64,000 nucleotides of DNA, taken from Planctomycetota bacterium. Its GTDB lineage: Bacteria; Planctomycetota; Phycisphaerae; Phycisphaerales; SM1A02. The DNA lies in assembly GCA_009926625.1 (NCBI GenBank), contig RFON01000010.1, positions 1 to 64,000 on the forward strand, read 5' to 3'. This document shows positions 1 to 64,000 of the stretch, piece by piece (the first letter of the stretch is position 1; the number at the start of each line of letters is the position of its first letter). The position numbers and the translations under genes are program-made. Under the pieces are notes generated by a model. That model made no database searches, was not told where the DNA came from, and was given only the letters and a program-made list of their open reading frames with translations.

Positions 1-233
1 CGGGCGCCGTGGCTCGACCAGCGCTCCCCGCCGCGGGTGTCGGCGGCTCGCGGCAGGTGCCCGCAGGCATTCGCGTGGGCACGGTCGTACGCCATGCGCA
101 GTTCGGCGTCGGAAGAATCACGGCACTGTTGCCGCGAGGCAACATGACGAGCGTGGAAGTGGACTTCCGTCCAGGTGGGCGACGAACGCTGGTCCTCGAG
201 TACGCGCGCCTCGAAATCGTTGCGGGTTCGTGA
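1..233 (+). CDS. C-terminal fragment of a PcrA/UvrD-like DNA helicase (5' end outside window)
   Basis: The reading frame is open from base 3 and stops at TGA 231-233, so the gene begins left of the window. The last 50 residues carry GTVVRHAQFGVGRI followed by short beta-strand-like segments. This matches the small Tudor-like domain at the C-terminus of PcrA/UvrD superfamily 1 helicases, which in PcrA contacts RNA polymerase. No helicase motor motif lies inside the window, so the family call rests on this tail alone. A CarD-like or other Tudor-fold protein cannot be excluded. Confidence 0.55.
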   Translation, partial: GAVARPALPAAGVGGSRQVPAGIRVGTVVRHAQFGVGRITALLPRGNMTSVEVDFRPGGRRTLVLEYARLEIVAGS

Positions 234-242
234 CTCGCGCGG

Positions 243-2465
243 TCAGTGTGCCGCCGTCGGCGTTCCGCAGATTCCAGTCTGCCAGAAGATGAACGACCAT
301 TGATCCGCCTCGTCCTCGATGCGGCGCGCGAGCGGTTTCCCTTGGCCATGTCCCGCATCGCGGTCCACCCACAGCAGCACGGGCTCGCTGCGATCGTCGC
401 TTGCCGATGACGCCTGCATCAGTGCAGCCATCTTGCGTGCATGCAGCGGATGGACGCGCGAATCGTTTTCTCCAGCGGTGAAGAGCACGGCTGGATAGCG
501 CGTGCCCGCTCGAACATTGTGGTAGGGGCTGTACGCGAACAGCCACTGCGCCGCGGCTGGATCCTCGCTCGATCCGTACTCGGGAACCCAGTACTTGGCG
601 AGCAGGAACTGTTGATAGCGCATCATGTCCAGCAGCGGAACGGCGCTGATTGCCGCTGTATAGAGGTCGGGACGCTGCGTGATCGCGACGCCCGTCAGGA
701 GCCCGCCGTTCGACCCGCCCTTGATCGCGAGGTGAGCCGAATCCGTGACCTTCTGGTCGATCAGCCACTGCGCGCAGGCGTGGAAGTCATCGAAGACATT
801 CTGCTTGTTGCCCAGCATTCCCGCGCGGTGCCATGTTTCGCCGTACTCGCTTCCACCTCGCAGGTTTGCAACCGCATACACGCCGCCGCGCTGCAGCCAT
901 GGCCAGAGCGTCGGTGCGAACGCGGGGTCGAGACTGACATTGAAGCCGCCGTAGCCGTAGAGGAGCGTGGGCGCGTTTCCCGCCGGTTTCATTCCCTTTC
1001 GCTGCACGATGAACATCGGCACTCGCGTTCCGTCCTTGCTTGGCACGAACGCCTGCTTCACCTCGATCGCCGCTGGATCGAAGGGGATTTCGGGTCGCGC
1101 CCACAAACGCATCGTGCCGGATGCGAAGTCAGCCGCATAGATGGAACGCGGCTCGTTGAAGCTGGTGAACGACACAAAGCCGCTCGTGCGCTCATCGCTC
1201 GTGCCGACGCCCGCGGAGCCAAGCCCAGGGAGTTCGATGGCGCCGACCGACTCGCCCGTCGTTCGGATCCGCTCCAGTCGTGTGGTGACATCCTTCGAGA
1301 AGGTCAGCACAAGCAGGTCGCCCGCACGCGAGGCATCCTCAAGCACCATGTCCGTGCGCGGCGCCACGATCGTCTTCCAGGAAGCGCGCTGCGGCGAGCG
1401 AAGCGCCACGGCGACAAGCGTGCCGGTGGGTGCGTCGAGCGTCGTTCGCATGTAGAGCGTGTCGCCGAGTGCCGCGGTCGGCCCGAATGTGGCATCGAGT
1501 CCCTCGGCCACCACCTGGGCGAGTTGCCCGGCCGCGGGCATTCCCGCGCGGCGCCACGCCTCGGTCTCGAGCACCGAGAGGTCGTTCGCCTGCCAGCCGC
1601 GCGACAGCGTGAGGAAGATCCAGCGGCCATCGCGGCTGATCGATGCGCCTGGGATGCGGCTCGGGTCCGTTTGCCGTATCAGCAACGCGTCATGCCGCGG
1701 ATGCTCGCCGATCGTGTGCCAACGCACTTCGCGCGAATACGGATCCGCCGCGTCCGCCAACGCCGAGTAGAGGAACGCATCACTCGTTGGTGTCCAGCCG
1801 CCGAAGGAAACCTTGCCCGCGATTTCGTCGCTGATCCAGCGACCGGTGACGGCATCGAGGACATGCAGCACGCTCATCTCGCTGCCGGACTTCGAGAGCC
1901 CGAACGCCACGCGCTTGCCGCAAGGGGAGGGAACCCACCAGTCGAGACTCGTCAGTCCGCGCGCGTCGAGTGCGTTCACATCGATGAGCGTGCGGCGCGC
2001 GCTTCGGTCGGGACCGCGTGGCGCCGAAGCGCCGCCACCCGCAGCGGAAGCGGCGACGTCCGCCGCGACATACAGCACGGGCTGGTTCTGTGAACCTTCG
2101 CGCTCGGTCCAGAACGCGCTGCCACCTTCGCACACGGGCATGCCAATCGAGCCGATCGACATCAGCGGACGGAGTTCCGCCGTCAGTTCGGCATGGCAGG
2201 GGAGTGCACGGAGCAGTGCGGTGGTGCGGTCATTCTGGAGCGTCGTCCAAGCCGCAACTTCGGGCGAATCTCGCTCCAGTTGTTCGAGCCATCGGTAGGG
2301 ATCGTCCACCTTGCGTCCCCCGATCATGTCGCTGATTGGCTCGCTGCGCGTGGTGGGCGGCACCGCACTCGCCGCCCCGGCCCCGCAGAGCACAAGCGCG
2401 CACGCCAATCGGCGCATGCGGAACGAGGCAAGTGTGGATCGAACGGTCATCGTGCATCGATTCAT
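243..2465 (-). CDS. Prolyl oligopeptidase, S9A family, secreted
   Basis: A serine peptidase that cleaves short peptides after proline. The predicted 740-residue protein has a signal-peptide-like start (RRLACALVLCGAGAASA), an N-terminal beta-propeller region of about 400 residues and a C-terminal alpha/beta-hydrolase domain. The catalytic triad can be read: Ser585 in GGSNGGLL, Asp668 in ENDSRV and His706 in DAGHG. The frame is open further upstream, but that part overlaps serA. The start at 2465 lies just after serA ends and has GAGGAG about 10 bases upstream; an ATG at 2450 is the alternative. It is last in the run hutI-map-serA-this gene, and export suggests peptide scavenging outside the cytoplasm. 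Confidence 0.9.
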   Translation of the reverse strand: MNRCTMTVRSTLASFRMRRLACALVLCGAGAASAVPPTTRSEPISDMIGGRKVDDPYRWLEQLERDSPEVAAWTTLQNDRTTALLRALPCHAELTAELRPLMSIGSIGMPVCEGGSAFWTEREGSQNQPVLYVAADVAASAAGGGASAPRGPDRSARRTLIDVNALDARGLTSLDWWVPSPCGKRVAFGLSKSGSEMSVLHVLDAVTGRWISDEIAGKVSFGGWTPTSDAFLYSALADAADPYSREVRWHTIGEHPRHDALLIRQTDPSRIPGASISRDGRWIFLTLSRGWQANDLSVLETEAWRRAGMPAAGQLAQVVAEGLDATFGPTAALGDTLYMRTTLDAPTGTLVAVALRSPQRASWKTIVAPRTDMVLEDASRAGDLLVLTFSKDVTTRLERIRTTGESVGAIELPGLGSAGVGTSDERTSGFVSFTSFNEPRSIYAADFASGTMRLWARPEIPFDPAAIEVKQAFVPSKDGTRVPMFIVQRKGMKPAGNAPTLLYGYGGFNVSLDPAFAPTLWPWLQRGGVYAVANLRGGSEYGETWHRAGMLGNKQNVFDDFHACAQWLIDQKVTDSAHLAIKGGSNGGLLTGVAITQRPDLYTAAISAVPLLDMMRYQQFLLAKYWVPEYGSSEDPAAAQWLFAYSPYHNVRAGTRYPAVLFTAGENDSRVHPLHARKMAALMQASSASDDRSEPVLLWVDRDAGHGQGKPLARRIEDEADQWSFIFWQTGICGTPTAAH

Positions 2466-2490
2466 CTGGTGGAGGCTCCTCTTTCGGTGG

Positions 2491-3711
2491 TCAGTTTCGC
2501 GCGGGTGATCCCGACGCAGTCCGCATGCGAATCGTTTCAGGCATCGCTCGGATGCCATCGAGCAGGGCCGGGTCGCCGATCGGTTCAACATCAAGGATCA
2601 CATAGCTCGTCGAGGGATTCGACTGCAGGTATTCCGCGTTGATGTTGACGCCCGCCTTCGCAAGAAGGGTGTGCATGGTGCCGAGCACGCCCGGCACATT
2701 GCGATGGACATGCAGGATCCGCAGTTGCCCCTCGCGCAGCACCGGCAGGTCGACCTGCGGAATGTTGACGCTGGTTTCGGTCGACCCGCGTTCCCAGAAA
2801 CGCGCGAGCTTCTCAGCCACTTCCACTGCGATCAGTTCCTGCGCCTCCTCCGTCGATCCACCGATGTGCGGTGTCAGGATCGCCGTTGTGCACGCTTGCA
2901 GCGGGGAGTGAAAACGATCGCCCGCCTTCGCTGGCTCGTCGGGGAAGACATCGAGCGCCGCGCCGCCGAGTCGACCATCCTGCAGTGCCGCGGCGAGCGC
3001 ATCGGTATCCACGACACTGCCGCGCGCGTTGTTGATCAGGAACGCGCCGCGCTTCATCATGGCGATCTGGGCGGCGCCGATCAGTCGGGCGGTCAGTGGC
3101 GTTTCCGGCACATGCAGCGTGACGCAGTCCGCTTCGCGAAGCACCGACTCCAGCGATGGCCGCGGTGATGCATTTCCGAGCGGCAGTTTTCGCAGCACAT
3201 CATGGAAAATCACCCGCATGCCGAGCGCCTCCGCGAGGACGCTGACCTGCGAGCCGATGTGGCCATAGCCGATGATCCCGAGCGTTCGGCCGCGCACCTC
3301 GTGGCTGTTGGCCGCGGATTTGTCCCATTGGCCCGCGTGCAGCAGCGCAGACTTCTCGAAGAGCCGCCGAAAGAGGCAGACCGCTTCGGCGACCGTCATC
3401 TCTGCCACGCTGCGGGTGTTGCTGAACGGTGAGTTGAATACCGCCGTGCCGGATGCCGCTGCGGCCGTCAGATCAACTTGATTCGTTCCGATGCAGAAGC
3501 AGCCGATGGCCAACAGATGTGGGGCGCCCGCGAGATCCGCCGCGCGCAGTTCCGTCTTGGAGCGAATGCCGACGACATCGGCGCGGGACAGTGCTTCACG
3601 CAGCGCGCTGCCTGCGAGCGCGCCCGGCGCACGGTGGACCGTGAATCCAGCTTCGACGAGCGCGGCATCCGCCGCCATGTGTATCGACTCAAGCAGCAGT
3701 GCCTGCGGCAT
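2491..3711 (-). CDS. serA: D-3-phosphoglycerate dehydrogenase
   Basis: The first enzyme of serine synthesis: it oxidises 3-phosphoglycerate to 3-phosphohydroxypyruvate with NAD. The 406-residue product has the length and order of the E. coli-type enzyme: a split substrate domain, a Rossmann NAD-binding segment (GYGHIGSQVSVLAEALGM), the catalytic His in LTPHIGGSTEEAQ, and a C-terminal ACT domain (NVPGVLGTMHTLLAKAGVNI) that normally binds serine for feedback inhibition. The start at 3711 (MPQALLLES) fits the family; an ATG at 3732 would add seven residues. It follows map by 38 bases and precedes the prolyl oligopeptidase by 25 bases, all on one strand. Confidence 0.93.
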   Translation of the reverse strand: MPQALLLESIHMAADAALVEAGFTVHRAPGALAGSALREALSRADVVGIRSKTELRAADLAGAPHLLAIGCFCIGTNQVDLTAAAASGTAVFNSPFSNTRSVAEMTVAEAVCLFRRLFEKSALLHAGQWDKSAANSHEVRGRTLGIIGYGHIGSQVSVLAEALGMRVIFHDVLRKLPLGNASPRPSLESVLREADCVTLHVPETPLTARLIGAAQIAMMKRGAFLINNARGSVVDTDALAAALQDGRLGGAALDVFPDEPAKAGDRFHSPLQACTTAILTPHIGGSTEEAQELIAVEVAEKLARFWERGSTETSVNIPQVDLPVLREGQLRILHVHRNVPGVLGTMHTLLAKAGVNINAEYLQSNPSTSYVILDVEPIGDPALLDGIRAMPETIRMRTASGSPARN

Positions 3712-3749
3712 CGCGCGCAGCGTAGCGAACACGCTTCACGGACGGCGCG

Positions 3750-4571
3750 TCAGCCGACCACATCTGGAAGGCGAAAGAGCCCCTCTGTCAGGTTCACCGG
3801 TCCCTCATCGGTGATCAGCACATCCGCCTCATAGTGAACGCTCAGTGATCCGTCGGCAGTGAAGATCGGCCAAGCGTTCCCCTCGCTGCTCGTCTCGGTC
3901 GAACTGACCGCGATCATCGGCTCGACGGCAATCAGCATGCCAGACTTGAAGGTGGACCACGCCTCACTCCACTCGCCTGGAAAACTCGGCACCACATTCG
4001 ACACAAATGGTGCCTCGTGCAGGGTGCGGCCGTAGCCGTGGCCGCCGAGTCCGCGCACGAGGCAGAAGCGACACTCGCCCTCGACATGCCCTTGCACCGC
4101 GCGCGCCCAGTCGACGAGTGGTCGTCCGACCACCATCGCCTTCACGCCGCGGCGCAGACTCTCCTTCCCGCACTCCATCAGCGCATGGGCGAGTTTGTCG
4201 CCGCCGCGCACGAGGAATGTCCATGCGGCGTCACCGATGAAGCCGCGGTGGCGAACGCCGATGTCGACCGACAGAAGGTCGCCAGCCTGCAGGGGACGGT
4301 TCGTCATGTCGTGCGTGCCGTGCACGACGCAGGCGTTCACGGAGAGGCAGGAGTGGCTGGGGAAGGGTGGATGTCCGCGCGCGCGGTAGCCGATGAAGCA
4401 CGATCGGCAGTCGAGCTTTTCAAGCGTGTGACCGACGAACGCATCGACCTCCGCGAGCGTCTGCCCTTCACGCAGGAATCCCGCGAGCGCCTCATGCGTT
4501 TGGACAACGCAGTGTGCGGCTGCGGTGGCGGAAGCGATGTCCGACATCGAGCGTTGCATGGAAGGGCGCAA
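3750..4571 (-). CDS. map: Type I methionine aminopeptidase
   Basis: Removes the initiator methionine from nascent proteins in the cytoplasm and uses two metal ions. The 273-residue product shows the family's metal ligands: Asp in LLSVDIGV, Asp in FIGDAAWTF, His in GGHGYGRTLHEAP, Glu in VEPMI and a last Glu in VHYEADVLIT. The family usually has Gly-His-Gly-Ile-Gly before the His; here the third position is Tyr (HGYGR). The start at 4571 lies only two bases after the stop of hutI, so the two are probably cotranscribed. Several in-frame Met codons in the first ten residues leave the exact start open. Confidence 0.9.
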   Translation of the reverse strand: MRPSMQRSMSDIASATAAAHCVVQTHEALAGFLREGQTLAEVDAFVGHTLEKLDCRSCFIGYRARGHPPFPSHSCLSVNACVVHGTHDMTNRPLQAGDLLSVDIGVRHRGFIGDAAWTFLVRGGDKLAHALMECGKESLRRGVKAMVVGRPLVDWARAVQGHVEGECRFCLVRGLGGHGYGRTLHEAPFVSNVVPSFPGEWSEAWSTFKSGMLIAVEPMIAVSSTETSSEGNAWPIFTADGSLSVHYEADVLITDEGPVNLTEGLFRLPDVVG

Positions 4572-4573
4572 GG

Positions 4574-5815
4574 CTAGCGAAGCTTCGCATCGACGCGCAT
4601 GCCGCGAGCGAAGACAGCCGAGGGGAGCGCACCGCTCACCTCGAAGGCGAGTGCGCGCTCATCGCGGAACGGCCAGAGCACGACATCGGCGCTCTTGCCA
4701 GCCGTCAGCGAACCGCACTCTCCCTGCACGCCGAGCACGCAGGCGGCGTTCCAGATGCAGGCGATGAGTGATTCGCTTGGCGTGAGGTGGAGATGCCGCA
4801 CCGCGAGCGCGATGACGAGCGGCATGCCGCGCACGGGCGCACTGCCAGGATTGGCGTTGGTCGCGAGCGCCAGGGCAGCGCCTGCATCGATGAACTCGCG
4901 GGCGGGCATGAACGGCGTGCCGAGGCAGAACGAAGTGGCAGGCAGCCCGACCGCCACCGACTCGCTGTTGGCGACCGCCGCGATCTCGGCGTCGCTGCAC
5001 GCCTCGAGGTGGTCCAGGCTGACCGCACCAAGCGCAGTGGCGCGCTCCACCATGCCAAGGGAATGGAACTGGTTCGTGTGAACGCGCAGCGGGGAGCCAA
5101 GCGCGCGCGCGCGTTCGAAGTAGGCCGTGCAGTCGGCTGCGCTCCACGCGCCCTGCTCGCAGTACGCATCCGCCGCGATGCCGGGCATCAGCGCAGCCGC
5201 CGCGGGAAGCGTCTCGTTGATGGTGCGCGCCACGAAGTCAGGCTGCGCCGCATCGATCGCGTGCGCTCCAAGGAAAGTCGCGGCGATTCGCTGCGGTGTG
5301 AGCGCACGCGCTGCGGCAATGGCACGCAGCATCTTCAGTTCGCTCTCTGTGTTGAGTCCGTATCCCGATTTCACTTCGACCGTGGTGGTGCCGGAAGCAG
5401 ACATTTCGAGAAGTCGCTGCACAAGCAGGGCGGTCAGGTCGTGTTCCGTTGCGGCGCGCACGGCACGAACCGTGGACATGATCCCGCCGCCTGCGGCAAG
5501 GATGTCCAGATAGGAACGCCCCGCAAGTTTCGCCTCCCACTCGTCGAAACGGTCGCCAGCCCAGCACGCGTGCGTGTGGCAGTCCACGAACCCTGGCGTG
5601 ACGACGCACCCCTTGGCATCCATCGTTTCGCAGCCATTCGGCAGCGAGATCGGGTCGCCTGCACCGACCACCGTGATCCGATCGGCATCCCAGACGATGT
5701 GCCCGCGCTCGATGACGGCAAGATGCGCTGTCGTCGGGCGACGGATGGGTGCGCGCGAGCCGCCTGCAGGATGCATCGTGACCAGTCGCGCGTTCACGAT
5801 TGCCGTGGCTGCCAT
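4574..5815 (-). CDS. hutI: Imidazolonepropionase
   Basis: Third step of histidine degradation: it hydrolyses imidazolone-5-propionate to N-formimino-glutamate. The 413-residue amidohydrolase shows the metal-binding VDCHTHACWAGDR motif, GGGIMSTVRAVR, the strand EVKSGYGLN, TFLGAHAID and HTNQFHSLG, in the order known for HutI. The frame is open upstream to 6037, but that part is antisense to sixA. ATG 5815 (MAATAIVNARLV) is the natural start, 25 bases from the divergent sixA start. No other hut gene lies in the window, so the rest of the pathway must be elsewhere. It heads the hutI-map-serA run. Confidence 0.9.
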   Translation of the reverse strand: MAATAIVNARLVTMHPAGGSRAPIRRPTTAHLAVIERGHIVWDADRITVVGAGDPISLPNGCETMDAKGCVVTPGFVDCHTHACWAGDRFDEWEAKLAGRSYLDILAAGGGIMSTVRAVRAATEHDLTALLVQRLLEMSASGTTTVEVKSGYGLNTESELKMLRAIAAARALTPQRIAATFLGAHAIDAAQPDFVARTINETLPAAAALMPGIAADAYCEQGAWSAADCTAYFERARALGSPLRVHTNQFHSLGMVERATALGAVSLDHLEACSDAEIAAVANSESVAVGLPATSFCLGTPFMPAREFIDAGAALALATNANPGSAPVRGMPLVIALAVRHLHLTPSESLIACIWNAACVLGVQGECGSLTAGKSADVVLWPFRDERALAFEVSGALPSAVFARGMRVDAKLR

Positions 5816-5840
5816 GCGCGCAAACGGTACCGTAGGACCG

Positions 5841-6362
5841 ATGCGGCTCTTCGTCGTTCGACACGCGCGCGCTGAGGAGCGATCCGAAACGCATTTCACC
5901 GACGATTCACTGCGACCGCTGACCACGCAGGGCAGTGATGAGTTCGCGCGGCTCGCGCGACGCGTGGCGCGTTCGTGGGACGCGCCCGCACTGGTCCTCG
6001 CGAGTCCGTTCGAGCGGGCGTGGGCGACAGCGCGCATCCTCCGCGACGAAGCGAAGTGGCCGAAGGCACTGCGCTGCGAGGCGCTCGAGGCGGATCACGC
6101 GGGTGGCATCGAGGCTCTGGAGCAGGCGATCGTCGAAAGTGTTGGCGAGTCGCTCGCGCTTGTGGGTCATGAGCCGATCTTGAGCGAACTCGTGAGCCAC
6201 CTGCTTGGAACCGAGTTACCGAGCGTCGTGATGCGCAAGGGGGCCGTGGCGGTCCTCGATGTGGCGCTCACGCTGCGCAGTGCGGGGGACATGCCAGGGC
6301 TTTTCGGCAGTGGAACGCTGCTTGCGCTCGCGGATCCGCGTGCGATCGGCATTCGCGAGTGA
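5841..6362 (+). CDS. sixA: SixA-type phosphohistidine phosphatase
   Basis: A small (173 residues) histidine phosphatase of the phosphoglycerate mutase-like superfamily. The N-terminal RLFVVRHARAEE gives the catalytic RH motif, and LVGHEPILSELVSHLL gives the second conserved His. SixA proteins dephosphorylate phosphohistidine on phosphotransfer proteins such as ArcB or PTS components; the substrate here is unknown. The start ATG 5841 lies 25 bases from the divergent hutI start and has AGGA five bases upstream. The next gene downstream codes a STAS protein 51 bases away; this hints at signalling, but no shared operon is proven. Confidence 0.85.
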   Translation: MRLFVVRHARAEERSETHFTDDSLRPLTTQGSDEFARLARRVARSWDAPALVLASPFERAWATARILRDEAKWPKALRCEALEADHAGGIEALEQAIVESVGESLALVGHEPILSELVSHLLGTELPSVVMRKGAVAVLDVALTLRSAGDMPGLFGSGTLLALADPRAIGIRE

Positions 6363-6413
6363 GGTCGCAGCCGCCGCGAAACCGCTAGACTCTGCGGCGA
6401 TCGAAGGCACGCC

Positions 6414-6800
6414 ATGACGACACGCGAAGAACCCACCGTCAAGAAGACTCAACTGCTCGAAACAATCTGGGACGGCGCCGTGCTCATCGCACGACCTGCG
6501 GGTCCGAACATTGGGCAGCGCGAGGCGCCCATCGTGGCACAGGATCTGGATCCGATCATGAAGGATGCCGGCAAGAAGATGAAGTTCATGGTGCTCGACC
6601 TCTCGGCGGTCCAGTTCATGAGCAGCATGGGAATCGGTACCTGCATCAACAGCCGCAACGCAGCCGCCGCGCTCGGCGCCAAGCCCGTGCTTTACGGCGC
6701 AAACAAGGAACTGCGCAACCTGCTGTCGATGATGAAGATCGACAAGCTCTTTGCGATCGTCGAGTCGCGCGAGGCGCTCAACAAACTCGTCGGCTACTGA
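6414..6800 (+). CDS. STAS-domain protein (anti-sigma-factor antagonist-like)
   Basis: A single STAS domain of 128 residues. The core has VLDLSAVQFMSSMGIGTCI, which is the region where SpoIIAA-type anti-anti-sigma factors carry the phosphorylatable Ser; here SS is in that position. Such proteins bind a partner kinase or anti-sigma factor and release it when phosphorylated. No kinase or phosphatase partner is adjacent. The end of the gene lies three bases from the convergent ChaN-like gene. A non-sigma role, for example in a stressosome-like or lipid-transport complex, is equally possible. Confidence 0.8.
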   Translation: MTTREEPTVKKTQLLETIWDGAVLIARPAGPNIGQREAPIVAQDLDPIMKDAGKKMKFMVLDLSAVQFMSSMGIGTCINSRNAAAALGAKPVLYGANKELRNLLSMMKIDKLFAIVESREALNKLVGY

Positions 6801-6803
6801 TCG

Positions 6804-7784
6804 CTACCGATCCGCCGCGCTCGCCCGAGTCATCACGGTCACATCGGCGCCTGCGTTCCAGTCGGCGTTTGGGGGAAGCGTCCCACCAGGGTCGAGTTGC
6901 ACCACCAGCACCCGCGCATCGGGGCACAGCCGCGTGAAGATCGCTGCGGTGCCGAGGCGCCGCTGAACATGGAATGCGCCAACGAGGTGGATGAACGGCG
7001 TTCCAGATTGCCATGCCCGTGCGAGCGAAGTCGCCATGGTGAGATCCCACACGCGCTGCGAGCGGTGCACGGCATCGACCTCCTCATCGGTCGGGACATC
7101 CGCCTCGGCGCCACCTTCTTTGGAAGCGTCTGACCGCATCTCGATCATCAACACGCGAAGGCGTTCCCAGTCGCCGTCGCGAGTGATCGCGGCGTCGGCC
7201 TCGAACAGCACACGCTCCGCGGGCGGCAGGTCGAGAAGCCCATCCGTGCCATCGCGGAAGGCCTGCGACACGAAGCGGCGTGGTGCGTTCGCGGCGATCA
7301 CCGTGCCGCCGCGCGACCGTGCCGCATCGATCGACGGTTGGTACCACGGAAGCCATGAATCCTTCCCAGCCCAGTCGCGCGACTTCGTCTGATCGATGAA
7401 GTCGTCCAACGCCAAACATCCAGCGAGATAGTCATCGACCGCGTCCTGATCGTCGCGTTCGAGCATCTCGAGACCGACTGCGCCGCTTGGATGTGCATCG
7501 AGGAAAGCAGCCACCAGCGCGTGCTGCGCCTTGTGCGCGACCGCGTCGTCATGCGTCTCCCCAACGAAAACAGCATCGGCTGCACGAACGCGCAGCAGGA
7601 GTTCATCCCAACTGATGGCTGCGCCGGTGGCACAGTCGATGGTTGGGCAGGACTGAGGTGCACGCGCTGCGTTGAACGCCTCGCGTGGGGTCGGCGCCGC
7701 AGTGCAACCGCCGATCAACACGGCGACAACAAACCGCCGCGCCGAGCGCAGAAAGTCGGCAGTGCGAGTGGAGTGGCGCGTCAT
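6804..7784 (-). CDS. ChaN-like haem-binding lipoprotein
   Basis: A 326-residue protein with a signal sequence ending in a lipobox-like VLIGGC, so it is likely a lipoprotein. The body starts with VFVGETHDD, typical of the ChaN/DUF399 family. Members bind haem, and one is linked to iron uptake in Campylobacter. Other family motifs seen are GLEMLERDDQ and VHLVGAFHV-like residues near the end (FIHLVGAFHVQRRLG). The start ATG 7784 is chosen because the signal peptide begins there; the longer frame is antisense to dinG. The gene converges on the STAS gene. A function in haem or iron handling is inference from the family only. Confidence 0.75.
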   Translation of the reverse strand: MTRHSTRTADFLRSARRFVVAVLIGGCTAAPTPREAFNAARAPQSCPTIDCATGAAISWDELLLRVRAADAVFVGETHDDAVAHKAQHALVAAFLDAHPSGAVGLEMLERDDQDAVDDYLAGCLALDDFIDQTKSRDWAGKDSWLPWYQPSIDAARSRGGTVIAANAPRRFVSQAFRDGTDGLLDLPPAERVLFEADAAITRDGDWERLRVLMIEMRSDASKEGGAEADVPTDEEVDAVHRSQRVWDLTMATSLARAWQSGTPFIHLVGAFHVQRRLGTAAIFTRLCPDARVLVVQLDPGGTLPPNADWNAGADVTVMTRASAADR

Positions 7785-7899
7785 ACGCACTAGCCTATGC
7801 CCGTGGAGAATGCCAAGGTGTGCCAGTGGACAGTTGCGATGCGCGGTGTCTTCCTCGCGGTGAGGGGCTGATGCAGCGAGCAAAGGGGATGGAAGTCGC

Positions 7900-9966
7900 G
7901 TGGGGCTGAATCCGCAGACCGCACTGATGCTTTCCGACTCGGGCCCGCTCGCGCGGCGACTGGGAGGCTTCGAGCAGCGGCCGCAGCAGATCGAGATGGC
8001 GGCGGCAATCGAGCGCTGCCTTGAACGCAAAGGGCGGCTGATGGTGGAAGCGGGAACAGGCGTTGGCAAGAGTTTCGCCTACCTCGTTCCAGCCATTGCG
8101 CGCGTGGTGCAGCGGCGCGAGCGCGTGCTCATCTGCACAAACACCATCGCACTGCAGGAGCAACTGGTCGACAAGGACATTCCGCTGCTGCAAGCGGTCC
8201 TGCCAGAGGAATTCTCGACGGTGCTCGTCAAGGGACGCAGCAACTATGTGTCCCTGCGGCGACTGCGCATGGCGGTGCAGCGGCAGGAACGCCTCCTGCC
8301 CGTCGAAGATGATCGCCATGCGCTTGCGGCGGTGGAGTCCTGGGCGCAAGACACCGTGGACGGCAGCACCGCGTCGCTTCCAGTGCTGCCACCGCACGGC
8401 GTCTGGGAACAGGTGCAGTCGGACGCGGGGAACTGCATGGGGCGCCGCTGCCCAACCTACGACGAGTGCTTCTACCAGCGAGCGCGCCGCCGCATGGAAG
8501 GCGGTGATCTCCTCGTCTGCAATCACGCGCTCTTCTTCAGCGACCTCGCGCTGCGCGCAGGGAGCGGTCGCGGCTTTCTTCCGCCGTACCAGCATGTCAT
8601 TCTCGACGAAGCGCATGCGATCGAGGAGATCGCGGCGGACCACTTCGGCGGATCACTCTCCGAGAGTGCGCTCGCGGGACTGCTGCGCACGCTGTGGAAC
8701 CCAGCCGTGGCGCGCGGTGTGCTCGGGAATGTGTCGCTGCGCGACGGCGGCGACGAACTTCTGCGATCTGCCCTGCGACATGTGGAAACGGTGCGCGGTG
8801 CGGCGCTCGCGTTCTTCGACGAGTGGTGGCAGTGGCGGGGCGGCCAGCCGGGCGAGGGAGAGTGCCGCATTCGCACGCCTCGGGCGATCGACGATCACTT
8901 GACCGCGCCGCTGCAGGAACTCGCGGCCACACTGCAGTTGGTGCGCGAGCGTGCGGCGGATGACTCTGTTGCGCAGGAAATCAGTGGACTCGCGCAGCGC
9001 GCATCGTCGCTGGCCGCAGCCTGTCATGCCTTGGTGACGCAGTCGCTGCGCGGCTGTGTGTACTGGATGTCGACGGCAATGAAGCGCCGCGGACGCTCAA
9101 GTGCGAGGCCGGACATCACGCTGACCGCGGCGGTGGTCGATGTCGCACCTGTCCTTGGCGAGCACCTCTTTGCGCAGGATGTCTCGGTCGTGCTGACTTC
9201 GGGAACGCTCGCCACCGTGCGCGGCGACTGCTCTGCATCGGCGCGAGCGCTCGGGATGCAGGATCCCGAAGTGCTCACGCTCGGCAGTCCTTTCGACTAT
9301 GCGCGTCAAGTGCGACTGTTCATCGAGGCGGCAGTGCCTGATCCTCGGGAATCGACGCACTTGGAGGCACTGGCTGCTCGCATCGAGTGGCATGTTGCTG
9401 AAACCGATGGTGGCGCGTTCGTGCTCTGCACGAGTTTCCGCGCGCTCCAGGAACTGGTTGAGCGCACGGAACCGTGGATGGCAACGCACGGCTATGCGGT
9501 GCATGCGCAAGGTGCCGGCGTGCCGAATGCGCTGCTGCTGAAGCGCTTTCGCGAGAGCAGGCGCAGTGTCCTCTTCGGCGTCGCGAGCTTCTGGCAGGGG
9601 ATCGATGTACGAGGCGATGCGCTCCGAAATGTCATCATCACGCGGCTGCCATTCGAGGTTCCCGATGCGCCGCTCGTGCAGGCGCGCTGCGAGGCAATCC
9701 GCGCACGCGGCGGGAACGCGTTCGCCGAGGATTCGCTGCCGCGGGCGATCCTGCGTTTCCGCCAGGGCTTCGGGCGCCTCATCCGTTCAGCCACCGACTC
9801 CGGCCGCGTGGTCGTGCTCGACCCGCGCATCGTTGGCAAGTCCTACGGGCGGCAGTTCATCGAGGCGCTTCCAAGCGGCATCGACATCCGCATCATCGGT
9901 GCGGACGGCGAGGAGATTCCATTTGATCCCGACGAACTGCAGCGCGACTTCGAGAGCGGCACCTGA
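7900..9966 (+). CDS. dinG: DinG-family ATP-dependent DNA helicase with Fe-S cluster
   Basis: A superfamily 2, XPD-like helicase of 688 residues. Walker A is VEAGTGVGKSFAY, the DEAH box is VILDEAHAIEE, and the C-terminal part has LFGVASFWQGIDVRG and the arginine-rich QGFGRLIRS motif VI. Cysteines in CMGRRCPTYDECFYQ and a further Cys in LLVCNHALF fit the 4Fe-4S cluster of this family. The start is GTG 7900 after AAGGGGAT; an ATG at 7927 is possible. DinG proteins unwind DNA with 5'-3' polarity and resolve R-loops and damaged forks. The gene converges on the DUF1501 gene, with a hairpin over both stop codons. Confidence 0.88.
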   Translation: MGLNPQTALMLSDSGPLARRLGGFEQRPQQIEMAAAIERCLERKGRLMVEAGTGVGKSFAYLVPAIARVVQRRERVLICTNTIALQEQLVDKDIPLLQAVLPEEFSTVLVKGRSNYVSLRRLRMAVQRQERLLPVEDDRHALAAVESWAQDTVDGSTASLPVLPPHGVWEQVQSDAGNCMGRRCPTYDECFYQRARRRMEGGDLLVCNHALFFSDLALRAGSGRGFLPPYQHVILDEAHAIEEIAADHFGGSLSESALAGLLRTLWNPAVARGVLGNVSLRDGGDELLRSALRHVETVRGAALAFFDEWWQWRGGQPGEGECRIRTPRAIDDHLTAPLQELAATLQLVRERAADDSVAQEISGLAQRASSLAAACHALVTQSLRGCVYWMSTAMKRRGRSSARPDITLTAAVVDVAPVLGEHLFAQDVSVVLTSGTLATVRGDCSASARALGMQDPEVLTLGSPFDYARQVRLFIEAAVPDPRESTHLEALAARIEWHVAETDGGAFVLCTSFRALQELVERTEPWMATHGYAVHAQGAGVPNALLLKRFRESRRSVLFGVASFWQGIDVRGDALRNVIITRLPFEVPDAPLVQARCEAIRARGGNAFAEDSLPRAILRFRQGFGRLIRSATDSGRVVVLDPRIVGKSYGRQFIEALPSGIDIRIIGADGEEIPFDPDELQRDFESGT

Positions 9967-9984
9967 AGCACACGGGTCAGGTGC
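9959..9984. terminator. Inverted repeat spanning two convergent stop codons
   Basis: GCACCTGA at 9959-9966 is the exact reverse complement of TCAGGTGC at 9977-9984, with a 10-base loop. The TGA of dinG and the TGA of the DUF1501 gene each lie in one arm. There is no T-run, so it is at best a weak or bidirectional terminator or an RNA-stabilising stem. Confidence 0.4.
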
Positions 9985-11266
9985 GCAGGATCGGCAGCGA
10001 GTCGTAGCGGGTGCCGAGCACCTTTGCCGAGCATCCCTTGCCTGGCGCGCTCAGCCAACGGTCCATGAGTGTTGCATAGACGCTGCGGAAATCCGTGGTG
10101 AATCGAAGGTCGCCATCGTCGAGATCCGTGAGCGATGGATGCGTGCCGTGCACGTCGGCCTTCACCTGCGTTCCAATCAGGAACATCGGTGCCGCGGTGC
10201 CGTGATCCGTGCCGCCGGACGCGTTCTGGCGAACACGCCGGCCGAACTCGCTGAAGACCATCGTGATGACGCGGTCCTCGTTGCCCTGTGCCTTCATGTC
10301 GTTCTGGAAAGCGCGGAGCGCCTCACCGACTTCGCGCATCAGGTTTCCGTGGGTGCCGGCCTGTCCACCGTGCGTGTCGAAGCCGTTGATCGATGCGTAG
10401 TACACGCGCGTCTTCATGCCGTCTCGGATCATGGCGCCGATGGACTGCATCTGTCCAGCGAGCTTCGTTCCGGGGTACTCCACCAGCGGCGACTTCGCAA
10501 TCGCCGCGCGCACGCGGTCACTCGACAGCTGCGCATCCAGCGCGGTCCGCATCAAGAACGCAGCCTGTGATCCCGGGTCGACCCCCTCGAGCGGCCCCGC
10601 GCGATTCGTGGCGTCGTAACCAGCAGCCAGACCGCCCGTCAGTTCCTTGCCGCTCCACTGATACAGGCGCGCATTCTCGAACGACACTGGATTGGCCTTC
10701 GCACCCATCATCGCCAGCGGCGCACTGCGACCGATCGCCACCTCAGCGTCGGCGGCTGGGGAACCGTTGCAGGAACAGTCGATGTAGCGGCCGATCCAAC
10801 CGTGATCGCGGCCTCCAGGCTTTCCCGTGTGCCAAATGTCCATCGACGCAAAGTGCGAACGATTTGGGTTGGGATAGCCAACGCCTTGCACGACTGCGAG
10901 GCAACCGCGATCGAGCAGATCGCGGAAGCCGGCGAGCCGCGGGTGCAATCCGATTCCCTGTGAGTCGTCCAATTGCAGCGCGCCATCCTTCGCCGTCGGC
11001 GCGCCGATGGCGAGTGCGGGGCGAGCGCGGTGGTACGCATCGGCGCCGTACGGCACGACGGTGTTCAATCCATCGTTGCCGCCGCTGAGCTGCACCACCA
11101 CGAGGATGCGATCCTCTGGTTCGCCAGGGCGGCTTGACAGCAGAGGGTCTGGCGAGAGCATCGCCATCGCCGACTGCTGGATGAACCAGGGAAGCGTCGA
11201 TGTGAGCGAGGCGAGCGTGACGCCCTGCTGCAGGAAGATGCGGCGCGAGAAGGGGGTGTGTTCCAT
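9977..11266 (-). CDS. DUF1501 protein, Tat-type signal
   Basis: A 429-residue exported protein of the DUF1501 family, which belongs to the alkaline-phosphatase/sulfatase-like fold. The N-terminus has twin arginines in FSRRIFLQQG followed by a hydrophobic stretch, as in Tat signals. Family motifs are LSGGNDGLNTVVPY near the start and VFSEFGRRVRQNASGGTDHG near the end. The start ATG 11266 is chosen from the Tat signal; the longer frame overlaps the DUF1800 gene. It lies 35 bases after the DUF1800 gene. The two families are commonly paired in planctomycetes and other phyla; their substrate is not known. Confidence 0.88.
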   Translation of the reverse strand: MEHTPFSRRIFLQQGVTLASLTSTLPWFIQQSAMAMLSPDPLLSSRPGEPEDRILVVVQLSGGNDGLNTVVPYGADAYHRARPALAIGAPTAKDGALQLDDSQGIGLHPRLAGFRDLLDRGCLAVVQGVGYPNPNRSHFASMDIWHTGKPGGRDHGWIGRYIDCSCNGSPAADAEVAIGRSAPLAMMGAKANPVSFENARLYQWSGKELTGGLAAGYDATNRAGPLEGVDPGSQAAFLMRTALDAQLSSDRVRAAIAKSPLVEYPGTKLAGQMQSIGAMIRDGMKTRVYYASINGFDTHGGQAGTHGNLMREVGEALRAFQNDMKAQGNEDRVITMVFSEFGRRVRQNASGGTDHGTAAPMFLIGTQVKADVHGTHPSLTDLDDGDLRFTTDFRSVYATLMDRWLSAPGKGCSAKVLGTRYDSLPILRT

Positions 11267-11301
11267 ACGGCGACTCCTGGTGGTGCGGCGTCTGCGTGAA
11301 A

Positions 11302-12786
11302 TCAACAGAGCTGGTACTCGGGCAGTGCAGTGGCGAGACAGAGTGCGCGAACAAGGCGGCGATCCTCCAGCGGCCCGCCAAGCGCCTCCACGGTGCTGCG
11401 GAACTGCTCGCGGCGCGCGGAGGTTGCCTCGCACGCCAGCACGAGGTCGAGCAGCGCATCGGTATCGCGCGAACGGTCGCCCGATGTCGCTGCGTCGAGC
11501 GCAGCGCGGATCGATGCGGGGTCCCATGACCCAAGGTCGCCGCCACCCTCTGGACCGGCGCCGGTCATCAAGTAGACGAGCAGGTTCTGCCGAACGAAAA
11601 GCGTCGAGGTGTTGATCCACAACTGCCCGCCCTCCCAGCCCTTCACGCTCGGTGGCATGAACAGGCTCTGTCCCATGAGGTCGGCGGCGGCGTTCACGGT
11701 GCCCATGTTTCGCACAGGTACGCCAAGTTCGCGCACTGCGCCCACCACCAACTGGACAGGCGACTTGATCATGCAGCCGCGGTTGGCTGGGTCATGAAAA
11801 TGACGGCTGAGCAGCAGCGTCCGCAAGACAGGCTTGAGGTCGTATTGCCCATCGCGCATCTTCTTCGCAAGGGCATCCACAACCCGCATCTCACTGCGTC
11901 CAGGCATGCCCGGCGCATCGTTCACCAGTGCGCGATAGAGCTTTGCGCAGACATACAGCGACGGCTCCTTTCGCGAGAGGATGATGCGCGCAAAGTCATC
12001 GCCATTCCAATTTCCCGTGCTGCCGAGGATCGTCTTCGGTCCGTCGTCGTGCCGATTCGCCACGAAGGCAAAGGTGTCGTCATCGAACGAATAGCCGGTC
12101 AGCGCGCGCGCTCCCTCCTTGATGTCCTCTTCCGTGTAGCCGTTGCCTTCACCGAGCACGAACAGTTCCATCAGTTCGCGCGCGAGATTCTCGTTCGGTC
12201 GTCCCTTGCGGCTCTCGTCGTTGTCGAGGTACTTGAGCATCGCGGGGTCGCGGAGGATGCGCATCACGAGATCGGCGAAGTTGCCCGTCGCATGCTCCCG
12301 CATCATCTGATTCTGCAGGAACATGTGGTAGCTGTTTTCGACGCCGCGGTAGCCCGTGGCAAAGTGCCCGTGCCAGAAGAGCGTCATGCGCTCCTGCATC
12401 GGGCGCCCAGTTTCGATCATCCGCTGCATCCACCACTGCTGGATCTCACGGAGTTGTTCGCGGTCTTCGCGGTCGCGTTCGTTCCGCATCTGCTGCAACT
12501 GCTGCTGGAGCCCTTCGTCCTGCCCACGGCGCGCACGAACGATCAGCTCGCGCTCCTCCTCGGTGGGATTTCGGCGAATGTCCTTGTCGAAGGTGGAAGC
12601 AGGGATCTCGGGGGCGGGAGTTCGCTCGTACTCGAGGAGCAAGTCGACCGCGTCATTGGGCTTCATCGCAGCGAGTGTTTGCACCTGTTCAGGCGGACCG
12701 CCGAATCCGGCGCGTCGAAGCAGGTGGCGTGCCGCCGAAGCGTTCCAGTCGGAGGCGCGAATGGGTTCGAGGCTGAAGTCCGTCAT
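11302..12786 (-). CDS. DUF1800 protein
   Basis: A 494-residue helical protein of the DUF1800 family, seen from HLLRRAGFGG near the N-terminus, LFWHGHFATG in the middle, and RELMELFVLGEGNGYTEED followed by ALTGYSF. The function of the family is unknown; it travels with DUF1501 proteins, as here. The start ATG 12786 overlaps the stop of the upstream membrane-protein gene in an ATGA junction, which argues for translational coupling. The longer frame to 13095 is antisense to nothing useful and overlaps the membrane-protein gene. A 30-residue Arg/Gln/Glu-rich stretch (QQQLQQMRNERDREDREQ) is likely a charged helix. Confidence 0.88.
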   Translation of the reverse strand: MTDFSLEPIRASDWNASAARHLLRRAGFGGPPEQVQTLAAMKPNDAVDLLLEYERTPAPEIPASTFDKDIRRNPTEEERELIVRARRGQDEGLQQQLQQMRNERDREDREQLREIQQWWMQRMIETGRPMQERMTLFWHGHFATGYRGVENSYHMFLQNQMMREHATGNFADLVMRILRDPAMLKYLDNDESRKGRPNENLARELMELFVLGEGNGYTEEDIKEGARALTGYSFDDDTFAFVANRHDDGPKTILGSTGNWNGDDFARIILSRKEPSLYVCAKLYRALVNDAPGMPGRSEMRVVDALAKKMRDGQYDLKPVLRTLLLSRHFHDPANRGCMIKSPVQLVVGAVRELGVPVRNMGTVNAAADLMGQSLFMPPSVKGWEGGQLWINTSTLFVRQNLLVYLMTGAGPEGGGDLGSWDPASIRAALDAATSGDRSRDTDALLDLVLACEATSARREQFRSTVEALGGPLEDRRLVRALCLATALPEYQLC

Positions 12787-13877
12787 GTCGCCGGAAGACC
12801 TTTCGTCCCATGTTTGTCCGTTGTTGCGGCCCAGAGGACAGCGAGTGCAACAATTGGTCCCCAGAGATATCCAGTTCGGCCGCCGATGAACGCGTCGGCA
12901 TAGAAGGGGGAGCAGGCAATGATGAACGCAATCAGCACCCACCGCGGCACGCGATTGCGCAGCAGCAGGGCAAACGGGAAGGCAAGCCCGTAAAACCCAA
13001 GCAGCGCCAGATAGGCCCAATCGCCCATGCTGCTGATGCCATCGGGTGCAAGTCGAACGACCCAACCCAGGGCCAGTCCACTCAGTGCAGCCCAACGCAC
13101 GGACATCGCCGTCAGTTGGGCGGGGCGGGGCAGCGCATCGACCAGGGGTGCGCTGCCTTCGCGGGCATGCGCCCCGATGGTGAACGCAAGTTGCACACTC
13201 CAGAGCGCCACGAGCGCGCCATCACGGACCGGTCCGCGCAGCGAGTCCGACCACCACATGGCGATGCCCAACAATGTGAGCGCAAACGCCGCGCCGAACA
13301 CCGCGAATGGGGCGCGCGATCCGCTGCGGAGCCGCGCGCGGTAGAAGGTCAAGTCGAGAAAGGGGCACGCAATGAATCCAAGAGCGACCGCAGGGGCGAG
13401 CGCGATTGCATCTGCAATGGGTGGCGATCCCGTTGCCTGCAGCGGCGGCATTGCGCTTGCGCGGCTGTGGGCGGCGATGGCGGCTGCGGTGGCGGCGGAA
13501 ACCACGACCGACAGCCAAAGCCACGAGCGCTCTCGAAGGAGCCGTGCGCACAGCAGCCCCGCGATGACGACCGCGAATGCGGTGAGCGATGGAAGCATCC
13601 ATCCAGCGAAGAACGCCTGATAGGCGATCGTCACCAGCGAAAACCAACCGCACAGCGGGAGCAGTTGCTCGCGCAGCGCTCGCACGCGGTCGGTCGACTG
13701 CAGCAACCCGAAACCGGCGCACCCCAGCACATTCGGCACGAAGAAAATCCAGAAGCCCGTCCATCCGTAGCGCTCGAGCATCACGAATGGCAGGAACATG
13801 CCGATGCACCAAGTCCAACTGGCAGAGCAGAAGAGCCCCCAGCCCAACGCAGAAGCAAAGCCAGTTCGTTCACGCAT
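12783..13877 (-). CDS. Multi-pass membrane protein of unknown function
   Basis: A 364-residue protein with about ten hydrophobic segments, from LGWGLFCSASWTWCIGMFLP near the start to LWGPIVALAVLWAATTD at the end. No transporter signature is recognised. Segments such as WTGFWIFFVPNVLGCAGFG carry Gly and Pro in a pattern like sodium/solute symporters or sugar permeases, but this is weak. The start at 13877 overlaps the end of the FmdB-like gene by eight bases, and its stop overlaps the DUF1800 start by four, so it sits in a tightly packed five-gene run. Confidence 0.75.
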   Translation of the reverse strand: MRERTGFASALGWGLFCSASWTWCIGMFLPFVMLERYGWTGFWIFFVPNVLGCAGFGLLQSTDRVRALREQLLPLCGWFSLVTIAYQAFFAGWMLPSLTAFAVVIAGLLCARLLRERSWLWLSVVVSAATAAAIAAHSRASAMPPLQATGSPPIADAIALAPAVALGFIACPFLDLTFYRARLRSGSRAPFAVFGAAFALTLLGIAMWWSDSLRGPVRDGALVALWSVQLAFTIGAHAREGSAPLVDALPRPAQLTAMSVRWAALSGLALGWVVRLAPDGISSMGDWAYLALLGFYGLAFPFALLLRNRVPRWVLIAFIIACSPFYADAFIGGRTGYLWGPIVALAVLWAATTDKHGTKGLPAT

Positions 13878-14154
13878 CGCGGTGAATGCTCGAGGGACCC
13901 TGTCCGGCTTTCTTCTCCCACACGCCATCGCCGGCGCGTTCGTACTTGGTGAAGCCGAGGCGGTCGAGATTCTTGTTGGACAGGCGCGATGCATCGCTGC
14001 CAAACTGCATCTGGCTCGCCACGGGGACGCGTCGCACTGGGCGCCCGTTCTCTGGGTGTTGCGTCAGTGCCGCTTCGGACATCGGCTGAAAGACCTCGAA
14101 CGCCTCGCCGTCGCTGCCGTCAGGATTCACTACGCAGTAGAGGTATGTCGGCAT
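13870..14154 (-). CDS. FmdB-like small protein lacking zinc-ribbon cysteines
   Basis: A 94-residue protein that begins MPTYLYCVVNPDGSDGEAFE. FmdB-family regulatory proteins begin MPTYxYxCxxCG with four zinc ligands; here the opening and the following FEVFQPM-x-E segment fit, but only one Cys remains, so zinc binding is improbable. The C-terminal half has SNKNLDRLGFTKYERAGDG, which suggests a conserved family of its own. The start ATG 14154 lies inside the end of the sugar isomerase gene (35-base overlap), and its end overlaps the membrane-protein start. The role is unknown. Confidence 0.65.
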   Translation of the reverse strand: MPTYLYCVVNPDGSDGEAFEVFQPMSEAALTQHPENGRPVRRVPVASQMQFGSDASRLSNKNLDRLGFTKYERAGDGVWEKKAGQGPSSIHRDA

Positions 14155-15001
14155 CGGACTGATCCAGTGTAGAACGCGCCGCCTCCAGCATCGACAGCGC
14201 CTTCGCGATGTCCGCATCCCGGCAGCGGCCCGATTCGCGTTCGATCGCCATGTGCACCGGTTGCCCGCGCCAACGAAGCGGCGCAACAACGCGCAGGAAA
14301 TCCGCCCACGGCACGACCCCTTCGCCCACGGGAACATCGCGCCCCCAGGTGCCTTCGCGGTCGGTCGGCTGAGCATCCTTGATATGGACTTGGCGAATCC
14401 ACGGTGCGAGCGCCTTGGCCGCAGCGAGTGGGTCCCCCAGGCCGTAGAGCACCATGTTTGCCGGGTCGAAGTTGACACCCACATCGTGCGGTGCGAGCGC
14501 CTCCAGCGCAGCGATCAGTGTGGTGGCGCTCTCCTGGCCCGTCTCCAGTGCACACGCGACACCGTGACGCGCAAACGCATCGGCAATGAGGCCGATTCGC
14601 TCGAGCATCGTGCGCCGCAGTGGATCTGCCGCATCATGAGGCAAGAATCCGCCGTGAAACGACACGAGTGGAATCCGATGGCGCTCTGCCAGCGCAGCCA
14701 CCTGCAGCGCCCAATCAAGGTTCGCGCACCAGTGGGCATCGCTGCGGACCCCGCCAGTCGCGGCGATGGTCTGCAGTGTGGTGTAGTCCTCCCCCGACAT
14801 TTTGAGCATGCCGCTGACGACTTCGAATCCTTCGCCGCGCAGCTGCGCAATGCAATCGTGCCACAGCGGATCAACGACGCATGGCACAAGCGAGAGTTGA
14901 ACGCGCGTCACGCCGAGGGCGCGCAGGCGATCGATGAGTGCGCGGGGCGTTTCGGGGCGCAAACTCCACGAACACACGGCGATTCTTGGGTGGGGCTGCA
15001 T
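14120..15001 (-). CDS. Sugar phosphate isomerase/epimerase family (xylose isomerase-like TIM barrel)
   Basis: A 293-residue protein of the AP-endonuclease-2/xylose isomerase-like barrel superfamily. It begins IAVCSWSLRP and has the metal-site pattern of the family: Glu in ACALETGQE, Asp in VGVNFDPANMVLYG, His in IRQVHIKDAQP and a last Glu in VHMAIERESG. Such enzymes interconvert ketoses or act on inositol derivatives; the substrate cannot be told. It is the first gene of the run that continues with the FmdB-like, membrane, DUF1800 and DUF1501 genes. It diverges from the DUF4442-like gene, with 48 bases between starts. Confidence 0.8.
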   Translation of the reverse strand: MQPHPRIAVCSWSLRPETPRALIDRLRALGVTRVQLSLVPCVVDPLWHDCIAQLRGEGFEVVSGMLKMSGEDYTTLQTIAATGGVRSDAHWCANLDWALQVAALAERHRIPLVSFHGGFLPHDAADPLRRTMLERIGLIADAFARHGVACALETGQESATTLIAALEALAPHDVGVNFDPANMVLYGLGDPLAAAKALAPWIRQVHIKDAQPTDREGTWGRDVPVGEGVVPWADFLRVVAPLRWRGQPVHMAIERESGRCRDADIAKALSMLEAARSTLDQSDADIPLLRSES

Positions 15002-15049
15002 GCACCGCCGATGCTATGATTCGGGCCCCAACGGTCCGAGACTGTCACG

Positions 15050-18329
<3,280 letters not shown>

Positions 18330-18372
18330 TCCCAGTCGGGGGGTCGTGAAGGCACCTTGGCGTTCATGGTTC

Positions 18373-19269
18373 TCAGCGCGCGATCCATCCCTGCAGCAGC
18401 GCAGTTCCCACGATGGCGGCAAGCGCGATGCGCCACCAGCCAAACAGCGCGAATCCACCGCGCCCGAGGAATCCAACGAGCCACCGCACGCTCACGACAG
18501 CACTGACAAGGGCAGCAACCAGTCCGAGGCCGATTGGCACCCATCCGCCGAGCAGTTCGACCGACCCACCCGTGGCAAGCATCTTCGATCCCTTGTAGAT
18601 GCACGCGCCGCCGAGTGTGGGAAGCGCGAGGAGGAACGAGTATCGCGCTGCCTCGCGCGGATGCATGCCGCAGGCGAGTGCCGCAACGATGGTGACCATG
18701 GACCGCGAGGTCCCTGGCACCATGGCGATGCACTGGGCGAAGCCGACCGAGATCGCAGCAAGGGCGGAGAGCGATGCGCCGGTCGGACGCGCTTGCGCAG
18801 CTGGCTGCGGCTCCGCTGCGCGACTGCGCACCGCCGGCGCAATCAGCAACATCGCCACGCCTCCCACGGCAAGCGCGCTCATCACGGGCACGCTGCCAAA
18901 GAGCAGATGTTCGATCTGTTCGTCGAAGAGTTTGCCGATCACTGCTGCCGGCAGGAACGACAGGAGCAGGTTGCGGGCAAGGCGGAGATCCGCGTCCGTC
19001 GAAACAAGCGGCAACCGACCGATGCCGCCGATCCAACGGAAGATGGCGTGCAGCATCGCGAGCACATCGTTCCGGTAGAGGCCGAGCACTGCGAGCACCG
19101 CTGCGCCCTGCACCACGATGTTGAACTGATCGATGGCACTGCGGTTGGCCTCGGTCTCGGCCAATCCGAGCGCCCGCGACAGCAAGATCAGATGCCCAGT
19201 GGAACTCACGGGCAGGTACTCGGTGATGCCCTCGACGATGCCGAGCAGGATGGCTTCGATCACCGTCAC
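18373..19269 (-). CDS. uppP: Undecaprenyl-diphosphatase
   Basis: An inner-membrane enzyme that recycles undecaprenyl diphosphate to the monophosphate for peptidoglycan and other surface polymers. The 298-residue BacA-type protein has the two conserved motifs EGITEYLPVSSTGHLIL near the N-terminus and VPGTSRSMVTI in the middle, plus about eight hydrophobic helices. The start is GTG 19269, whose last bases overlap the TGA of ilvC in a GTGA junction; this couples translation and decides the start over an upstream ATG at 19299. The middle loop (about residues 150-170) is Arg/Ala/Pro-rich and longer than usual. Confidence 0.92.
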   Translation of the reverse strand: MTVIEAILLGIVEGITEYLPVSSTGHLILLSRALGLAETEANRSAIDQFNIVVQGAAVLAVLGLYRNDVLAMLHAIFRWIGGIGRLPLVSTDADLRLARNLLLSFLPAAVIGKLFDEQIEHLLFGSVPVMSALAVGGVAMLLIAPAVRSRAAEPQPAAQARPTGASLSALAAISVGFAQCIAMVPGTSRSMVTIVAALACGMHPREAARYSFLLALPTLGGACIYKGSKMLATGGSVELLGGWVPIGLGLVAALVSAVVSVRWLVGFLGRGGFALFGWWRIALAAIVGTALLQGWIAR

Positions 19270-20288
19270 CGCGGACTCCCTTGTGTCGCGCGAAGCCACG
19301 GGAGCAGCGCGCGGACTTCGCGCCCTGCCGACTCGATACCGCTTTCGTGCAGTTCGCGCCGCAGCGCAGAGGTCTTCGGCCAGCCGTCCTTCGATTCCGC
19401 TGCCAGTCGTTTGGCGAACGATCCGTCCCGCACCGACTCGAGCATCGCGTGGAGCCGATCGCGAAGTGCGTCATCGACGATGCGCGGCGCGGCATCCACG
19501 GCACCAAAGCGCGCAGTCGGCGAGATCGACCCGAGCATGCCATCGAGCCCACGGTCGCACACCAGGTCGGCAATCTGCTTCACTTCGTGAGCGCATTCCA
19601 TGTAGGCCACGAGTGGCGGGTAGCCAGCGTTCACGAGCGTTTCATATGCCGCGCGGATCAAACCCATCAGTCCACCGCAGAGCACCGCCTGTTCCCCGAA
19701 AAGATCGGTCTCGGCTTCTGCAGCAAAGGTGGTCCGCACGATGCCCGCCCGCGCACATCCAATGGCATCCGCCCAGCCGATTCCCAGCTCCTCAGCTGCC
19801 GCGGACTGATCGCTTTCCATTGTGGCAAGCAGCGCAGGAATCCCAGTTCCTTCGAGGAAGCGTTGGCGAAGTGCGGTGCCAGGACCTTTCGGCGCAAGCA
19901 GTACCGCAGCGCGCCGTGCGGGTAATGTCACAAGCTTGAAATGCACGGAAAAACCGTGCAGAAAACCGATCACCGCCGTCGGATTCATAGCATCGAACAG
20001 CCTTGGAACGAGGACGGCATGGAGGGTGTCGGGCAGGGCGGCAATGACGAGGTCCGCTTCCGCTGCCGCATCGGAGGCATCCACTGGCGAAAATCCATCC
20101 TCCGCGGCCCTGGAGAATCCAGTTGACTCGGGCAAGGATCCAACCAGGACCTCGACCCCAGAATCACGCATATTCAGCGCATGAGCCCGCCCTTGATTGC
20201 CATAACCAATAATCGCAACCTTCTTCCCCACAAATGCTTGCCGCGCCGAAACCACCTCGCCTTCGCTCACAAGATCCGATTTCGTCAC
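19266..20288 (-). CDS. ilvC: Ketol-acid reductoisomerase
   Basis: Second step of valine and isoleucine synthesis: it isomerises and reduces acetolactate or acetohydroxybutyrate with NAD(P)H and magnesium. The 340-residue length fits the short class I form. Motifs are VAIIGYGNQGRAHALNMRDS (nucleotide fold), LLAPKGPG, ETDLFGEQAVLCGG with its metal-binding Asp and Glu, and YMECAHEVKQIADL with the second Glu. No other ilv or leu gene is adjacent; ilvA is 29 kb away on the other strand. Its stop overlaps the uppP start. The upstream 118 bases to the PilZ gene form a divergent intergenic region. Confidence 0.92.
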   Translation of the reverse strand: MTKSDLVSEGEVVSARQAFVGKKVAIIGYGNQGRAHALNMRDSGVEVLVGSLPESTGFSRAAEDGFSPVDASDAAAEADLVIAALPDTLHAVLVPRLFDAMNPTAVIGFLHGFSVHFKLVTLPARRAAVLLAPKGPGTALRQRFLEGTGIPALLATMESDQSAAAEELGIGWADAIGCARAGIVRTTFAAEAETDLFGEQAVLCGGLMGLIRAAYETLVNAGYPPLVAYMECAHEVKQIADLVCDRGLDGMLGSISPTARFGAVDAAPRIVDDALRDRLHAMLESVRDGSFAKRLAAESKDGWPKTSALRRELHESGIESAGREVRALLPWLRATQGSPR

Positions 20289-20406
20289 TCCTTGAGGCTA
20301 ACAAAAGAACCTTTCGACTTGCATGTTCGTAAATGAAATGCACATTGACGAGCAGCGGAACTATTCCGCCAATTGTTCAGGCATTGTTCCCGTTTGGACG
20401 ATAACC

Positions 20407-20796
20407 ATGGTCATGATCCCCCAAAGCGCAGTCGATCGTCGTGCAGCCGATCGTTTCTCGCCGCAGGTGGGCTACAGCCGCGTCGTTGTGTCCGTGGACA
20501 AGCCCGACCATTCACATGATGAGTTCGAAGGACATGCCTATGACGTGTCCGTAAGTGGTCTGCGGTTTGAACTCGATGAGCCGCTTGAAGAAGGCACTCC
20601 AATCGAAGTGGAACTTCACCTGCCTGGCATGCTGCAGTCGATCCGATCGACGGGCCGCGTCGTGCGGGTGCTTGACGAATTTGACGATGCCGGGCCTCAG
20701 CGTATGGCGGTGACATTTCGCTCGTTTTCGTCGCCGCTCGATGCATCGCGACTGACGAAGCATCTCGCGAGCGGATACTTCGGTCCAGAGCGCTGA
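20407..20796 (+). CDS. PilZ-domain protein
   Basis: A protein of about 129 residues with a PilZ domain, the common receptor for cyclic di-GMP. The second ligand motif is read as YDVSVSGLRFELDEPL (D-x-S-x-x-G form), and an RR in SAVDRRAADRF near the N-terminus fits the RxxxR-like first motif. The start is uncertain: the frame opens at ATG 20323, but the domain begins after ATG 20407 or 20413, and none has a clear Shine-Dalgarno sequence. It precedes rnc by 35 bases on the same strand. The output is unknown. Confidence 0.75.
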   Translation: MVMIPQSAVDRRAADRFSPQVGYSRVVVSVDKPDHSHDEFEGHAYDVSVSGLRFELDEPLEEGTPIEVELHLPGMLQSIRSTGRVVRVLDEFDDAGPQRMAVTFRSFSSPLDASRLTKHLASGYFGPER

Positions 20797-20831
20797 CGCG
20801 CTCGGCGGAGCTTGGCGGCGCGGAGAGCCTG

Positions 20832-21665
20832 ATGCCGATCGGTCCCGAAGTTCAGGCACACATCGAGTCCATCTTGGCGCATCGTTTCGCCGACCCGGCG
20901 TTGATCGCATGTGCGCTTACGCATGCGTCGTTCGCAGCCGTTCGGGCCGACAGCAACGAACGCCTCGAACTGTTGGGTGACAGCGTCTTTGGATTTGTCG
21001 TCTGTGAGCACCTCTTCGTCCGCTACCCCGACGCCGACGAGGGCACGCTCACGAAGATCAAGTCCTACCTTGTCAGCCGCGCCAAGTGCGCCGAGTACTC
21101 CGCGCATCTCGGGCTGTCGCCACTGATTGTTGTCGGGAAGGGGTTTTCCGGAAGCTCGCTGCCCGCATCGATCGCCGGCAGTTGTTTCGAGGCGCTTGTG
21201 GCCGCGCTCTACCTCGATGCGGGGCTCGATGCGGCCCGAGCGTTCGTGCTCCGCACTGTCGAACCGCATGTGGATTCGGCATATCGCACGGGGCACCAGA
21301 TGAACTTCAAGAGCGTTCTCCAGCAGGTGGCTCAGGCCATCAGCGAGGGCGTTCCGACCTACAGCGTTGTTGATCAGCAGGGACCCGATCACTCCAAGTC
21401 CTTCGCAGTCCGCGCTGAAATCGGCAATCGGGCGTTCGAGCCGCAGTGGGGGCTCACCAAGAAGGCGGCTGAACAGGCAGCAGCACTCGCCGCACTTCGT
21501 GAGCTCGGGCTTGCCGAGGGGGAGGATCCTGAGGTGCAGATCTTCCTCGATCGCTTGTCGCCCGACGCTCAGGCAAGCGCATCGGCAAGTGATGCTGCGA
21601 GAGCTGAGGCGACGGCGTCGGGTGACGCATCACCATCGACCGTCAAGTCGGCAAGAGCCTCGTAG
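20832..21665 (+). CDS. rnc: Ribonuclease III
   Basis: Double-strand-specific RNase that processes rRNA precursors and regulatory RNAs. The 277-residue product has the signature NERLELLGDSVFGFVV with the catalytic acids, a second acidic site in GSCFEALVAALYLDAG, and a C-terminal double-stranded RNA-binding domain (KSVLQQVAQAISEGVPTY to KKAAEQAAALAALRELG). The last 40 residues are a low-complexity Ala/Ser tail not usual in the family; this tail is encoded where the gene overlaps the convergent aroK by 97 bases. ATG 20832 has GGAG six bases upstream. Confidence 0.93.
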   Translation: MPIGPEVQAHIESILAHRFADPALIACALTHASFAAVRADSNERLELLGDSVFGFVVCEHLFVRYPDADEGTLTKIKSYLVSRAKCAEYSAHLGLSPLIVVGKGFSGSSLPASIAGSCFEALVAALYLDAGLDAARAFVLRTVEPHVDSAYRTGHQMNFKSVLQQVAQAISEGVPTYSVVDQQGPDHSKSFAVRAEIGNRAFEPQWGLTKKAAEQAAALAALRELGLAEGEDPEVQIFLDRLSPDAQASASASDAARAEATASGDASPSTVKSARAS

Positions 21666-22129
21666 GCGGCTCGTCGCGCGCTGTCGAGTCCAGCGAGTTC
21701 GTGTTCGAGGGGCTCGGCGCTCAAGCGTGGTCGGTCGCCTTCGTGTGTGCGGAGGCGTTCCACCAACTTCGGCAGGGAAGTTCGGATCCACACGACGCGC
21801 CAACCGTCGGTACGCGCGCGCTGCAGCGCGGCGCTGACGCAAGGGTTGCTCGGTGCACCACCACCGACTGCCACGACGGCGGACGCGCCTCGCTGAGCAA
21901 CGAGCGGCGCAAGCAGACTGTCAATTGCATCCGCTTCGAGCGCGCGCCAGGCAGATTCGCCGCGCCGCGCAAAGACCTCGCGGATCGATGGGAGCCCCGA
22001 TCGCTGCAGAGCGTGATCATCCAGATCCTGAAATGTCCAGCCAAGCCTTTTCGCGAACAATTGGCCGACGGTGGTCTTTCCCGCTCCCCGCATGCCAACA
22101 AGAACGATCCCCCGAAGCGGAGGTGCCAT
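21569..22129 (-). CDS. aroK: Shikimate kinase
   Basis: Phosphorylates shikimate in the pathway to chorismate. The 186-residue P-loop kinase has Walker A in GMRGAGKTTVG, the shikimate-binding FQDLDDHALQ with DxD-like acids, AVVAVGGGAPSN (GGG motif), and the lid region EGDRPRL. It is the last gene of the minus-strand pho cluster and starts three bases after the stop of rpmH. Its 3' end overlaps the convergent rnc over 97 bases. The C-terminal region after the lid is rich in Ala and matches the low-complexity tail of rnc on the other strand. Confidence 0.9.
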   Translation of the reverse strand: MAPPLRGIVLVGMRGAGKTTVGQLFAKRLGWTFQDLDDHALQRSGLPSIREVFARRGESAWRALEADAIDSLLAPLVAQRGASAVVAVGGGAPSNPCVSAALQRARTDGWRVVWIRTSLPKLVERLRTHEGDRPRLSAEPLEHELAGLDSARRAAYEALADLTVDGDASPDAVASALAASLADALA

Positions 22130-22132
22130 CTC

Positions 22133-22267
22133 TCAGCGCGGATTGATGCGACGACCAACGCGGCGCTTGCGGTTCACAATCTTGCGACCTGCGCGGGTCT
22201 TCATGCGCGCACGGAAGCCCACGGATCGGACCTTCTTGCGGCGACTGGACTTGTGTGGGTAATGCAT
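22133..22267 (-). CDS. rpmH: Ribosomal protein bL34
   Basis: A 44-codon gene. The product starts MHYPHKSSRRKKVRSVGFRA and continues RMKTRAGRKIVNRKRR. The GFRARM-x-T-x-x-GR-x-x-x-x-RR pattern is diagnostic for the large-subunit protein L34. In most bacteria rpmH lies next to dnaA and rnpA; here it sits between phoU (47 bases) and aroK (three bases), nearly 40 kb from dnaA, and no rnpA is seen beside it. No clear Shine-Dalgarno sequence precedes the start. Length and composition fit a functional gene. Confidence 0.93.
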   Translation of the reverse strand: MHYPHKSSRRKKVRSVGFRARMKTRAGRKIVNRKRRVGRRINPR

Positions 22268-22314
22268 GGGGGAAAAGATGGTAGCGGATCATTCGCCCAA
22301 GGCAAGCAGGAACC

Positions 22315-22971
22315 TCAGGCGGGCTGGTGGCGAACCACGCGCCCCTCGATGAGGAAGATCACATCGTCGGCGACATGCGCTGCAAGGTCCGCGATCCGTT
22401 CGAAGCGCTGTCCGATACTCAGGAACTCGATCGCAAGTCCCGCGGAGCCCGGATTCCTGTCCATCTGTTCGCGCGCCCAGTTCAGCACCGTCTTGTGGAG
22501 TTCGTCGATCCGCTGGTCGGAGCGCCGCACTTGGCGGCACAACTGTGCATCCTCGTTCCCGAGCGCGGAGAGCACATCGCCGAGCATCGTGCGTGAGCCG
22601 AACGAGAGATCGACGAGCACGGACGGCAGTTCAACGGCGTCCATCTGGCTCAACTTGATGATGCGCTTGGCGATCCCGCGGGCGAGGTCGCCGATGCGCT
22701 CCAGTTCGCCGCTGATTCGAATCACTGCGAGGACGAAGCGCAGGTCGGTTGCAACTGGATGGGCAAGCGCAAGCAATCGCATGCACTGTGCTTCGATCGC
22801 CACTTCCATGCGGTCGATTTCGTCATCGCCTTGGCGCACCGACTGCGCCGTGTCGAGATCCGAGTCCACGAGCGAGTCCACGACTGCGTTCACCCGCTGC
22901 TCCACCAAGGCGCCCATGCTGAGCAGCGAACGGCGCAGTTCCACGATTTCGTTCTGCAGGTTGACTGCCAT
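22315..22971 (-). CDS. phoU: Phosphate signalling protein PhoU
   Basis: A 218-residue helical protein that links the Pst transporter to the PhoR kinase and represses the Pho response when phosphate is ample. It has the two tandem three-helix bundles of the family, with E-x-x-R-x-x-D metal-site motifs: ISGELERIGDLARGIAKR in the first half and GQRFERIADLAAHVADD in the second. The frame is open far upstream inside pstB, but ATG 22971 (MAVNLQNEIVELRR) is the family start, 14 bases after the pstB stop. It is the last of the canonical pst/pho genes in this run. Confidence 0.93.
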   Translation of the reverse strand: MAVNLQNEIVELRRSLLSMGALVEQRVNAVVDSLVDSDLDTAQSVRQGDDEIDRMEVAIEAQCMRLLALAHPVATDLRFVLAVIRISGELERIGDLARGIAKRIIKLSQMDAVELPSVLVDLSFGSRTMLGDVLSALGNEDAQLCRQVRRSDQRIDELHKTVLNWAREQMDRNPGSAGLAIEFLSIGQRFERIADLAAHVADDVIFLIEGRVVRHQPA

Positions 22972-22985
22972 GCCGCCCTCGGTCG

Positions 22986-23873
22986 TCAGCCGAATCGACC
23001 GGAGACATAGTCCTCGGTCTGCTTCTGTGCGGGAGATGTGAAGAGCACGTCCGTCGGACCGTTCTCGACGAGCTTTCCTTCGTAGAAGAACGCCGTGCTG
23101 TCGGAGATTCGTGATGCCTGCTGCATGTTGTGCGTCACGATCACGATCGTATAGTTCGAGCGCAACTGTCGTATCAGGGACTCGATGGATGCCGTTGAAC
23201 GGGGATCGAGTGCCGAGCACGGCTCGTCCATCAACAACACCTCGGGATCCACGGCCAGCGCGCGCGCGATGCAAAGCCTCTGCTGCTGTCCACCCGACAG
23301 CCCAAGCGCTGGACTGCCAAGGCGGTCCTTCACCTCGTCCCACAGCGCCGCGGCTCGAAGCGCTTTCTCGACCAGTTCGTCGAGGTCCGCGCGGGTGAGG
23401 CGGTAGTGCAGCCGAGCCCCGAACGCAACATTCTCGCGGATCGACTTGGGGAACGGGTTGGGCTTCTGGAAGACCATGCCCACGCGCCTGCGCAGCGCGA
23501 CGACATCCACGCCGCGACCGAGCAGGTCGCTTCCGTGCAGGGCGAGCGATCCTTCGGCGCGTGCCCCTGCGATCGAGTCGTTCATGCGGTTCACCCAGCG
23601 CAGCAGCGTGCTCTTCCCGCAGCCCGATGGACCGATGAACGCGCACACCTGATGTTCGGGGATGTCGAGGTCAATCGACTGCAAGACTTGGTGCTCGCCG
23701 TACCAGGCGTTGAAGCGTCGCATCGCCACCGTGGCGCGCTGCGTCGGCGTGGATGGACGCGATGTACCCGCCGCGGCACTCGCGGTGTGCGGCACCTCGG
23801 TGCTGGGGTGGCGCTGGGGCGCGGGCAGATCAGCGGGCTGGGTCATTGTGGTGCTTTCGGGCGGCGGGTTCAT
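22986..23873 (-). CDS. pstB: Phosphate ABC transporter ATP-binding protein
   Basis: ATPase of the high-affinity phosphate importer. Motifs are Walker [12 protein letters not shown] (residues 81-91), the PstB-type Q-loop [12 protein letters not shown], the signature [15 protein letters not shown], and Walker [14 protein letters not shown]. The start ATG 23873 shares one base with the pstA stop (TGATG), or ATG 23846 could be used. Either way an extra 40-50 residues rich in Pro, Ser, Thr and Ala precede the ABC domain, which usually starts within 10-15 residues. The tail YVSGRFG is typical of PstB. Confidence 0.95.
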
Positions 23874-24844
23874 CAGGACTGGAGCGGCTTCTGGAATGAT
23901 TGTCGGACGAAGATGGCGAGGGCGTTGAACGTCACGAGAACGGCGAGCTGGACGATGATGGCTGCAGCTGCGATGCGGTGGAACTCCTCCTGCGGGCGAC
24001 CTGACCAGTTGTAGATCTGCATCGGAAGGACCGTAAAGTCGCTCATGAGGTTGGAGGGTGTCTGCAAGACCATCAGGAAACCGCCAATCACCAGCAGCGG
24101 TGCCGCCTCGCCGAGCGCGCGGCTGACTGAAAGTATCGCGCCGGTCATCATGGTTGGAAGCGCAGCCGGCAGCGTGACCCGCCACGCCACCTGCCACGGG
24201 GTTGATCCAAGCGCCTGCGCCGCTTGCCGCAGCGATCGTGGCACCGCCCGCAGCGCTTCCTGACTTGCGGTGATCATGATTGGCAGCACCACGAGCGCGA
24301 GCGTGAGCCCGCCTGCGAGCACACCGGGCCCGAACGGAACCTGGATGAACCACAGGCTGTCTGGATCACCTGGAGCGACGATCCGCAGGGAACTCCAATC
24401 CACCGAGAACGACAGTGGCGATTCGCCGGCACGGAAGCCGAGGAAGCGGACGAATACGGCGAGCGCAAGCAGTCCGTACACGATGCTCGGCACGCCGGCA
24501 AGGTTGGAGATGTTCAGTTGGATGATCCCTTGCAGCCGCGACTTCTTCGCATACTCCTCCAGGTACAGCGCCGTGCCGATGCCCATGGGAATGGCAACGA
24601 GCGCACAGATGGCGCAGACCCATACCGATCCAGCCAAAGGCGCAAGGATTCCCGCGCTGGCTGCCTTCCGCGAGGCAAAGGATGTGAGGAACTTCCAGGA
24701 GAGTGAACCTGATCCCTCGATGGCGATGGTCAGCAGCAGCGCAGCGAGCGCAGCAACCGCGATGCACGCAGCCAAGGCACATGTCACCAAGACGACATGG
24801 CTCATGCGCAGTCGCGATGCCAACGGTGCGTGCGGTCGCGTCAC
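23873..24844 (-). CDS. pstA: Phosphate ABC transporter permease PstA
   Basis: Inner-membrane permease subunit, 323 residues, with about six transmembrane helices. The cytoplasmic coupling loop carries [20 protein letters not shown] and GSTPWQV, the EAA motif of this family, followed by [20 protein letters not shown]. The N-terminal periplasmic segment [20 protein letters not shown] fits PstA. The start overlaps the pstC stop in an ATGA junction, and the stop shares a base with the pstB start, so pstC-A-B are translationally linked. Confidence 0.95.
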
Positions 24845-25815
24845 TCGTACACCTCACGGTACCTGCGCAGGATGAGCGCGCCGACCCATGTCATGACGAA
24901 AGTGAAGGCAAACAGGGTGAACGCAACCGCGTAGCTGGACTGGTACTCGATGCCGCCAGCGGGGGCGTCGCCGAGGAACACCTGCACCATCCAAGCGGTC
25001 ATCGTCTGGACCTGCGCTGAAGGATTGAGCGTCAACTGCGCGACACTGCCGCCTGCGGCAAGTGCCACGATCATCGTCTCGCCGATGGCGCGGGTGATCG
25101 CCAGCAGGAACGAGGCCACGATTCCCGAGAGTGCAGCGGGGATCACCACGCGCAGGATCGTCTCTGCCTTGGTCGATCCGAGCGCAAGTGACCCGTCGCG
25201 CAGCGACTGGGGAACGGCCCGCAGCGCATCCTCGGCAAGCGAACTGACGATCGGCAGGATCATGATGCCGACGGCGATCCCCGCACTCATGGCACTGTGC
25301 GTGCCGAACGAACTGGAGATCGGCTGCAGGAGGTTTGGCGTGATGAAGGTCAGTGCGAAGAATCCGTAGACAACGGTCGGAATGCCGGCGAGGATCTCCA
25401 GCAAGGACTTGACGACCCCACGGACGCGCGGGGGCGCGTACTCACTGAGGTAGACAGCGGTCAGCAGCCCGAGCGGCAGCGCAAACACGGCAGCAATCGC
25501 CGTCACCAGCAGCGTTCCGCACACGAGCGATGTGACGCCGAAGCGAGGCGGGTCGCTCAGCAACGGGCTCCAGAGTGAGTCGCCGAGAAAGTCCGAGATG
25601 GGCACGAGGATCTGCCCATCCGCGCCGCGCATGGTGAAGAAGCCCCATGTCTCCCGAACGAGGATCACGATGATGCCGACCGTGGTCGCGATGCTGAGCA
25701 GCGTGAGCAGGAACAGCGCACCCTCGATGAGGCGCTCGATGCCCGCGCGCAGTCGCAGGCGCGCGGGGCGCGCCCGCGGGCTGATGAATGTCGGCGATGC
25801 CGGCAACGATGTCAT
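24841..25815 (-). CDS. pstC: Phosphate ABC transporter permease PstC
   Basis: The other inner-membrane subunit of the phosphate importer, 324 residues. It has an N-terminal helix (ALFLLTLLSIATTVGIIVIL), the coupling loop SLAEDALRAVPQSLRDGSLA and LGSTKAETILRVVIPAALSG, and then ITRAIGETMIVALAAGG, all typical of PstC. The region YGFFALTFITPNLLQPISS also fits the family. It starts 63 bases after pstS and ends overlapping pstA. Together with PstA it forms the channel for phosphate delivered by PstS. Confidence 0.95.
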   Translation of the reverse strand: MTSLPASPTFISPRARPARLRLRAGIERLIEGALFLLTLLSIATTVGIIVILVRETWGFFTMRGADGQILVPISDFLGDSLWSPLLSDPPRFGVTSLVCGTLLVTAIAAVFALPLGLLTAVYLSEYAPPRVRGVVKSLLEILAGIPTVVYGFFALTFITPNLLQPISSSFGTHSAMSAGIAVGIMILPIVSSLAEDALRAVPQSLRDGSLALGSTKAETILRVVIPAALSGIVASFLLAITRAIGETMIVALAAGGSVAQLTLNPSAQVQTMTAWMVQVFLGDAPAGGIEYQSSYAVAFTLFAFTFVMTWVGALILRRYREVYE

Positions 25816-25878
25816 GGCTGACTCTGGGAAGAGGGGGCGCCGAGCGGATGCAGAGGAGTCGAGACGCTTGCGGTCATG

Positions 25879-26883
25879 TCACTTGAAGATCGCGGAGAAC
25901 TTCCCTTCCACCCGCTTGCCGTCCTTCACGAACTGCGTGCCGGTGCGGCGCGCAACCCAATTCGCTGTTGACTTCGCGAGTTGGTCCTTTGTCAGTGGAA
26001 GGCAGCCCACTTCGGTGGCGAGGTCGGATGCCTTGGTGAGGTAGAAGTCGATGTACGCGGCGACTTCCGCGCGAAGCGCATCCTTCGCGTTCACATAGAG
26101 GAAAAGCGGCCGGATGAGCGGATAGGTTTCGTCCAGCACGGTCGCAGCCGACGGGACAACAGGGGTTCCAGCTGCACCGATGACTGGCACCGCGCGAAGG
26201 CGGCTGACATTCTCCGCATAGAAGGCAATGCCGAAGAAGCCGATGGCATCGACATCGCCGGCAACACCGAGCACCAGCACATTGTCATCTTCGCTGACAC
26301 TGATGTCGGTGCGGATCTTTACATCCTTCCCCATCACGGCATCCTTGAAGTAGTCAAAGGTGCCAGAGTCCGTGCCGGGTGAATAGCGTTTGATCGGGCG
26401 GTCTGGCCAGGACGGATCGACTTCCTTCCAGGTGCGCGGCCCACCCTCGGAGAAAATCCGGCGAGCGAGTTCAATCGAGATGGACTTCAGCCAGTCGTTC
26501 TTCGGGTGCACCACGAAGCAAAGTGTGTCGATCGCGATCGGAACCTCGACGAACTCGATCTTCGCGCTTGTTGTCATGGCCAACTCGGTCGGCGCGATGG
26601 GGCGCGACGCATCCGCGATGGCAGTCTCGCCGTGACAGAAGCGCTTGAATCCGCCTCCCGTGCCCGAGACTCCCACGGTGACATTCACTCGCGGAGCGAC
26701 CTTGGCGAACTCCTCAGTGACCGCTTCCGTGAGCGGGAAAACCGTCGACGAGCCATCGATTCGGATGGAACCGCGAAGGGACTTGGTGTCGGTGGGCGCT
26801 TGCGAAACGCTGCTGGCGGCGGTGAGCACGAGGGTCGCCGTGGCGGCGAACGCAACGAGAGTCACGGGATTCGGTATGAGCAT
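25879..26883 (-). CDS. pstS: Phosphate-binding protein PstS
   Basis: Extracytoplasmic receptor of the phosphate importer, 334 residues with a signal peptide (VAFAATATLVLTAASSVSQA). Phosphate-binding loops are visible: IDGSSTVFPLTEAV near the mature N-terminus, GVSGTGGGFKRFCHGE, and YSPGTDSGTFDYF. The sequence looks like the SphX/PstS group with DASRPI after the first lobe crossover. It lies 35 bases after phoR, and the whole array phoB-phoR-pstS-C-A-B-phoU reads in one direction. Induction by phosphate starvation is expected from the family; I did not find a convincing Pho box. Confidence 0.93.
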   Translation of the reverse strand: MLIPNPVTLVAFAATATLVLTAASSVSQAPTDTKSLRGSIRIDGSSTVFPLTEAVTEEFAKVAPRVNVTVGVSGTGGGFKRFCHGETAIADASRPIAPTELAMTTSAKIEFVEVPIAIDTLCFVVHPKNDWLKSISIELARRIFSEGGPRTWKEVDPSWPDRPIKRYSPGTDSGTFDYFKDAVMGKDVKIRTDISVSEDDNVLVLGVAGDVDAIGFFGIAFYAENVSRLRAVPVIGAAGTPVVPSAATVLDETYPLIRPLFLYVNAKDALRAEVAAYIDFYLTKASDLATEVGCLPLTKDQLAKSTANWVARRTGTQFVKDGKRVEGKFSAIFK

Positions 26884-26918
26884 CGTTGAATCGTCCCCGA
26901 TGGAGGCGCAGTTCGTGT

Positions 26919-28298
26919 TCAGATTCCGTTCATTTGGCGGAACCCGCGGGGAATCCGCAGCGTGAAAACGGTTCCACCTTCGGTCGGGCAGTCGACCGAT
27001 GCAGAACCGCCGTGCACCATGGCAATGTGCTTGACGATCGCGAGTCCGAGGCCCGTGCCACCCGCTTCACGACTCCGTGCTGCATCGACGCGGTAGAAGC
27101 GTTCAAAGAGCCGTGGCAGATGCTCAGCCGCCACGCCAGGACCTTCATCGCGCACGGTGAGTTCTGCGAAGCCGTTGGCGAGGTTGCCGCTGATCTCCAC
27201 GGTGGTGCCCTCTCGGGAATACTTCAGCGCGTTGGAGAGCAGGTTCAACACGGCTTGGCAGAGCAGGCTCGCGTTGACCGTTGCGTGCAGGTCTTCTGGA
27301 ACGCTGTTGCGAATGACCATGTGGCGTGCTTGTGCCATGAGTGCCACCTGCGCACACGCATCCTCCGCCACGGTGCGCAGTGGGGTTTGCTCGAAGTCGA
27401 GATGGGTTGACACGCGCGGCTGATCGAGGAATGCCAGCAGGAGGATGTCCTCGATGAGTGTCGAGAGTCGGATGGTGCTGCGGTGGATGACGCCGAGGAA
27501 GTGGCGAACCTGCTCGGGGTCATCGGTGCCGATGTCGAGCAGCGTTTCCACATAGCCCTTGATGTTGGTGATCGGCGTGCGGAGCTCATGCGACACATTT
27601 GCAGCGAAGTCCGCGCGGACATTCTCCAGTCGTCGCAGGCGCGTGACATCGTCGAGCGCCAGCAGCACGCCGCCGCTGCTCGTTCCACTGAGCGGTTCGC
27701 CTGCAACCATCAATGTCTCCGCGCCTGCACCCGTGAGTCGGACTTCAGCGGTGATGGGTTCGGGTGAAACAGCGGCACGCTCGGCGAATGCGAGCAACTC
27801 GGGCTGGCGGATCACTTCGGCGAGCAATCGGCCGCGGTAGTCGGTGGTCTGCAAGCCAAGCACCCGTTCGGCGATCTCGTTCGCGCTGCGGATCCGCAGT
27901 TGTCCGTCGAGCGCGACGAGCCCTGTCTGGATCGCGCTCAGCAGCGTCTGCAGGTCGTCCCGTTCCATCTCAGCCCGCGCGAGCGCCTCGGCGTAACCAC
28001 GCTGTGCCCGCGCGATGCCGCGCTGCAGCCGCAGCGTTCCCTCGTGCGCGGAGTCGGGAAGCGATGCGCCGAGTTCGCCGTCGCCGATCCGAGCCAAGAG
28101 TCCATAGAGGTTCATGACCCGTTCGCGTTCCATGCGACGGGTGATCCATGCAACCGTGGCGGCAGACCCAGCGATCCCGACTCCCAGCAGCGCCGACGGA
28201 CCGATCCCGATGATGACGCCGATGGTCAGCAGCACGAACAGTGCGGCAGCCGCGATGCGGTAGGCGCGCCATGGCGTTCCATCGACGGGTCGCAACAT
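26919..28298 (-). CDS. phoR: Phosphate-regulon sensor histidine kinase
   Basis: A 459-residue membrane kinase. Two hydrophobic helices lie at residues 13-50 with almost no periplasmic loop, as in PhoR, which senses phosphate through the transporter and PhoU rather than directly. Then come a linker, a PAS domain (about 115-215), the phospho-acceptor His in ANVSHELRTPITNIKGY, and the ATPase domain with N box NLLSNALKYSREG, G1 DEGPGV, F box FERFYRV and G2 GGTGLGLAIVKH. It sits 80 bases after phoB and 35 before pstS. Confidence 0.92.
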   Translation of the reverse strand: MLRPVDGTPWRAYRIAAAALFVLLTIGVIIGIGPSALLGVGIAGSAATVAWITRRMERERVMNLYGLLARIGDGELGASLPDSAHEGTLRLQRGIARAQRGYAEALARAEMERDDLQTLLSAIQTGLVALDGQLRIRSANEIAERVLGLQTTDYRGRLLAEVIRQPELLAFAERAAVSPEPITAEVRLTGAGAETLMVAGEPLSGTSSGGVLLALDDVTRLRRLENVRADFAANVSHELRTPITNIKGYVETLLDIGTDDPEQVRHFLGVIHRSTIRLSTLIEDILLLAFLDQPRVSTHLDFEQTPLRTVAEDACAQVALMAQARHMVIRNSVPEDLHATVNASLLCQAVLNLLSNALKYSREGTTVEISGNLANGFAELTVRDEGPGVAAEHLPRLFERFYRVDAARSREAGGTGLGLAIVKHIAMVHGGSASVDCPTEGGTVFTLRIPRGFRQMNGI

Positions 28299-28378
28299 GG
28301 CCCGACTTTACCTGCGGTGCTTCGCCGGCATGCGCAGCAGTCGGAGCCCTCACACTGCGCCGAAGCGCCGCCGCAAAA

Positions 28379-29101
28379 TCACTCCGCGGTCACTGCTTCG
28401 CCATCGGCGAACCGATAGCCGACACCGCGCACCGTTTCGATTGCTTCGCCGAGGTCGCCGATCTTGCGCCGAATCGCAGTGATGTGCACATCGATCGTGC
28501 GCTGGGACAGCACCGTGAGCGGACCGTGGACGGCAGCGATGATCTGATCGCGAGTGCGCACGAAGCCAGGCTTTCGCGCAAGCATGTTGAGCATCTCAAA
28601 CTCCGTGATGGTCAGCGCGACCTGCTTGCCGTTGACGGAAACCTGATGGCGCTCCTTGTCGATCACCAGCTTGCCGCTGCAGCGCACGATCGTGGACTCG
28701 GTTGCCTGCTCGCGCACCGGCGCGGTCGTGCGACGGAGCGCGTTGTGGATTCGCGCCATCAGCACGCGAGGGCTGAAGGGCTTCGTCACATAGTCATCTG
28801 CTCCAAGTTCGATACCACTGACGATGTCGTTTTCGCTGCCTCGCGCCGAGAGCATCACGATCGGAACAGCCCGAGTGTCGTCATGCTCCTTCATTCGCTT
28901 GCACACTTCGAGTCCGTCGAGGTCGGGCAGCATCAGATCGAGGATCATCAACTTCGGAGGGGCTTGGCGCGCCATCTCGAGGGCGCGGCGTCCCGAGCGC
29001 GTGACTGCGCATTCAAAGCCCTCGCGCTGCAGGTGGAATCGCACGAGCTCGCCGATTTCCTGCTCATCCTCAACGATCAAAGCGGTGCTCTTGACGCTCA
29101 T
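28379..29101 (-). CDS. phoB: Phosphate-regulon response regulator
   Basis: An OmpR/PhoB-type transcription factor of 240 residues. The receiver domain has the acidic pair in IVEDEQE, the phospho-acceptor Asp in LMILDLMLPDLDG, Ser in VMLSARG, and Lys in YVTKPFSP. The C-terminal winged helix ends with SQRTIDVHITAIRRKIGDLG and VRGVGYRF. Assignment as PhoB rather than another OmpR paralogue follows from its place ahead of phoR and pstSCAB-phoU. It starts 11 bases after anmK. It would activate the pst genes when phosphorylated by PhoR. Confidence 0.9.
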   Translation of the reverse strand: MSVKSTALIVEDEQEIGELVRFHLQREGFECAVTRSGRRALEMARQAPPKLMILDLMLPDLDGLEVCKRMKEHDDTRAVPIVMLSARGSENDIVSGIELGADDYVTKPFSPRVLMARIHNALRRTTAPVREQATESTIVRCSGKLVIDKERHQVSVNGKQVALTITEFEMLNMLARKPGFVRTRDQIIAAVHGPLTVLSQRTIDVHITAIRRKIGDLGEAIETVRGVGYRFADGEAVTAE

Positions 29102-29112
29102 AAGACCTCAGA

Positions 29113-30318
29113 TTATCGCGCCTGACTCTGTGACTTCGTGGCGGCGCTCTGTGAATGTTTCGTGAAGGAGTTCGTTCCGCTGCGCAGCAAGACGCCATCC
29201 AATCCGTGCCCCTCTTGTCGTCCAGTGACGGCGGGGAGGGTGATAGGAACGCCGTCGGCGGACAGTGCACCAAGAACCGCCATCGCTGTTGCTTCGCGCG
29301 CCGCTGGTGCAATGCCAAGCGCTTGCGTCGAGCGGACATCCCGCCCCAGCGCGCGCCCGATCGCCCTCATCAGCATTCGATGGTGAACGCCACCGCCGGC
29401 CGCAAAAACCTCGGCGGCACGCGACTTCGGCGCATCCGACGATCCATCGATGACCCTCCCGATTGCCGTCCCGACCGCAGCGGCGGCAGTCGCGAGGGCA
29501 TCCTCATCCGTCAGTCCGCGCAACGATCGCTCCGCTTGCGCGACGACCTCGTCGGCGGTTCCGAGTGAACGCTTGGCATCAGCCTGTGCGCGGAGCAGTC
29601 GCTCGAGTTCGTCATGCTGCGCCGCGGAAGGCGTGCCGCGCGAGGCTCGTTCCCCGTCACGGTCAAACGCCTGTCCGATGCGCGTTCGAGCGAGATGATC
29701 GAGCAGTTGGTTGCAGAGGCAGATGTCGAAGCCACGAATCGCGTCGATCCATTCGATGGCACGGCGACTGCCGCGGTTGAGCGGTGCACGCGGCAGGAGG
29801 GTGGCGTTCGCGAAGCCGCCGAGATTCACGATGACCCGTGTGCGGCGCGAGTCGCGGAACAGCATCCAGTCCGCGAGTGGCGTGATGGGTGCGCCTTGAC
29901 CGCCAAGCGCGATGTCCCGCGATCGCAGGTCGAAGAGCACATCGCACCCGAGTTCGGTCATGAGTGGGGCGGCGTTGATCCATTGCAGGCTCGTGGGTGG
30001 CGCGTGGAAAAGGGTCTGTCCATGCACCACGAGCAGCGATGGCTGCCCGTGCGCACCAACGAGTTCGCGCAGCGCAGGGAGATGCGCAAGTGCAAGTTCG
30101 CGCGCGAGCGCCGCGAACTCGGCTGCGGGGCGCGGCTCCTGCCGCTGCACGGCGCGGAGACGATCGCGCAGTCCGGCAAGCGGCGCAGTCGCGGCACCAA
30201 GGAGCGTCGCACGCGCGCGGAGTCCGCGACCATCGATGCGCACCGCGGCGGCATCCACGGCGTCGATGCTCGTGCCGGTCATCGCACCGAAGACCAGTCG
30301 TGAAGCGCGTGCAGTCAC
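29113..30318 (-). CDS. anmK: Anhydro-N-acetylmuramic acid kinase
   Basis: Opens and phosphorylates 1,6-anhydroMurNAc, a product of peptidoglycan turnover, to MurNAc-6-phosphate. The product of about 401 residues shows the AnmK start RLVFGAMTGTSIDAVDAA, the LVVHGQTLFHAPP segment, LGGQGAPITPLADWMLFRD and VIVNLGGFANATLLP, all family hallmarks. GTG 30318 is taken as start because an ATG at 30354 would overlap the divergent gene. It heads the pho cluster, 11 bases before phoB. With uppP it implies an active peptidoglycan cycle. Confidence 0.9.
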   Translation of the reverse strand: MTARASRLVFGAMTGTSIDAVDAAAVRIDGRGLRARATLLGAATAPLAGLRDRLRAVQRQEPRPAAEFAALARELALAHLPALRELVGAHGQPSLLVVHGQTLFHAPPTSLQWINAAPLMTELGCDVLFDLRSRDIALGGQGAPITPLADWMLFRDSRRTRVIVNLGGFANATLLPRAPLNRGSRRAIEWIDAIRGFDICLCNQLLDHLARTRIGQAFDRDGERASRGTPSAAQHDELERLLRAQADAKRSLGTADEVVAQAERSLRGLTDEDALATAAAAVGTAIGRVIDGSSDAPKSRAAEVFAAGGGVHHRMLMRAIGRALGRDVRSTQALGIAPAAREATAMAVLGALSADGVPITLPAVTGRQEGHGLDGVLLRSGTNSFTKHSQSAATKSQSQAR

Positions 30319-30353
30319 CCCCGCAGTATCGCAGTTGCTAGACTCCGATGCCA

Positions 30354-31325
30354 ATGAGCAAGCGGATCTTGGTCACGGGCGGGGCAGGGTTTCTCGGTTC
30401 CCACCTGTGTGAACGACTGCTCGCGGCGGGCAACGAGGTGGTGTGCCTCGACAACCTGTTCACGAGCCAAAAACTGAACATCGAGCACTTGCTTGGTCAG
30501 CCGCATTTCGAGTTCGTTCGCCACGATGTCACGGAGAGTTTCAAGTTCGAGGTTGACGAGATCTACAACCTTGCCTGTCCCGCCGCGCCTGGTCACTACC
30601 AGCACAATCCAATCAAGACGCTGAAGACCAGCGTGATGGGCACGATGCATGCGCTGGGATTGGCGAAGCGGCTTCGCGCGAAGGTGCTGCAGGCATCCAC
30701 GAGCGAGGTGTACGGCGACCCCGATGTGCATCCACAGCCGGAGGACTACCGAGGGAATGTGAATCCGATTGGGCCTCGTTCCTGCTACGACGAGGGGAAG
30801 CGCGCGGCGGAGACGCTGATGTTCGACTACTGGCGCGTCAATCGTGTGCGAATCAAGGTGGTTCGCATCTTCAATACCTACGGACCACGGATGCATCCGT
30901 ATGACGGCCGAGTGGTCAGCAACTTCATTCGACAGGCGATCCGCGGTGAACCCCTCACGCTGTACGGCGATGGCATGCAGACGCGGTCGTTCTGCTATGT
31001 CGACGACCTTGTCGATGGTCTGATTCTCGCGATGGCGACTGACGATGACTTCACTGGGCCCGTGAACCTTGGCAACCCAGAGGAGTTCACCATCCGCGAG
31101 TTGGCGGAGCGGGTGGTGCGGGCGGTGGGTGGCTCCGCGCGTATCGAACAGGCTCGCCCACTCCCGCAAGATGATCCCGCGCAGCGCTGCCCCGACATCA
31201 GCCTTGCGCGGCGGGTGCTTGGGTGGGAACCGCGAGTGAACCTGGCCGAAGGACTTCCGCGGACCGTGGAGTGGTTCAAGAGCGTTGACATGTCGCAGTT
31301 CCGCGCGCCGACGCCGAACTATTAG
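30354..31325 (+). CDS. UDP-glucuronate decarboxylase (UDP-xylose synthase) family
   Basis: A 323-residue short-chain dehydrogenase of the extended type, which most likely converts UDP-glucuronate to UDP-xylose with bound NAD. The NAD motif is [19 protein letters not shown]; the catalytic triad is Ser/Thr in [11 protein letters not shown] and the YxxxK in CYDEGKR. The run [17 protein letters not shown] is typical of UXS proteins, as is [19 protein letters not shown] 30354 is preferred over ATG 30348 in the same frame. It would serve surface polysaccharide or glycoprotein synthesis. It diverges from anmK with 35 bases between starts. Confidence 0.88.
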
Positions 31326-31334
31326 TTGATCGAC

Positions 31335-31369
31335 CTGTTCGCTGAACTGTTCGTGGAACCGTTCGTTCG
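31335..31369. repeat. Three tandem 12-base units
   Basis: Directly after the UDP-glucuronate decarboxylase stop codon, units CTGTTCGCTGAA, CTGTTCGTGGAA and the partial CCGTTCGTTCG follow head to tail. The stretch is too short to class further. The surrounding 112 bases before the zinc-ribbon gene show no other feature. Confidence 0.4.
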
Positions 31370-31437
31370 CCAAAGTTGTCTGAGTTGTGGTGACGACGAG
31401 GCGGGCGAGGCAGGCGACGCAGGTTGGCCCCGTGGTG

Positions 31438-31683
31438 TCAAATCGGTGTCCAATACTTGGACAGAGGCAGTTTGGCGCGGCTTTCCTCAGGCACGAAGAA
31501 CTGCGTGAGTCCACAGCGAGCGCACGCAACGACATCAAACTTGGTCGTGCCCCACCACTTGGTGTTCAATCCTGGCAGGTAGTTGGGCGCGTAGCCTCCG
31601 CCCGCACTGACCTTGGTTGCGTACCGATCCGAGCCGCCACAGTTGGGGCAGGTGCGCTGTTTCTGAGGCATTTGGCTCATCAC
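31438..31683 (-). CDS. Small zinc-ribbon protein
   Basis: An 81-residue protein with two CxxC pairs, CPNCGG near the N-terminus and CARCGLTQFF in the middle, spaced as a zinc ribbon with a 37-residue insert that contains GGGYAPNYLPGLNTKWWG. The last third has VPEESRAKLPLSKYW. The partner is unknown; such ribbons bind nucleic acid or protein. The gene is isolated between the UDP-glucuronate decarboxylase gene and recA, on the opposite strand to both. The start is MMSQ or the following Met; there is no strong Shine-Dalgarno sequence. Confidence 0.65.
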   Translation of the reverse strand: MMSQMPQKQRTCPNCGGSDRYATKVSAGGGYAPNYLPGLNTKWWGTTKFDVVACARCGLTQFFVPEESRAKLPLSKYWTPI

Positions 31684-31847
31684 GCCCGTTCAGGCTAAAT
31701 GCGGCGGCGTGTCACAGGGGCAGCGAGCTGGAAAAATGGACTGACTGGGCAGGCAGCCCGTGGCGGTTCACTAGCCTGCTGGCGATGGAAAAGGGGATCG
31801 GAAATGACCCTAAAAAAATCCGAACAGATCGTGGACAGATGCCGATA

Positions 31848-31864
31848 CTGTAGATACCGTACAG
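31848..31864. promoter_or_regulatory. Perfect palindrome upstream of recA, candidate operator
   Basis: CTGTA at 31848-31852 and TACAG at 31860-31864 are exact inverted arms around seven bases, 78 bases before the recA start and within the only AT-richer stretch nearby. The outline CTGT...ACAG resembles a LexA-type box, although the spacing is one base longer than the E. coli CTG-N10-CAG. This is a candidate only. Confidence 0.35.
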
Positions 31865-31941
31865 AAGCCAAACGAAGCAAGGATGCACTTGGTTGAAGAG
31901 TCGCGTGAACTCAACACCATGGGCGGAAAAGTAAGGAGTCA

Positions 31942-33333
31942 GTGAGCAATATGATCGCAGCAGCACAAAACGGAGTTCAGGGAACCAAGGGTCAGGCAGC
32001 AGGCGCATCGGCGACCGTTGCAGCAAGTCCAGCAAGCGCCAAATCGGAGTCGCAGGGGAAGTCGGAGAGGGTGTCGGAGCGAGTGTCGGATCGTGTTCCG
32101 CCGCGCCAAGGCATCGGTGTGCCTTCAGGTGGAAGGGTGGATACAACTGCATCCATGCCAACTGGTACTCCTCCTGTTACTTCATCGTCATCGGGGGCAT
32201 CACCACAGTCGGGTGCGCAGTCTGGTGCGCAGTCGGGTGCGAAGCCGGGGACCAAGGACGGGCAAGGCAAGTCTTCGGCCGTTGCCGCTCCGACGGCAAA
32301 CCCCGCGAAGCTTCGGGCATTGGAAACTGCCGTTGGACAGATTGAGAAGAACTTCGGCAAGGGCTCGATCATGAGGTTTGTCGGCGACAACCTGCCCGAC
32401 ATTCAGGGCATCAGCACGGGTGCGCTCAGCCTCGACATTGCACTCGGCGGAAAGGGATTGCCCAAGGGACGCATCGTCGAGATCTTCGGTCCAGAGTCGT
32501 CGGGCAAGACAACCTTGGCCTTGACGGTGATCGCCAATGCCCAGAAGGGTGGTGGCAACGCGGCATTCATTGACGCCGAGCACGCGCTTGACCCGTCGTG
32601 GGCAAAGCGGCTCGGTGTGAAGCTCGAGGACATGCTGATTTCGCAGCCAGACACCGGCGAGCAGGCACTCGAAATCTGCGAGCTGCTCGTTCGTTCGAAC
32701 GCGGTGGATGTCATCGTGGTGGACTCGGTGGCGGCGCTCATTCCGCGGGCTGAAATCGAGGGCGAAATGGGTGATAGCCATGTCGGTTTGCAAGCGCGAC
32801 TCATGAGCCAGGCGATGCGAAAGCTGACCGGCGCAATCGCCAAGAGTGATGTGGTTGTCATCTTCATCAATCAACTCCGCGAGAAGATCGGTGTGATGTT
32901 CGGCAGCCCAGAGACAACCACCGGCGGGCGAGCGCTCAAGTTCTATTCATCGGTTCGAGTGGATATCCGTCGCATCGGTGCGATCAAGGACGGTGAACAG
33001 AATGTGGGCAATCGAGTCCGAGCAAAGATCGTCAAGAACAAGATTGCTCCACCATTCCGTGAGGCGGAATTCGACATCATGTTCACGGAGGGAATCAGCA
33101 CTTCGGGAGACCTGCTCGACCTCGCTGTTCTCCATGGAATCTGCGAAAAGTCTGGCGCTTGGTTCAGCTTCGGACAGGTACGACTCGGCCAGGGGCGTGA
33201 GGCATCCAAGGCGTTCATCCGGGAGAACCCCGATCTGTCTGGAGAGATTCGAACCGCAGTGATGGCGAAGGTGGCAAAGGACCCGACCGTGGCAGCGGTG
33301 CCGAAGCGTGGCGCAGGTGGCAATGATGACTGA
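31942..33333 (+). CDS. recA: Recombinase RecA with a long N-terminal extension
   Basis: Strand-exchange and SOS co-protease ATPase. The core begins at about residue 121 ([20 protein letters not shown]) and contains Walker [11 protein letters not shown] (residues 182-191), [16 protein letters not shown], loop L1 [36 protein letters not shown] (L2 region follows) and [12 protein letters not shown], all intact. Ahead of it lie about 120 residues rich in Ser, Gly, Ala, Gln and Thr, with [12 protein letters not shown] and [12 protein letters not shown] repeats; RecA normally has fewer than 35 residues there. TAAGGAG lies just before GTG 31942 and 12 bases before ATG 31951, and no ATG or GTG occurs near the core, so the extension appears to be translated. 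Confidence 0.93.
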
Positions 33334-33344
33334 GCAGTCGTCGG

Positions 33345-33362
33345 GTGCGCTTTCATGCGCAC
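33345..33362 (+). terminator. Short hairpin after recA
   Basis: GTGCGC at 33345-33350 pairs with GCGCAC at 33357-33362 around TTTCAT, 11 bases past the recA stop. It is a six-pair stem without a following T-run, so it may act only as an RNA 3' stabiliser ahead of the larger stem-loop at 33403. Confidence 0.3.
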
Positions 33363-33402
33363 TGTCCCGCTGACTTGCGGCAGCAGCAAACGGATCGAGC
33401 AT

Positions 33403-33440
33403 TGATCACTCGGCGGTGAGGGCCGGCCGCCGAGTGATCA
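33403..33440. terminator. Strong 14-bp inverted repeat between recA and tRNA-Leu
   Basis: TGATCACTCGGCGG at 33403-33416 is the exact reverse complement of 33427-33440, with a 10-base loop. It lies 69 bases after recA and 63 bases before tRNA-Leu. There is no T-run on either side, so intrinsic termination is doubtful; transcript end protection or a protein site are alternatives. Confidence 0.45.
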
Positions 33441-33500
33441 GTCTGGTGGAGTGGTGGACTCTGATGCAGTTGACGAGTTCTGCCGCTACACTTTCGTTCC

Positions 33501-33587
<87 letters not shown>

Positions 33588-33600
33588 CTTCTCACACATG

Positions 33601-33630
33601 AACGCGCCGCCCATGAGGGCGGCGCGTTTC
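33601..33630 (+). terminator. Intrinsic-type terminator after tRNA-Leu
   Basis: AACGCGCCGCCC (33601-33612) pairs perfectly with GGGCGGCGCGTT (33617-33628) around the tetraloop ATGA, followed by a short TTT. It starts 13 bases past the tRNA and is the best intrinsic terminator in the window. Confidence 0.75.
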
Positions 33631-33649
33631 GCTTGGAGCAATTGTCCGT

Positions 33650-33678
33650 GCCATGATCGCCATGATTGCCATGATTGC
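33650..33678. repeat. Three tandem copies of a nonamer (GCCATGATT)
   Basis: GCCATGATC, GCCATGATT and GCCATGATT follow each other in the spacer between the terminator and the cysteine desulfurase gene. This is a short direct repeat and may be incidental. Confidence 0.4.
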
Positions 33679-33730
33679 AACATATTGAAGCGTTCGCTTG
33701 ATGAGCGGATCTCGAATTGGATCCAGAATC

Positions 33731-34909
33731 ATGATCTACCTCGACAACAATGCAACGACGGCGCCATCTGAAGCGGTGGTTGAGGCCGTTCGGCAGGCGC
33801 TCCATGAGGGGTGGGGGAACCCATCGAGCGTGCATCCGTTCGGCGCGCAGGCGCGTGAGCGCGTCGAGCAGGCGCGAGGTCAGATCGCGCTGACACTCGG
33901 TGCTTCACCACGCGAAATCGTGCTGACATCAGGTGGAACTGAGTCGTGCAATCTGGCGCTGCTCGGCTCGCTTGGACATGAGCCGAGGCGACATCTCATC
34001 GTGAGTGCTCACACCGAGCACGCCGCTGTTCGGGAGTGTGCGGCGGGCGTCGAAAGCGCGGAGTATCGCGCGGGATCGGACCGTGGCGAGGTTGCGTGGG
34101 TGGACCTTGACGCGGAGGGACGAGTGGACCTTGGGCAACTCGCCCGCCTGCTCGGCAGCCGTGCGCAGGAAGTGGCTGTCGTTTCGCTGATGTGGGCAAA
34201 CAATGAGACTGGCATCATCCAACCCGTTGTCGAGATTGCCGCCATCTGTCGTGAGTACGGAGTCCGCTTCCATACCGATGCGACACAATGCCTTGGTCGG
34301 CTCGTGATTGATGCCGCCAAGATCGGATGCGACTTGCTGAGTGTCTCTGCGCACAAAGCGCATGGACCCAAAGGAGTCGGTGCCCTCTACTGCCGGCGTG
34401 GCGTGTCGTTGGTCGGACAAATGGTGGGCGGTCCGCAGGAACGCGGACGGCGCGGCGGCACGGAGAATGTTGCTGGAATCTGTGGGTTCGGTGTCGCATG
34501 CGCTGAGAGTTCAAGCTGGCTTGCGAGCGCGCCCTCGCCCTGGAGCAGGCTCGGGCAGCAGCGTGATGCGTTCGAGTCGTCGGTCGCCGCTTCGGTGCGC
34601 GGGGCGGTCGTGATCGGCGAGCGAGTGCCGCGACTCTGGAACACGAGCCTGATTGCGTTCCCGCGATTGCAGTCGGAGGCGCTGCTCATGGAACTTGGGC
34701 GACTTGGCGTGGCGGCATCCGCGGGTGCGGCCTGCTCATCGGGGTCACTCGATCCATCGCCCGTGCTGCTGGCGATGGGAATCGACCGTTCGGTTGCTCA
34801 CGGTGCTGTGCGCTTCTCGCTGTCTCGACATACGACGGAACGCGAACTGGATGCTGCCGTCGACTGCGTCGTTCAGGCTGTCCAAGCGGTTGCGCGGTCG
34901 ATGCCTTGA
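33731..34909 (+). CDS. Cysteine desulfurase (NifS/IscS family)
   Basis: A PLP enzyme of 392 residues that removes sulfur from cysteine for Fe-S clusters or tRNA thiolation. Family motifs are MIYLDNNATTAPSEAVVEAV at the start, the PLP Lys in SVSAHKAHGPKGVGALY, RRGGTENVAGICGFG, and the mobile catalytic loop Cys in GAACSSGSLDPS. ATG 33731 is the family start; the frame is open 33 bases further. No iscU or sufE homologue is adjacent, so the downstream use of the sulfur is unknown. It converges on pgi with nine bases between. Confidence 0.88.
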   Translation: MIYLDNNATTAPSEAVVEAVRQALHEGWGNPSSVHPFGAQARERVEQARGQIALTLGASPREIVLTSGGTESCNLALLGSLGHEPRRHLIVSAHTEHAAVRECAAGVESAEYRAGSDRGEVAWVDLDAEGRVDLGQLARLLGSRAQEVAVVSLMWANNETGIIQPVVEIAAICREYGVRFHTDATQCLGRLVIDAAKIGCDLLSVSAHKAHGPKGVGALYCRRGVSLVGQMVGGPQERGRRGGTENVAGICGFGVACAESSSWLASAPSPWSRLGQQRDAFESSVAASVRGAVVIGERVPRLWNTSLIAFPRLQSEALLMELGRLGVAASAGAACSSGSLDPSPVLLAMGIDRSVAHGAVRFSLSRHTTERELDAAVDCVVQAVQAVARSMP

Positions 34910-34918
34910 AGCAGTTGA

Positions 34919-36580
<1,662 letters not shown>

Positions 36581-36692
36581 GGCGGCAATGTAGGTGCGAA
36601 GGGTGCACTTGTTTGGCGTTCAGGGCGGGTGTTCACGAAAGCGCAACACGAATGGTCGGGCCGATCCGTCCCCGACCGCTATTCTCTGCGTC

Positions 36693-37775
36693 ATGAAATC
36701 CACCGCACTCCTCAGCATGACTGGCCAGTCGATTTGGCTCGACAACATCACGCGAAAGCTGCTCGATTCAGGGCAGCTGGCGCAGTGGATTCGCGACCTG
36801 TCCGTGGTCGGGCTCACTTCGAACCCGTCGATCTTCGAAAAGGCGGTGACTGGTTCGAGTGATTACGACGCGCAGGTCGGTGAACTCGCTGCGAAGGGAC
36901 TTTCGGCGGAGCAGGTGTTCTTCGAGTGCGCGATCACTGACCTCACGAGGGCGTGCGACCTGTTTCGGTCGGTGCATGAGCGCACGGGTGGCGTCGATGG
37001 TTGGGTGTCGCTTGAGGTGTCCCCGCTCCTGGCAAACGACACCAAGGCGACACTTGCGCAAGCGAAGGAGCTGCATGCGAAGGCGGGACGCCCGAATCTG
37101 TTCATCAAGGTTCCAGGCACCCCAGAGGGCATCCCTGCGATCGAGGAACTGACGTTCGCCGGCATCTCGGTGAATGTGACGCTGCTGTTTTCGCCAGACC
37201 ACTGTCGCGCGGCCGCGGAGGCCTACATGCGCGGACTGGAGAGGCGACTCGCCGCCAAGTTGCCGCTCGGCGTCGTCAGCGGCGTCGCCAGCTTGTTTGT
37301 CTCTCGGTGGGATCGGAAGACGGCGCCGACCTTGCCCGCGCCGCTGAAGAACACGGTCGGAGTCGCCGTGTGCCGAAAGTGCTACAGCGAGTACTGCGCG
37401 TCCTATTCCAGTGATCGCTGGCTCGCACTTGAGGCGGCGGGGGCTCGCCCGCAGCGACTGCTCTTTGCAAGCACAAGCACAAAGGATCCAAGCCTCTCGC
37501 CCACGCTGTACGTGCAGGCGCTTGCGGCGCCGCGAACGGTGAACACGATGCCTGAAGAGACGCTGATGGCATTGACGCGGGGCATGGATGTGCCAGCGGT
37601 GCTCGCGCCAAGCGATGCCTCGTGGCAGGCAACGCTCGATGCGGTCACCAAGGCTGGCGTCGACCTTGACAGGTGCGCAGGGGAACTCCAAGTGGAAGGC
37701 CGCGATGCATTCGACAAGAGTTGGAAGGAACTGATCGGCGCAATCGAGAGCAAGGCAACGGCTCTCGCACGCTGA
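36693..37775 (+). CDS. tal: Transaldolase
   Basis: Transfers dihydroxyacetone units between sugar phosphates in the non-oxidative pentose phosphate pathway. The 360-residue length and motifs fit the actinobacterial/planctomycete-type single-chain transaldolase: VVGLTSNPSIFEKAV, WVSLEVSPLLANDT, the Schiff-base Lys in NLFIKVPGTPEGI, NVTLLFS, and RLLFASTSTKDPSLSPTLYV. ATG 36693 is chosen; the frame extends 99 bases upstream but lacks homology-like sequence. It is paired head to head with pgi. The 91 bases that follow to the protease gene show only an imperfect GC-rich inverted repeat. Confidence 0.92.
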   Translation: MKSTALLSMTGQSIWLDNITRKLLDSGQLAQWIRDLSVVGLTSNPSIFEKAVTGSSDYDAQVGELAAKGLSAEQVFFECAITDLTRACDLFRSVHERTGGVDGWVSLEVSPLLANDTKATLAQAKELHAKAGRPNLFIKVPGTPEGIPAIEELTFAGISVNVTLLFSPDHCRAAAEAYMRGLERRLAAKLPLGVVSGVASLFVSRWDRKTAPTLPAPLKNTVGVAVCRKCYSEYCASYSSDRWLALEAAGARPQRLLFASTSTKDPSLSPTLYVQALAAPRTVNTMPEETLMALTRGMDVPAVLAPSDASWQATLDAVTKAGVDLDRCAGELQVEGRDAFDKSWKELIGAIESKATALAR

Positions 37776-37866
37776 GCCGTCGGGCGCACAACGCAGCCAC
37801 AGATTCCACTGGGTCCAATCGGCACACTGGGTCGCCCCGACGCCGATCTCTTGATCCGAACGGAAG

Positions 37867-40173
37867 TCAGTTCGTCCACGCCGTCAGGAGCGCTGAGAGG
37901 TCGGCGCCTGACACGATGCCGTCTTGGTTGATGTCTGCCGGAATGTTGAATGCTCCCCAAGCTGCCAGCAGCATCGAGAGGTCGGTGCTGTCGACTGTCC
38001 CGTTTCGATTGATGTCTGCCCAGTTGTAGGTTCCGCCGCGGGTCCAGGCAGCCGCAGGGACCACGGCCTTTGCCACGCCAGGACCTTGCCATGAGGTGAT
38101 GAGACCGGCGCCTCCGCCGTTCTCGAAGAACTCGACGCGGATTGCGTGCTTGCCAGCCGCGAGGGCAATCGCGCCCGATCGCTCCACCATGCCGTGCAGT
38201 CCGTCGTTGGACACGACCACCGTTTCGCCAATGAGCAGTCGAGAGCCATCGTCGGAGTTCGTGAACAGCGTCCAGACACCTGAGGTCGGGATGTTGATCC
38301 AGCCGCGGAAAACGGCTCCGACTTCATCCGCCCGTCCGCTTGCGCCGAAGTTCCCGCTCGTGCTTGGGATGTTGATGTCGTTCACGATTCCGCCCGCGTA
38401 CTGCGTCAGGGTAGAGAAATCCGGCAGCACCTGTGGTGCTGCGAGTTGGAAATAGCTCGCGATCACGCCAGGAGCAGAGTTGCCTGGATTTTCCGGGTAG
38501 CGCAAGGCACTGACATCGACGGTGATGTTTGCTGTGTTGCTCGCGCCGTTCGCTTCGACAATGGTGTAGGCGAATGTGACGGAGGTGGTGGTGCCTCCGG
38601 GAGCAGTGAAGCGCACGATGCTGCGGCCGTTCGGTCCGGCACCCTGCACCACGACGGCCGACGCGCCGCCTGTGGGCTGCGCAACCGAAATGGAAGTGAT
38701 CGGATCGCAGTTGAGCGCAAGGTCGTTGGCGAGCACATCGATGTCGATCACGGCACCGGTGAGGCAGGAGGCATAGTCTGGGAGCGCTGCAGGAGACTGG
38801 GTGGACGGGGAGAAGTCGCACGCGCCGCTGCCGAGATACGACGAAATCGAACCGATGCTCATCGGATGAAAGCGCATGTCGACATTCGACATGCCGCCCT
38901 CGCAGGTGTGGCAGTAACTCATGATCGTGCCCTCGTCATTGGTCGCCGCAGTGCAGTCCTGCGGGTTCGACCCGCACCCGTCGGCGGGCGGGCTGTAGCT
39001 GTGGGTGTGCGGCGCGCCGTAATTGTGCCCGAGTTCATGGGCTACGACCATGATGTCCCAGTTGTCCCAACTGTTGTCGATCAGCGGATAGGGGAACGAA
39101 CCCCCAAGATTCGCCGACACCGAATAGGCGTAGCTGCCGCAGCCGGAGTTCAGCCAGGCAACTCCACCACCAAGCCCGCGGCCCGAGAGGAATGTGGCGG
39201 AGTTTCGCTGCACCGCCGGGGGCAGTGTTTCCCAACGGTCGCGGAACTGGGTCAGTTGGGCACCAGTGCTTGTTGCATCCCACGGATCGCTTGCGGTCGA
39301 CCAGAGCCGAATCAGGCAAGGGCTCGGACGCAATCCGACATCGCGCGAATACACATCGGTCAGTGCGGAGAACATGGTCGCGACATAGGCAGCCGCCGCC
39401 CCTTGGTTGCCGCCGAACAGCAGCAGGAATTCATGGTCGGTCTCGACCGCGATCCTCGACTGTCGGCAAGGATCCGTCCCCGCAATGCCGCCTTCGTTGC
39501 CGTTCCCCGCGCCGGCATTGAGGTTGCCCTTCTCGCGACGCTCGTGCGGCGGCAGCAACGCCTCGCAGTGCCAGTCACGAGTCTGCAGAGTTCCCATGGG
39601 GAGGGCAGCGTGATGGAACGCGACGAGCGGACCGTCGTGATCCGCGGGGCCGCTCGAAATGATCCAACGACCATCCGCGGTCATCACATAGCCAATCAGG
39701 AAACTGTCGTGGCGTGCAAGCAGCACCCGAGAGGCAGGCTGCCCGACGAGCGAACCGACGAAGCAGGTCAGTTCAGGCAGCGCGAGCGGAGTTTCGACAG
39801 TCCGCCCCTCCGCATCAAGGGTTGCCGAAACCACCGTTGTTCCCTCAAGTGGGGTGCGGCGGTGGAGGAGAGCGTCGACGGTCTGGCCAGGTGCAATCGG
39901 AAGCCCCGTCAGCAGGACATCGTCTGCTTGAGCCAGTGACTGCCATCCATTCTCGTCCACCTCAAGCGCAGCAACGATTCCCTGCAGCGCAGCTGGAACG
40001 CCCCCGCGTGCCACTTGCGCTTGTGCAGACATCTCCCGAATGGGCGAGTCGAGCCGAACCACGGTTCGGATTTCGGGGCGCGGGAGCGCGTCCGGTAGCT
40101 GAGCCACACTGTGCGTGGACAGGGAGGCGACAGTCAACAGTCCAGCGGAGATGATTGTGCGCGGGGGGAGCAT
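37867..40173 (-). CDS. Secreted metzincin protease with PA14 and dockerin-like domains
   Basis: A 768-residue exported protein. After a signal peptide (TIISAGLLTVASLSTHSVAQ) comes a propeptide-like region, then a reprolysin-type metallopeptidase domain with the zinc motif HELGHNYGAPH and the Met-turn IMSYCH. A cadherin/Big-like segment (IDIDVLANDLALNC onward) is followed by a PA14-type sugar-binding domain (VIASYFQLAAPQVLPDF to WQGPG). The end has two calcium-binding dockerin-like repeats, DINRNGTVDSTDLSMLLAAW and DINQDGIVSGADLSALLTAW. ATG 40173 is chosen from the signal peptide; the frame extends to 40362. It likely degrades extracellular or surface protein. Confidence 0.85.
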   Translation of the reverse strand: MLPPRTIISAGLLTVASLSTHSVAQLPDALPRPEIRTVVRLDSPIREMSAQAQVARGGVPAALQGIVAALEVDENGWQSLAQADDVLLTGLPIAPGQTVDALLHRRTPLEGTTVVSATLDAEGRTVETPLALPELTCFVGSLVGQPASRVLLARHDSFLIGYVMTADGRWIISSGPADHDGPLVAFHHAALPMGTLQTRDWHCEALLPPHERREKGNLNAGAGNGNEGGIAGTDPCRQSRIAVETDHEFLLLFGGNQGAAAAYVATMFSALTDVYSRDVGLRPSPCLIRLWSTASDPWDATSTGAQLTQFRDRWETLPPAVQRNSATFLSGRGLGGGVAWLNSGCGSYAYSVSANLGGSFPYPLIDNSWDNWDIMVVAHELGHNYGAPHTHSYSPPADGCGSNPQDCTAATNDEGTIMSYCHTCEGGMSNVDMRFHPMSIGSISSYLGSGACDFSPSTQSPAALPDYASCLTGAVIDIDVLANDLALNCDPITSISVAQPTGGASAVVVQGAGPNGRSIVRFTAPGGTTTSVTFAYTIVEANGASNTANITVDVSALRYPENPGNSAPGVIASYFQLAAPQVLPDFSTLTQYAGGIVNDINIPSTSGNFGASGRADEVGAVFRGWINIPTSGVWTLFTNSDDGSRLLIGETVVVSNDGLHGMVERSGAIALAAGKHAIRVEFFENGGGAGLITSWQGPGVAKAVVPAAAWTRGGTYNWADINRNGTVDSTDLSMLLAAWGAFNIPADINQDGIVSGADLSALLTAWTN

Positions 40174-40304
40174 CCCCCGAGTAGATCGCAGGAATGCACC
40201 CGAGTCAAAGCGAACACTCGAAGATCCCACGGAAAGCGGCATGTTTTTGTCGGCTGCGACAGGGTGCGAGGGTGTGCCGCGGGGATTGCCGTTGAAGGAG
40301 TTGA

Positions 40305-40844
40305 TCAAACGCGCAGCGGAGCGAGCCGATGCTGCTTTCGCAGTTCTTGGACTGAAGCCCATGCGAGGCGTTCACGCGCAGTGAACCGCGCAAGTTGTGT
40401 GGCAGTCACCTGCAGGGAAGCGGCCGCATGCCGTGCATCACCCGAGCAACGATGCCATGCATCGAGAGCCTCTGCGAGCAGCAGCGGAAAATCGTCGTGG
40501 TCCGCCGCGCATCGAATGCGCCCGCCAACGCAGCGCGACTGCCACAGTTCGCTTGCGGGCACAGGCGTGTCTCGCGGCGGCTGCTGCGGCGATTCGGATC
40601 GAACATGAACCGCAAGTGCAATGCGCAGCCGGTGCAGCGCGACCTGACGGTTCTCGGCAAGACTCCGCCGTTCGCTCGCCTGAGCACGCACGCCGCTTGG
40701 CAGGTGAGTCAAGAAGCATGCAGTCTCCACCTTGTTTCGGTGCTGACCGCCTGGACCGCCAACCTTTCCAGTGCGGGTCTCGCACTGATCAAGCAGCTGC
40801 GCCTTCGGCAGCCCCGCGGGATGGTCAATGCTTCGAGGAGTCAT
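40305..40844 (-). CDS. Release-factor-like protein (GGQ domain)
   Basis: A 179-residue protein with the catalytic GGQ segment of class I release factors, GGPGGQHRNKVETACFLTH, but without the codon-recognition domains. The C-terminal 80 residues contain a helical, basic tail. ArfB/ICT1-type proteins with this layout rescue stalled ribosomes by hydrolysing peptidyl-tRNA; the usual GGQ-x-x-N/K-V core is intact. It lies six bases after tsaD and is likely cotranscribed with it. The 131 bases to the next gene (protease) hold no other feature. Confidence 0.75.
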   Translation of the reverse strand: MTPRSIDHPAGLPKAQLLDQCETRTGKVGGPGGQHRNKVETACFLTHLPSGVRAQASERRSLAENRQVALHRLRIALAVHVRSESPQQPPRDTPVPASELWQSRCVGGRIRCAADHDDFPLLLAEALDAWHRCSGDARHAAASLQVTATQLARFTARERLAWASVQELRKQHRLAPLRV

Positions 40845-40850
40845 GATGCA

Positions 40851-41876
40851 TCACTCCGCTCGTCGACGCTCACCGCGGCGGCCGCGCGCGAGCGACGAGA
40901 GCGGTTCGGCGACGACATCCCAACCGTCTCGATCGCCCCGCTGAAGTCGCAGAGCACCCGTGGCGGCAATCATCGCAGCATTGTCCGTGCAGTACCGCAT
41001 GTCACAGAGCCGCAAGTCGATGCCGCGGGCCTCGCAACCGTGGATGAGTTCGCGGCGCAGGAGCGCATTCGCCGCAACTCCACCGCCCACAAGCAGTGTT
41101 CGTGCGGCACTCTCTTCGCTGGCCCTCCAGGTGCGATCAAGGAGTTGGTCCACGACGGCAAGGCGAAACGACGCAGCCAACGCACCGATCTCCGTGGGCG
41201 CTCGTTGGTGTGCAAGTGCAAGTGCGGTCTTGAGACCGCTGAACGAGAAATCATGTCCCTTCAGTCTGGTCCTCGGCAGCGGAATGCGTTCTGGGTCGCC
41301 AAGCTCAGCGGCAGCATCGAGGCGAGCGCCACCTGGGTAACCGAGCCCGAGGATCGTGGCTGCCTTGTCGAAGGCCTCGCCCGCCGCGTCGTCGATGGTC
41401 GCACCAAGCAGCGTCGGTTCGAGCGGACTGCCAAGCGCGAAGAGGCTCGTGTGACCACCTGAAACGACGAGCCCCAGCGCCGGCCAGACTGCAGGGGGGC
41501 GATCGAGCAAGCATGCCACCAAGTGTGCGCCGACATGATCGACGCCGACAAATGGTCGATCGCTGGCCCAGGCGATTGCCTTTGCGGCACTGGTCCCAAC
41601 AAGCAGCGACCCGATCAGTCCGGGGCGCGTTCCACTTGCGACTCCCCCGATGCAGCCGAGCGTGGTGTTCGCCTCGGCGAGTGCGGCGCGTACCACCGGC
41701 ACGATGCACTCCAGATGCGCGCGACTGGCAATCTCAGGCACGACGCCGCGGTACTCCTCGTGCAAGGTGTCCTGACTGGCGGTGACGCACGAGAGGACAT
41801 GCAGCGACTCTCCGGCGATCTCGACGATCGCCGCAGAGGTTTCGTCGCAACTGCTCTCGATGCCAAGCACCTTCAT
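40851..41876 (-). CDS. tsaD: tRNA threonylcarbamoyladenosine synthase subunit TsaD
   Basis: Transfers the threonylcarbamoyl group to A37 of tRNAs that read ANN codons. The 341-residue ASKHA-fold protein begins MKVLGIESSCDETSAAIVE. The metal ligands are in VDHVGAHLVA (HxxxH) and a later Asp in CTDNAAMIAATG; the phosphate loop is VVSGGHTSLF, and LLVGGGVAANALLR is the second nucleotide motif. ATG 41876 is the family start; the frame is open to 42008 over the divergent hflX region. Partners tsaB, tsaC and tsaE are not in the window. Confidence 0.94.
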   Translation of the reverse strand: MKVLGIESSCDETSAAIVEIAGESLHVLSCVTASQDTLHEEYRGVVPEIASRAHLECIVPVVRAALAEANTTLGCIGGVASGTRPGLIGSLLVGTSAAKAIAWASDRPFVGVDHVGAHLVACLLDRPPAVWPALGLVVSGGHTSLFALGSPLEPTLLGATIDDAAGEAFDKAATILGLGYPGGARLDAAAELGDPERIPLPRTRLKGHDFSFSGLKTALALAHQRAPTEIGALAASFRLAVVDQLLDRTWRASEESAARTLLVGGGVAANALLRRELIHGCEARGIDLRLCDMRYCTDNAAMIAATGALRLQRGDRDGWDVVAEPLSSLARGRRGERRRAE

Positions 41877-41919
41877 CGCTTCGGGGGGAGCGTAGTCCTC
41901 GCTGCCTAGACTGCGGGCA

Positions 41920-42001
41920 ATGGAAACAGGCCTTCGCGGCGGATCGATCCAATCCGAGCGGGCAGTTCTCGCGGCGGTCGTGCTCGGCGGATCCGAAGTC
42001 C
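41920..42001 (+). other. Probable 5' end of hflX in a different frame (apparent frameshift)
   Basis: ATG 41920 opens a frame that reads METGLRGGSIQSERAVLAAV, which looks like the usual start of HflX (ERAVLxAVxL). The frame then drifts into unrelated sequence. In the next frame (+1), EDPLAELRALAQTAAVETVG follows without any ATG or GTG, and continues into the body of hflX. Joining the two near 41985-42001 would restore a full HflX N-terminal domain. Either a base is inserted or lost here, by mutation or sequencing error, or a +1 frameshift is used. Confidence 0.55.
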
Positions 42002-42046
42002 GAAGCACGCATCGGTGCGGAGGATCCGCTCGCCGAACTGCGCGCC

Positions 42047-43339
42047 TTGGCGCAGACTGCTGCGGTCGAAACCGTCGGGCAATTGATCCAGAACCGCAGC
42101 GACATGGATCCGCGGACCTGCCTTGGCAAGGGCAAGATCGCCGAACTGAAGGCGATGGTTGATGAACTGCGAGCGGGTGTCGTCATCTTCGATCACGAAC
42201 TGAGCCCGAGCCAGCTTCGAAACATCGAGGAAGCGGTCTGCCAGAAGGTGATTGACCGCAGCGAACTGATCCTCGACATCTTTGCCAATCGGGCAACCTC
42301 CCGCGCCGCGCAGCTGCAGGTCGAGATCGCACAGCTCGAGTACACCGCTCCACGGCTGCGGGCGATGTGGTCGCACCTTGGGCAAGTCACGGGAGGATCG
42401 CCCGTCGGTGTTGGAACGCGCGGTCCAGGTGAGCAGCAGTTGGAGATCGACCGTCGGCTTGTGTCACGGCGAATCGTCGCGCTGAAGAGGGAACTCGCGG
42501 AAGTGCAGGCGCGCAAGACACGCGAAGTGCAAGCGCGCCGAGCCGAGCACTTCACGGTTGGGTTGGTGGGCTACACGAACGCAGGCAAGAGCACACTGTT
42601 CAACGCCCTGACGGCAGGAGGCGCGTTCGCGAACGACCAACTGTTCGCCACGCTCCAAACACGCACTGAATCGTGGAATCTCGGTGGAGGAAACACGGCG
42701 CTCCTGTCAGACACCGTTGGATTCATCCAACGCCTGCCGCATCACCTCGTCGCAAGCTTCCGCGCAACGCTTGAAGAGACCGTTCATGCGCACTTGTTGC
42801 TCCTTGTGGTTGATGTGGCTGATCCGCGTGCGCCGAACCAGTTGGACACCGTGCGGACGGTGCTTGCCGAGATCGGGGCAACCCATCAGCCGAGAATCGT
42901 TGTCTTGAACCAGGTGGACCGTCTCGCGAAAGGGGCGACGGACATTGCACTGCCCGCGTGGACGGAGGACGAGCCGACTGCCGTTCACGTTTCGGCACGG
43001 ACGGGACTTGGGCTTGATGGACTGACGACTCGCGTTCGTGAAACGCTGCTGGGACAAGTGCACGAGGTCACCATCCGCCTTCCGCTCCGCGAGGGCAAGG
43101 CCGTTGACTTCCTTGAATCGCGCACCAAGGTTGTCTCGCGTGACTGGGATGAAACGCAGTCCATCCTCCGAGCATTCGTGGCGCGGCGACACATCGAGCA
43201 TCTCCTTGCCGGGGGAGTGCGCTTCACCGTGGATGGCGAAGCGCCACACACGGCGCTCGCACGATTGTGGCCGCCGGCGAACGATGCTGCGCGCGAACGC
43301 ATCCCGCCGCACGAGCGACTGTTCGGCGCCGGCGATTGA
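42047..43339 (+). CDS. hflX: GTPase HflX, lacking an in-frame normal start
   Basis: A ribosome-associated GTPase that splits stalled ribosomes. In this frame 430 residues are read from TTG 42047: N-terminal domain (LGKGKIAELKAMVDEL), the glycine-rich GVGTRGPGEQQLEIDRR, and the GTPase domain with G1 GYTNAGKSTLFNALT, G3 LLSDTVGFIQRLP and G4 LNQVDRLA. The C-terminal domain ends with FTVDGEAPHTALARLW. The N-terminal domain is incomplete in this frame; about 40 residues appear to lie in another frame from 41920. The GTPase core is intact. Confidence 0.85.
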   Translation: MAQTAAVETVGQLIQNRSDMDPRTCLGKGKIAELKAMVDELRAGVVIFDHELSPSQLRNIEEAVCQKVIDRSELILDIFANRATSRAAQLQVEIAQLEYTAPRLRAMWSHLGQVTGGSPVGVGTRGPGEQQLEIDRRLVSRRIVALKRELAEVQARKTREVQARRAEHFTVGLVGYTNAGKSTLFNALTAGGAFANDQLFATLQTRTESWNLGGGNTALLSDTVGFIQRLPHHLVASFRATLEETVHAHLLLLVVDVADPRAPNQLDTVRTVLAEIGATHQPRIVVLNQVDRLAKGATDIALPAWTEDEPTAVHVSARTGLGLDGLTTRVRETLLGQVHEVTIRLPLREGKAVDFLESRTKVVSRDWDETQSILRAFVARRHIEHLLAGGVRFTVDGEAPHTALARLWPPANDAARERIPPHERLFGAGD

Positions 43340-43346
43340 TCGGCCG

Positions 43347-44270
43347 TCACGCGATATCGCAGCAGCGGTCGAACAGGCTTCGGCAAACGGCTCGCATGCC
43401 GTTTGCACTGCAGTCACGCAGCCACGCGATCGACGGAGCGCGAGGGGTGTCGATCGACTGCCACGCTGCGATTCGGCTCGTGAGATCGCGGCTCGGCTTC
43501 CAGAACCCATCGGGCGCTCGTCCGAGTGCCATCCGCTCACCGCGGCGCGGAAGGCGGTCCCATCGCTCGATGGGCGTTCCAAGCAGCGCCTGTGAAAAGA
43601 GCCATTGCAGCCGTTGTTCGCCCATGAGGACGATGATGTTCTCGCCGCCCGCAAGGAACTGCGCGCGGGCTTTGCGCATCAGCCGGTCCATTCGTCGGAT
43701 GATGGCCGTTCGGTCGTCGGCGATGCCGACATGCAGGACGACGGTTGGTCCGTCATGCGCGCAGCGCACTCGGCAGCGACCTCGCGTTGCGCCGTCCTTT
43801 CCAGGGAAAGTGTGCTCATCGCCGATGCTTGCGCGTTGGAGGAAGTCAGCGAAGTTTGCTGCCATGGCCCGAAACGCTGAAGCCGAAAGTCCGCTGCGCC
43901 ACGCCACCTCGACTTCCAGTCGCCTCTCGATTCGCGTCAAAGCCTTGATCGCACTTGGCATTCGCGTCGGACGCCGTGCGGGCACCTGTTCATCCTCGAT
44001 GGTCTTGACATGAAAGTGGAGCAGCACCTCATCTTTCCGCGCGACGAGATCGCACGCGCGCCCCGCCGGAGTGGGCACCTCGCTGCCCACATCAAAGCCG
44101 GCGCGGATCAGTGTGCGCGCGAGTCGGGCCTCGGCAGCAAGGGATGCCTGCAGGCGCGGGTTGCCAGCCGCCCGCTCGATGCGACGCGCCATCGGTCGCA
44201 GCGCACGCGCTTGTCGCGAAGCGAGCCACCGAATGGCCGCGGCCGCGTGATTGGAGGTGGGGGAGTGCAT
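43347..44270 (-). CDS. Unknown protein with a PD-(D/E)XK nuclease-like segment
   Basis: A 307-residue protein that I cannot assign. Residues 40-95 read EARLARTLIRAGFDVGSEVP, then CDLVARKDEVLLHFHVKTIE. The spacing of an early Glu, the Asp in a hydrophobic strand, and H-x-K in the next strand is that of the PD-(D/E)XK nuclease fold. The rest has VVLHVGIADDRTAIIRRMDR and a Cys-rich end (WLRDCSANGMRAVCRSLFDRC). It converges on hflX seven bases away and is isolated on its upstream side. A DNA or RNA end-processing role is a guess from the fold pattern. Confidence 0.55.
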   Translation of the reverse strand: MHSPTSNHAAAAIRWLASRQARALRPMARRIERAAGNPRLQASLAAEARLARTLIRAGFDVGSEVPTPAGRACDLVARKDEVLLHFHVKTIEDEQVPARRPTRMPSAIKALTRIERRLEVEVAWRSGLSASAFRAMAANFADFLQRASIGDEHTFPGKDGATRGRCRVRCAHDGPTVVLHVGIADDRTAIIRRMDRLMRKARAQFLAGGENIIVLMGEQRLQWLFSQALLGTPIERWDRLPRRGERMALGRAPDGFWKPSRDLTSRIAAWQSIDTPRAPSIAWLRDCSANGMRAVCRSLFDRCCDIA

Positions 44271-44307
44271 GGTTATCGAGCCAGCGGCATGTCACATGGA
44301 AGGGAGG

Positions 44308-44352
44308 GATGTTCCCAAAAACATCTGAGTTGCCGAAAGTGACGATTCGGCA
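44308..44352 (+). other. Two adjacent small hairpins upstream of the GspE-N-like gene
   Basis: GATGTT (44308-44313) pairs with AACATC (44320-44325), and TGCCGAA (44331-44337) pairs with TTCGGCA (44346-44352). They lie in the 5' leader of the following gene. No riboswitch class is recognised. Confidence 0.3.
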
Positions 44353-44420
44353 CCGCCGATGCCTCTCCCGTGCGAAGTTCCACTGCAACAACCACTCGAC
44401 AGCCCGCAACCCGCCCCCAG

Positions 44421-44915
44421 ATGCGTGTGCCGCGCATCGGGGAACTGCTCGTGGCGCAGGGCATACTGCGTCAGAGCGAAGTCGATGCCGTCTTGGAGCG
44501 GCAGCAAACGCAGGACCGCCCGTTCGGCGTGCTCTGCGAAGAGATGTTCGGGATCGACCCATCCATCATCGAGGGTGCATGGATCGACCAGTACCGCGCG
44601 CTCGCCCACACCTTCGATGCGGACTTTGCAAGGGTCGACAAGAGTGCCGCCGCGTTGGTCACGCCGCGCCAAGCGTGGCAGTTTCGCCTCTTCCCGCTGC
44701 GATTCGAGCACGGTGCGCTCGTGGCGGCGACGACGCCCGCCCATCTGGCACGCGCGTGCAGGTTTGCCAGCAGCGTGCTCGGGCTGCCTGCCATCTTCGT
44801 TGTCGTGGACTCCCATGAACTCGGCAGCGCTCTCGAAACGCACTACCCGATCGACGGGCTTGATGTGCGTACGGTGCAGTCGCTGCACGGGGTGAATGGC
44901 AACACCCGGACTTGA
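44421..44915 (+). CDS. GspE/MshE N-terminal-domain-like protein
   Basis: A protein of about 164 residues that begins MRVPRIGELLVAQGILRQSE, followed by VDAVLERQQTQDRPFGVLCE. This is the helical repeat found at the N-terminus of type II secretion or type IV pilus ATPases (GspE, MshE), where related domains bind cyclic di-GMP; no ATPase domain follows. A GTG at 44370 would add 17 residues. The last six codons overlap the 3' end of the convergent tRNA-Phe gene, so the tail GVNGNTRT is tRNA-encoded. It may act as a stand-alone nucleotide-binding adaptor. Confidence 0.55.
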   Translation: MRVPRIGELLVAQGILRQSEVDAVLERQQTQDRPFGVLCEEMFGIDPSIIEGAWIDQYRALAHTFDADFARVDKSAAALVTPRQAWQFRLFPLRFEHGALVAATTPAHLARACRFASSVLGLPAIFVVVDSHELGSALETHYPIDGLDVRTVQSLHGVNGNTRT

Positions 44916-44970
44916 ACCGGGGACACTCGCATTTTCAATGCGATGCTCTACCAACTGAGCTATGTTGCCT
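44898..44970 (-). tRNA. tRNA-Phe (anticodon GAA)
   Basis: On the minus strand GGCAACA (from 44970) pairs with TGTTGCC, with A as discriminator at 44898. The anticodon stem TCGCA/TGCGA encloses TTGAAAA, which gives anticodon GAA. The D-loop AGTTGGTAGA and T-arm CCCGG-TTCAAGT-CCGGG are regular. No CCA is encoded. Coding frames overlap the gene from both sides. Confidence 0.95.
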
Positions 44971-45718
44971 GCGGCACTCGCATGCTGGCGGGTGCGTCGG
45001 ACGCGAGGGTACGCGGAGGCGGAACGCTGTCAAGAATCGATGCCACCTCCGCCGAGTCCACGACATGTGCATGGACCAAGGGCGAAGCGTGCGCGTTGCG
45101 TCCATCGCGACGACCAGCAGAGCTCGACTTTGAAAGCGTGGACATCGGGACGCCCAGCGGCATTCGTTCGACACGAGCGAGGATGTGGGCGAGCAACCAG
45201 CGTGCGAGCGTTTGGCCGCCGCGGTAATCCTGAAGAGCGGTTTCGTTGGAGGGCTGGGCGCGCCTCGCGGCATCAACGCGCTGCGCTTCGGCGAGCGTGG
45301 TGGCGCGGAGTTCACGGAGGAATCGTTCCACCAGGAGGCGCGACTGTTGTGGAGTGAGGCGAAGTTCCGCTCCCTCGCACAGACTTCGGATGTGGCGCGT
45401 GACCAATTCACTCCACGCAATCTGATCGCCGCGGATGCATGCGCAGGCGAGCGCCAGGTCGGCAATCCACAGTTCTGCTCGCGCGCTCCAAACGCCCTCC
45501 GCCGACACCTGCTCGAGGATCGCATCGAGCGCGACATCCCAGAGTGGACGCTCCGCGCCGACGACGAAGTAAGCGCGTCGGACAGATGCGATGCGATTTG
45601 CGAGGTCGCGCGAGACAAACTGCGCTTGCAAGCGCTTGGATCTGAGCGCGCCCTGTCCAGCCCCCGTTCTTCCGTTGTTGACCGCAGTGAACCGACCAGC
45701 GTCAATGTGGTTTGGCAT
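44960..45718 (-). CDS. Sigma-70-region-2-like protein without a recognisable region 4
   Basis: A 252-residue protein. The middle reads IRGDQIAWSELVTRHIRSLC, then ELRATTLAEAQ and LQDYRGGQTLARWLLAHILA, which resembles ECF sigma-factor region 2 (GDxxAFxxLVxRH ... L-x-x-Y-x-G-x-x-x-L-x-x-WL). The C-terminal 60 residues are low in hydrophobics and show no helix-turn-helix like region 4. It may be a degenerate sigma or a regulator. ATG 45718 is chosen; 45745 is possible. The TAG stop lies within the tRNA-Phe gene, whose first 11 bases are shared with the end of this frame. Confidence 0.55.
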   Translation of the reverse strand: MPNHIDAGRFTAVNNGRTGAGQGALRSKRLQAQFVSRDLANRIASVRRAYFVVGAERPLWDVALDAILEQVSAEGVWSARAELWIADLALACACIRGDQIAWSELVTRHIRSLCEGAELRLTPQQSRLLVERFLRELRATTLAEAQRVDAARRAQPSNETALQDYRGGQTLARWLLAHILARVERMPLGVPMSTLSKSSSAGRRDGRNAHASPLVHAHVVDSAEVASILDSVPPPRTLASDAPASMRVPQAT

Positions 45719-45811
45719 CTTGCTCCTGTGCTGCACGCGACCCAATCAATATCCCCAGTGAAGGCGGCAGTCTACGAGTCCCGCGACATGCGTCAACGCG
45801 CGGCTGGTGTC

Positions 45812-46582
45812 TCACAGTCCGAGAAGAGAACGGCGGATGTCCGAAGCCACTGGAAACGACGAGCGGAATGCGCGCAGCGCGTCGATGTCGACTTCAGCCG
45901 TGAGCATGGCGTCCGCCTCGCCCGCCAAGGAAGCAAGTTCGTTGCCGACATGATCGAGCATGACGGAACCGCCGCTGTAGACAATGGTTGGCTCGCTCCC
46001 TGAGCGATTGCACGCGACGACCGCTGCTTGGTTCTCGAGCGCGCGCGCGATCAGCATGGCTCGCTTCTGGTGGAGCCGCGCTGCGGGCCAACACGCCGAG
46101 AAGGTAAAGACCTCCGCGCCGCCAAGCAGCGCGTGCCGAAACAGTTCCGGGAATCGCAAGTCGTAACAAATCATGGGCGCGATGCGCACACCGCCGCAAT
46201 CAACGACAACGGGACGGTCGCCCGACACATACGCGCGGTGCTCACCGCCTGGCGTGAAGAGAAAAACCTTGCGGTAGCAGCCGATTTCTTCGCCGCTTGG
46301 GGCAAAGACCGTTGCTGTGTTGGCGATGCCTCCATCCATGCGCCGCGCAATGCCGGCTTGGAGAAAGATGCGGTGCTGTTTGGCCAGGTGTCCCATCCAC
46401 TCCACAGAATCACGCGCCGCCGCAAGGTCGGCCCGCATCGTGAAGCCGGTCTCGCACAACTCCGGGAGGACGACAAGATCGCCGGGTGCTGGTTGCCGTG
46501 CGTCCAGTGCAGCCGAGATTGCCGCGCGATTCTCCGAGATGCGTTCCCAGAGTGGGCTGGTCTGCAAAGCGTGAAAGCGCAT
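45812..46582 (-). CDS. Nitrilase-superfamily amidohydrolase (omega-amidase-like)
   Basis: A 256-residue carbon-nitrogen hydrolase. The catalytic triad is visible as Glu in VLPELCETGF, Lys in CYRKVFLF, and Cys in MICYDLRFPELFR. The CYDLRFPE signature and length fit the YafV/omega-amidase branch, which hydrolyses alpha-ketoglutaramate or related amides; another amide substrate is possible. The gene lies between the sigma-like gene and tRNA-His, on the same strand as both. Fourteen bases separate its start from the tRNA-His end. Confidence 0.82.
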   Translation of the reverse strand: MRFHALQTSPLWERISENRAAISAALDARQPAPGDLVVLPELCETGFTMRADLAAARDSVEWMGHLAKQHRIFLQAGIARRMDGGIANTATVFAPSGEEIGCYRKVFLFTPGGEHRAYVSGDRPVVVDCGGVRIAPMICYDLRFPELFRHALLGGAEVFTFSACWPAARLHQKRAMLIARALENQAAVVACNRSGSEPTIVYSGGSVMLDHVGNELASLAGEADAMLTAEVDIDALRAFRSSFPVASDIRRSLLGL

Positions 46583-46596
46583 TGTTTATTGAGGAG

Positions 46597-46670
46597 GGCG
46601 ACCGACGGGACTTGAACCCGCGACATCCAGGATCACAACCCGGCGCTCTACCGACTGAGCTACGGCCGCC
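46597..46670 (-). tRNA. tRNA-His (anticodon GTG)
   Basis: On the minus strand GCGGCCG pairs with CGGTCGC (one G-T pair). An extra encoded 5' G at 46670 pairs with C73 at 46597, which is the hallmark of tRNA-His. The anticodon stem CCGGG/CCTGG encloses TTGTGAT, giving GTG. The T-loop is TTCAAGT. No CCA is encoded. Confidence 0.95.
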
Positions 46671-46770
46671 ATGGAAAGCGCGGCATGGTAGGAACTTGCG
46701 GTGCAAGCTGCAAAGGTGGTGGAACACTCCACCGTGCTAGACTCTGCGGCTCCCCAACAGGAAGTTCTCC

Positions 46771-48366
46771 ATGACCACCATGACCGCCAATTCGTCGACG
46801 ACCCGTCACGCCTTCGGCTCCGCAAGGATCCTCTCCAATGTGTCGACAGCTGAACTGATTGAGCATGCGCTCGCTCGAGGCGAGGGACGATTGGCGGCGA
46901 ACGGCGCGCTTGCCTGTGATACGGGCGACCGCACTGGACGAAGCCCCAACGACAAGTTCTTGGAGGATTCCGCGGGCATCCACGGTGACATTGACTGGGG
47001 CAAGGTGAATCAGCCCATGAGCACCGAGCACTTCGATGCGCTCGAGAAGCTCGTGCTGGCGACCTTGAGTCGTCGCGAGCAACTCTACCGATTCGACGGC
47101 TACGCGGGCGCAGACCCAGCATTCCGCCTGAAGGTATCGGTGTTCACCGAAGAGGCCTGGCACAGCCTCTTTGCCAAGACTCTCTTCATCAATGCGGAGA
47201 GTGCCGACCTGAAGAATTGGCGTCAGGACTGGACGATCATCAACGCCGGCAGCCTTCGCTTGGATGATCCGGCGAAGTTTGGGGCGAAGGGTCCCGTGTG
47301 CATCGCGCAAAGCCTCGAGAAGCGCACGGTGCTCATCGTGGGAACGCGGTACGCGGGCGAGATGAAGAAGTCGATCTTCTATGCGATGAACTTTGACCTG
47401 CCGGCAATGCAGGTGTTCCCGATGCACTGCTCGTGCAATGTGGACCGCAAGGATCCCGCGAATGTGGCGCTGTTCTTTGGGCTGTCGGGGACGGGCAAGA
47501 CCACGCTGTCGGCCGATCCGAACCGCGACCTTGTCGGCGACGATGAGCACGGTTGGAGCGACAAGGGCGTGTTCAACATGGAAGGCGGCTGCTACGCAAA
47601 GTGCATCAAGCTGTCGCGCGAGGGCGAGCCCGAGATCTGGGATGCGATTCGATTTGGAAGCGTGCTCGAGAACACCACGATCGATCCAGTGACGCGTATC
47701 CCCGATTACGACAGCGCAGCGCGAACCGAGAACACGCGCGTGACCTATCCCGTGTCGTTCATCCGCAATGCACGGATCCCGAGCGTGGCGAGTCATCCCA
47801 AGAACGTGATCTTCCTCACCGCTGATGCGTTCGGCGTCCTGCCACCGGTGTCGAAGTTGACGGCCGAGCAGGCGATGTACTACTTCCTCAACGGCTACAC
47901 ATCCAAGCTCGCTGGAACGGAGGCTGGCGTGACGGAGCCGCAGCCAAACTTCTCGGCATGCTTCGGCGGACCGTTCATGCCTCGCCCCCCGATGCGTTAC
48001 GCGGAGATGCTCCGCGACCGCATCGCCAAGCACGGTTCCGATGTGTGGTTGTTGAACACTGGCTGGACGGGTGGACCATACGGGGTCGGGTCGCGCTTCA
48101 AGCTGGCGTACACACGCGCATTCGTCAGCGCCATCCTCGGCGGGTCGTTGCGCGCCGCGTCCTTCCGCAAGGATCCGATCTTTGGATTGGCAATTCCTGC
48201 GCAGGTGGACGGCGTTCCCGCTGACGTGCTCGACCCGCGGAACACATGGACGGATAAGGCAGCGTACGACGCAAAGGCGCGCGATCTCGCGGCGCGTTTC
48301 CGCGCGAACGATGCGAAGTTTGCCGTGACGCCCGAGGTGCGTGCAGCGGGTCCGATCGCTTCGTGA
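46771..48366 (+). CDS. pckA: ATP-dependent phosphoenolpyruvate carboxykinase
   Basis: Converts oxaloacetate and ATP to phosphoenolpyruvate, the entry to gluconeogenesis. The 531-residue product has the RTGRSPNDKF segment, the PCK-specific kinase loop FFGLSGTGKTTLSADP, the metal site GDDEHGWS, GVFNMEGGCYAKCI, and RIPDYDS. These fit the ATP-type rather than the GTP-type enzyme. ATG 46771 has AGGAAG eight bases upstream. The stop overlaps the ilvA start in a GTGA junction. Only 100 bases separate it from the divergent tRNA-His. Confidence 0.95.
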   Translation: MTTMTANSSTTRHAFGSARILSNVSTAELIEHALARGEGRLAANGALACDTGDRTGRSPNDKFLEDSAGIHGDIDWGKVNQPMSTEHFDALEKLVLATLSRREQLYRFDGYAGADPAFRLKVSVFTEEAWHSLFAKTLFINAESADLKNWRQDWTIINAGSLRLDDPAKFGAKGPVCIAQSLEKRTVLIVGTRYAGEMKKSIFYAMNFDLPAMQVFPMHCSCNVDRKDPANVALFFGLSGTGKTTLSADPNRDLVGDDEHGWSDKGVFNMEGGCYAKCIKLSREGEPEIWDAIRFGSVLENTTIDPVTRIPDYDSAARTENTRVTYPVSFIRNARIPSVASHPKNVIFLTADAFGVLPPVSKLTAEQAMYYFLNGYTSKLAGTEAGVTEPQPNFSACFGGPFMPRPPMRYAEMLRDRIAKHGSDVWLLNTGWTGGPYGVGSRFKLAYTRAFVSAILGGSLRAASFRKDPIFGLAIPAQVDGVPADVLDPRNTWTDKAAYDAKARDLAARFRANDAKFAVTPEVRAAGPIAS

Positions 48367-49634
48367 GCGGCACCATGGCAGTCGCCTCCACGCAGCTGCC
48401 GACCGCGGAGGATGTGGTCCATGCTGCCCGGTCCATTGCCGGGGGAGTCGTCCGAACGCCGTGCCTCCCAAGCGCAGCCCTGTCGGCGATGCTCGGTGCG
48501 GATGTGTGGTGCAAGCTCGACTTGATGCAGGCGACGGGCTCGTTCAAGGAACGCGGTGCTCGCCATGCGCTCCTCTCGCTGAGCCCTGCGCAGCACGAGC
48601 GCGGAGTGATCTCGGCAAGTGCGGGGAACCATGCGCTCGCATTGGCGTTTCACGGGAAAGCCCTCGGTGTGCCGGTCACGGTGGTCATGCCGCGGTTCGC
48701 ACCGCTGGTGAAGCAGGTGCGCTGCAAGCAGTACGGAGCGAGGGTGCTGTTGCACGGCGACAACATTGCCGATGCGCGCGAGCACGCCGATGCAGTCGCT
48801 GCTGCGGATGGCCTTGCCTACATCAACGGGTTCAACGACCCAGCAATCATTGCTGGTGCCGGCACGGCCGCGCTCGAGGTGTTTGAACAGGTGCCGGATC
48901 TTGACGCGATCGTGACGCCGGTTGGAGGCGGGGGCTTGATTGCAGGAGTCGTGCTCGCCGCGACTGCCGTGAGGCCAACGCTGCGGATCGTCGGCGTGGA
49001 GTCCGCGCGCTGCGCCAGCATGACTGCTGCGCTCCGCGAAGGCAGACCAGTGCGGGTTTCCGCGGAGCCATCGCTCGCCGATGGTCTTGGCGTCCCTGAG
49101 GTCGGCGCGGCGGCATTCGAGATCGTGCGAGGACGCATGGAGTCCGTGCTCACGGTTGGCGAGGACTCCATCACGCGCGCGATCCTGCGGCTGTTGGAGG
49201 TGGAACGCGTCGTCGCGGAGGGCGCAGCCGCGACGCCGGTTGCAGCCATGCTCGAGGGGCAACTCGCGAGCCTGCGAGGCCGTCGCGTCTGCATGATGCT
49301 GTGCGGAGGAAACATCGATCCAACGGTGCTCGCGCGCGTGATCGAGCATGGATTGGCGCTCGATGGGCGCATCATCCAGTTCCTTGCGGTCATTCGCGAT
49401 CGGCCCGGCGGGCTTGCGGAACTCGCATCCGCCATCGCATCCACTGGAGCAAGCGTGAAGCAGGTCTCCCACGAACGAGCCTTCGGCGAGGATGATGTCT
49501 CGCGCGTCCAAGTGCTCTGCCAGATCGAGGTACGAGGCCCCGATCACACGGAGGAGGTCTTTGCGGCACTGCGATCGCGGGGCATCGATGTGCTTGCGCG
49601 AGGCAGCCTCCGTCAGATTGCGACGCACGAGTGA
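48363..49634 (+). CDS. ilvA: Threonine ammonia-lyase
   Basis: A PLP enzyme that deaminates threonine to 2-oxobutanoate, the first step to isoleucine, or in catabolism. The 423-residue product has the PLP lysine in ATGSFKERGA, the SAGNHALALA loop, the glycine loop TPVGGGGLIAG, and a C-terminal ACT domain (IQFLAVIRDRPGGLAELASA). One ACT domain and this length fit the short biosynthetic/TdcB-like form with ACT. GTG 48363 overlaps the pckA stop; ATG 48375 is the alternative. Its stop shares bases with the nadE start (TGATG). Confidence 0.9.
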   Translation: MSGTMAVASTQLPTAEDVVHAARSIAGGVVRTPCLPSAALSAMLGADVWCKLDLMQATGSFKERGARHALLSLSPAQHERGVISASAGNHALALAFHGKALGVPVTVVMPRFAPLVKQVRCKQYGARVLLHGDNIADAREHADAVAAADGLAYINGFNDPAIIAGAGTAALEVFEQVPDLDAIVTPVGGGGLIAGVVLAATAVRPTLRIVGVESARCASMTAALREGRPVRVSAEPSLADGLGVPEVGAAAFEIVRGRMESVLTVGEDSITRAILRLLEVERVVAEGAAATPVAAMLEGQLASLRGRRVCMMLCGGNIDPTVLARVIEHGLALDGRIIQFLAVIRDRPGGLAELASAIASTGASVKQVSHERAFGEDDVSRVQVLCQIEVRGPDHTEEVFAALRSRGIDVLARGSLRQIATHE

Positions 49635-51298
49635 TGCGCATCGCGCTCCTGTCCCTCGATGCCACCGTCGGTGATCTCGCTGGCAATGCGGCGCGGATTC
49701 GTGCGGCGGCTTCACCGATTGCTCGCGCGGGCGTTCCGCTGATTGCAACGCCCGAACTTTCACTGCTCGGCTATCCGCCGCGTGATCTGCTGCTTCGCGC
49801 GGGACTCGTGCCAGCGTGCGTGCACTCCGCCGAGGCGCTTGCCGCCGACCTTGCGACAGATGGAGCGGGCGAGTGCGCGGTCTTGGTGGGTGCTCCCTGG
49901 CCGAGCGAGTCAGGGGCGGGCATCTCCAACGCGTGTCTGCTGCTGCGCGGCGGCGTGGTGGAAACCGTCTATCGAAAGCGGCTGCTTCCGCAGTACGACG
50001 TCTTTGATGAGGCGCGGTATTTCAGGCCTGGACATCACCCGTGCTGCATTGAGGTGGACGGACAACGCATCGGGCTGCTGCTGTGCGAAGACCTGTGGCG
50101 TGGTGAGGACGTTGGTGAAGCGGGCTATCTCGGCGACCCAGTTGGCGACAGCGTGGCCGAAGGCGCACAACTGCTGGTGGCGATGAGTGCCTCGCCATTC
50201 TTCGCCGGCAAGCAGGCGCAGCGGCTTCGCGTGTTGCATGCGGCTGCCCTGCGCTCGGGTCGACCGATTGCCATGGTGAACGCATCGGGCGCCAATGACG
50301 ATTTCATCTTCGATGGTGGGTCCTGCGTCATGCAGCCCGACGGCAGCGGCGCGTTCACGCAGCCCTTTGGCGAGTGGCAACTGGTGACGACGACTGATGC
50401 GAGTCACGCAGCGCCTGACGCTGCACCCGAGACGGATGACCTCGCGCGCGCCGTGGTGGAGGGCATCCGGGGTTATGTGCGAAAGACTGGCCACCGAAGT
50501 GTTCTCATTGGGCTTTCGGGTGGGATCGACAGCGCCCTGCTGGCCGCACTTGCCGTTGCGGCGTTGGGTGCGAGCGCCGTGCGCGGCGTTTCAATGCCCA
50601 GCCAGTATTCGTCGAAAGGTTCACGGTCTGATGCCATGGACACCGCGCAGCGCCTTGGAATGCAGGTGCCTGATCTCCTGCCGATCCATGACATGCATGC
50701 GCTCGCGCGAACACACTTTGGAACGCTGTGCGATGTGTCAGGGCTGACGGATGAGAATCTGCAGAGCCGACTGCGCGGCATCACGCTGATGACGCTGTCG
50801 AACGCCACCGGCGCATTGGTGCTGTCGACGGGGAACAAGAGCGAGATGGCGGTCGGATACGCAACGCTGTACGGCGACATGGTTGGGGGACTTGCGCCGC
50901 TTGGTGATCTCACCAAGCACCAGGTGTACGCCATCGCTCGCCGCATCAACGAGTCACCGCAGGTGATCGGGTTGGCTCGCGCACCAATCCCTCCTGCAAG
51001 CATCGACAAGCCGCCGTCTGCCGAGCTTCGTCCCGGGCAGGTGGACCAGGATTCGCTGCCTCCCTACGAAGTGCTCGATGCGATCGTGGAAGGGTGGGTA
51101 GACGATGAGCGGACGGTCGAAGAGATTGCCGCGCGCAACGATTTATCGCCTGCGCTCGTTGAACGGTGGACCCGGGCGATCGACGCCGCGCAATACAAGC
51201 GATTTCAGGCGCCGCTGATCCTGAAGGTCAGCGCACGAGCGTTCGGCCCCGGGCGGCGGATGCCGCTCGCCATGCGCTGGAGTTCGGGCGCTCGCTGA
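49634..51298 (+). CDS. nadE: Glutamine-dependent NAD synthetase
   Basis: Last step of NAD synthesis: it amidates nicotinate adenine dinucleotide with ammonia released from glutamine. The 554-residue protein has an N-terminal nitrilase-type glutaminase domain (Glu in ATPELSLLGYP, Lys in VYRKRLLPQYDVFDE, Cys in LLLCEDLW) and a C-terminal synthetase with the PP-loop IGLSGGIDSALLAA and STGNKSEMAVGY. ATG 49634 overlaps the ilvA stop (TGATG). Its 3' end overlaps the convergent phosphoesterase gene by 71 bases. pckA, ilvA and nadE form a coupled run. Confidence 0.95.
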   Translation: MRIALLSLDATVGDLAGNAARIRAAASPIARAGVPLIATPELSLLGYPPRDLLLRAGLVPACVHSAEALAADLATDGAGECAVLVGAPWPSESGAGISNACLLLRGGVVETVYRKRLLPQYDVFDEARYFRPGHHPCCIEVDGQRIGLLLCEDLWRGEDVGEAGYLGDPVGDSVAEGAQLLVAMSASPFFAGKQAQRLRVLHAAALRSGRPIAMVNASGANDDFIFDGGSCVMQPDGSGAFTQPFGEWQLVTTTDASHAAPDAAPETDDLARAVVEGIRGYVRKTGHRSVLIGLSGGIDSALLAALAVAALGASAVRGVSMPSQYSSKGSRSDAMDTAQRLGMQVPDLLPIHDMHALARTHFGTLCDVSGLTDENLQSRLRGITLMTLSNATGALVLSTGNKSEMAVGYATLYGDMVGGLAPLGDLTKHQVYAIARRINESPQVIGLARAPIPPASIDKPPSAELRPGQVDQDSLPPYEVLDAIVEGWVDDERTVEEIAARNDLSPALVERWTRAIDAAQYKRFQAPLILKVSARAFGPGRRMPLAMRWSSGAR

Positions 51299-52007
51299 TT
51301 CGACGGCGAAAGTTGAAGAGCCTCGGCTGCTCGCTCGGGACCACGATGAAGTTCGCCGTTCCCAAGCTGTATGCCGTCAGTGCGCCGCCGTAGACGCATC
51401 CAGTATCGATCGCAACCACCGCGGGTCGTCCCGATCCGCGCATCAGCATCAGCGGATTCACCAGCGGTCGATGCCCCACAATGAGCAAACCATCGGCTCC
51501 GTCGTATCTCCACCACCAGTCGGGCTCGCCGTCGGCAGACTTGATGGTCATTCGCACGCGGGGTGGAGTTCGATCGAAGCCTCGCGTGGGGTCGATTCCT
51601 GCGTGGACCGCCGTCCACTGATACGGCATCCTTCCACGGACAAAGTTCGTCCGCATCGCCTCCCGAAGGATCGCCTCCGCCTCCTCCAGCAGGTCGGCGT
51701 CCGCAAGCAGATCCACCATTTCACCAAGTCGTGGCGGCAGGTGGCGCGCGTCGCCGTCGGGTCCAGCGCGGCGAATCGCCGCGAGCGCCCGCGGCTCATG
51801 GTTCCCGCAAACAAGATCGATGCGCCACCCATCGCGCCGACGGGCAATGATCTCCTCGATCACCAGATCAGGTCGCGGCCCCTTCGTGAGCAGATCCCCC
51901 AGCAGCACAACGCGTGGCGTTGCTTCGCGGCGCGCGAGGCGACGAAACATCGCCCGCAGCTCCGCACCGCATCCATGCACATCTCCCACGACAACCGTGT
52001 CGCGCAT
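51228..52007 (-). CDS. Calcineurin-like phosphoesterase (PrpE/ApaH-like)
   Basis: A 259-residue metallophosphatase. It shows the family blocks in order: VVVGDVHGCGAEL (DxH), VVLLGDLLTKGP (GDxxxxG), LVCGNHEPRAL (GNHE), AVHAGIDPTRGF, and VGHRPL. These fit the small protein-phosphatase or diadenosine-tetraphosphatase branch; the substrate cannot be told. ATG 52007 is taken as start; an ATG at 52022 also fits. Only 20 bases separate it from the divergent mutL start. The C-terminal 24 codons overlap the convergent nadE gene. Confidence 0.85.
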   Translation of the reverse strand: MRDTVVVGDVHGCGAELRAMFRRLARREATPRVVLLGDLLTKGPRPDLVIEEIIARRRDGWRIDLVCGNHEPRALAAIRRAGPDGDARHLPPRLGEMVDLLADADLLEEAEAILREAMRTNFVRGRMPYQWTAVHAGIDPTRGFDRTPPRVRMTIKSADGEPDWWWRYDGADGLLIVGHRPLVNPLMLMRGSGRPAVVAIDTGCVYGGALTAYSLGTANFIVVPSEQPRLFNFRRRISERPNSSAWRAASAARGRTLVR

Positions 52008-52027
52008 CGCTTTACCATACATCGTGC

Positions 52028-53836
52028 ATGTCCATCCGCATACTGCCGGCAGAGATTGTTCAGCAGATTGCTGCAGGTGAAGTCGTCGAGCGACCCGCGA
52101 GCGTGGTGAAGGAGCTGCTTGAGAACGCGCTCGACGCGGGCGCCACTTGGGTGACGGTGCGCATTCGCGGTGGGGGGCGAGAGTCGATCGAGGTCGTTGA
52201 CGATGGGTGCGGCATCGATCCATCCGAGTTGCCGCTTGCGCTTGCAGCTCATGCCACCAGCAAGATCGCCTTGACCAGTGACTTGGATGCGCTTCGCACC
52301 TTTGGATTCCGTGGGGAAGCGCTCGCAGCCATTGCGGGGGTCTCGCATGTCCGTATCCGTTCGCGGCGACCCGCCGCAGCCGATGCAGCCGTGCTCGAGA
52401 GTCGATTTGGCCGCCTCGACCAGGTTCGGCCGTCGGCAGGCGCGCCTGGCACGGCAATCGAGGTGCTCGGTCTGTTCGGCAATGTTCCCGCCCGCCGCAA
52501 GTTCCTCAAGAGCGATCCTGCGGAGGCCGCGCGCGTCACCGAGGTGGTGACGAACGCCGCACTGTCACATCCAGGCGTTGGCTTCACGCTCGAAAGTTCA
52601 GGGCGCGAGGTGTTTGCCCTCGAGCCGATGGCCGACCTCTTTGCCCGAACGCTCGCCGTGTTCCCCGATGTCCTTGGGGCCGACCCGCTGCCGATTGCTG
52701 GGGCAGGGGAGTTCGATGGAATCAGCGCGCGGGTCGTGGGACTTGCCTGCCGCCCCGAACTGCTTCGATCGGTCAGTCGAACCCAACGCATCTTCGTCAA
52801 CGGTCGACCGATCACCGATCGTTCCCTTCAGCACGCGGTTCGCGAGGCGTACCGCGGTCGCGCGGCACCAAACCTCCAGCCCACCTTCGTGTTGTTCATC
52901 GAGATCGACCCGCACGGAGTCGATGTCAATGTGCATCCCCAGAAGACGGAAGTGCGTTGGCGCAACGCCTCGCAGTTGCACCGTCTCGTTCATCACGCTG
53001 TCGCGGACGCGCTAGAGCTGCATGCTGGTCCAACTGGAGCAGGCTCACTCCTTGGGATCCCAGCGAATGATCGGCCTCGAACCCCGCTCATCCCCGCCTC
53101 GGTGCCGGCGGTCGCTCGTCCAAGAACCGAACCTGTCTTCACTCCGCTCGAACGCGAGCGAGCGAGTGGGTCGATGCATGGCGTTGAACCACGGCTTTCG
53201 CCGACGGTTCCTGAGGAGCACCTGCTCCCGACGCCGGCGCACGCCGTTGATGTGCTGCTTGTGGACGACACCTGGATCGTGCACGCGGATGCCAGTGGCA
53301 TCGTCATCACGGATCAGCATGCGCTCCATGAGCGTGTGATGTTCGCGGAACTGCGGCGGCGGATCACCGAAGGCAACCTGATGCAGCAGCGTTTCCTCGT
53401 TCCACTGCCCGTTGCGGTGCCGCCCGAAGCGATGGTCGCCCTTGAGTCGCTCATCCCGCTGCTTCAGCGGCTTGGGATCGAGGCGAATCCATCTGGTCCA
53501 CGATCGCTCGCCATCCACGCGTTTCCCGTGTTCCTGCTCGAACGCGGTGTCGACGCGGCGGTGTTCATCGCGCAGATTCTCGGCGACGAAGCAGTTGTGC
53601 GCGGGGTCGAGGCTGGACAGATCGATCACGCGCGGGAGGCGGCGCTCGCTGATGTCCTCGACATGAAAGCCTGCAAGGCGGCGGTCAAGGCGGGGGATCG
53701 ACTGAGCCGTGAAGAGGCGGCACGGCTCATCGCGGTCGGTGCCCAGACGGACCGCGGCACGCACTGCCCGCACGGTCGTCCAACATCGATTCACATTCCA
53801 CTCGCGGACCTTGAGCGGCGATTCGGGCGACGCTGA
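52028..53836 (+). CDS. mutL: DNA mismatch repair protein MutL
   Basis: Couples mismatch recognition by MutS to strand incision. The 602-residue protein has the GHKL ATPase with IAAGEVVERPASVVKELLEN, DDGCGI, and ATSKI...FGFRGEAL. The C-terminal dimerisation domain has TDQHALHERVMFAE, MKACKAAVKAGDRL and CPHGRPTSI. The last two match motifs of endonuclease-type MutL; the first differs from DQHA-x2-E-x4-E because Ala takes the place of the second Glu, with a Glu one residue later. ATG 52028 is the family start. No mutS is in the window. Confidence 0.94.
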   Translation: MSIRILPAEIVQQIAAGEVVERPASVVKELLENALDAGATWVTVRIRGGGRESIEVVDDGCGIDPSELPLALAAHATSKIALTSDLDALRTFGFRGEALAAIAGVSHVRIRSRRPAAADAAVLESRFGRLDQVRPSAGAPGTAIEVLGLFGNVPARRKFLKSDPAEAARVTEVVTNAALSHPGVGFTLESSGREVFALEPMADLFARTLAVFPDVLGADPLPIAGAGEFDGISARVVGLACRPELLRSVSRTQRIFVNGRPITDRSLQHAVREAYRGRAAPNLQPTFVLFIEIDPHGVDVNVHPQKTEVRWRNASQLHRLVHHAVADALELHAGPTGAGSLLGIPANDRPRTPLIPASVPAVARPRTEPVFTPLERERASGSMHGVEPRLSPTVPEEHLLPTPAHAVDVLLVDDTWIVHADASGIVITDQHALHERVMFAELRRRITEGNLMQQRFLVPLPVAVPPEAMVALESLIPLLQRLGIEANPSGPRSLAIHAFPVFLLERGVDAAVFIAQILGDEAVVRGVEAGQIDHAREAALADVLDMKACKAAVKAGDRLSREEAARLIAVGAQTDRGTHCPHGRPTSIHIPLADLERRFGRR

Positions 53837-53899
53837 GCCGTGCCGAGTCCGTGTCCTTCGGTGGACCGAGCGAGAGGGAGCCTGCCAGCCGCGTTGCCG

Positions 53900-54154
53900 T
53901 TACCGCTCCGCCTGACATGGTCGAGGCGGGATCACCTCGTCGAAAACAACCGTCTGCGATTGGAGCATGCGCTCGATGTAGGGCTCGCAGAGTCCGCAGC
54001 CTTCCGCGCATCGAAAAGCGCTGCGCAGTTCCGCGACATCGGTGCTGCCGCAACGATCGGCGTGTGCGCGCATCTGCGCAAAGGTCACATCGACACAGAC
54101 ACAGCGGTCGATGCGCATCGTGCCCGACGGACTGTTGGCCTCATGACCGCTCAT
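53900..54154 (-). CDS. BFD-like [2Fe-2S] protein in the cobalamin-riboswitch run
   Basis: An 84-residue protein with the bacterioferritin-associated-ferredoxin-like pattern: CVCVDVTFAQMRAHA, then STDVAELRSAFRC and a closing GCGLCEPY. The four cysteines (CxC and CxxxxC-x-x-C spacing) should hold a [2Fe-2S] cluster. It starts four bases after the H-X9-DG gene and is the third gene behind the riboswitch. In other systems such domains pass electrons to ferritin or to oxidoreductases. Electron supply for corrinoid reduction is conceivable here, but only from context. A Met at 54118 is an alternative start. Confidence 0.75.
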   Translation of the reverse strand: MSGHEANSPSGTMRIDRCVCVDVTFAQMRAHADRCGSTDVAELRSAFRCAEGCGLCEPYIERMLQSQTVVFDEVIPPRPCQAER

Positions 54155-54158
54155 CGAC

Positions 54159-54950
54159 TCACCGAGGATCGTAGGCCGCGTTGTTCTGGCTCAGAAATCC
54201 GTTGCGCGGGAAGCCGAGCGGTTGTGCCAAGAATGATCCGCCCGATGCCGTCAGCGCGTGCTGTCCTTCGCACGGTGCGCAGACCGATGCCGTGTGCCCA
54301 TCGAGCCAAGCGACATTGGTGCAGCCTTGATGGCGGAACGCCTGCGCACCCGCGTAGACCACTCCCAAATCCATCTCGACCAGCGCCTCGGGCGCTCGCA
54401 TGAACTTGTTGGTGCCGCCGCTCCAACCCCCGTCGCCGAACAAAGCGGTCTGCGAAGGGCGATGATGTGCGCTCGCAGGCACTCCCAAGCGCGCGTTGCG
54501 CCAACCGCTTCGGAGCGCACCATCCTCACCCATCGATGGGTATGCCCCCTCGGCTCCGATGAACGATGTGTTGTAGTTGAAGCCTGTCGAAGGGGCATCT
54601 TCGCTGGCTGTGGGGAACGCGCAGCACGGGCATTGCCGCATTGCGTTGGGGCGGTCAGTGAACAGGCTCACTGGACCCGGCTGAAGTGCACCAGCGCCAT
54701 GCGCAAAGTCCCAGGCAGTGGTCCGCACACCAGACGCCGTCTGCTCGTGAAGAACGGCTGCTGGAAAAACGCCGCGGTAAGTGCCTGCATAGGCAATCGC
54801 CGCCACGGCGAACTGTCGCAGGCGAACAGAACACTCCGTACTCCGCCCGCTTTCACGCACGCTGCCAACCACGGGGACCAGCAGCGAAGCGAGCAGCACG
54901 AGTGCGCCGACCGTGACGAGCGACTCCACGAGAGTGAAGGCTCGCGTCAT
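54159..54950 (-). CDS. Prepilin-like protein with H-X9-DG motif
   Basis: A 263-residue protein with a type IV prepilin-like N-terminus, MTRAFTLVESLVTVGALVLL, and the motif H-Q-G...WLDGH (His, nine residues, Asp-Gly) near residue 215, typical of the large planctomycete family of DUF1559-like pseudopilins. The residue before the FTLVE cleavage site is Ala instead of the usual Gly; peptidase processing may be slower or altered. Two Cys pairs (CPCC, CAPC) could form disulfides. The start ATG 54950 overlaps the upstream stop in an ATGA junction, so it is coupled to the riboswitch-controlled gene. Confidence 0.8.
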   Translation of the reverse strand: MTRAFTLVESLVTVGALVLLASLLVPVVGSVRESGRSTECSVRLRQFAVAAIAYAGTYRGVFPAAVLHEQTASGVRTTAWDFAHGAGALQPGPVSLFTDRPNAMRQCPCCAFPTASEDAPSTGFNYNTSFIGAEGAYPSMGEDGALRSGWRNARLGVPASAHHRPSQTALFGDGGWSGGTNKFMRAPEALVEMDLGVVYAGAQAFRHQGCTNVAWLDGHTASVCAPCEGQHALTASGGSFLAQPLGFPRNGFLSQNNAAYDPR

Positions 54951-55849
54951 GTGGGACCCCACGATGCCAGCAGTTGCGTCAGGTCGCTCCCGCCGACGAT
55001 TCCGTCTCGGTCCAGATCGGTTGATGCATCGCCACTTCCAAAGGCGGACAGGAGCATGGAAAGATCGCTGCCACCGACGACCCCATTGGCGTCGATGTCC
55101 GCGGAGCGCACGCGCGGCAAGACGCGCGATACTGCATCGATCTCGACATTCGGGTGAAAGCCGCCAGGCACGACGATCCGCACGGCCACGGCGCTCGAGA
55201 GCCCGACGCTCGCGAGATCAACGCCGATGCCGCCAGCGCTGCCCGCGTAGGCATCAACCAATTGGTCGTAGTCCATCCCCTGAAGATCGGACATGACGAG
55301 CGACGGATCACAGGGCAGGTGCGGGTCCGAGGGGAATCTGCCCGCGGTCGACGAGTACGGTCCAGCATCCGTGAATGCCATCGTGGGGAAGAGCCCATCC
55401 GCGACCACATTGGGCACCGTCACCCACGCCACACCGTCCGAGCTGAGTTGGACGATTCCGCCATCGGCGGCGAGCCCCGCGCACACGCCAGTCGGCCAAT
55501 CGCCATCGGTGAAGAACGAGTTTCCAAACACGATGAGGTCGACACCGAACGGATTGTTCGCGTGGTCGACGATTGGTGGAGTGAATGCGAGCGTCAGACT
55601 TCCACCAGCACCGATTGAGACGATCTCCGCCGTGCCGAAGGCAGGCACGAACGGTGTCACCGCGCCAGGCGATATCCCTTCGCCCGTGAAGCGCTCGGGA
55701 GCACCAAGAGCGGCAGACGGATTGTTGAAGCCGTTGGCGGGATTCGTGCCGGGAACATAGGAAATCACCGAAGTCGCAAAGTCGTCGGATCGAGCGCCCG
55801 AAGCACCCGCAAGCGCGCATGCGAGAGCCAATACATGAATGCGCGACAT
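54947..55849 (-). CDS. Secreted dockerin-tailed protein under a cobalamin riboswitch
   Basis: A 300-residue exported protein with signal peptide SRIHVLALACALAGASGARS. The body (VISYVPGTNPANGFNNPSAA to VDAYAGSAGGIGVD) is strand-rich, has LTLAFTPPIVDHANNPFGVD and LIVFGNSFFTDGDWP, and ends FHPNVEIDAVSRVLP; I recall similar bodies in secreted PEP-CTERM or surface proteins, but know no function. The last 50 residues form two calcium-binding dockerin-like repeats, DIDANGVVGGSDLSMLL and DLDRDGIVGGSDLTQLL. It is the first gene after the riboswitch. Cobalamin binding or capture is plausible from the regulation alone. Confidence 0.8.
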   Translation of the reverse strand: MSRIHVLALACALAGASGARSDDFATSVISYVPGTNPANGFNNPSAALGAPERFTGEGISPGAVTPFVPAFGTAEIVSIGAGGSLTLAFTPPIVDHANNPFGVDLIVFGNSFFTDGDWPTGVCAGLAADGGIVQLSSDGVAWVTVPNVVADGLFPTMAFTDAGPYSSTAGRFPSDPHLPCDPSLVMSDLQGMDYDQLVDAYAGSAGGIGVDLASVGLSSAVAVRIVVPGGFHPNVEIDAVSRVLPRVRSADIDANGVVGGSDLSMLLSAFGSGDASTDLDRDGIVGGSDLTQLLASWGPT

Positions 55850-55944
55850 CACTGCGCGGTCCTGCGCGAAGGTCATCATGAGAATGTGTGAACGACTGGC
55901 CGCGCGCCGTGTCCCCTGAACAGACCGCGAGGGGGCGGCACAAC

Positions 55945-56145
55945 ACTGCAGGCAGGTCTTCCGACTTCGGGCACCCGAGCCTGCCTTCCCGGATTCCGCG
56001 CATGCGGCTCCAGTGGCTGTGGTGGCTCGGGCATCAGACCTCAGCGGTCTCACCCGTTACGGCGGCGCGTCCGCGGCGGATTTTCACCGCCTTCCCTCGC
56101 GCGCGTGAGTCGGGCCAGCCGATGCACGCGCACGCCTCGGCTCAC
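55945..56145 (-). promoter_or_regulatory. Cobalamin (B12) riboswitch
   Basis: Read on the minus strand, the region contains the conserved blocks in order: GGGAAGGCGGTGAAAATCC (56096-56078), CGCCGCCGTAACGG, GCCACTGG (56017-56010), GGGAAGGCAGGC (55990-55979), and the B12 box GTCGGAAGACCTGCCTGC (55965-55948). This is the adenosylcobalamin-type aptamer layout. The 5' boundary is approximate. It lies about 100 bases ahead of the gene at 54947-55849. B12 normally represses such transcripts. The expression platform is not clear; a GC-rich stem after the box could hide the ribosome site. It is on the opposite strand to the HEAT protein gene. Confidence 0.9.
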
Positions 56146-56332
56146 GAGTGCCGAGGGTCAAGCACGGGAGGAAGGCTACCTGCACGCGCCGCGACTGTCG
56201 TTCATTGCGGAAACCCACTTTCTCCGCTACTTTCATCGCTTCGACAGAGCCGGCCATGGATCGGCAGCTGGGCCGCATGAACCGTTCCGACTCCAGACCA
56301 ATGGGGTCTGCCCTCTAGAGGATCACTTCATC

Positions 56333-58738
56333 GTGTACGACCCGACCCGCAATTCACCCATTGTCGCCTGTCTGATTGCCGCACTTCACATCGGGTTCGC
56401 GTGCCCGTGCTGGGGCGATGATCCCACTCCGCCAGAGCCCGCAGGTGAACCCTCGGGTGAACCTTCCGCAGAACCCGCAGCGGAACCGCAGGATCCTCCG
56501 ATGGCAGAGGAGGATGCGGGCGGATCAGCCAACGGAGCGGAGCAGGGCGAAAGCCTCAACGGAAGTTCAGCCAATGATGCCGCCGAGGGCTCAGCGGGCG
56601 ATCCGCCCATGGCACTTTCCAGCGCTTCGGAAGCAGCAACTGCCCAGCAATCGCACGCGCTCGATATGGCGATCCACTATCTACTCATCGGGAACGCCAA
56701 TCTCGCCGCGGCGGCGTTCCAAGAACTCTTCGACTCGGGCATCACCGATGAACAGATTGCGCGCCTCGTCGACGAGCGCGGGCTTGCCGACAAGGTTGAG
56801 CGTTCGATCACTCGCGGTCGCGGCATGGAGCAATCGAACGCACTGGTGGTCGACTTTGAGACTCGGCTGCGAAACGGCGCGCGGGCGACGAGCCGAAATG
56901 CGCTGCGAATCGAGGAGTCGGTTGCTGCACTCAACGGGTCGATGCGCCAGCAGATGATGGCGCGATCACGCCTCCTTTCCGCAGGCCCTTTTGCCGTGCC
57001 TGCACTATTGAAGGCACTCGCGAACGCAAGCGACGCACGGTCGTCCAATGCGGCGCGTGCGGTCCTGGTCGACCTCAAACGGCTCGCGGTTGACCCGCTG
57101 TGTGCAGCGCTCCCGGCCGTCGATCCGACGACCCAACGGAAGATCTGCGAAATCCTCGGCGAAATCGGCTATCCGAGCGCGCAACCATTTCTGTTGGATC
57201 TGGCGGGCAAGGCTGACACGGCCGCGGATGTGCGCGGCGCGGCGCTTCGCGCCTACTCGCGTCTCGGCGGAACCACGGAAGACGCGGCAAGCCAGTACGC
57301 CGCGCTCGCGCGCCGTTACTTCGATCAAGTCCCCTCGCTCATTCCATATCCCGCTGACGCGGGAAATGTCATCTGGTCGCATGACTCCGCCGGCGGGCTC
57401 ATCGGCACCAGCGTGCCAACCCCCGTGTACTGTGAAACGATGGCGGTCCTTCTGTCGCGCAACGCGCTGCGGATCGACCCCAACTCGCAGATGGCGCTCG
57501 CCGTCTTCATCGCCGCCGACCTGCGGCGAGCCGTGCTGATGCGCTTGATGAACATGGATGTCAGCGCCGAGGAGGATTCGCTTCGTGCCGAGTTGCTGCA
57601 GCCTCGCTTTTCGCCTGAGCTGCTCGCCACTGCATCCGGATCGCTGGCCGCTCAGCTGGCGCTTGGCATGGCGCTCGATGCGAGCGATGTGCTGCTCGTC
57701 CGTGAGTGCCTGCGGGTGATTGCATTCAACAGCGGCGCATCGGCACTCGTGAGTCCGTCGAAGGGACGCTCTCCCGTGGTGGAGTGCCTTGCCTATGCAG
57801 ATCGGCGCGTCCGCTTCGACGCGGCGATCGTGCTCGCTCGCTCGCTGCCCCAGATGCAGTTTCCGCAGGACAGTTCCGTCGTTCCAACGCTGTCGTCCAT
57901 GCTTCGCTCGACTGGAATGATGGGCGCAGTGATTGCCACGACCGAAGAGGATCGGCAGTCGCTCGCTGCGCGCCTGGGTGAGGTCGGCATGTCGAGCTCG
58001 GTGACGGGCAGTTCCATCGGCGAGATCGAGGCTCGCCTCTCGCAGGGGCAGTCCGTGGATGTCCTGGTTGTCCAAGGGGCGAGCGCCGCGGTGCAGGATG
58101 TTGTCCGCGCAGCACGCTTGGCGCGGCCGACCGCGACGGCGCCTGTCGTCGTCATCGCCAATGGACAGGATGCAACGGCACTCTCGACCCAGTACGAAAA
58201 CGATTCCCGCGTGGCTGTGTTTCTCGCTTCGGCGACCAACGAGCAGTTCCGTCGGGCCATTGAGGCCGCCGCTGGAGCCGCGGGAGGACTTGCGTTGTCT
58301 GCCGAGGAAACCCAGCAATTTAGCGGTCAAGCGCTTTCGGCGCTGCGAGTCATTGCAGAGTCCGCATCGCCTGTGTTTGACATCCGAGATGCAGAGGCGG
58401 GGCTGGTGCAGGTGCTCGGAGGCGGTTCGGTGGAATCGGGAGTGGACATCTCGGGCGTCGCGATGGTCCTCGCCTTGATTCCCACGGATTCCGCCCAGCG
58501 CGCGCTGGCAGATGGCGCGCTCGCTGCATCTGGCGAGACGCAGCAGGTGCTGTTGGATGCGGTTGCCGCGAGCGCGCGAAAGTTCGGCAATCAACTCTCG
58601 CAGAGCCAGATCGCTGCTCTCAAGGCGCTGCTTCGATCGGATGATCAGGGCGTCGCCACTTCGGCAGCACATGCGTTTGGGGCGCTGGGCCTGCCGACAT
58701 CCGATGTCGTGCAGTTGATCGTTGATCCTCGCGGATGA
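56333..58738 (+). CDS. Secreted HEAT-type repeat protein with a receiver-like segment
   Basis: An 801-residue exported protein. GTG 56333 has AGAGGA about ten bases upstream and begins a signal peptide (IVACLIAALHIGFACPCWG); the longer frame to 56105 overlaps the riboswitch and is rejected. After an EP-rich linker (EPSGEPSAEPAAEP) come helical repeats (VPALLKALANASDARSSNAA, ILGEIGYPSAQPFLLDLAG) of the HEAT type. Residues about 535-640 resemble a degenerate CheY receiver: VDVLVVQGASAAVQDVVRAA then APVVVIANGQ, with the phospho-acceptor Asp replaced by Gln or Gly. Further repeats end the protein. The function is unknown. Confidence 0.75.
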   Translation: MYDPTRNSPIVACLIAALHIGFACPCWGDDPTPPEPAGEPSGEPSAEPAAEPQDPPMAEEDAGGSANGAEQGESLNGSSANDAAEGSAGDPPMALSSASEAATAQQSHALDMAIHYLLIGNANLAAAAFQELFDSGITDEQIARLVDERGLADKVERSITRGRGMEQSNALVVDFETRLRNGARATSRNALRIEESVAALNGSMRQQMMARSRLLSAGPFAVPALLKALANASDARSSNAARAVLVDLKRLAVDPLCAALPAVDPTTQRKICEILGEIGYPSAQPFLLDLAGKADTAADVRGAALRAYSRLGGTTEDAASQYAALARRYFDQVPSLIPYPADAGNVIWSHDSAGGLIGTSVPTPVYCETMAVLLSRNALRIDPNSQMALAVFIAADLRRAVLMRLMNMDVSAEEDSLRAELLQPRFSPELLATASGSLAAQLALGMALDASDVLLVRECLRVIAFNSGASALVSPSKGRSPVVECLAYADRRVRFDAAIVLARSLPQMQFPQDSSVVPTLSSMLRSTGMMGAVIATTEEDRQSLAARLGEVGMSSSVTGSSIGEIEARLSQGQSVDVLVVQGASAAVQDVVRAARLARPTATAPVVVIANGQDATALSTQYENDSRVAVFLASATNEQFRRAIEAAAGAAGGLALSAEETQQFSGQALSALRVIAESASPVFDIRDAEAGLVQVLGGGSVESGVDISGVAMVLALIPTDSAQRALADGALAASGETQQVLLDAVAASARKFGNQLSQSQIAALKALLRSDDQGVATSAAHAFGALGLPTSDVVQLIVDPRG

Positions 58739-58804
58739 CCCGCGCACGAGCTGCTCGAATCCGTGTCGCACGGGTCGGGATCGCTACACTCTCGCGCTCG
58801 GAGT

Positions 58805-58876
58805 GCCACCCTAGCTCAGTGGTAGAGCAATGCTTTCGTAAAGCATAGGTCGTGGGTTCGAATCCCATGGGTGGCT
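58805..58876 (+). tRNA. tRNA-Thr (anticodon CGT)
   Basis: GCCACCC (58805-58811) pairs with GGGTGGC (58869-58875), and T58876 is the discriminator. The anticodon stem ATGCT/AGCAT encloses TTCGTAA, giving CGT. D-arm GCTCAGTGGTAGAGC and T-arm GTGGG-TTCGAAT-CCCAT are regular. No CCA is encoded. Confidence 0.95.
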
Positions 58877-58952
58877 TTGGTCTCTGCGGCGCGGCTTCGC
58901 TCTGCGGAGCGATTGGCGGTCACGGAGAGGCGATGCGCGCCGCGGGGGCGTC

Positions 58953-60122
58953 TTACGCGCGATCGATGCCTGAGCGCGAGAGCACCGTTTCAAGCGCTTG
59001 GCAAACCTGCTTCACCTGCCGCTCCGTCATCGAAGTGAACATGGGGAGGGTGATCATCCGATCGCCGATCGACTCGGCAGCGGGGCAATCACCGACATTC
59101 GTACCGAAGTGCTGTCGAACATGCGGCAACAAGTGAGCAGGGGGATAGTGATTGGCTGCGCCGACATCATGCCGATGAAGGCCATCGATGACTGCGTCGC
59201 GGTCCTCTCTCCCGAAGCGATCCGAGAGCCGCACCCAGAACAGCGGCCAACACACCTGCGCATCCTCACCGACCGTCGGGAGGATCAAGTCCGAGTGGCC
59301 AGCCAAAGCGCGCGTGTACTGTGCTGCAACTTCCATCCGCTGTGCGCGGATCCAGTCGAGTCGACGCAACTGGCTCGCGGCCAGCGCCGCGAGCGGTTCC
59401 GCGAGTCGCGCGTCGAAGCCGATACCAGTGAAACTCATGACCATCCCGAGGTCAGGCGACTGATCGGGAAAACTGCGCCGATCGTCGCGTCCCTGGTTGC
59501 GAAGAGACCGACACGCGGCTGCCAAGCGATCGTCGTGCGTGACGATGGCTCCTCCCTCGCCGGCGCTGATCGTGCGGTTCGGTCCGAATCCGAAAACGCT
59601 CAGGCGACCGAATCGACCGACATTGTCCGTGCCAATCGTCGATCCAAGTCCTTCCGAGCCGTGCTCGAGCATCGGCAACTCCAATCGTGAGCACAGCGCG
59701 ATGAGTTCTGGAAGTCCGCACGGATTGCCGAGCACTGGGATGCCAAGGACTGCCTTGGTTGAAGCGGTTACGGCGCGCTCGGCGCGCTCGACGCTCATGC
59801 ACAGCGTTCGCGGATCGCAGTCGACGAAGACTGGGATCGCCCCAACGGCAATGACCGCATTCACATTCGCTGGATAGGAGAACGCGGGAACGAGCACCTC
59901 GTCGCCGTGACCGATCCCAAGCGCGCGAAGCGAAATCTCGAGCCCGCTTGATGCGCTCGATACGCCGATGGCAAAGGTGCGCCGTGTGACTTCGCCAAGG
60001 ACCGCCTCGAACTCAAGCAGTGCCCTGCCCATCGTCAACCGCGCGCCGCCGAGCGTGGCGAGCACTGCCTGTCGGTCGACATCGGTCAGATCCGGCTTGC
60101 TGAGGGGGATATCCAACTTCAT
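58953..60122 (-). CDS. DegT/DnrJ/EryC1-family protein lacking the PLP lysine
   Basis: A 389-residue protein with the fold of sugar aminotransferases of the DegT/DnrJ/StrS family: MKLDIPLSKPDLTDVDRQAV, VPAFSYPANVNAV, and AGEGGAIVT. In the family an Asp (EDAA) holds the PLP ring and a Lys (PNKxxxxGEGG) binds PLP. Here the positions read MLEHGSEG (His154) and FGPNRTISAGEGG (Arg183). Without the Lys it cannot form the internal aldimine. It may bind a PLP adduct or a sugar nucleotide in a non-transaminase role. The start overlaps the upstream gene's stop by four bases (ATGA). Confidence 0.85.
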   Translation of the reverse strand: MKLDIPLSKPDLTDVDRQAVLATLGGARLTMGRALLEFEAVLGEVTRRTFAIGVSSASSGLEISLRALGIGHGDEVLVPAFSYPANVNAVIAVGAIPVFVDCDPRTLCMSVERAERAVTASTKAVLGIPVLGNPCGLPELIALCSRLELPMLEHGSEGLGSTIGTDNVGRFGRLSVFGFGPNRTISAGEGGAIVTHDDRLAAACRSLRNQGRDDRRSFPDQSPDLGMVMSFTGIGFDARLAEPLAALAASQLRRLDWIRAQRMEVAAQYTRALAGHSDLILPTVGEDAQVCWPLFWVRLSDRFGREDRDAVIDGLHRHDVGAANHYPPAHLLPHVRQHFGTNVGDCPAAESIGDRMITLPMFTSMTERQVKQVCQALETVLSRSGIDRA

Positions 60123-61639
60123 GGGGACCGCATCTGATCAAGGGCGTTCTCTTGCTTGCCGCTGCTCTTGACGAACAGCCACGCGGCTTGGGCAAGCAGA
60201 CTCTGGTCAAGGTCTCCACCTCCGGCTGCAACAATGCCGAGATCGCCTCGGACTTGGGGCGACAACTCAGTTCGCCCCCGTGCAATCGCAAGCAGTGCCA
60301 GCGCATCACCGCGACGACTCAACTGCCCTCGAACCTTCTCAGCAACATCAGCACTCGCAGGCGACTTGGCGTTGCAGAGAGCAAGCAGCAGCACTTCCTG
60401 CACTTGCCGCTCACGATCGGCACTGCGAATCATCGGCTCGAGCAGTTGAGGGTTGACCTCCGCCAATCGAGTCGCCGCATCCAGGACCACGGGGGACAGC
60501 GCCATGGCATTCGACGGCGCTCCGAGGAAGACGTCAATCAGGTGTTTCCAGACACGCGTGGACTGTGGAGGTGGCAGCGTCGCTGCGCGGCGGATCGCCC
60601 ACTCGGCACTGGTCTTGTTTGCGCGGTCGATGACCACCTCAAGCGCTGAAGCCATCGCGTCGGGATCGCCACCCGCGCTTGCATCGATTGCATCGGCAAT
60701 TGCGTCGACGAGTGGCTCGCCATTCCGCAGCTTCGCACCGAGGCCCGCTTCGCAGGCGGCTTCGTGTGCGAGCATCTGGAGCCCCGCTCGCAGAAGCAGC
60801 GCTTGTGAGCGCTCCTGTTCCACAAACGCGCTCCACATTCGTGCGCCAACCTGCGGCTCAAGGCCAAGCGCGGTGGCGTTCGCCATCATGCGCGTTGCGG
60901 CATTGATGTTCGGCGTCAGTGTCAAATCGCCAAGTCCGCGAACCGAGGACTTGAGGCGGTACAGCAGTGCCACGCGCGACAGCTCTTGAAGTGTGCCGTT
61001 GCGGACTTCGTCGCTTCGCTTGCTCCAACGATCGACGAAAGCCTTCCACGCTGAGTCATCGCCAGACTCCATCAACAGCAGCGATGCGAGACCGGCGACT
61101 TCGTCCGCTGGATCAGCGCACAATGCGCGCAGTGGAGTCGCAGGAAACGGTTGCCCCTGTCGATGCAACTCGCCACAGATGACCAGCGCATCGACGGGTG
61201 GCAGGTTGGGTTCCTCGAGCAGTGCGCGGAGGCCTTTCGGCTTCAGCAACTCAAATCCGATGGCTGCGCGAATAGCCGTCGATCGATCCTCGGCAGTCGG
61301 CAGGGCGAGGACCTGATCGATGTTGAGATCCCGCTCCTTGGACAACTCAGCAAGTCCGAGGATGCCGTCAATGCGCGATCGCCAATCGGGCGACTTGAGA
61401 AGCGCCTCGTAGAATGGCGCGAGTGACGGATCCTCCAACGCACGGAGTGCAACGATCAAGGTGTGATGGTCACCGCGCGGTGTCGGCAGGGCGCAGCGCT
61501 TCAGCGTCGAGATTGCACCATCGATGTGGTCGGTGCGACCATACTGCGCCGATGCCCGCGGGCATGATCCGAACAACAGGGCAGTGAGCACGGTGCCGAC
61601 TGCCACTCGGTTGATGCATTGGGAGACGCGCGCGCGCAC
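60119..61639 (-). CDS. Secreted helical-repeat protein of unknown function
   Basis: A 506-residue protein with signal peptide (VAVGTVLTALLFGSCPRASA) and a body of Leu- and Ala-rich helices in repeat pairs (LIVALRALEDPSLAPFYEAL, IDGILGLAELSKERDLNI, ALVICGELHRQG), of the HEAT/ARM type but irregular. It resembles the secreted repeat protein at 56333-58738 in composition, not in clear sequence. It starts 34 bases after dnaA on the same strand and its stop overlaps the DegT-like gene start. No enzyme motif is visible. A role as a periplasmic scaffold is possible. Confidence 0.65.
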   Translation of the reverse strand: MRARVSQCINRVAVGTVLTALLFGSCPRASAQYGRTDHIDGAISTLKRCALPTPRGDHHTLIVALRALEDPSLAPFYEALLKSPDWRSRIDGILGLAELSKERDLNIDQVLALPTAEDRSTAIRAAIGFELLKPKGLRALLEEPNLPPVDALVICGELHRQGQPFPATPLRALCADPADEVAGLASLLLMESGDDSAWKAFVDRWSKRSDEVRNGTLQELSRVALLYRLKSSVRGLGDLTLTPNINAATRMMANATALGLEPQVGARMWSAFVEQERSQALLLRAGLQMLAHEAACEAGLGAKLRNGEPLVDAIADAIDASAGGDPDAMASALEVVIDRANKTSAEWAIRRAATLPPPQSTRVWKHLIDVFLGAPSNAMALSPVVLDAATRLAEVNPQLLEPMIRSADRERQVQEVLLLALCNAKSPASADVAEKVRGQLSRRGDALALLAIARGRTELSPQVRGDLGIVAAGGGDLDQSLLAQAAWLFVKSSGKQENALDQMRSP

Positions 61640-61656
61640 CGCGCGAGTGTAACGGT

Positions 61657-61681
61657 CGAGGCTCTTGGCGCGTCAGCCTCG
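61657..61681 (-). terminator. Hairpin overlapping the dnaA stop codon
   Basis: CGAGGCT at 61657-61663 pairs with AGCCTCG at 61675-61681 around an 11-base loop; the dnaA TGA (61675-61673) sits at the base of the loop. There is no T-run, and the next start is 18 bases beyond, so attenuation or RNA stability is more likely than full termination. Confidence 0.3.
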
Positions 61682-63151
61682 GGTCGTGAGAATGCTGCGG
61701 CGAGTGCGTTCCACCAGGGTGTCCGCGCCGATCCGATGACCAGCGACATCCACCTGTTCATGCTGCGCAACCGAGCTTCGGTACTTGGTGACCGCGGCGT
61801 GAACTGCCGAGTGGCTTGAACGACCGAGCGCCGCAGCGATCTCGGGAAACGAACAGGTTGTCAACTCTCGTGCAAGAAGCGCTGCGAGTCCGCGAGCCGT
61901 TGCGACTCGTCGGTGCCGACCCGCGCCAAGCAGTTCGGATGATTCGAGACCAGTCTCGGTGCACACAGCTGCGATGATCTCTGAGAGCCGTACCGGCCGA
62001 CCCGCACGCCGCGGTTCGGCGTGGCCAAGCGCCCGCTCGACAAGCACATGCCCACCCTCGGCACCTTCCCCAAGCGTTGCCTGATGGGCGCAAACCGTCA
62101 AGACTGCCCCCTCCAGTTCGCGGATGCTCGTGCCCGAACGATCCACCAGGGCGTCGACGGCGGTCGGGATCAAGTTGACTCCGCGCGAGGCGAGCCGCCG
62201 CCGCGCGAGTGCGATCCTTCCGACGCGGTCGAGCGGTTCGACCTGCACCACAAGCCCCGAAAGGAAGCGGCTGACGAGTGCTGGGCTGCACCGTGCAATG
62301 GCCCGCGGGTGCGCATCGGATGCAAGCACGACCCGTCCGCCGCCCGCGGCAATCGCATCGAGCGTGTGCAAGCACTCCGACTGTGTTGCGTTCTTGTTGC
62401 CGAGGAAGTGAACATCGTCGATCACCAGCAGGTCGTGCCGCCTCTGGCGGCGACGGATCGATTCGATGGAGCCATCGCGAACCGCTGCGATGAACTCATT
62501 CGTGAACTGTTCACCCGTAATGCAACGAATGCGTGCGTCAGGCGTGCACTCGATGAAGCGGCGGCACAGTGCCTCACACAAGTGCGTCTTGCCCACGCCA
62601 CATGCCCCGTGCATGAAGAGCATCTGCGGTGCTCCTGCAGCGCGCTCTGCCATGCGCACAGCACTGTCGAATGCCATGCGGTTGCCTCCACAAACGAGGA
62701 AGTCCTCGAACCGCTTCCATGCCGAGCGCTTGCTCGAGGCTGGTCGCGGCGCAGTCGAGCGGCTCTCCGGCAATCGGTCAGGCGTGGGCGGTGGATCGAC
62801 CGCGGGCAGGCGTAGCGTTGGGGTGTCGGTCCCCGTGTCATCAGTCAGGGCGCTGACCGATGTCGACACGGCGTTCGCAACGGAAACCGAAATGTCGATC
62901 ACCGCCTCGGTCCCGAGCACCTCATCGGCTGCAGCCCGCAGATGATGGTGGAAGTGCCGTTCAATCCACTCCGCGGCAAAACGACTGGACGCATGCACGC
63001 GGAGTCGACGCTCCGTCACTGCAAGCGTGGCGTTGTCCACGAGCCAGAGGCCGTGCCGCGATGGTCCGACGCGGCGAATCAGCACTTCGTGCAGCCGCCG
63101 TGTGTTGCCGCTGCCGAGGTACGCAGCGGGTTGATGGGGCAATTGGATCAT
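61673..63151 (-). CDS. dnaA: Chromosomal replication initiator DnaA
   Basis: Binds DnaA boxes and opens the origin. The 492-residue protein has domain I (WLVDNATLAVTERRLRVHAS with a DnaB-contact-like helix), a Pro/Thr linker, the AAA+ domain with Walker A HGACGVGKTHLCEAL, Walker B LLVIDDVHFLGNK, sensor LVSRFLSGLVVQVEP, and domain IV with ARGLAALLARELTTCSFPEI and GRSSHSAVHAAV, which replaces the common GRDHTTVxHA. That divergence may alter box preference. Neither dnaN nor rpmH is adjacent. ATG 63151 is taken as the start. Confidence 0.93.
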   Translation of the reverse strand: MIQLPHQPAAYLGSGNTRRLHEVLIRRVGPSRHGLWLVDNATLAVTERRLRVHASSRFAAEWIERHFHHHLRAAADEVLGTEAVIDISVSVANAVSTSVSALTDDTGTDTPTLRLPAVDPPPTPDRLPESRSTAPRPASSKRSAWKRFEDFLVCGGNRMAFDSAVRMAERAAGAPQMLFMHGACGVGKTHLCEALCRRFIECTPDARIRCITGEQFTNEFIAAVRDGSIESIRRRQRRHDLLVIDDVHFLGNKNATQSECLHTLDAIAAGGGRVVLASDAHPRAIARCSPALVSRFLSGLVVQVEPLDRVGRIALARRRLASRGVNLIPTAVDALVDRSGTSIRELEGAVLTVCAHQATLGEGAEGGHVLVERALGHAEPRRAGRPVRLSEIIAAVCTETGLESSELLGAGRHRRVATARGLAALLARELTTCSFPEIAAALGRSSHSAVHAAVTKYRSSVAQHEQVDVAGHRIGADTLVERTRRSILTTRG

Positions 63152-63502
63152 GGTGGGTGTGTTGAAGCCGCAGGACAGCGAGCTGCAGGGTGCAATGCAG
63201 TTCGCGCAAGAAACAAGGATGGGGAATCGAATCCGTCCGGGTCAGACGCGGGAGGCGGCAGGGGGCAGTTGCCGAAGGATGCGACTCCTCAAGCATGCTG
63301 CCCACCTGCCTTCAGCCCAACGAATGCGCCTCGATCCGTGAGGCACAGATGGGGAAAACTATCGCTCCCTGCGGCGATGACAAGCCGCCGCGGACGCATG
63401 TTCAGTTCGTGTTTCCCATGTGCCGCTCAGGACGGGATATGCGCGTTTTCAGCGATTCGTACGGGTCCGATGGTGCAAAGTTGTCCACAAACGGTGGAAA
63501 AC
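63152..63502. other. Gene-free region upstream of dnaA, possible origin
   Basis: About 350 bases without a supported gene. TTGTCCACA (63481-63489) differs from the DnaA box TTATNCACA at one position. TTTTCCACC and TTTTCCCCA, both on the minus strand, near 63494 and 63352, are weaker matches. There is no obvious AT-rich unwinding element. The stretch could be the dnaA promoter region and a candidate oriC, with low certainty. Confidence 0.3.
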
Positions 63503-64000
63503 TCACGACGCAGTGGTGCGCTCACTCGCGACCGTGCAGACAAGTGCGACCCTGCGCAGGCGCGGGGCGAATCCGCGAGATGCGTAAAGCCTCATTGCAG
63601 GGGTGTTTCGTTCGTCACATGCCAGCGCAAGCGGCCCGCGAGCGTCATCCTTCAGCAGCGCGAGCGCATGGTCCAACAGGATTCTGCCGAGTCCGATGCC
63701 GCGAGCGCGCGGGATCAGCCCGAAATACACGAGTTCCAAGCAGCGCGACGAGGGAATCTCGCTGACGAAACACGCGCCGACCGTTTCGCCGCGCCACTCC
63801 AGCAGCAGCCACAAACGAGAGTCCAGAATGCCGGTGGCAAGATGACCGTCCAAGATGTCGCGTGTCGTACGCATCTCCGCAAGTCCAGGACAGTCGAGCG
63901 AGTCCACATAGGTCTGCGACAGCAGCGACTCAAGCAGGCCTCGCTCTTTCCCGTCCCAAGGGATGACCCGAATCTCCGCATGAGAGGGAGGAAGTGACCG
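63503..64000 (-). CDS. GNAT-family N-acetyltransferase (5' end outside window)
   Basis: The frame is open to the right edge of the window, so the start is missing; a GTG at 63907 exists but the sequence upstream (ERGLLESLLSQTYVDSLDCP) continues a conserved-looking domain. The acetyl-CoA loop is seen as RARGIGLGRILLDHALALL, with the strand LELVYFGLIP before it and LACDERNTPAMRLYASRGF after it, a typical end of the GNAT fold. The substrate is unknown. It lies on the same strand as dnaA, separated by the possible origin region. Confidence 0.8.
   Translation of the reverse strand, partial: RSLPPSHAEIRVIPWDGKERGLLESLLSQTYVDSLDCPGLAEMRTTRDILDGHLATGILDSRLWLLLEWRGETVGACFVSEIPSSRCLELVYFGLIPRARGIGLGRILLDHALALLKDDARGPLALACDERNTPAMRLYASRGFAPRLRRVALVCTVASERTTAS

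Follow-up and report, generated by a model that had tools for sequence, protein, structure and literature searches.

This locus raises the question of what a vitamin B12 (cobalamin) riboswitch controls when no textbook B12 gene stands behind it. The DNA analysed is a stretch of 64,000 nucleotides (the window) from a lake planctomycete whose 2.58-Mb genome is 91% complete. On the minus strand, positions 53900-56132 hold, in order, an RF00174 riboswitch, a P13 hairpin and genes 1, 2 and 3, and the operon ends convergently with mutL, which lies on the plus strand. That the three genes are coupled, as a first-pass annotation made from the letters had proposed, was confirmed by their spacing: the start of gene 2 overlaps the stop of gene 1 as ATGA, and gene 3 begins 4 nt past gene 2. 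We believe, with a probability of about 0.85, that the operon is a riboswitch-repressed corrinoid (vitamin B12) scavenging module. This reading is based on the riboswitch with its conserved expression platform, its linkage to the genes, the BtuH fold predicted for the first product, the sequence intermediates between that product and BtuH, its Asn108, the DUF4465, CobT and CobS genes found in the corresponding runs of relatives, and the metabolic need of the host.

The riboswitch and its linkage to the genes

The B12 riboswitch that the first-pass annotation had placed on the minus strand before the three genes was recovered by Infernal. The aptamer (55934-56132, minus strand, model positions 1-189) scored 56.5 bits in cmscan (E 2.4e-11), the gathering score of RF00174 being 31.5 bits. 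A covariance-model search of the whole host genome yielded this single match above the cut-off, and a second one on contig C16 that, with 24.1 bits, was below it. The P13 hairpin (55904-55941, minus strand) lies 3' of the aptamer and 5' of the start codon of gene 1, and its L13 loop (CGCG) is able to kiss L5 (ACGCGC); it is the predicted expression platform. Among 16 same-genus sequences the aptamer core was almost invariant, and P13 pairing held in 97.5% of the cells, as compared with 37-57% when the partner was slid; two P13 base pairs were altered on both sides. Moreover, L5 and L13 changed together from ACGCGC/TCGCGA to ACGCAC/TTGCGA in two loci (L019 and L021), the tertiary pair of the kissing loop passing in step from G-C to A-U. 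The L5-L13 kissing loop and a downstream P13 hairpin, which count towards membership in RF00174 beside the covariance score, were both found, and sequence comparison indicates that together they are the expression platform expected for this riboswitch class. Riboswitches of the class turn expression off when B12 is present, and by analogy the operon would be repressed by the vitamin. On the opposite strand, an 877-residue open frame runs divergently (window positions 56105-58738, plus strand) and overlaps the riboswitch; the overlap arises only through the predicted start of this frame, which is likely over-long. Many relatives have a homologue of the frame next to their copy of the operon.

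The arrangement is conserved. Within the family, riboswitch and gene 1 orthologue could both be located in 52 genomes. In 49 of these, the riboswitch precedes the gene on the same strand at a distance of 55-892 nt (median 141), and in the other three the two elements are on separate contigs. We then searched 392 genomes of the phylum with a profile of the gene-1 domain. Of the loci that this gave outside the order, 13, from 12 genomes of other orders and classes, were analysed, picked by the domain alone with the RNA ignored, and all 13 had an RF00174 match above threshold upstream on the same strand, either adjoining the gene or at most about 1.5 kb off with another gene of the run in between. 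Since each of these several-megabase genomes carries one or two riboswitches, well under one of the 13 would be expected by chance. The same order of riboswitch and genes therefore recurs across the phylum; the contrary outcome, homologous secreted proteins that never sit behind B12 riboswitches, which had been named in the first-pass annotation as evidence against its own proposal, was not observed.

Gene 1 and the runs of related genomes

Gene 1 (54947-55849, minus strand) starts with the ATG at 55849, an alternative in-frame ATG being present at 55876, and is conserved in the family; a count of 181/181 obtained with its profile takes in dockerin-only matches and is not an orthologue count. 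It encodes a BtuH-like protein, predicted to be secreted and a putative corrinoid binder, with a dockerin-like C-terminus. The earlier description of a secreted, dockerin-tailed protein agrees with a signal peptide judged by eye, with a profile search (E 3.5e-6) and with the fold of the tail (model residues 247-297; 54953-55105, minus strand), which in VIA superposed on the type II dockerin 2Y3N over 51 residues (1.3 A, Z 8.8, on the model); the dockerin matches in Pfam and NCBIfam were under their cut-offs (NF041540, 22 bits for a cut-off of 29). As the full gene-1 profile matched calmodulin and dockerins through this calcium-binding tail, the tail was cut off for the later homology tests.

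Ahead of the tail, the protein has a predicted BtuH-like jellyroll domain (55118-55786, minus strand). An AlphaFold2 model built from 30 orthologues (pLDDT 90) gave, in Foldseek against the PDB, a single match below 1e-3, namely 8BLW_B (E 1e-6). In VIA alignments of the same model, 7BIZ was on top (Z 13.0, 144 residues, 3.2 A) and 8BLW scored Z 12.7, while the next folds were of the carbohydrate-binding type (CBM32-type), at Z 9.7 and less. The 7BIZ entry is BtuH2 (BT_1956) with bound B12, and 8BLW is the BtuG1 lipoprotein of B. thetaiotaomicron, including a BtuH domain. The aligned part of 8BLW (388-660) corresponds to its C-terminal H domain (PMC10404256). The gap of 3 Z units between BtuH and the unrelated CBM32-type folds was counted in favour of a BtuH-type gene 1. 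BtuH was not found by direct sequence match with the gene-1 profile; the connection runs through the fold and through proteins that are located behind B12 riboswitches in the same taxonomic order. One of them (L098), at the matching place in another family, matched 8BLW at E 7e-24 and 7BIZ at E 3e-20, and the group that it forms with L100 and L106, likewise behind B12 riboswitches, matched the gene 1 domain with the dockerin removed at 99.4% in hhalign (E 1.9e-21). The ligand contacts described for BtuH2 are Gln333, Asn399 (phosphate), Phe401 and Trp577 (PMC8941943), and the numbering of our 7BIZ alignment reproduces them. Asn399 corresponds to Asn108 of gene 1, which is invariant in 30/30 sequences. 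In the alignment, the Gln333 and Trp577 contacts are not retained in gene 1, an equivalent of Gln333 being kept only in the three intermediates and one of Trp577 in none, and for this reason we name the protein BtuH-like and not BtuH. Its pocket need not equal that of BtuH, and, to judge from these residues, affinity or ligand may differ. Taken together, intermediates and modelled fold point to a remote homology between gene 1 and BtuH, a proven B12 binder, and the gene 1 product is very likely a corrinoid-capture protein, in line with the surface capture of corrinoids suggested in the first-pass annotation. Two other assignments were considered for gene 1 and rejected: DUF4465/BtuJ (PF14717), for which there was no Pfam match at E up to 1, and NF033170 (the Leptospira lipoprotein LIC_13355), which matched weakly (E 0.017) and whose paper has no B12 content.

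The view that the run holds no known B12 gene is consequently correct for textbook genes but has to be amended for gene 1, and it does not extend to the relatives, where versions of the operon hold DUF4465 or continue into cobT and cobS. DUF4465 proteins were present in three such runs (L095, E 4e-55; L153; L154), and B12 binding has been demonstrated for eight distant members of this family (PMC13398666). In L145, CobT (TIGR03160, above cut-off) and CobS follow gene 2, and this run is the clearest direct operon tie to classical cobamide genes. The locus (3099-9301, in a genome from another order of the class) comprises the riboswitch, a protein with a "VGTG" start, a BtuH-like protein, a DUF1559 protein, CobT, CobS and a CobC-like phosphatase. 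Relatives' runs also hold propeller-like secreted proteins and members of a PEP-CTERM family with the "VGTG" start. In five loci (L088, L089, L091, L092 and L109), second copies of the riboswitch in family genomes precede a lone PEP-CTERM protein with a start of the type VGTGSNxAxLVIDW; this protein matched no Pfam or NCBIfam family except for the sorting signal, and is probably another exported corrinoid-related protein. In L098, L100, L102 and L106, the first gene after the riboswitch encodes a secreted protein of propeller-like look ("VLSDGRLI"), which matched no family except dockerin and is possibly BtuG-like in role.

Genes 2 and 3 and the outer-membrane gate

Gene 2 (54159-54950, minus strand) encodes a DUF1559 (H-X9-DG) pseudopilin-like protein, as first described: PF07596 scored 27.3 bits (cut-off 23.3) and the H-X9-DG motif is in the sequence. 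Its AlphaFold2 model (pLDDT 90) begins with an N-terminal helix of 56 residues and gave zero Foldseek matches in the PDB. The gene was present in 26/27 family loci, the remaining one being truncated at the end of the locus, as well as in each of the 14 multi-gene riboswitch loci from other families, which makes it the steadiest partner in these runs, better kept than gene 1. PF07596 matches number one or two per genome in the same genus and more than 10 in some larger relatives. A tree of the riboswitch-linked copies together with 19 other DUF1559 proteins required 4 label changes, as compared with 16.8 in shuffles (0/500 as low), and contained riboswitch-linked clades of 33 members (support 97/89) and 8 members (100/99), a result that denotes clustering and not a single origin. 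We consider the odds somewhat better than even that gene 2 is needed for corrinoid acquisition.

Gene 3 (53900-54154, minus strand) encodes a stand-alone protein of 84 residues with the cysteine pattern C18-x-C20...C53-x2-C56. The four cysteines expected of a BFD-like [2Fe-2S] protein are invariant, together with R17, among 18 homologues, but the PF04324 match (E 5e-5, 23.9 bits) is below the cut-off of 26.0, so that we call the protein BFD-like only. No signal peptide is evident in the sequence, and the product is thus probably cytoplasmic. As the gene was present in 13/27 family loci, and is thus missing from half of them, the operon does not depend on it for its function. To our knowledge, BFD-like [2Fe-2S] proteins have no link with B12. 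The idea that this protein supplies electrons for corrinoid reduction is a weak one, given its probable location and its irregular presence, and we regard such a role as doubtful.

The host encodes MetH (TIGR02082 equivalog, above cut-off), and CbiC was absent from it and from all 41 genomes searched (41/41), from which it follows that the host has no de novo B12 synthesis. The search for btu and cob genes elsewhere in the genome, called for in the first-pass annotation, gave a mixed result: contig 1 holds a BtuFCD-type ABC cassette (FecCD E 9e-61, Peripla_BP_2 E 1e-11), but neither CbiC nor a BtuB-like receptor was found. The cassette has no riboswitch near it and could instead be of the siderophore or haem type. 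In the textbook view, B12 crosses the outer membrane by means of BtuB and TonB. The operon lacks btuB, and the sole TonB-dependent receptor in this 91% complete genome is an Oar-like protein of 1087 residues on contig C17. By plug or barrel models, such receptors were absent in 19/41 relatives, among them three genomes (G181, G186 and G190) that are 99-100% complete, G190 being assembled as one contig, and that yet have the riboswitch and gene 1; G181 and G190 have genes 2 and 3 too (L104 and L101, respectively). Secretins and type II/IV ATPases are present. In two relatives, a BtuB-like TonB-dependent receptor is located behind a B12 riboswitch (G205, L094, about 8700-11700; G192, contig 22, about 85450-87700), which shows that both routes occur in the order. 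ExbB- and TonB-like genes accompany the receptor in L094.

Proposed route, alternatives and comparison with known systems

On the basis of these results, we propose the following sequence of events. When B12 is scarce, the riboswitch would leave the mRNA open, and when B12 is bound, L5 would kiss the P13 hairpin beside the start codon and, as judged from the behaviour of the class, lower expression. The gene 1 protein would be exported, held at the surface or matrix through its dockerin-like tail, and capture corrinoids in a BtuH-type jellyroll pocket, as its predicted fold and its Asn suggest. The gene 2 product, on account of its steady association, may be a dedicated minor pseudopilin that places the loaded binder at the envelope or hands it over. 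Tentatively, gene 3 may feed electrons from a cytoplasmic [2Fe-2S] protein to the reduction of corrinoids before adenosylation. The BtuFCD-type ABC transporter encoded elsewhere would carry them across the inner membrane, and MetH would use the cofactor. How the outer envelope is crossed is the most speculative step: a riboswitch-controlled machine of the pseudopilus/secretin type, with DUF1559 as dedicated subunit, could deliver B12 from the BtuH-like binder to BtuF without a TonB-dependent receptor, a proposal that we consider unlikely. If it is true, a TonB-free pseudopilus route would be a second, BtuB-independent way of importing B12 into a Gram-negative cell.

One may ask whether the operon acquires B12 at all. 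It could use it instead, in the manner of an isozyme switch, with a surface system that is dispensable, or gives way to a B12-dependent route, when B12 is plentiful and a gene 1 product that binds a sugar or another ligand. The gene 1 jellyroll does come close to carbohydrate-binding modules, which scored Z 9 to 9.7, and none of genes 1-3 is a textbook B12 gene. But BtuH scored 3 Z units higher than these sugar binders, sequence matches identify the intermediates as BtuH homologues, DUF4465 or cobT/cobS occur in the corresponding runs of relatives, and the operon is without any enzyme that has a B12-dependent counterpart; we thus regard the explanation as highly improbable. A narrower doubt is that corrinoid capture is correct and genes 2 and 3 are mere passengers, DUF1559 being common in planctomycetes and only co-transcribed here. 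This would fit the larger relatives with more than 10 DUF1559 genes and the patchy presence of gene 3 (13/27), but it sits badly with a gene 2 found in 26/27 and 14/14 loci when each genome of the genus holds no more than one or two PF07596 matches, and with the clustering of the riboswitch-linked copies on the tree (4 against 16.8 label changes). It is therefore an improbable explanation, if one with some weight.

A third alternative concerns the gate: as happens in Bacteroides, the gene 1 protein might load a TonB-dependent receptor, and in the host the Oar-like protein would then stand in for BtuB. The host does have one such receptor, and in G205 and G192 a BtuB-like one is found directly behind the riboswitch. 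Against it, about half of the genus, as well as G181, G186 and G190, are devoid of TonB-dependent receptors, and the only over-threshold B12 riboswitch of the host is not near its receptor, so that we find this quite unlikely. Returning to the scavenging module, its arrangement recurs across the phylum, including relatives without the usual outer-membrane gate for B12, and for this reason it suggests that the vitamin is scavenged in a manner not yet described. Our searches of the open-access literature turned up no connection of DUF1559, or of planctomycete riboswitches, with B12 uptake. The results would add a new phylum to those with BtuH-type scavenging, since a lineage without BtuB that nevertheless depends on B12 (MetH, no CbiC) retains a riboswitch operon in which a gene for a BtuH-like binder is joined by a dedicated pseudopilin gene. 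For a DUF1559 subfamily, they also offer the first candidate for a link to physiology, and they make B12 acquisition in planctomycetes a testable question.

The components of the operon resemble known ones to different degrees. The riboswitch has all the aptamer blocks of the RF00174 class and the L5-L13 kissing loop, but the genes that it controls are atypical. The gene 3 product shares the C-x-C and C-x2-C cysteines of the BFD-like [2Fe-2S] proteins (PF04324). Gene 2 is like other planctomycete DUF1559 (H-X9-DG) pseudopilins in its prepilin-like N-terminal helix and H-X9-DG end, and differs from them in forming riboswitch-linked clades and in its few copies per genome in the genus. Gene 1 and BtuH (7BIZ and the H domain of 8BLW) have in common the predicted fold of the B12-binding domain, the GG-strand, the GN motif and the phosphate-contacting Asn, but with about 20% identity and, in gene 1, without the Gln333 and Trp577 contacts and without PKD or propeller domains. 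Reports of BtuH have so far come from Bacteroidetes of the gut and from three Firmicutes, usually with btuB next to it, and btuB accompanies more than 80% of the btuH genes in a panel of 313 gut species (PMC8941943). The btu loci of Bacteroides combine BtuB-BtuG-BtuH-BtuJ with BtuFCD (PMC8941943, PMC10404256, PMC12751083). With them, the planctomycete operon shares the control by a B12 riboswitch and the exported, here putative, corrinoid binders (of BtuH type and, in relatives, of DUF4465/BtuJ type), to which some relatives' runs add a propeller-like secreted protein. In contrast, it is without btuB, the btuG lid and the ABC genes, a pseudopilin of the DUF1559 family appears to take the place of BtuB, the binder ends in PEP-CTERM or a dockerin-like tail where that of Bacteroides carries a lipid anchor, and a BFD-like protein is added to the set.
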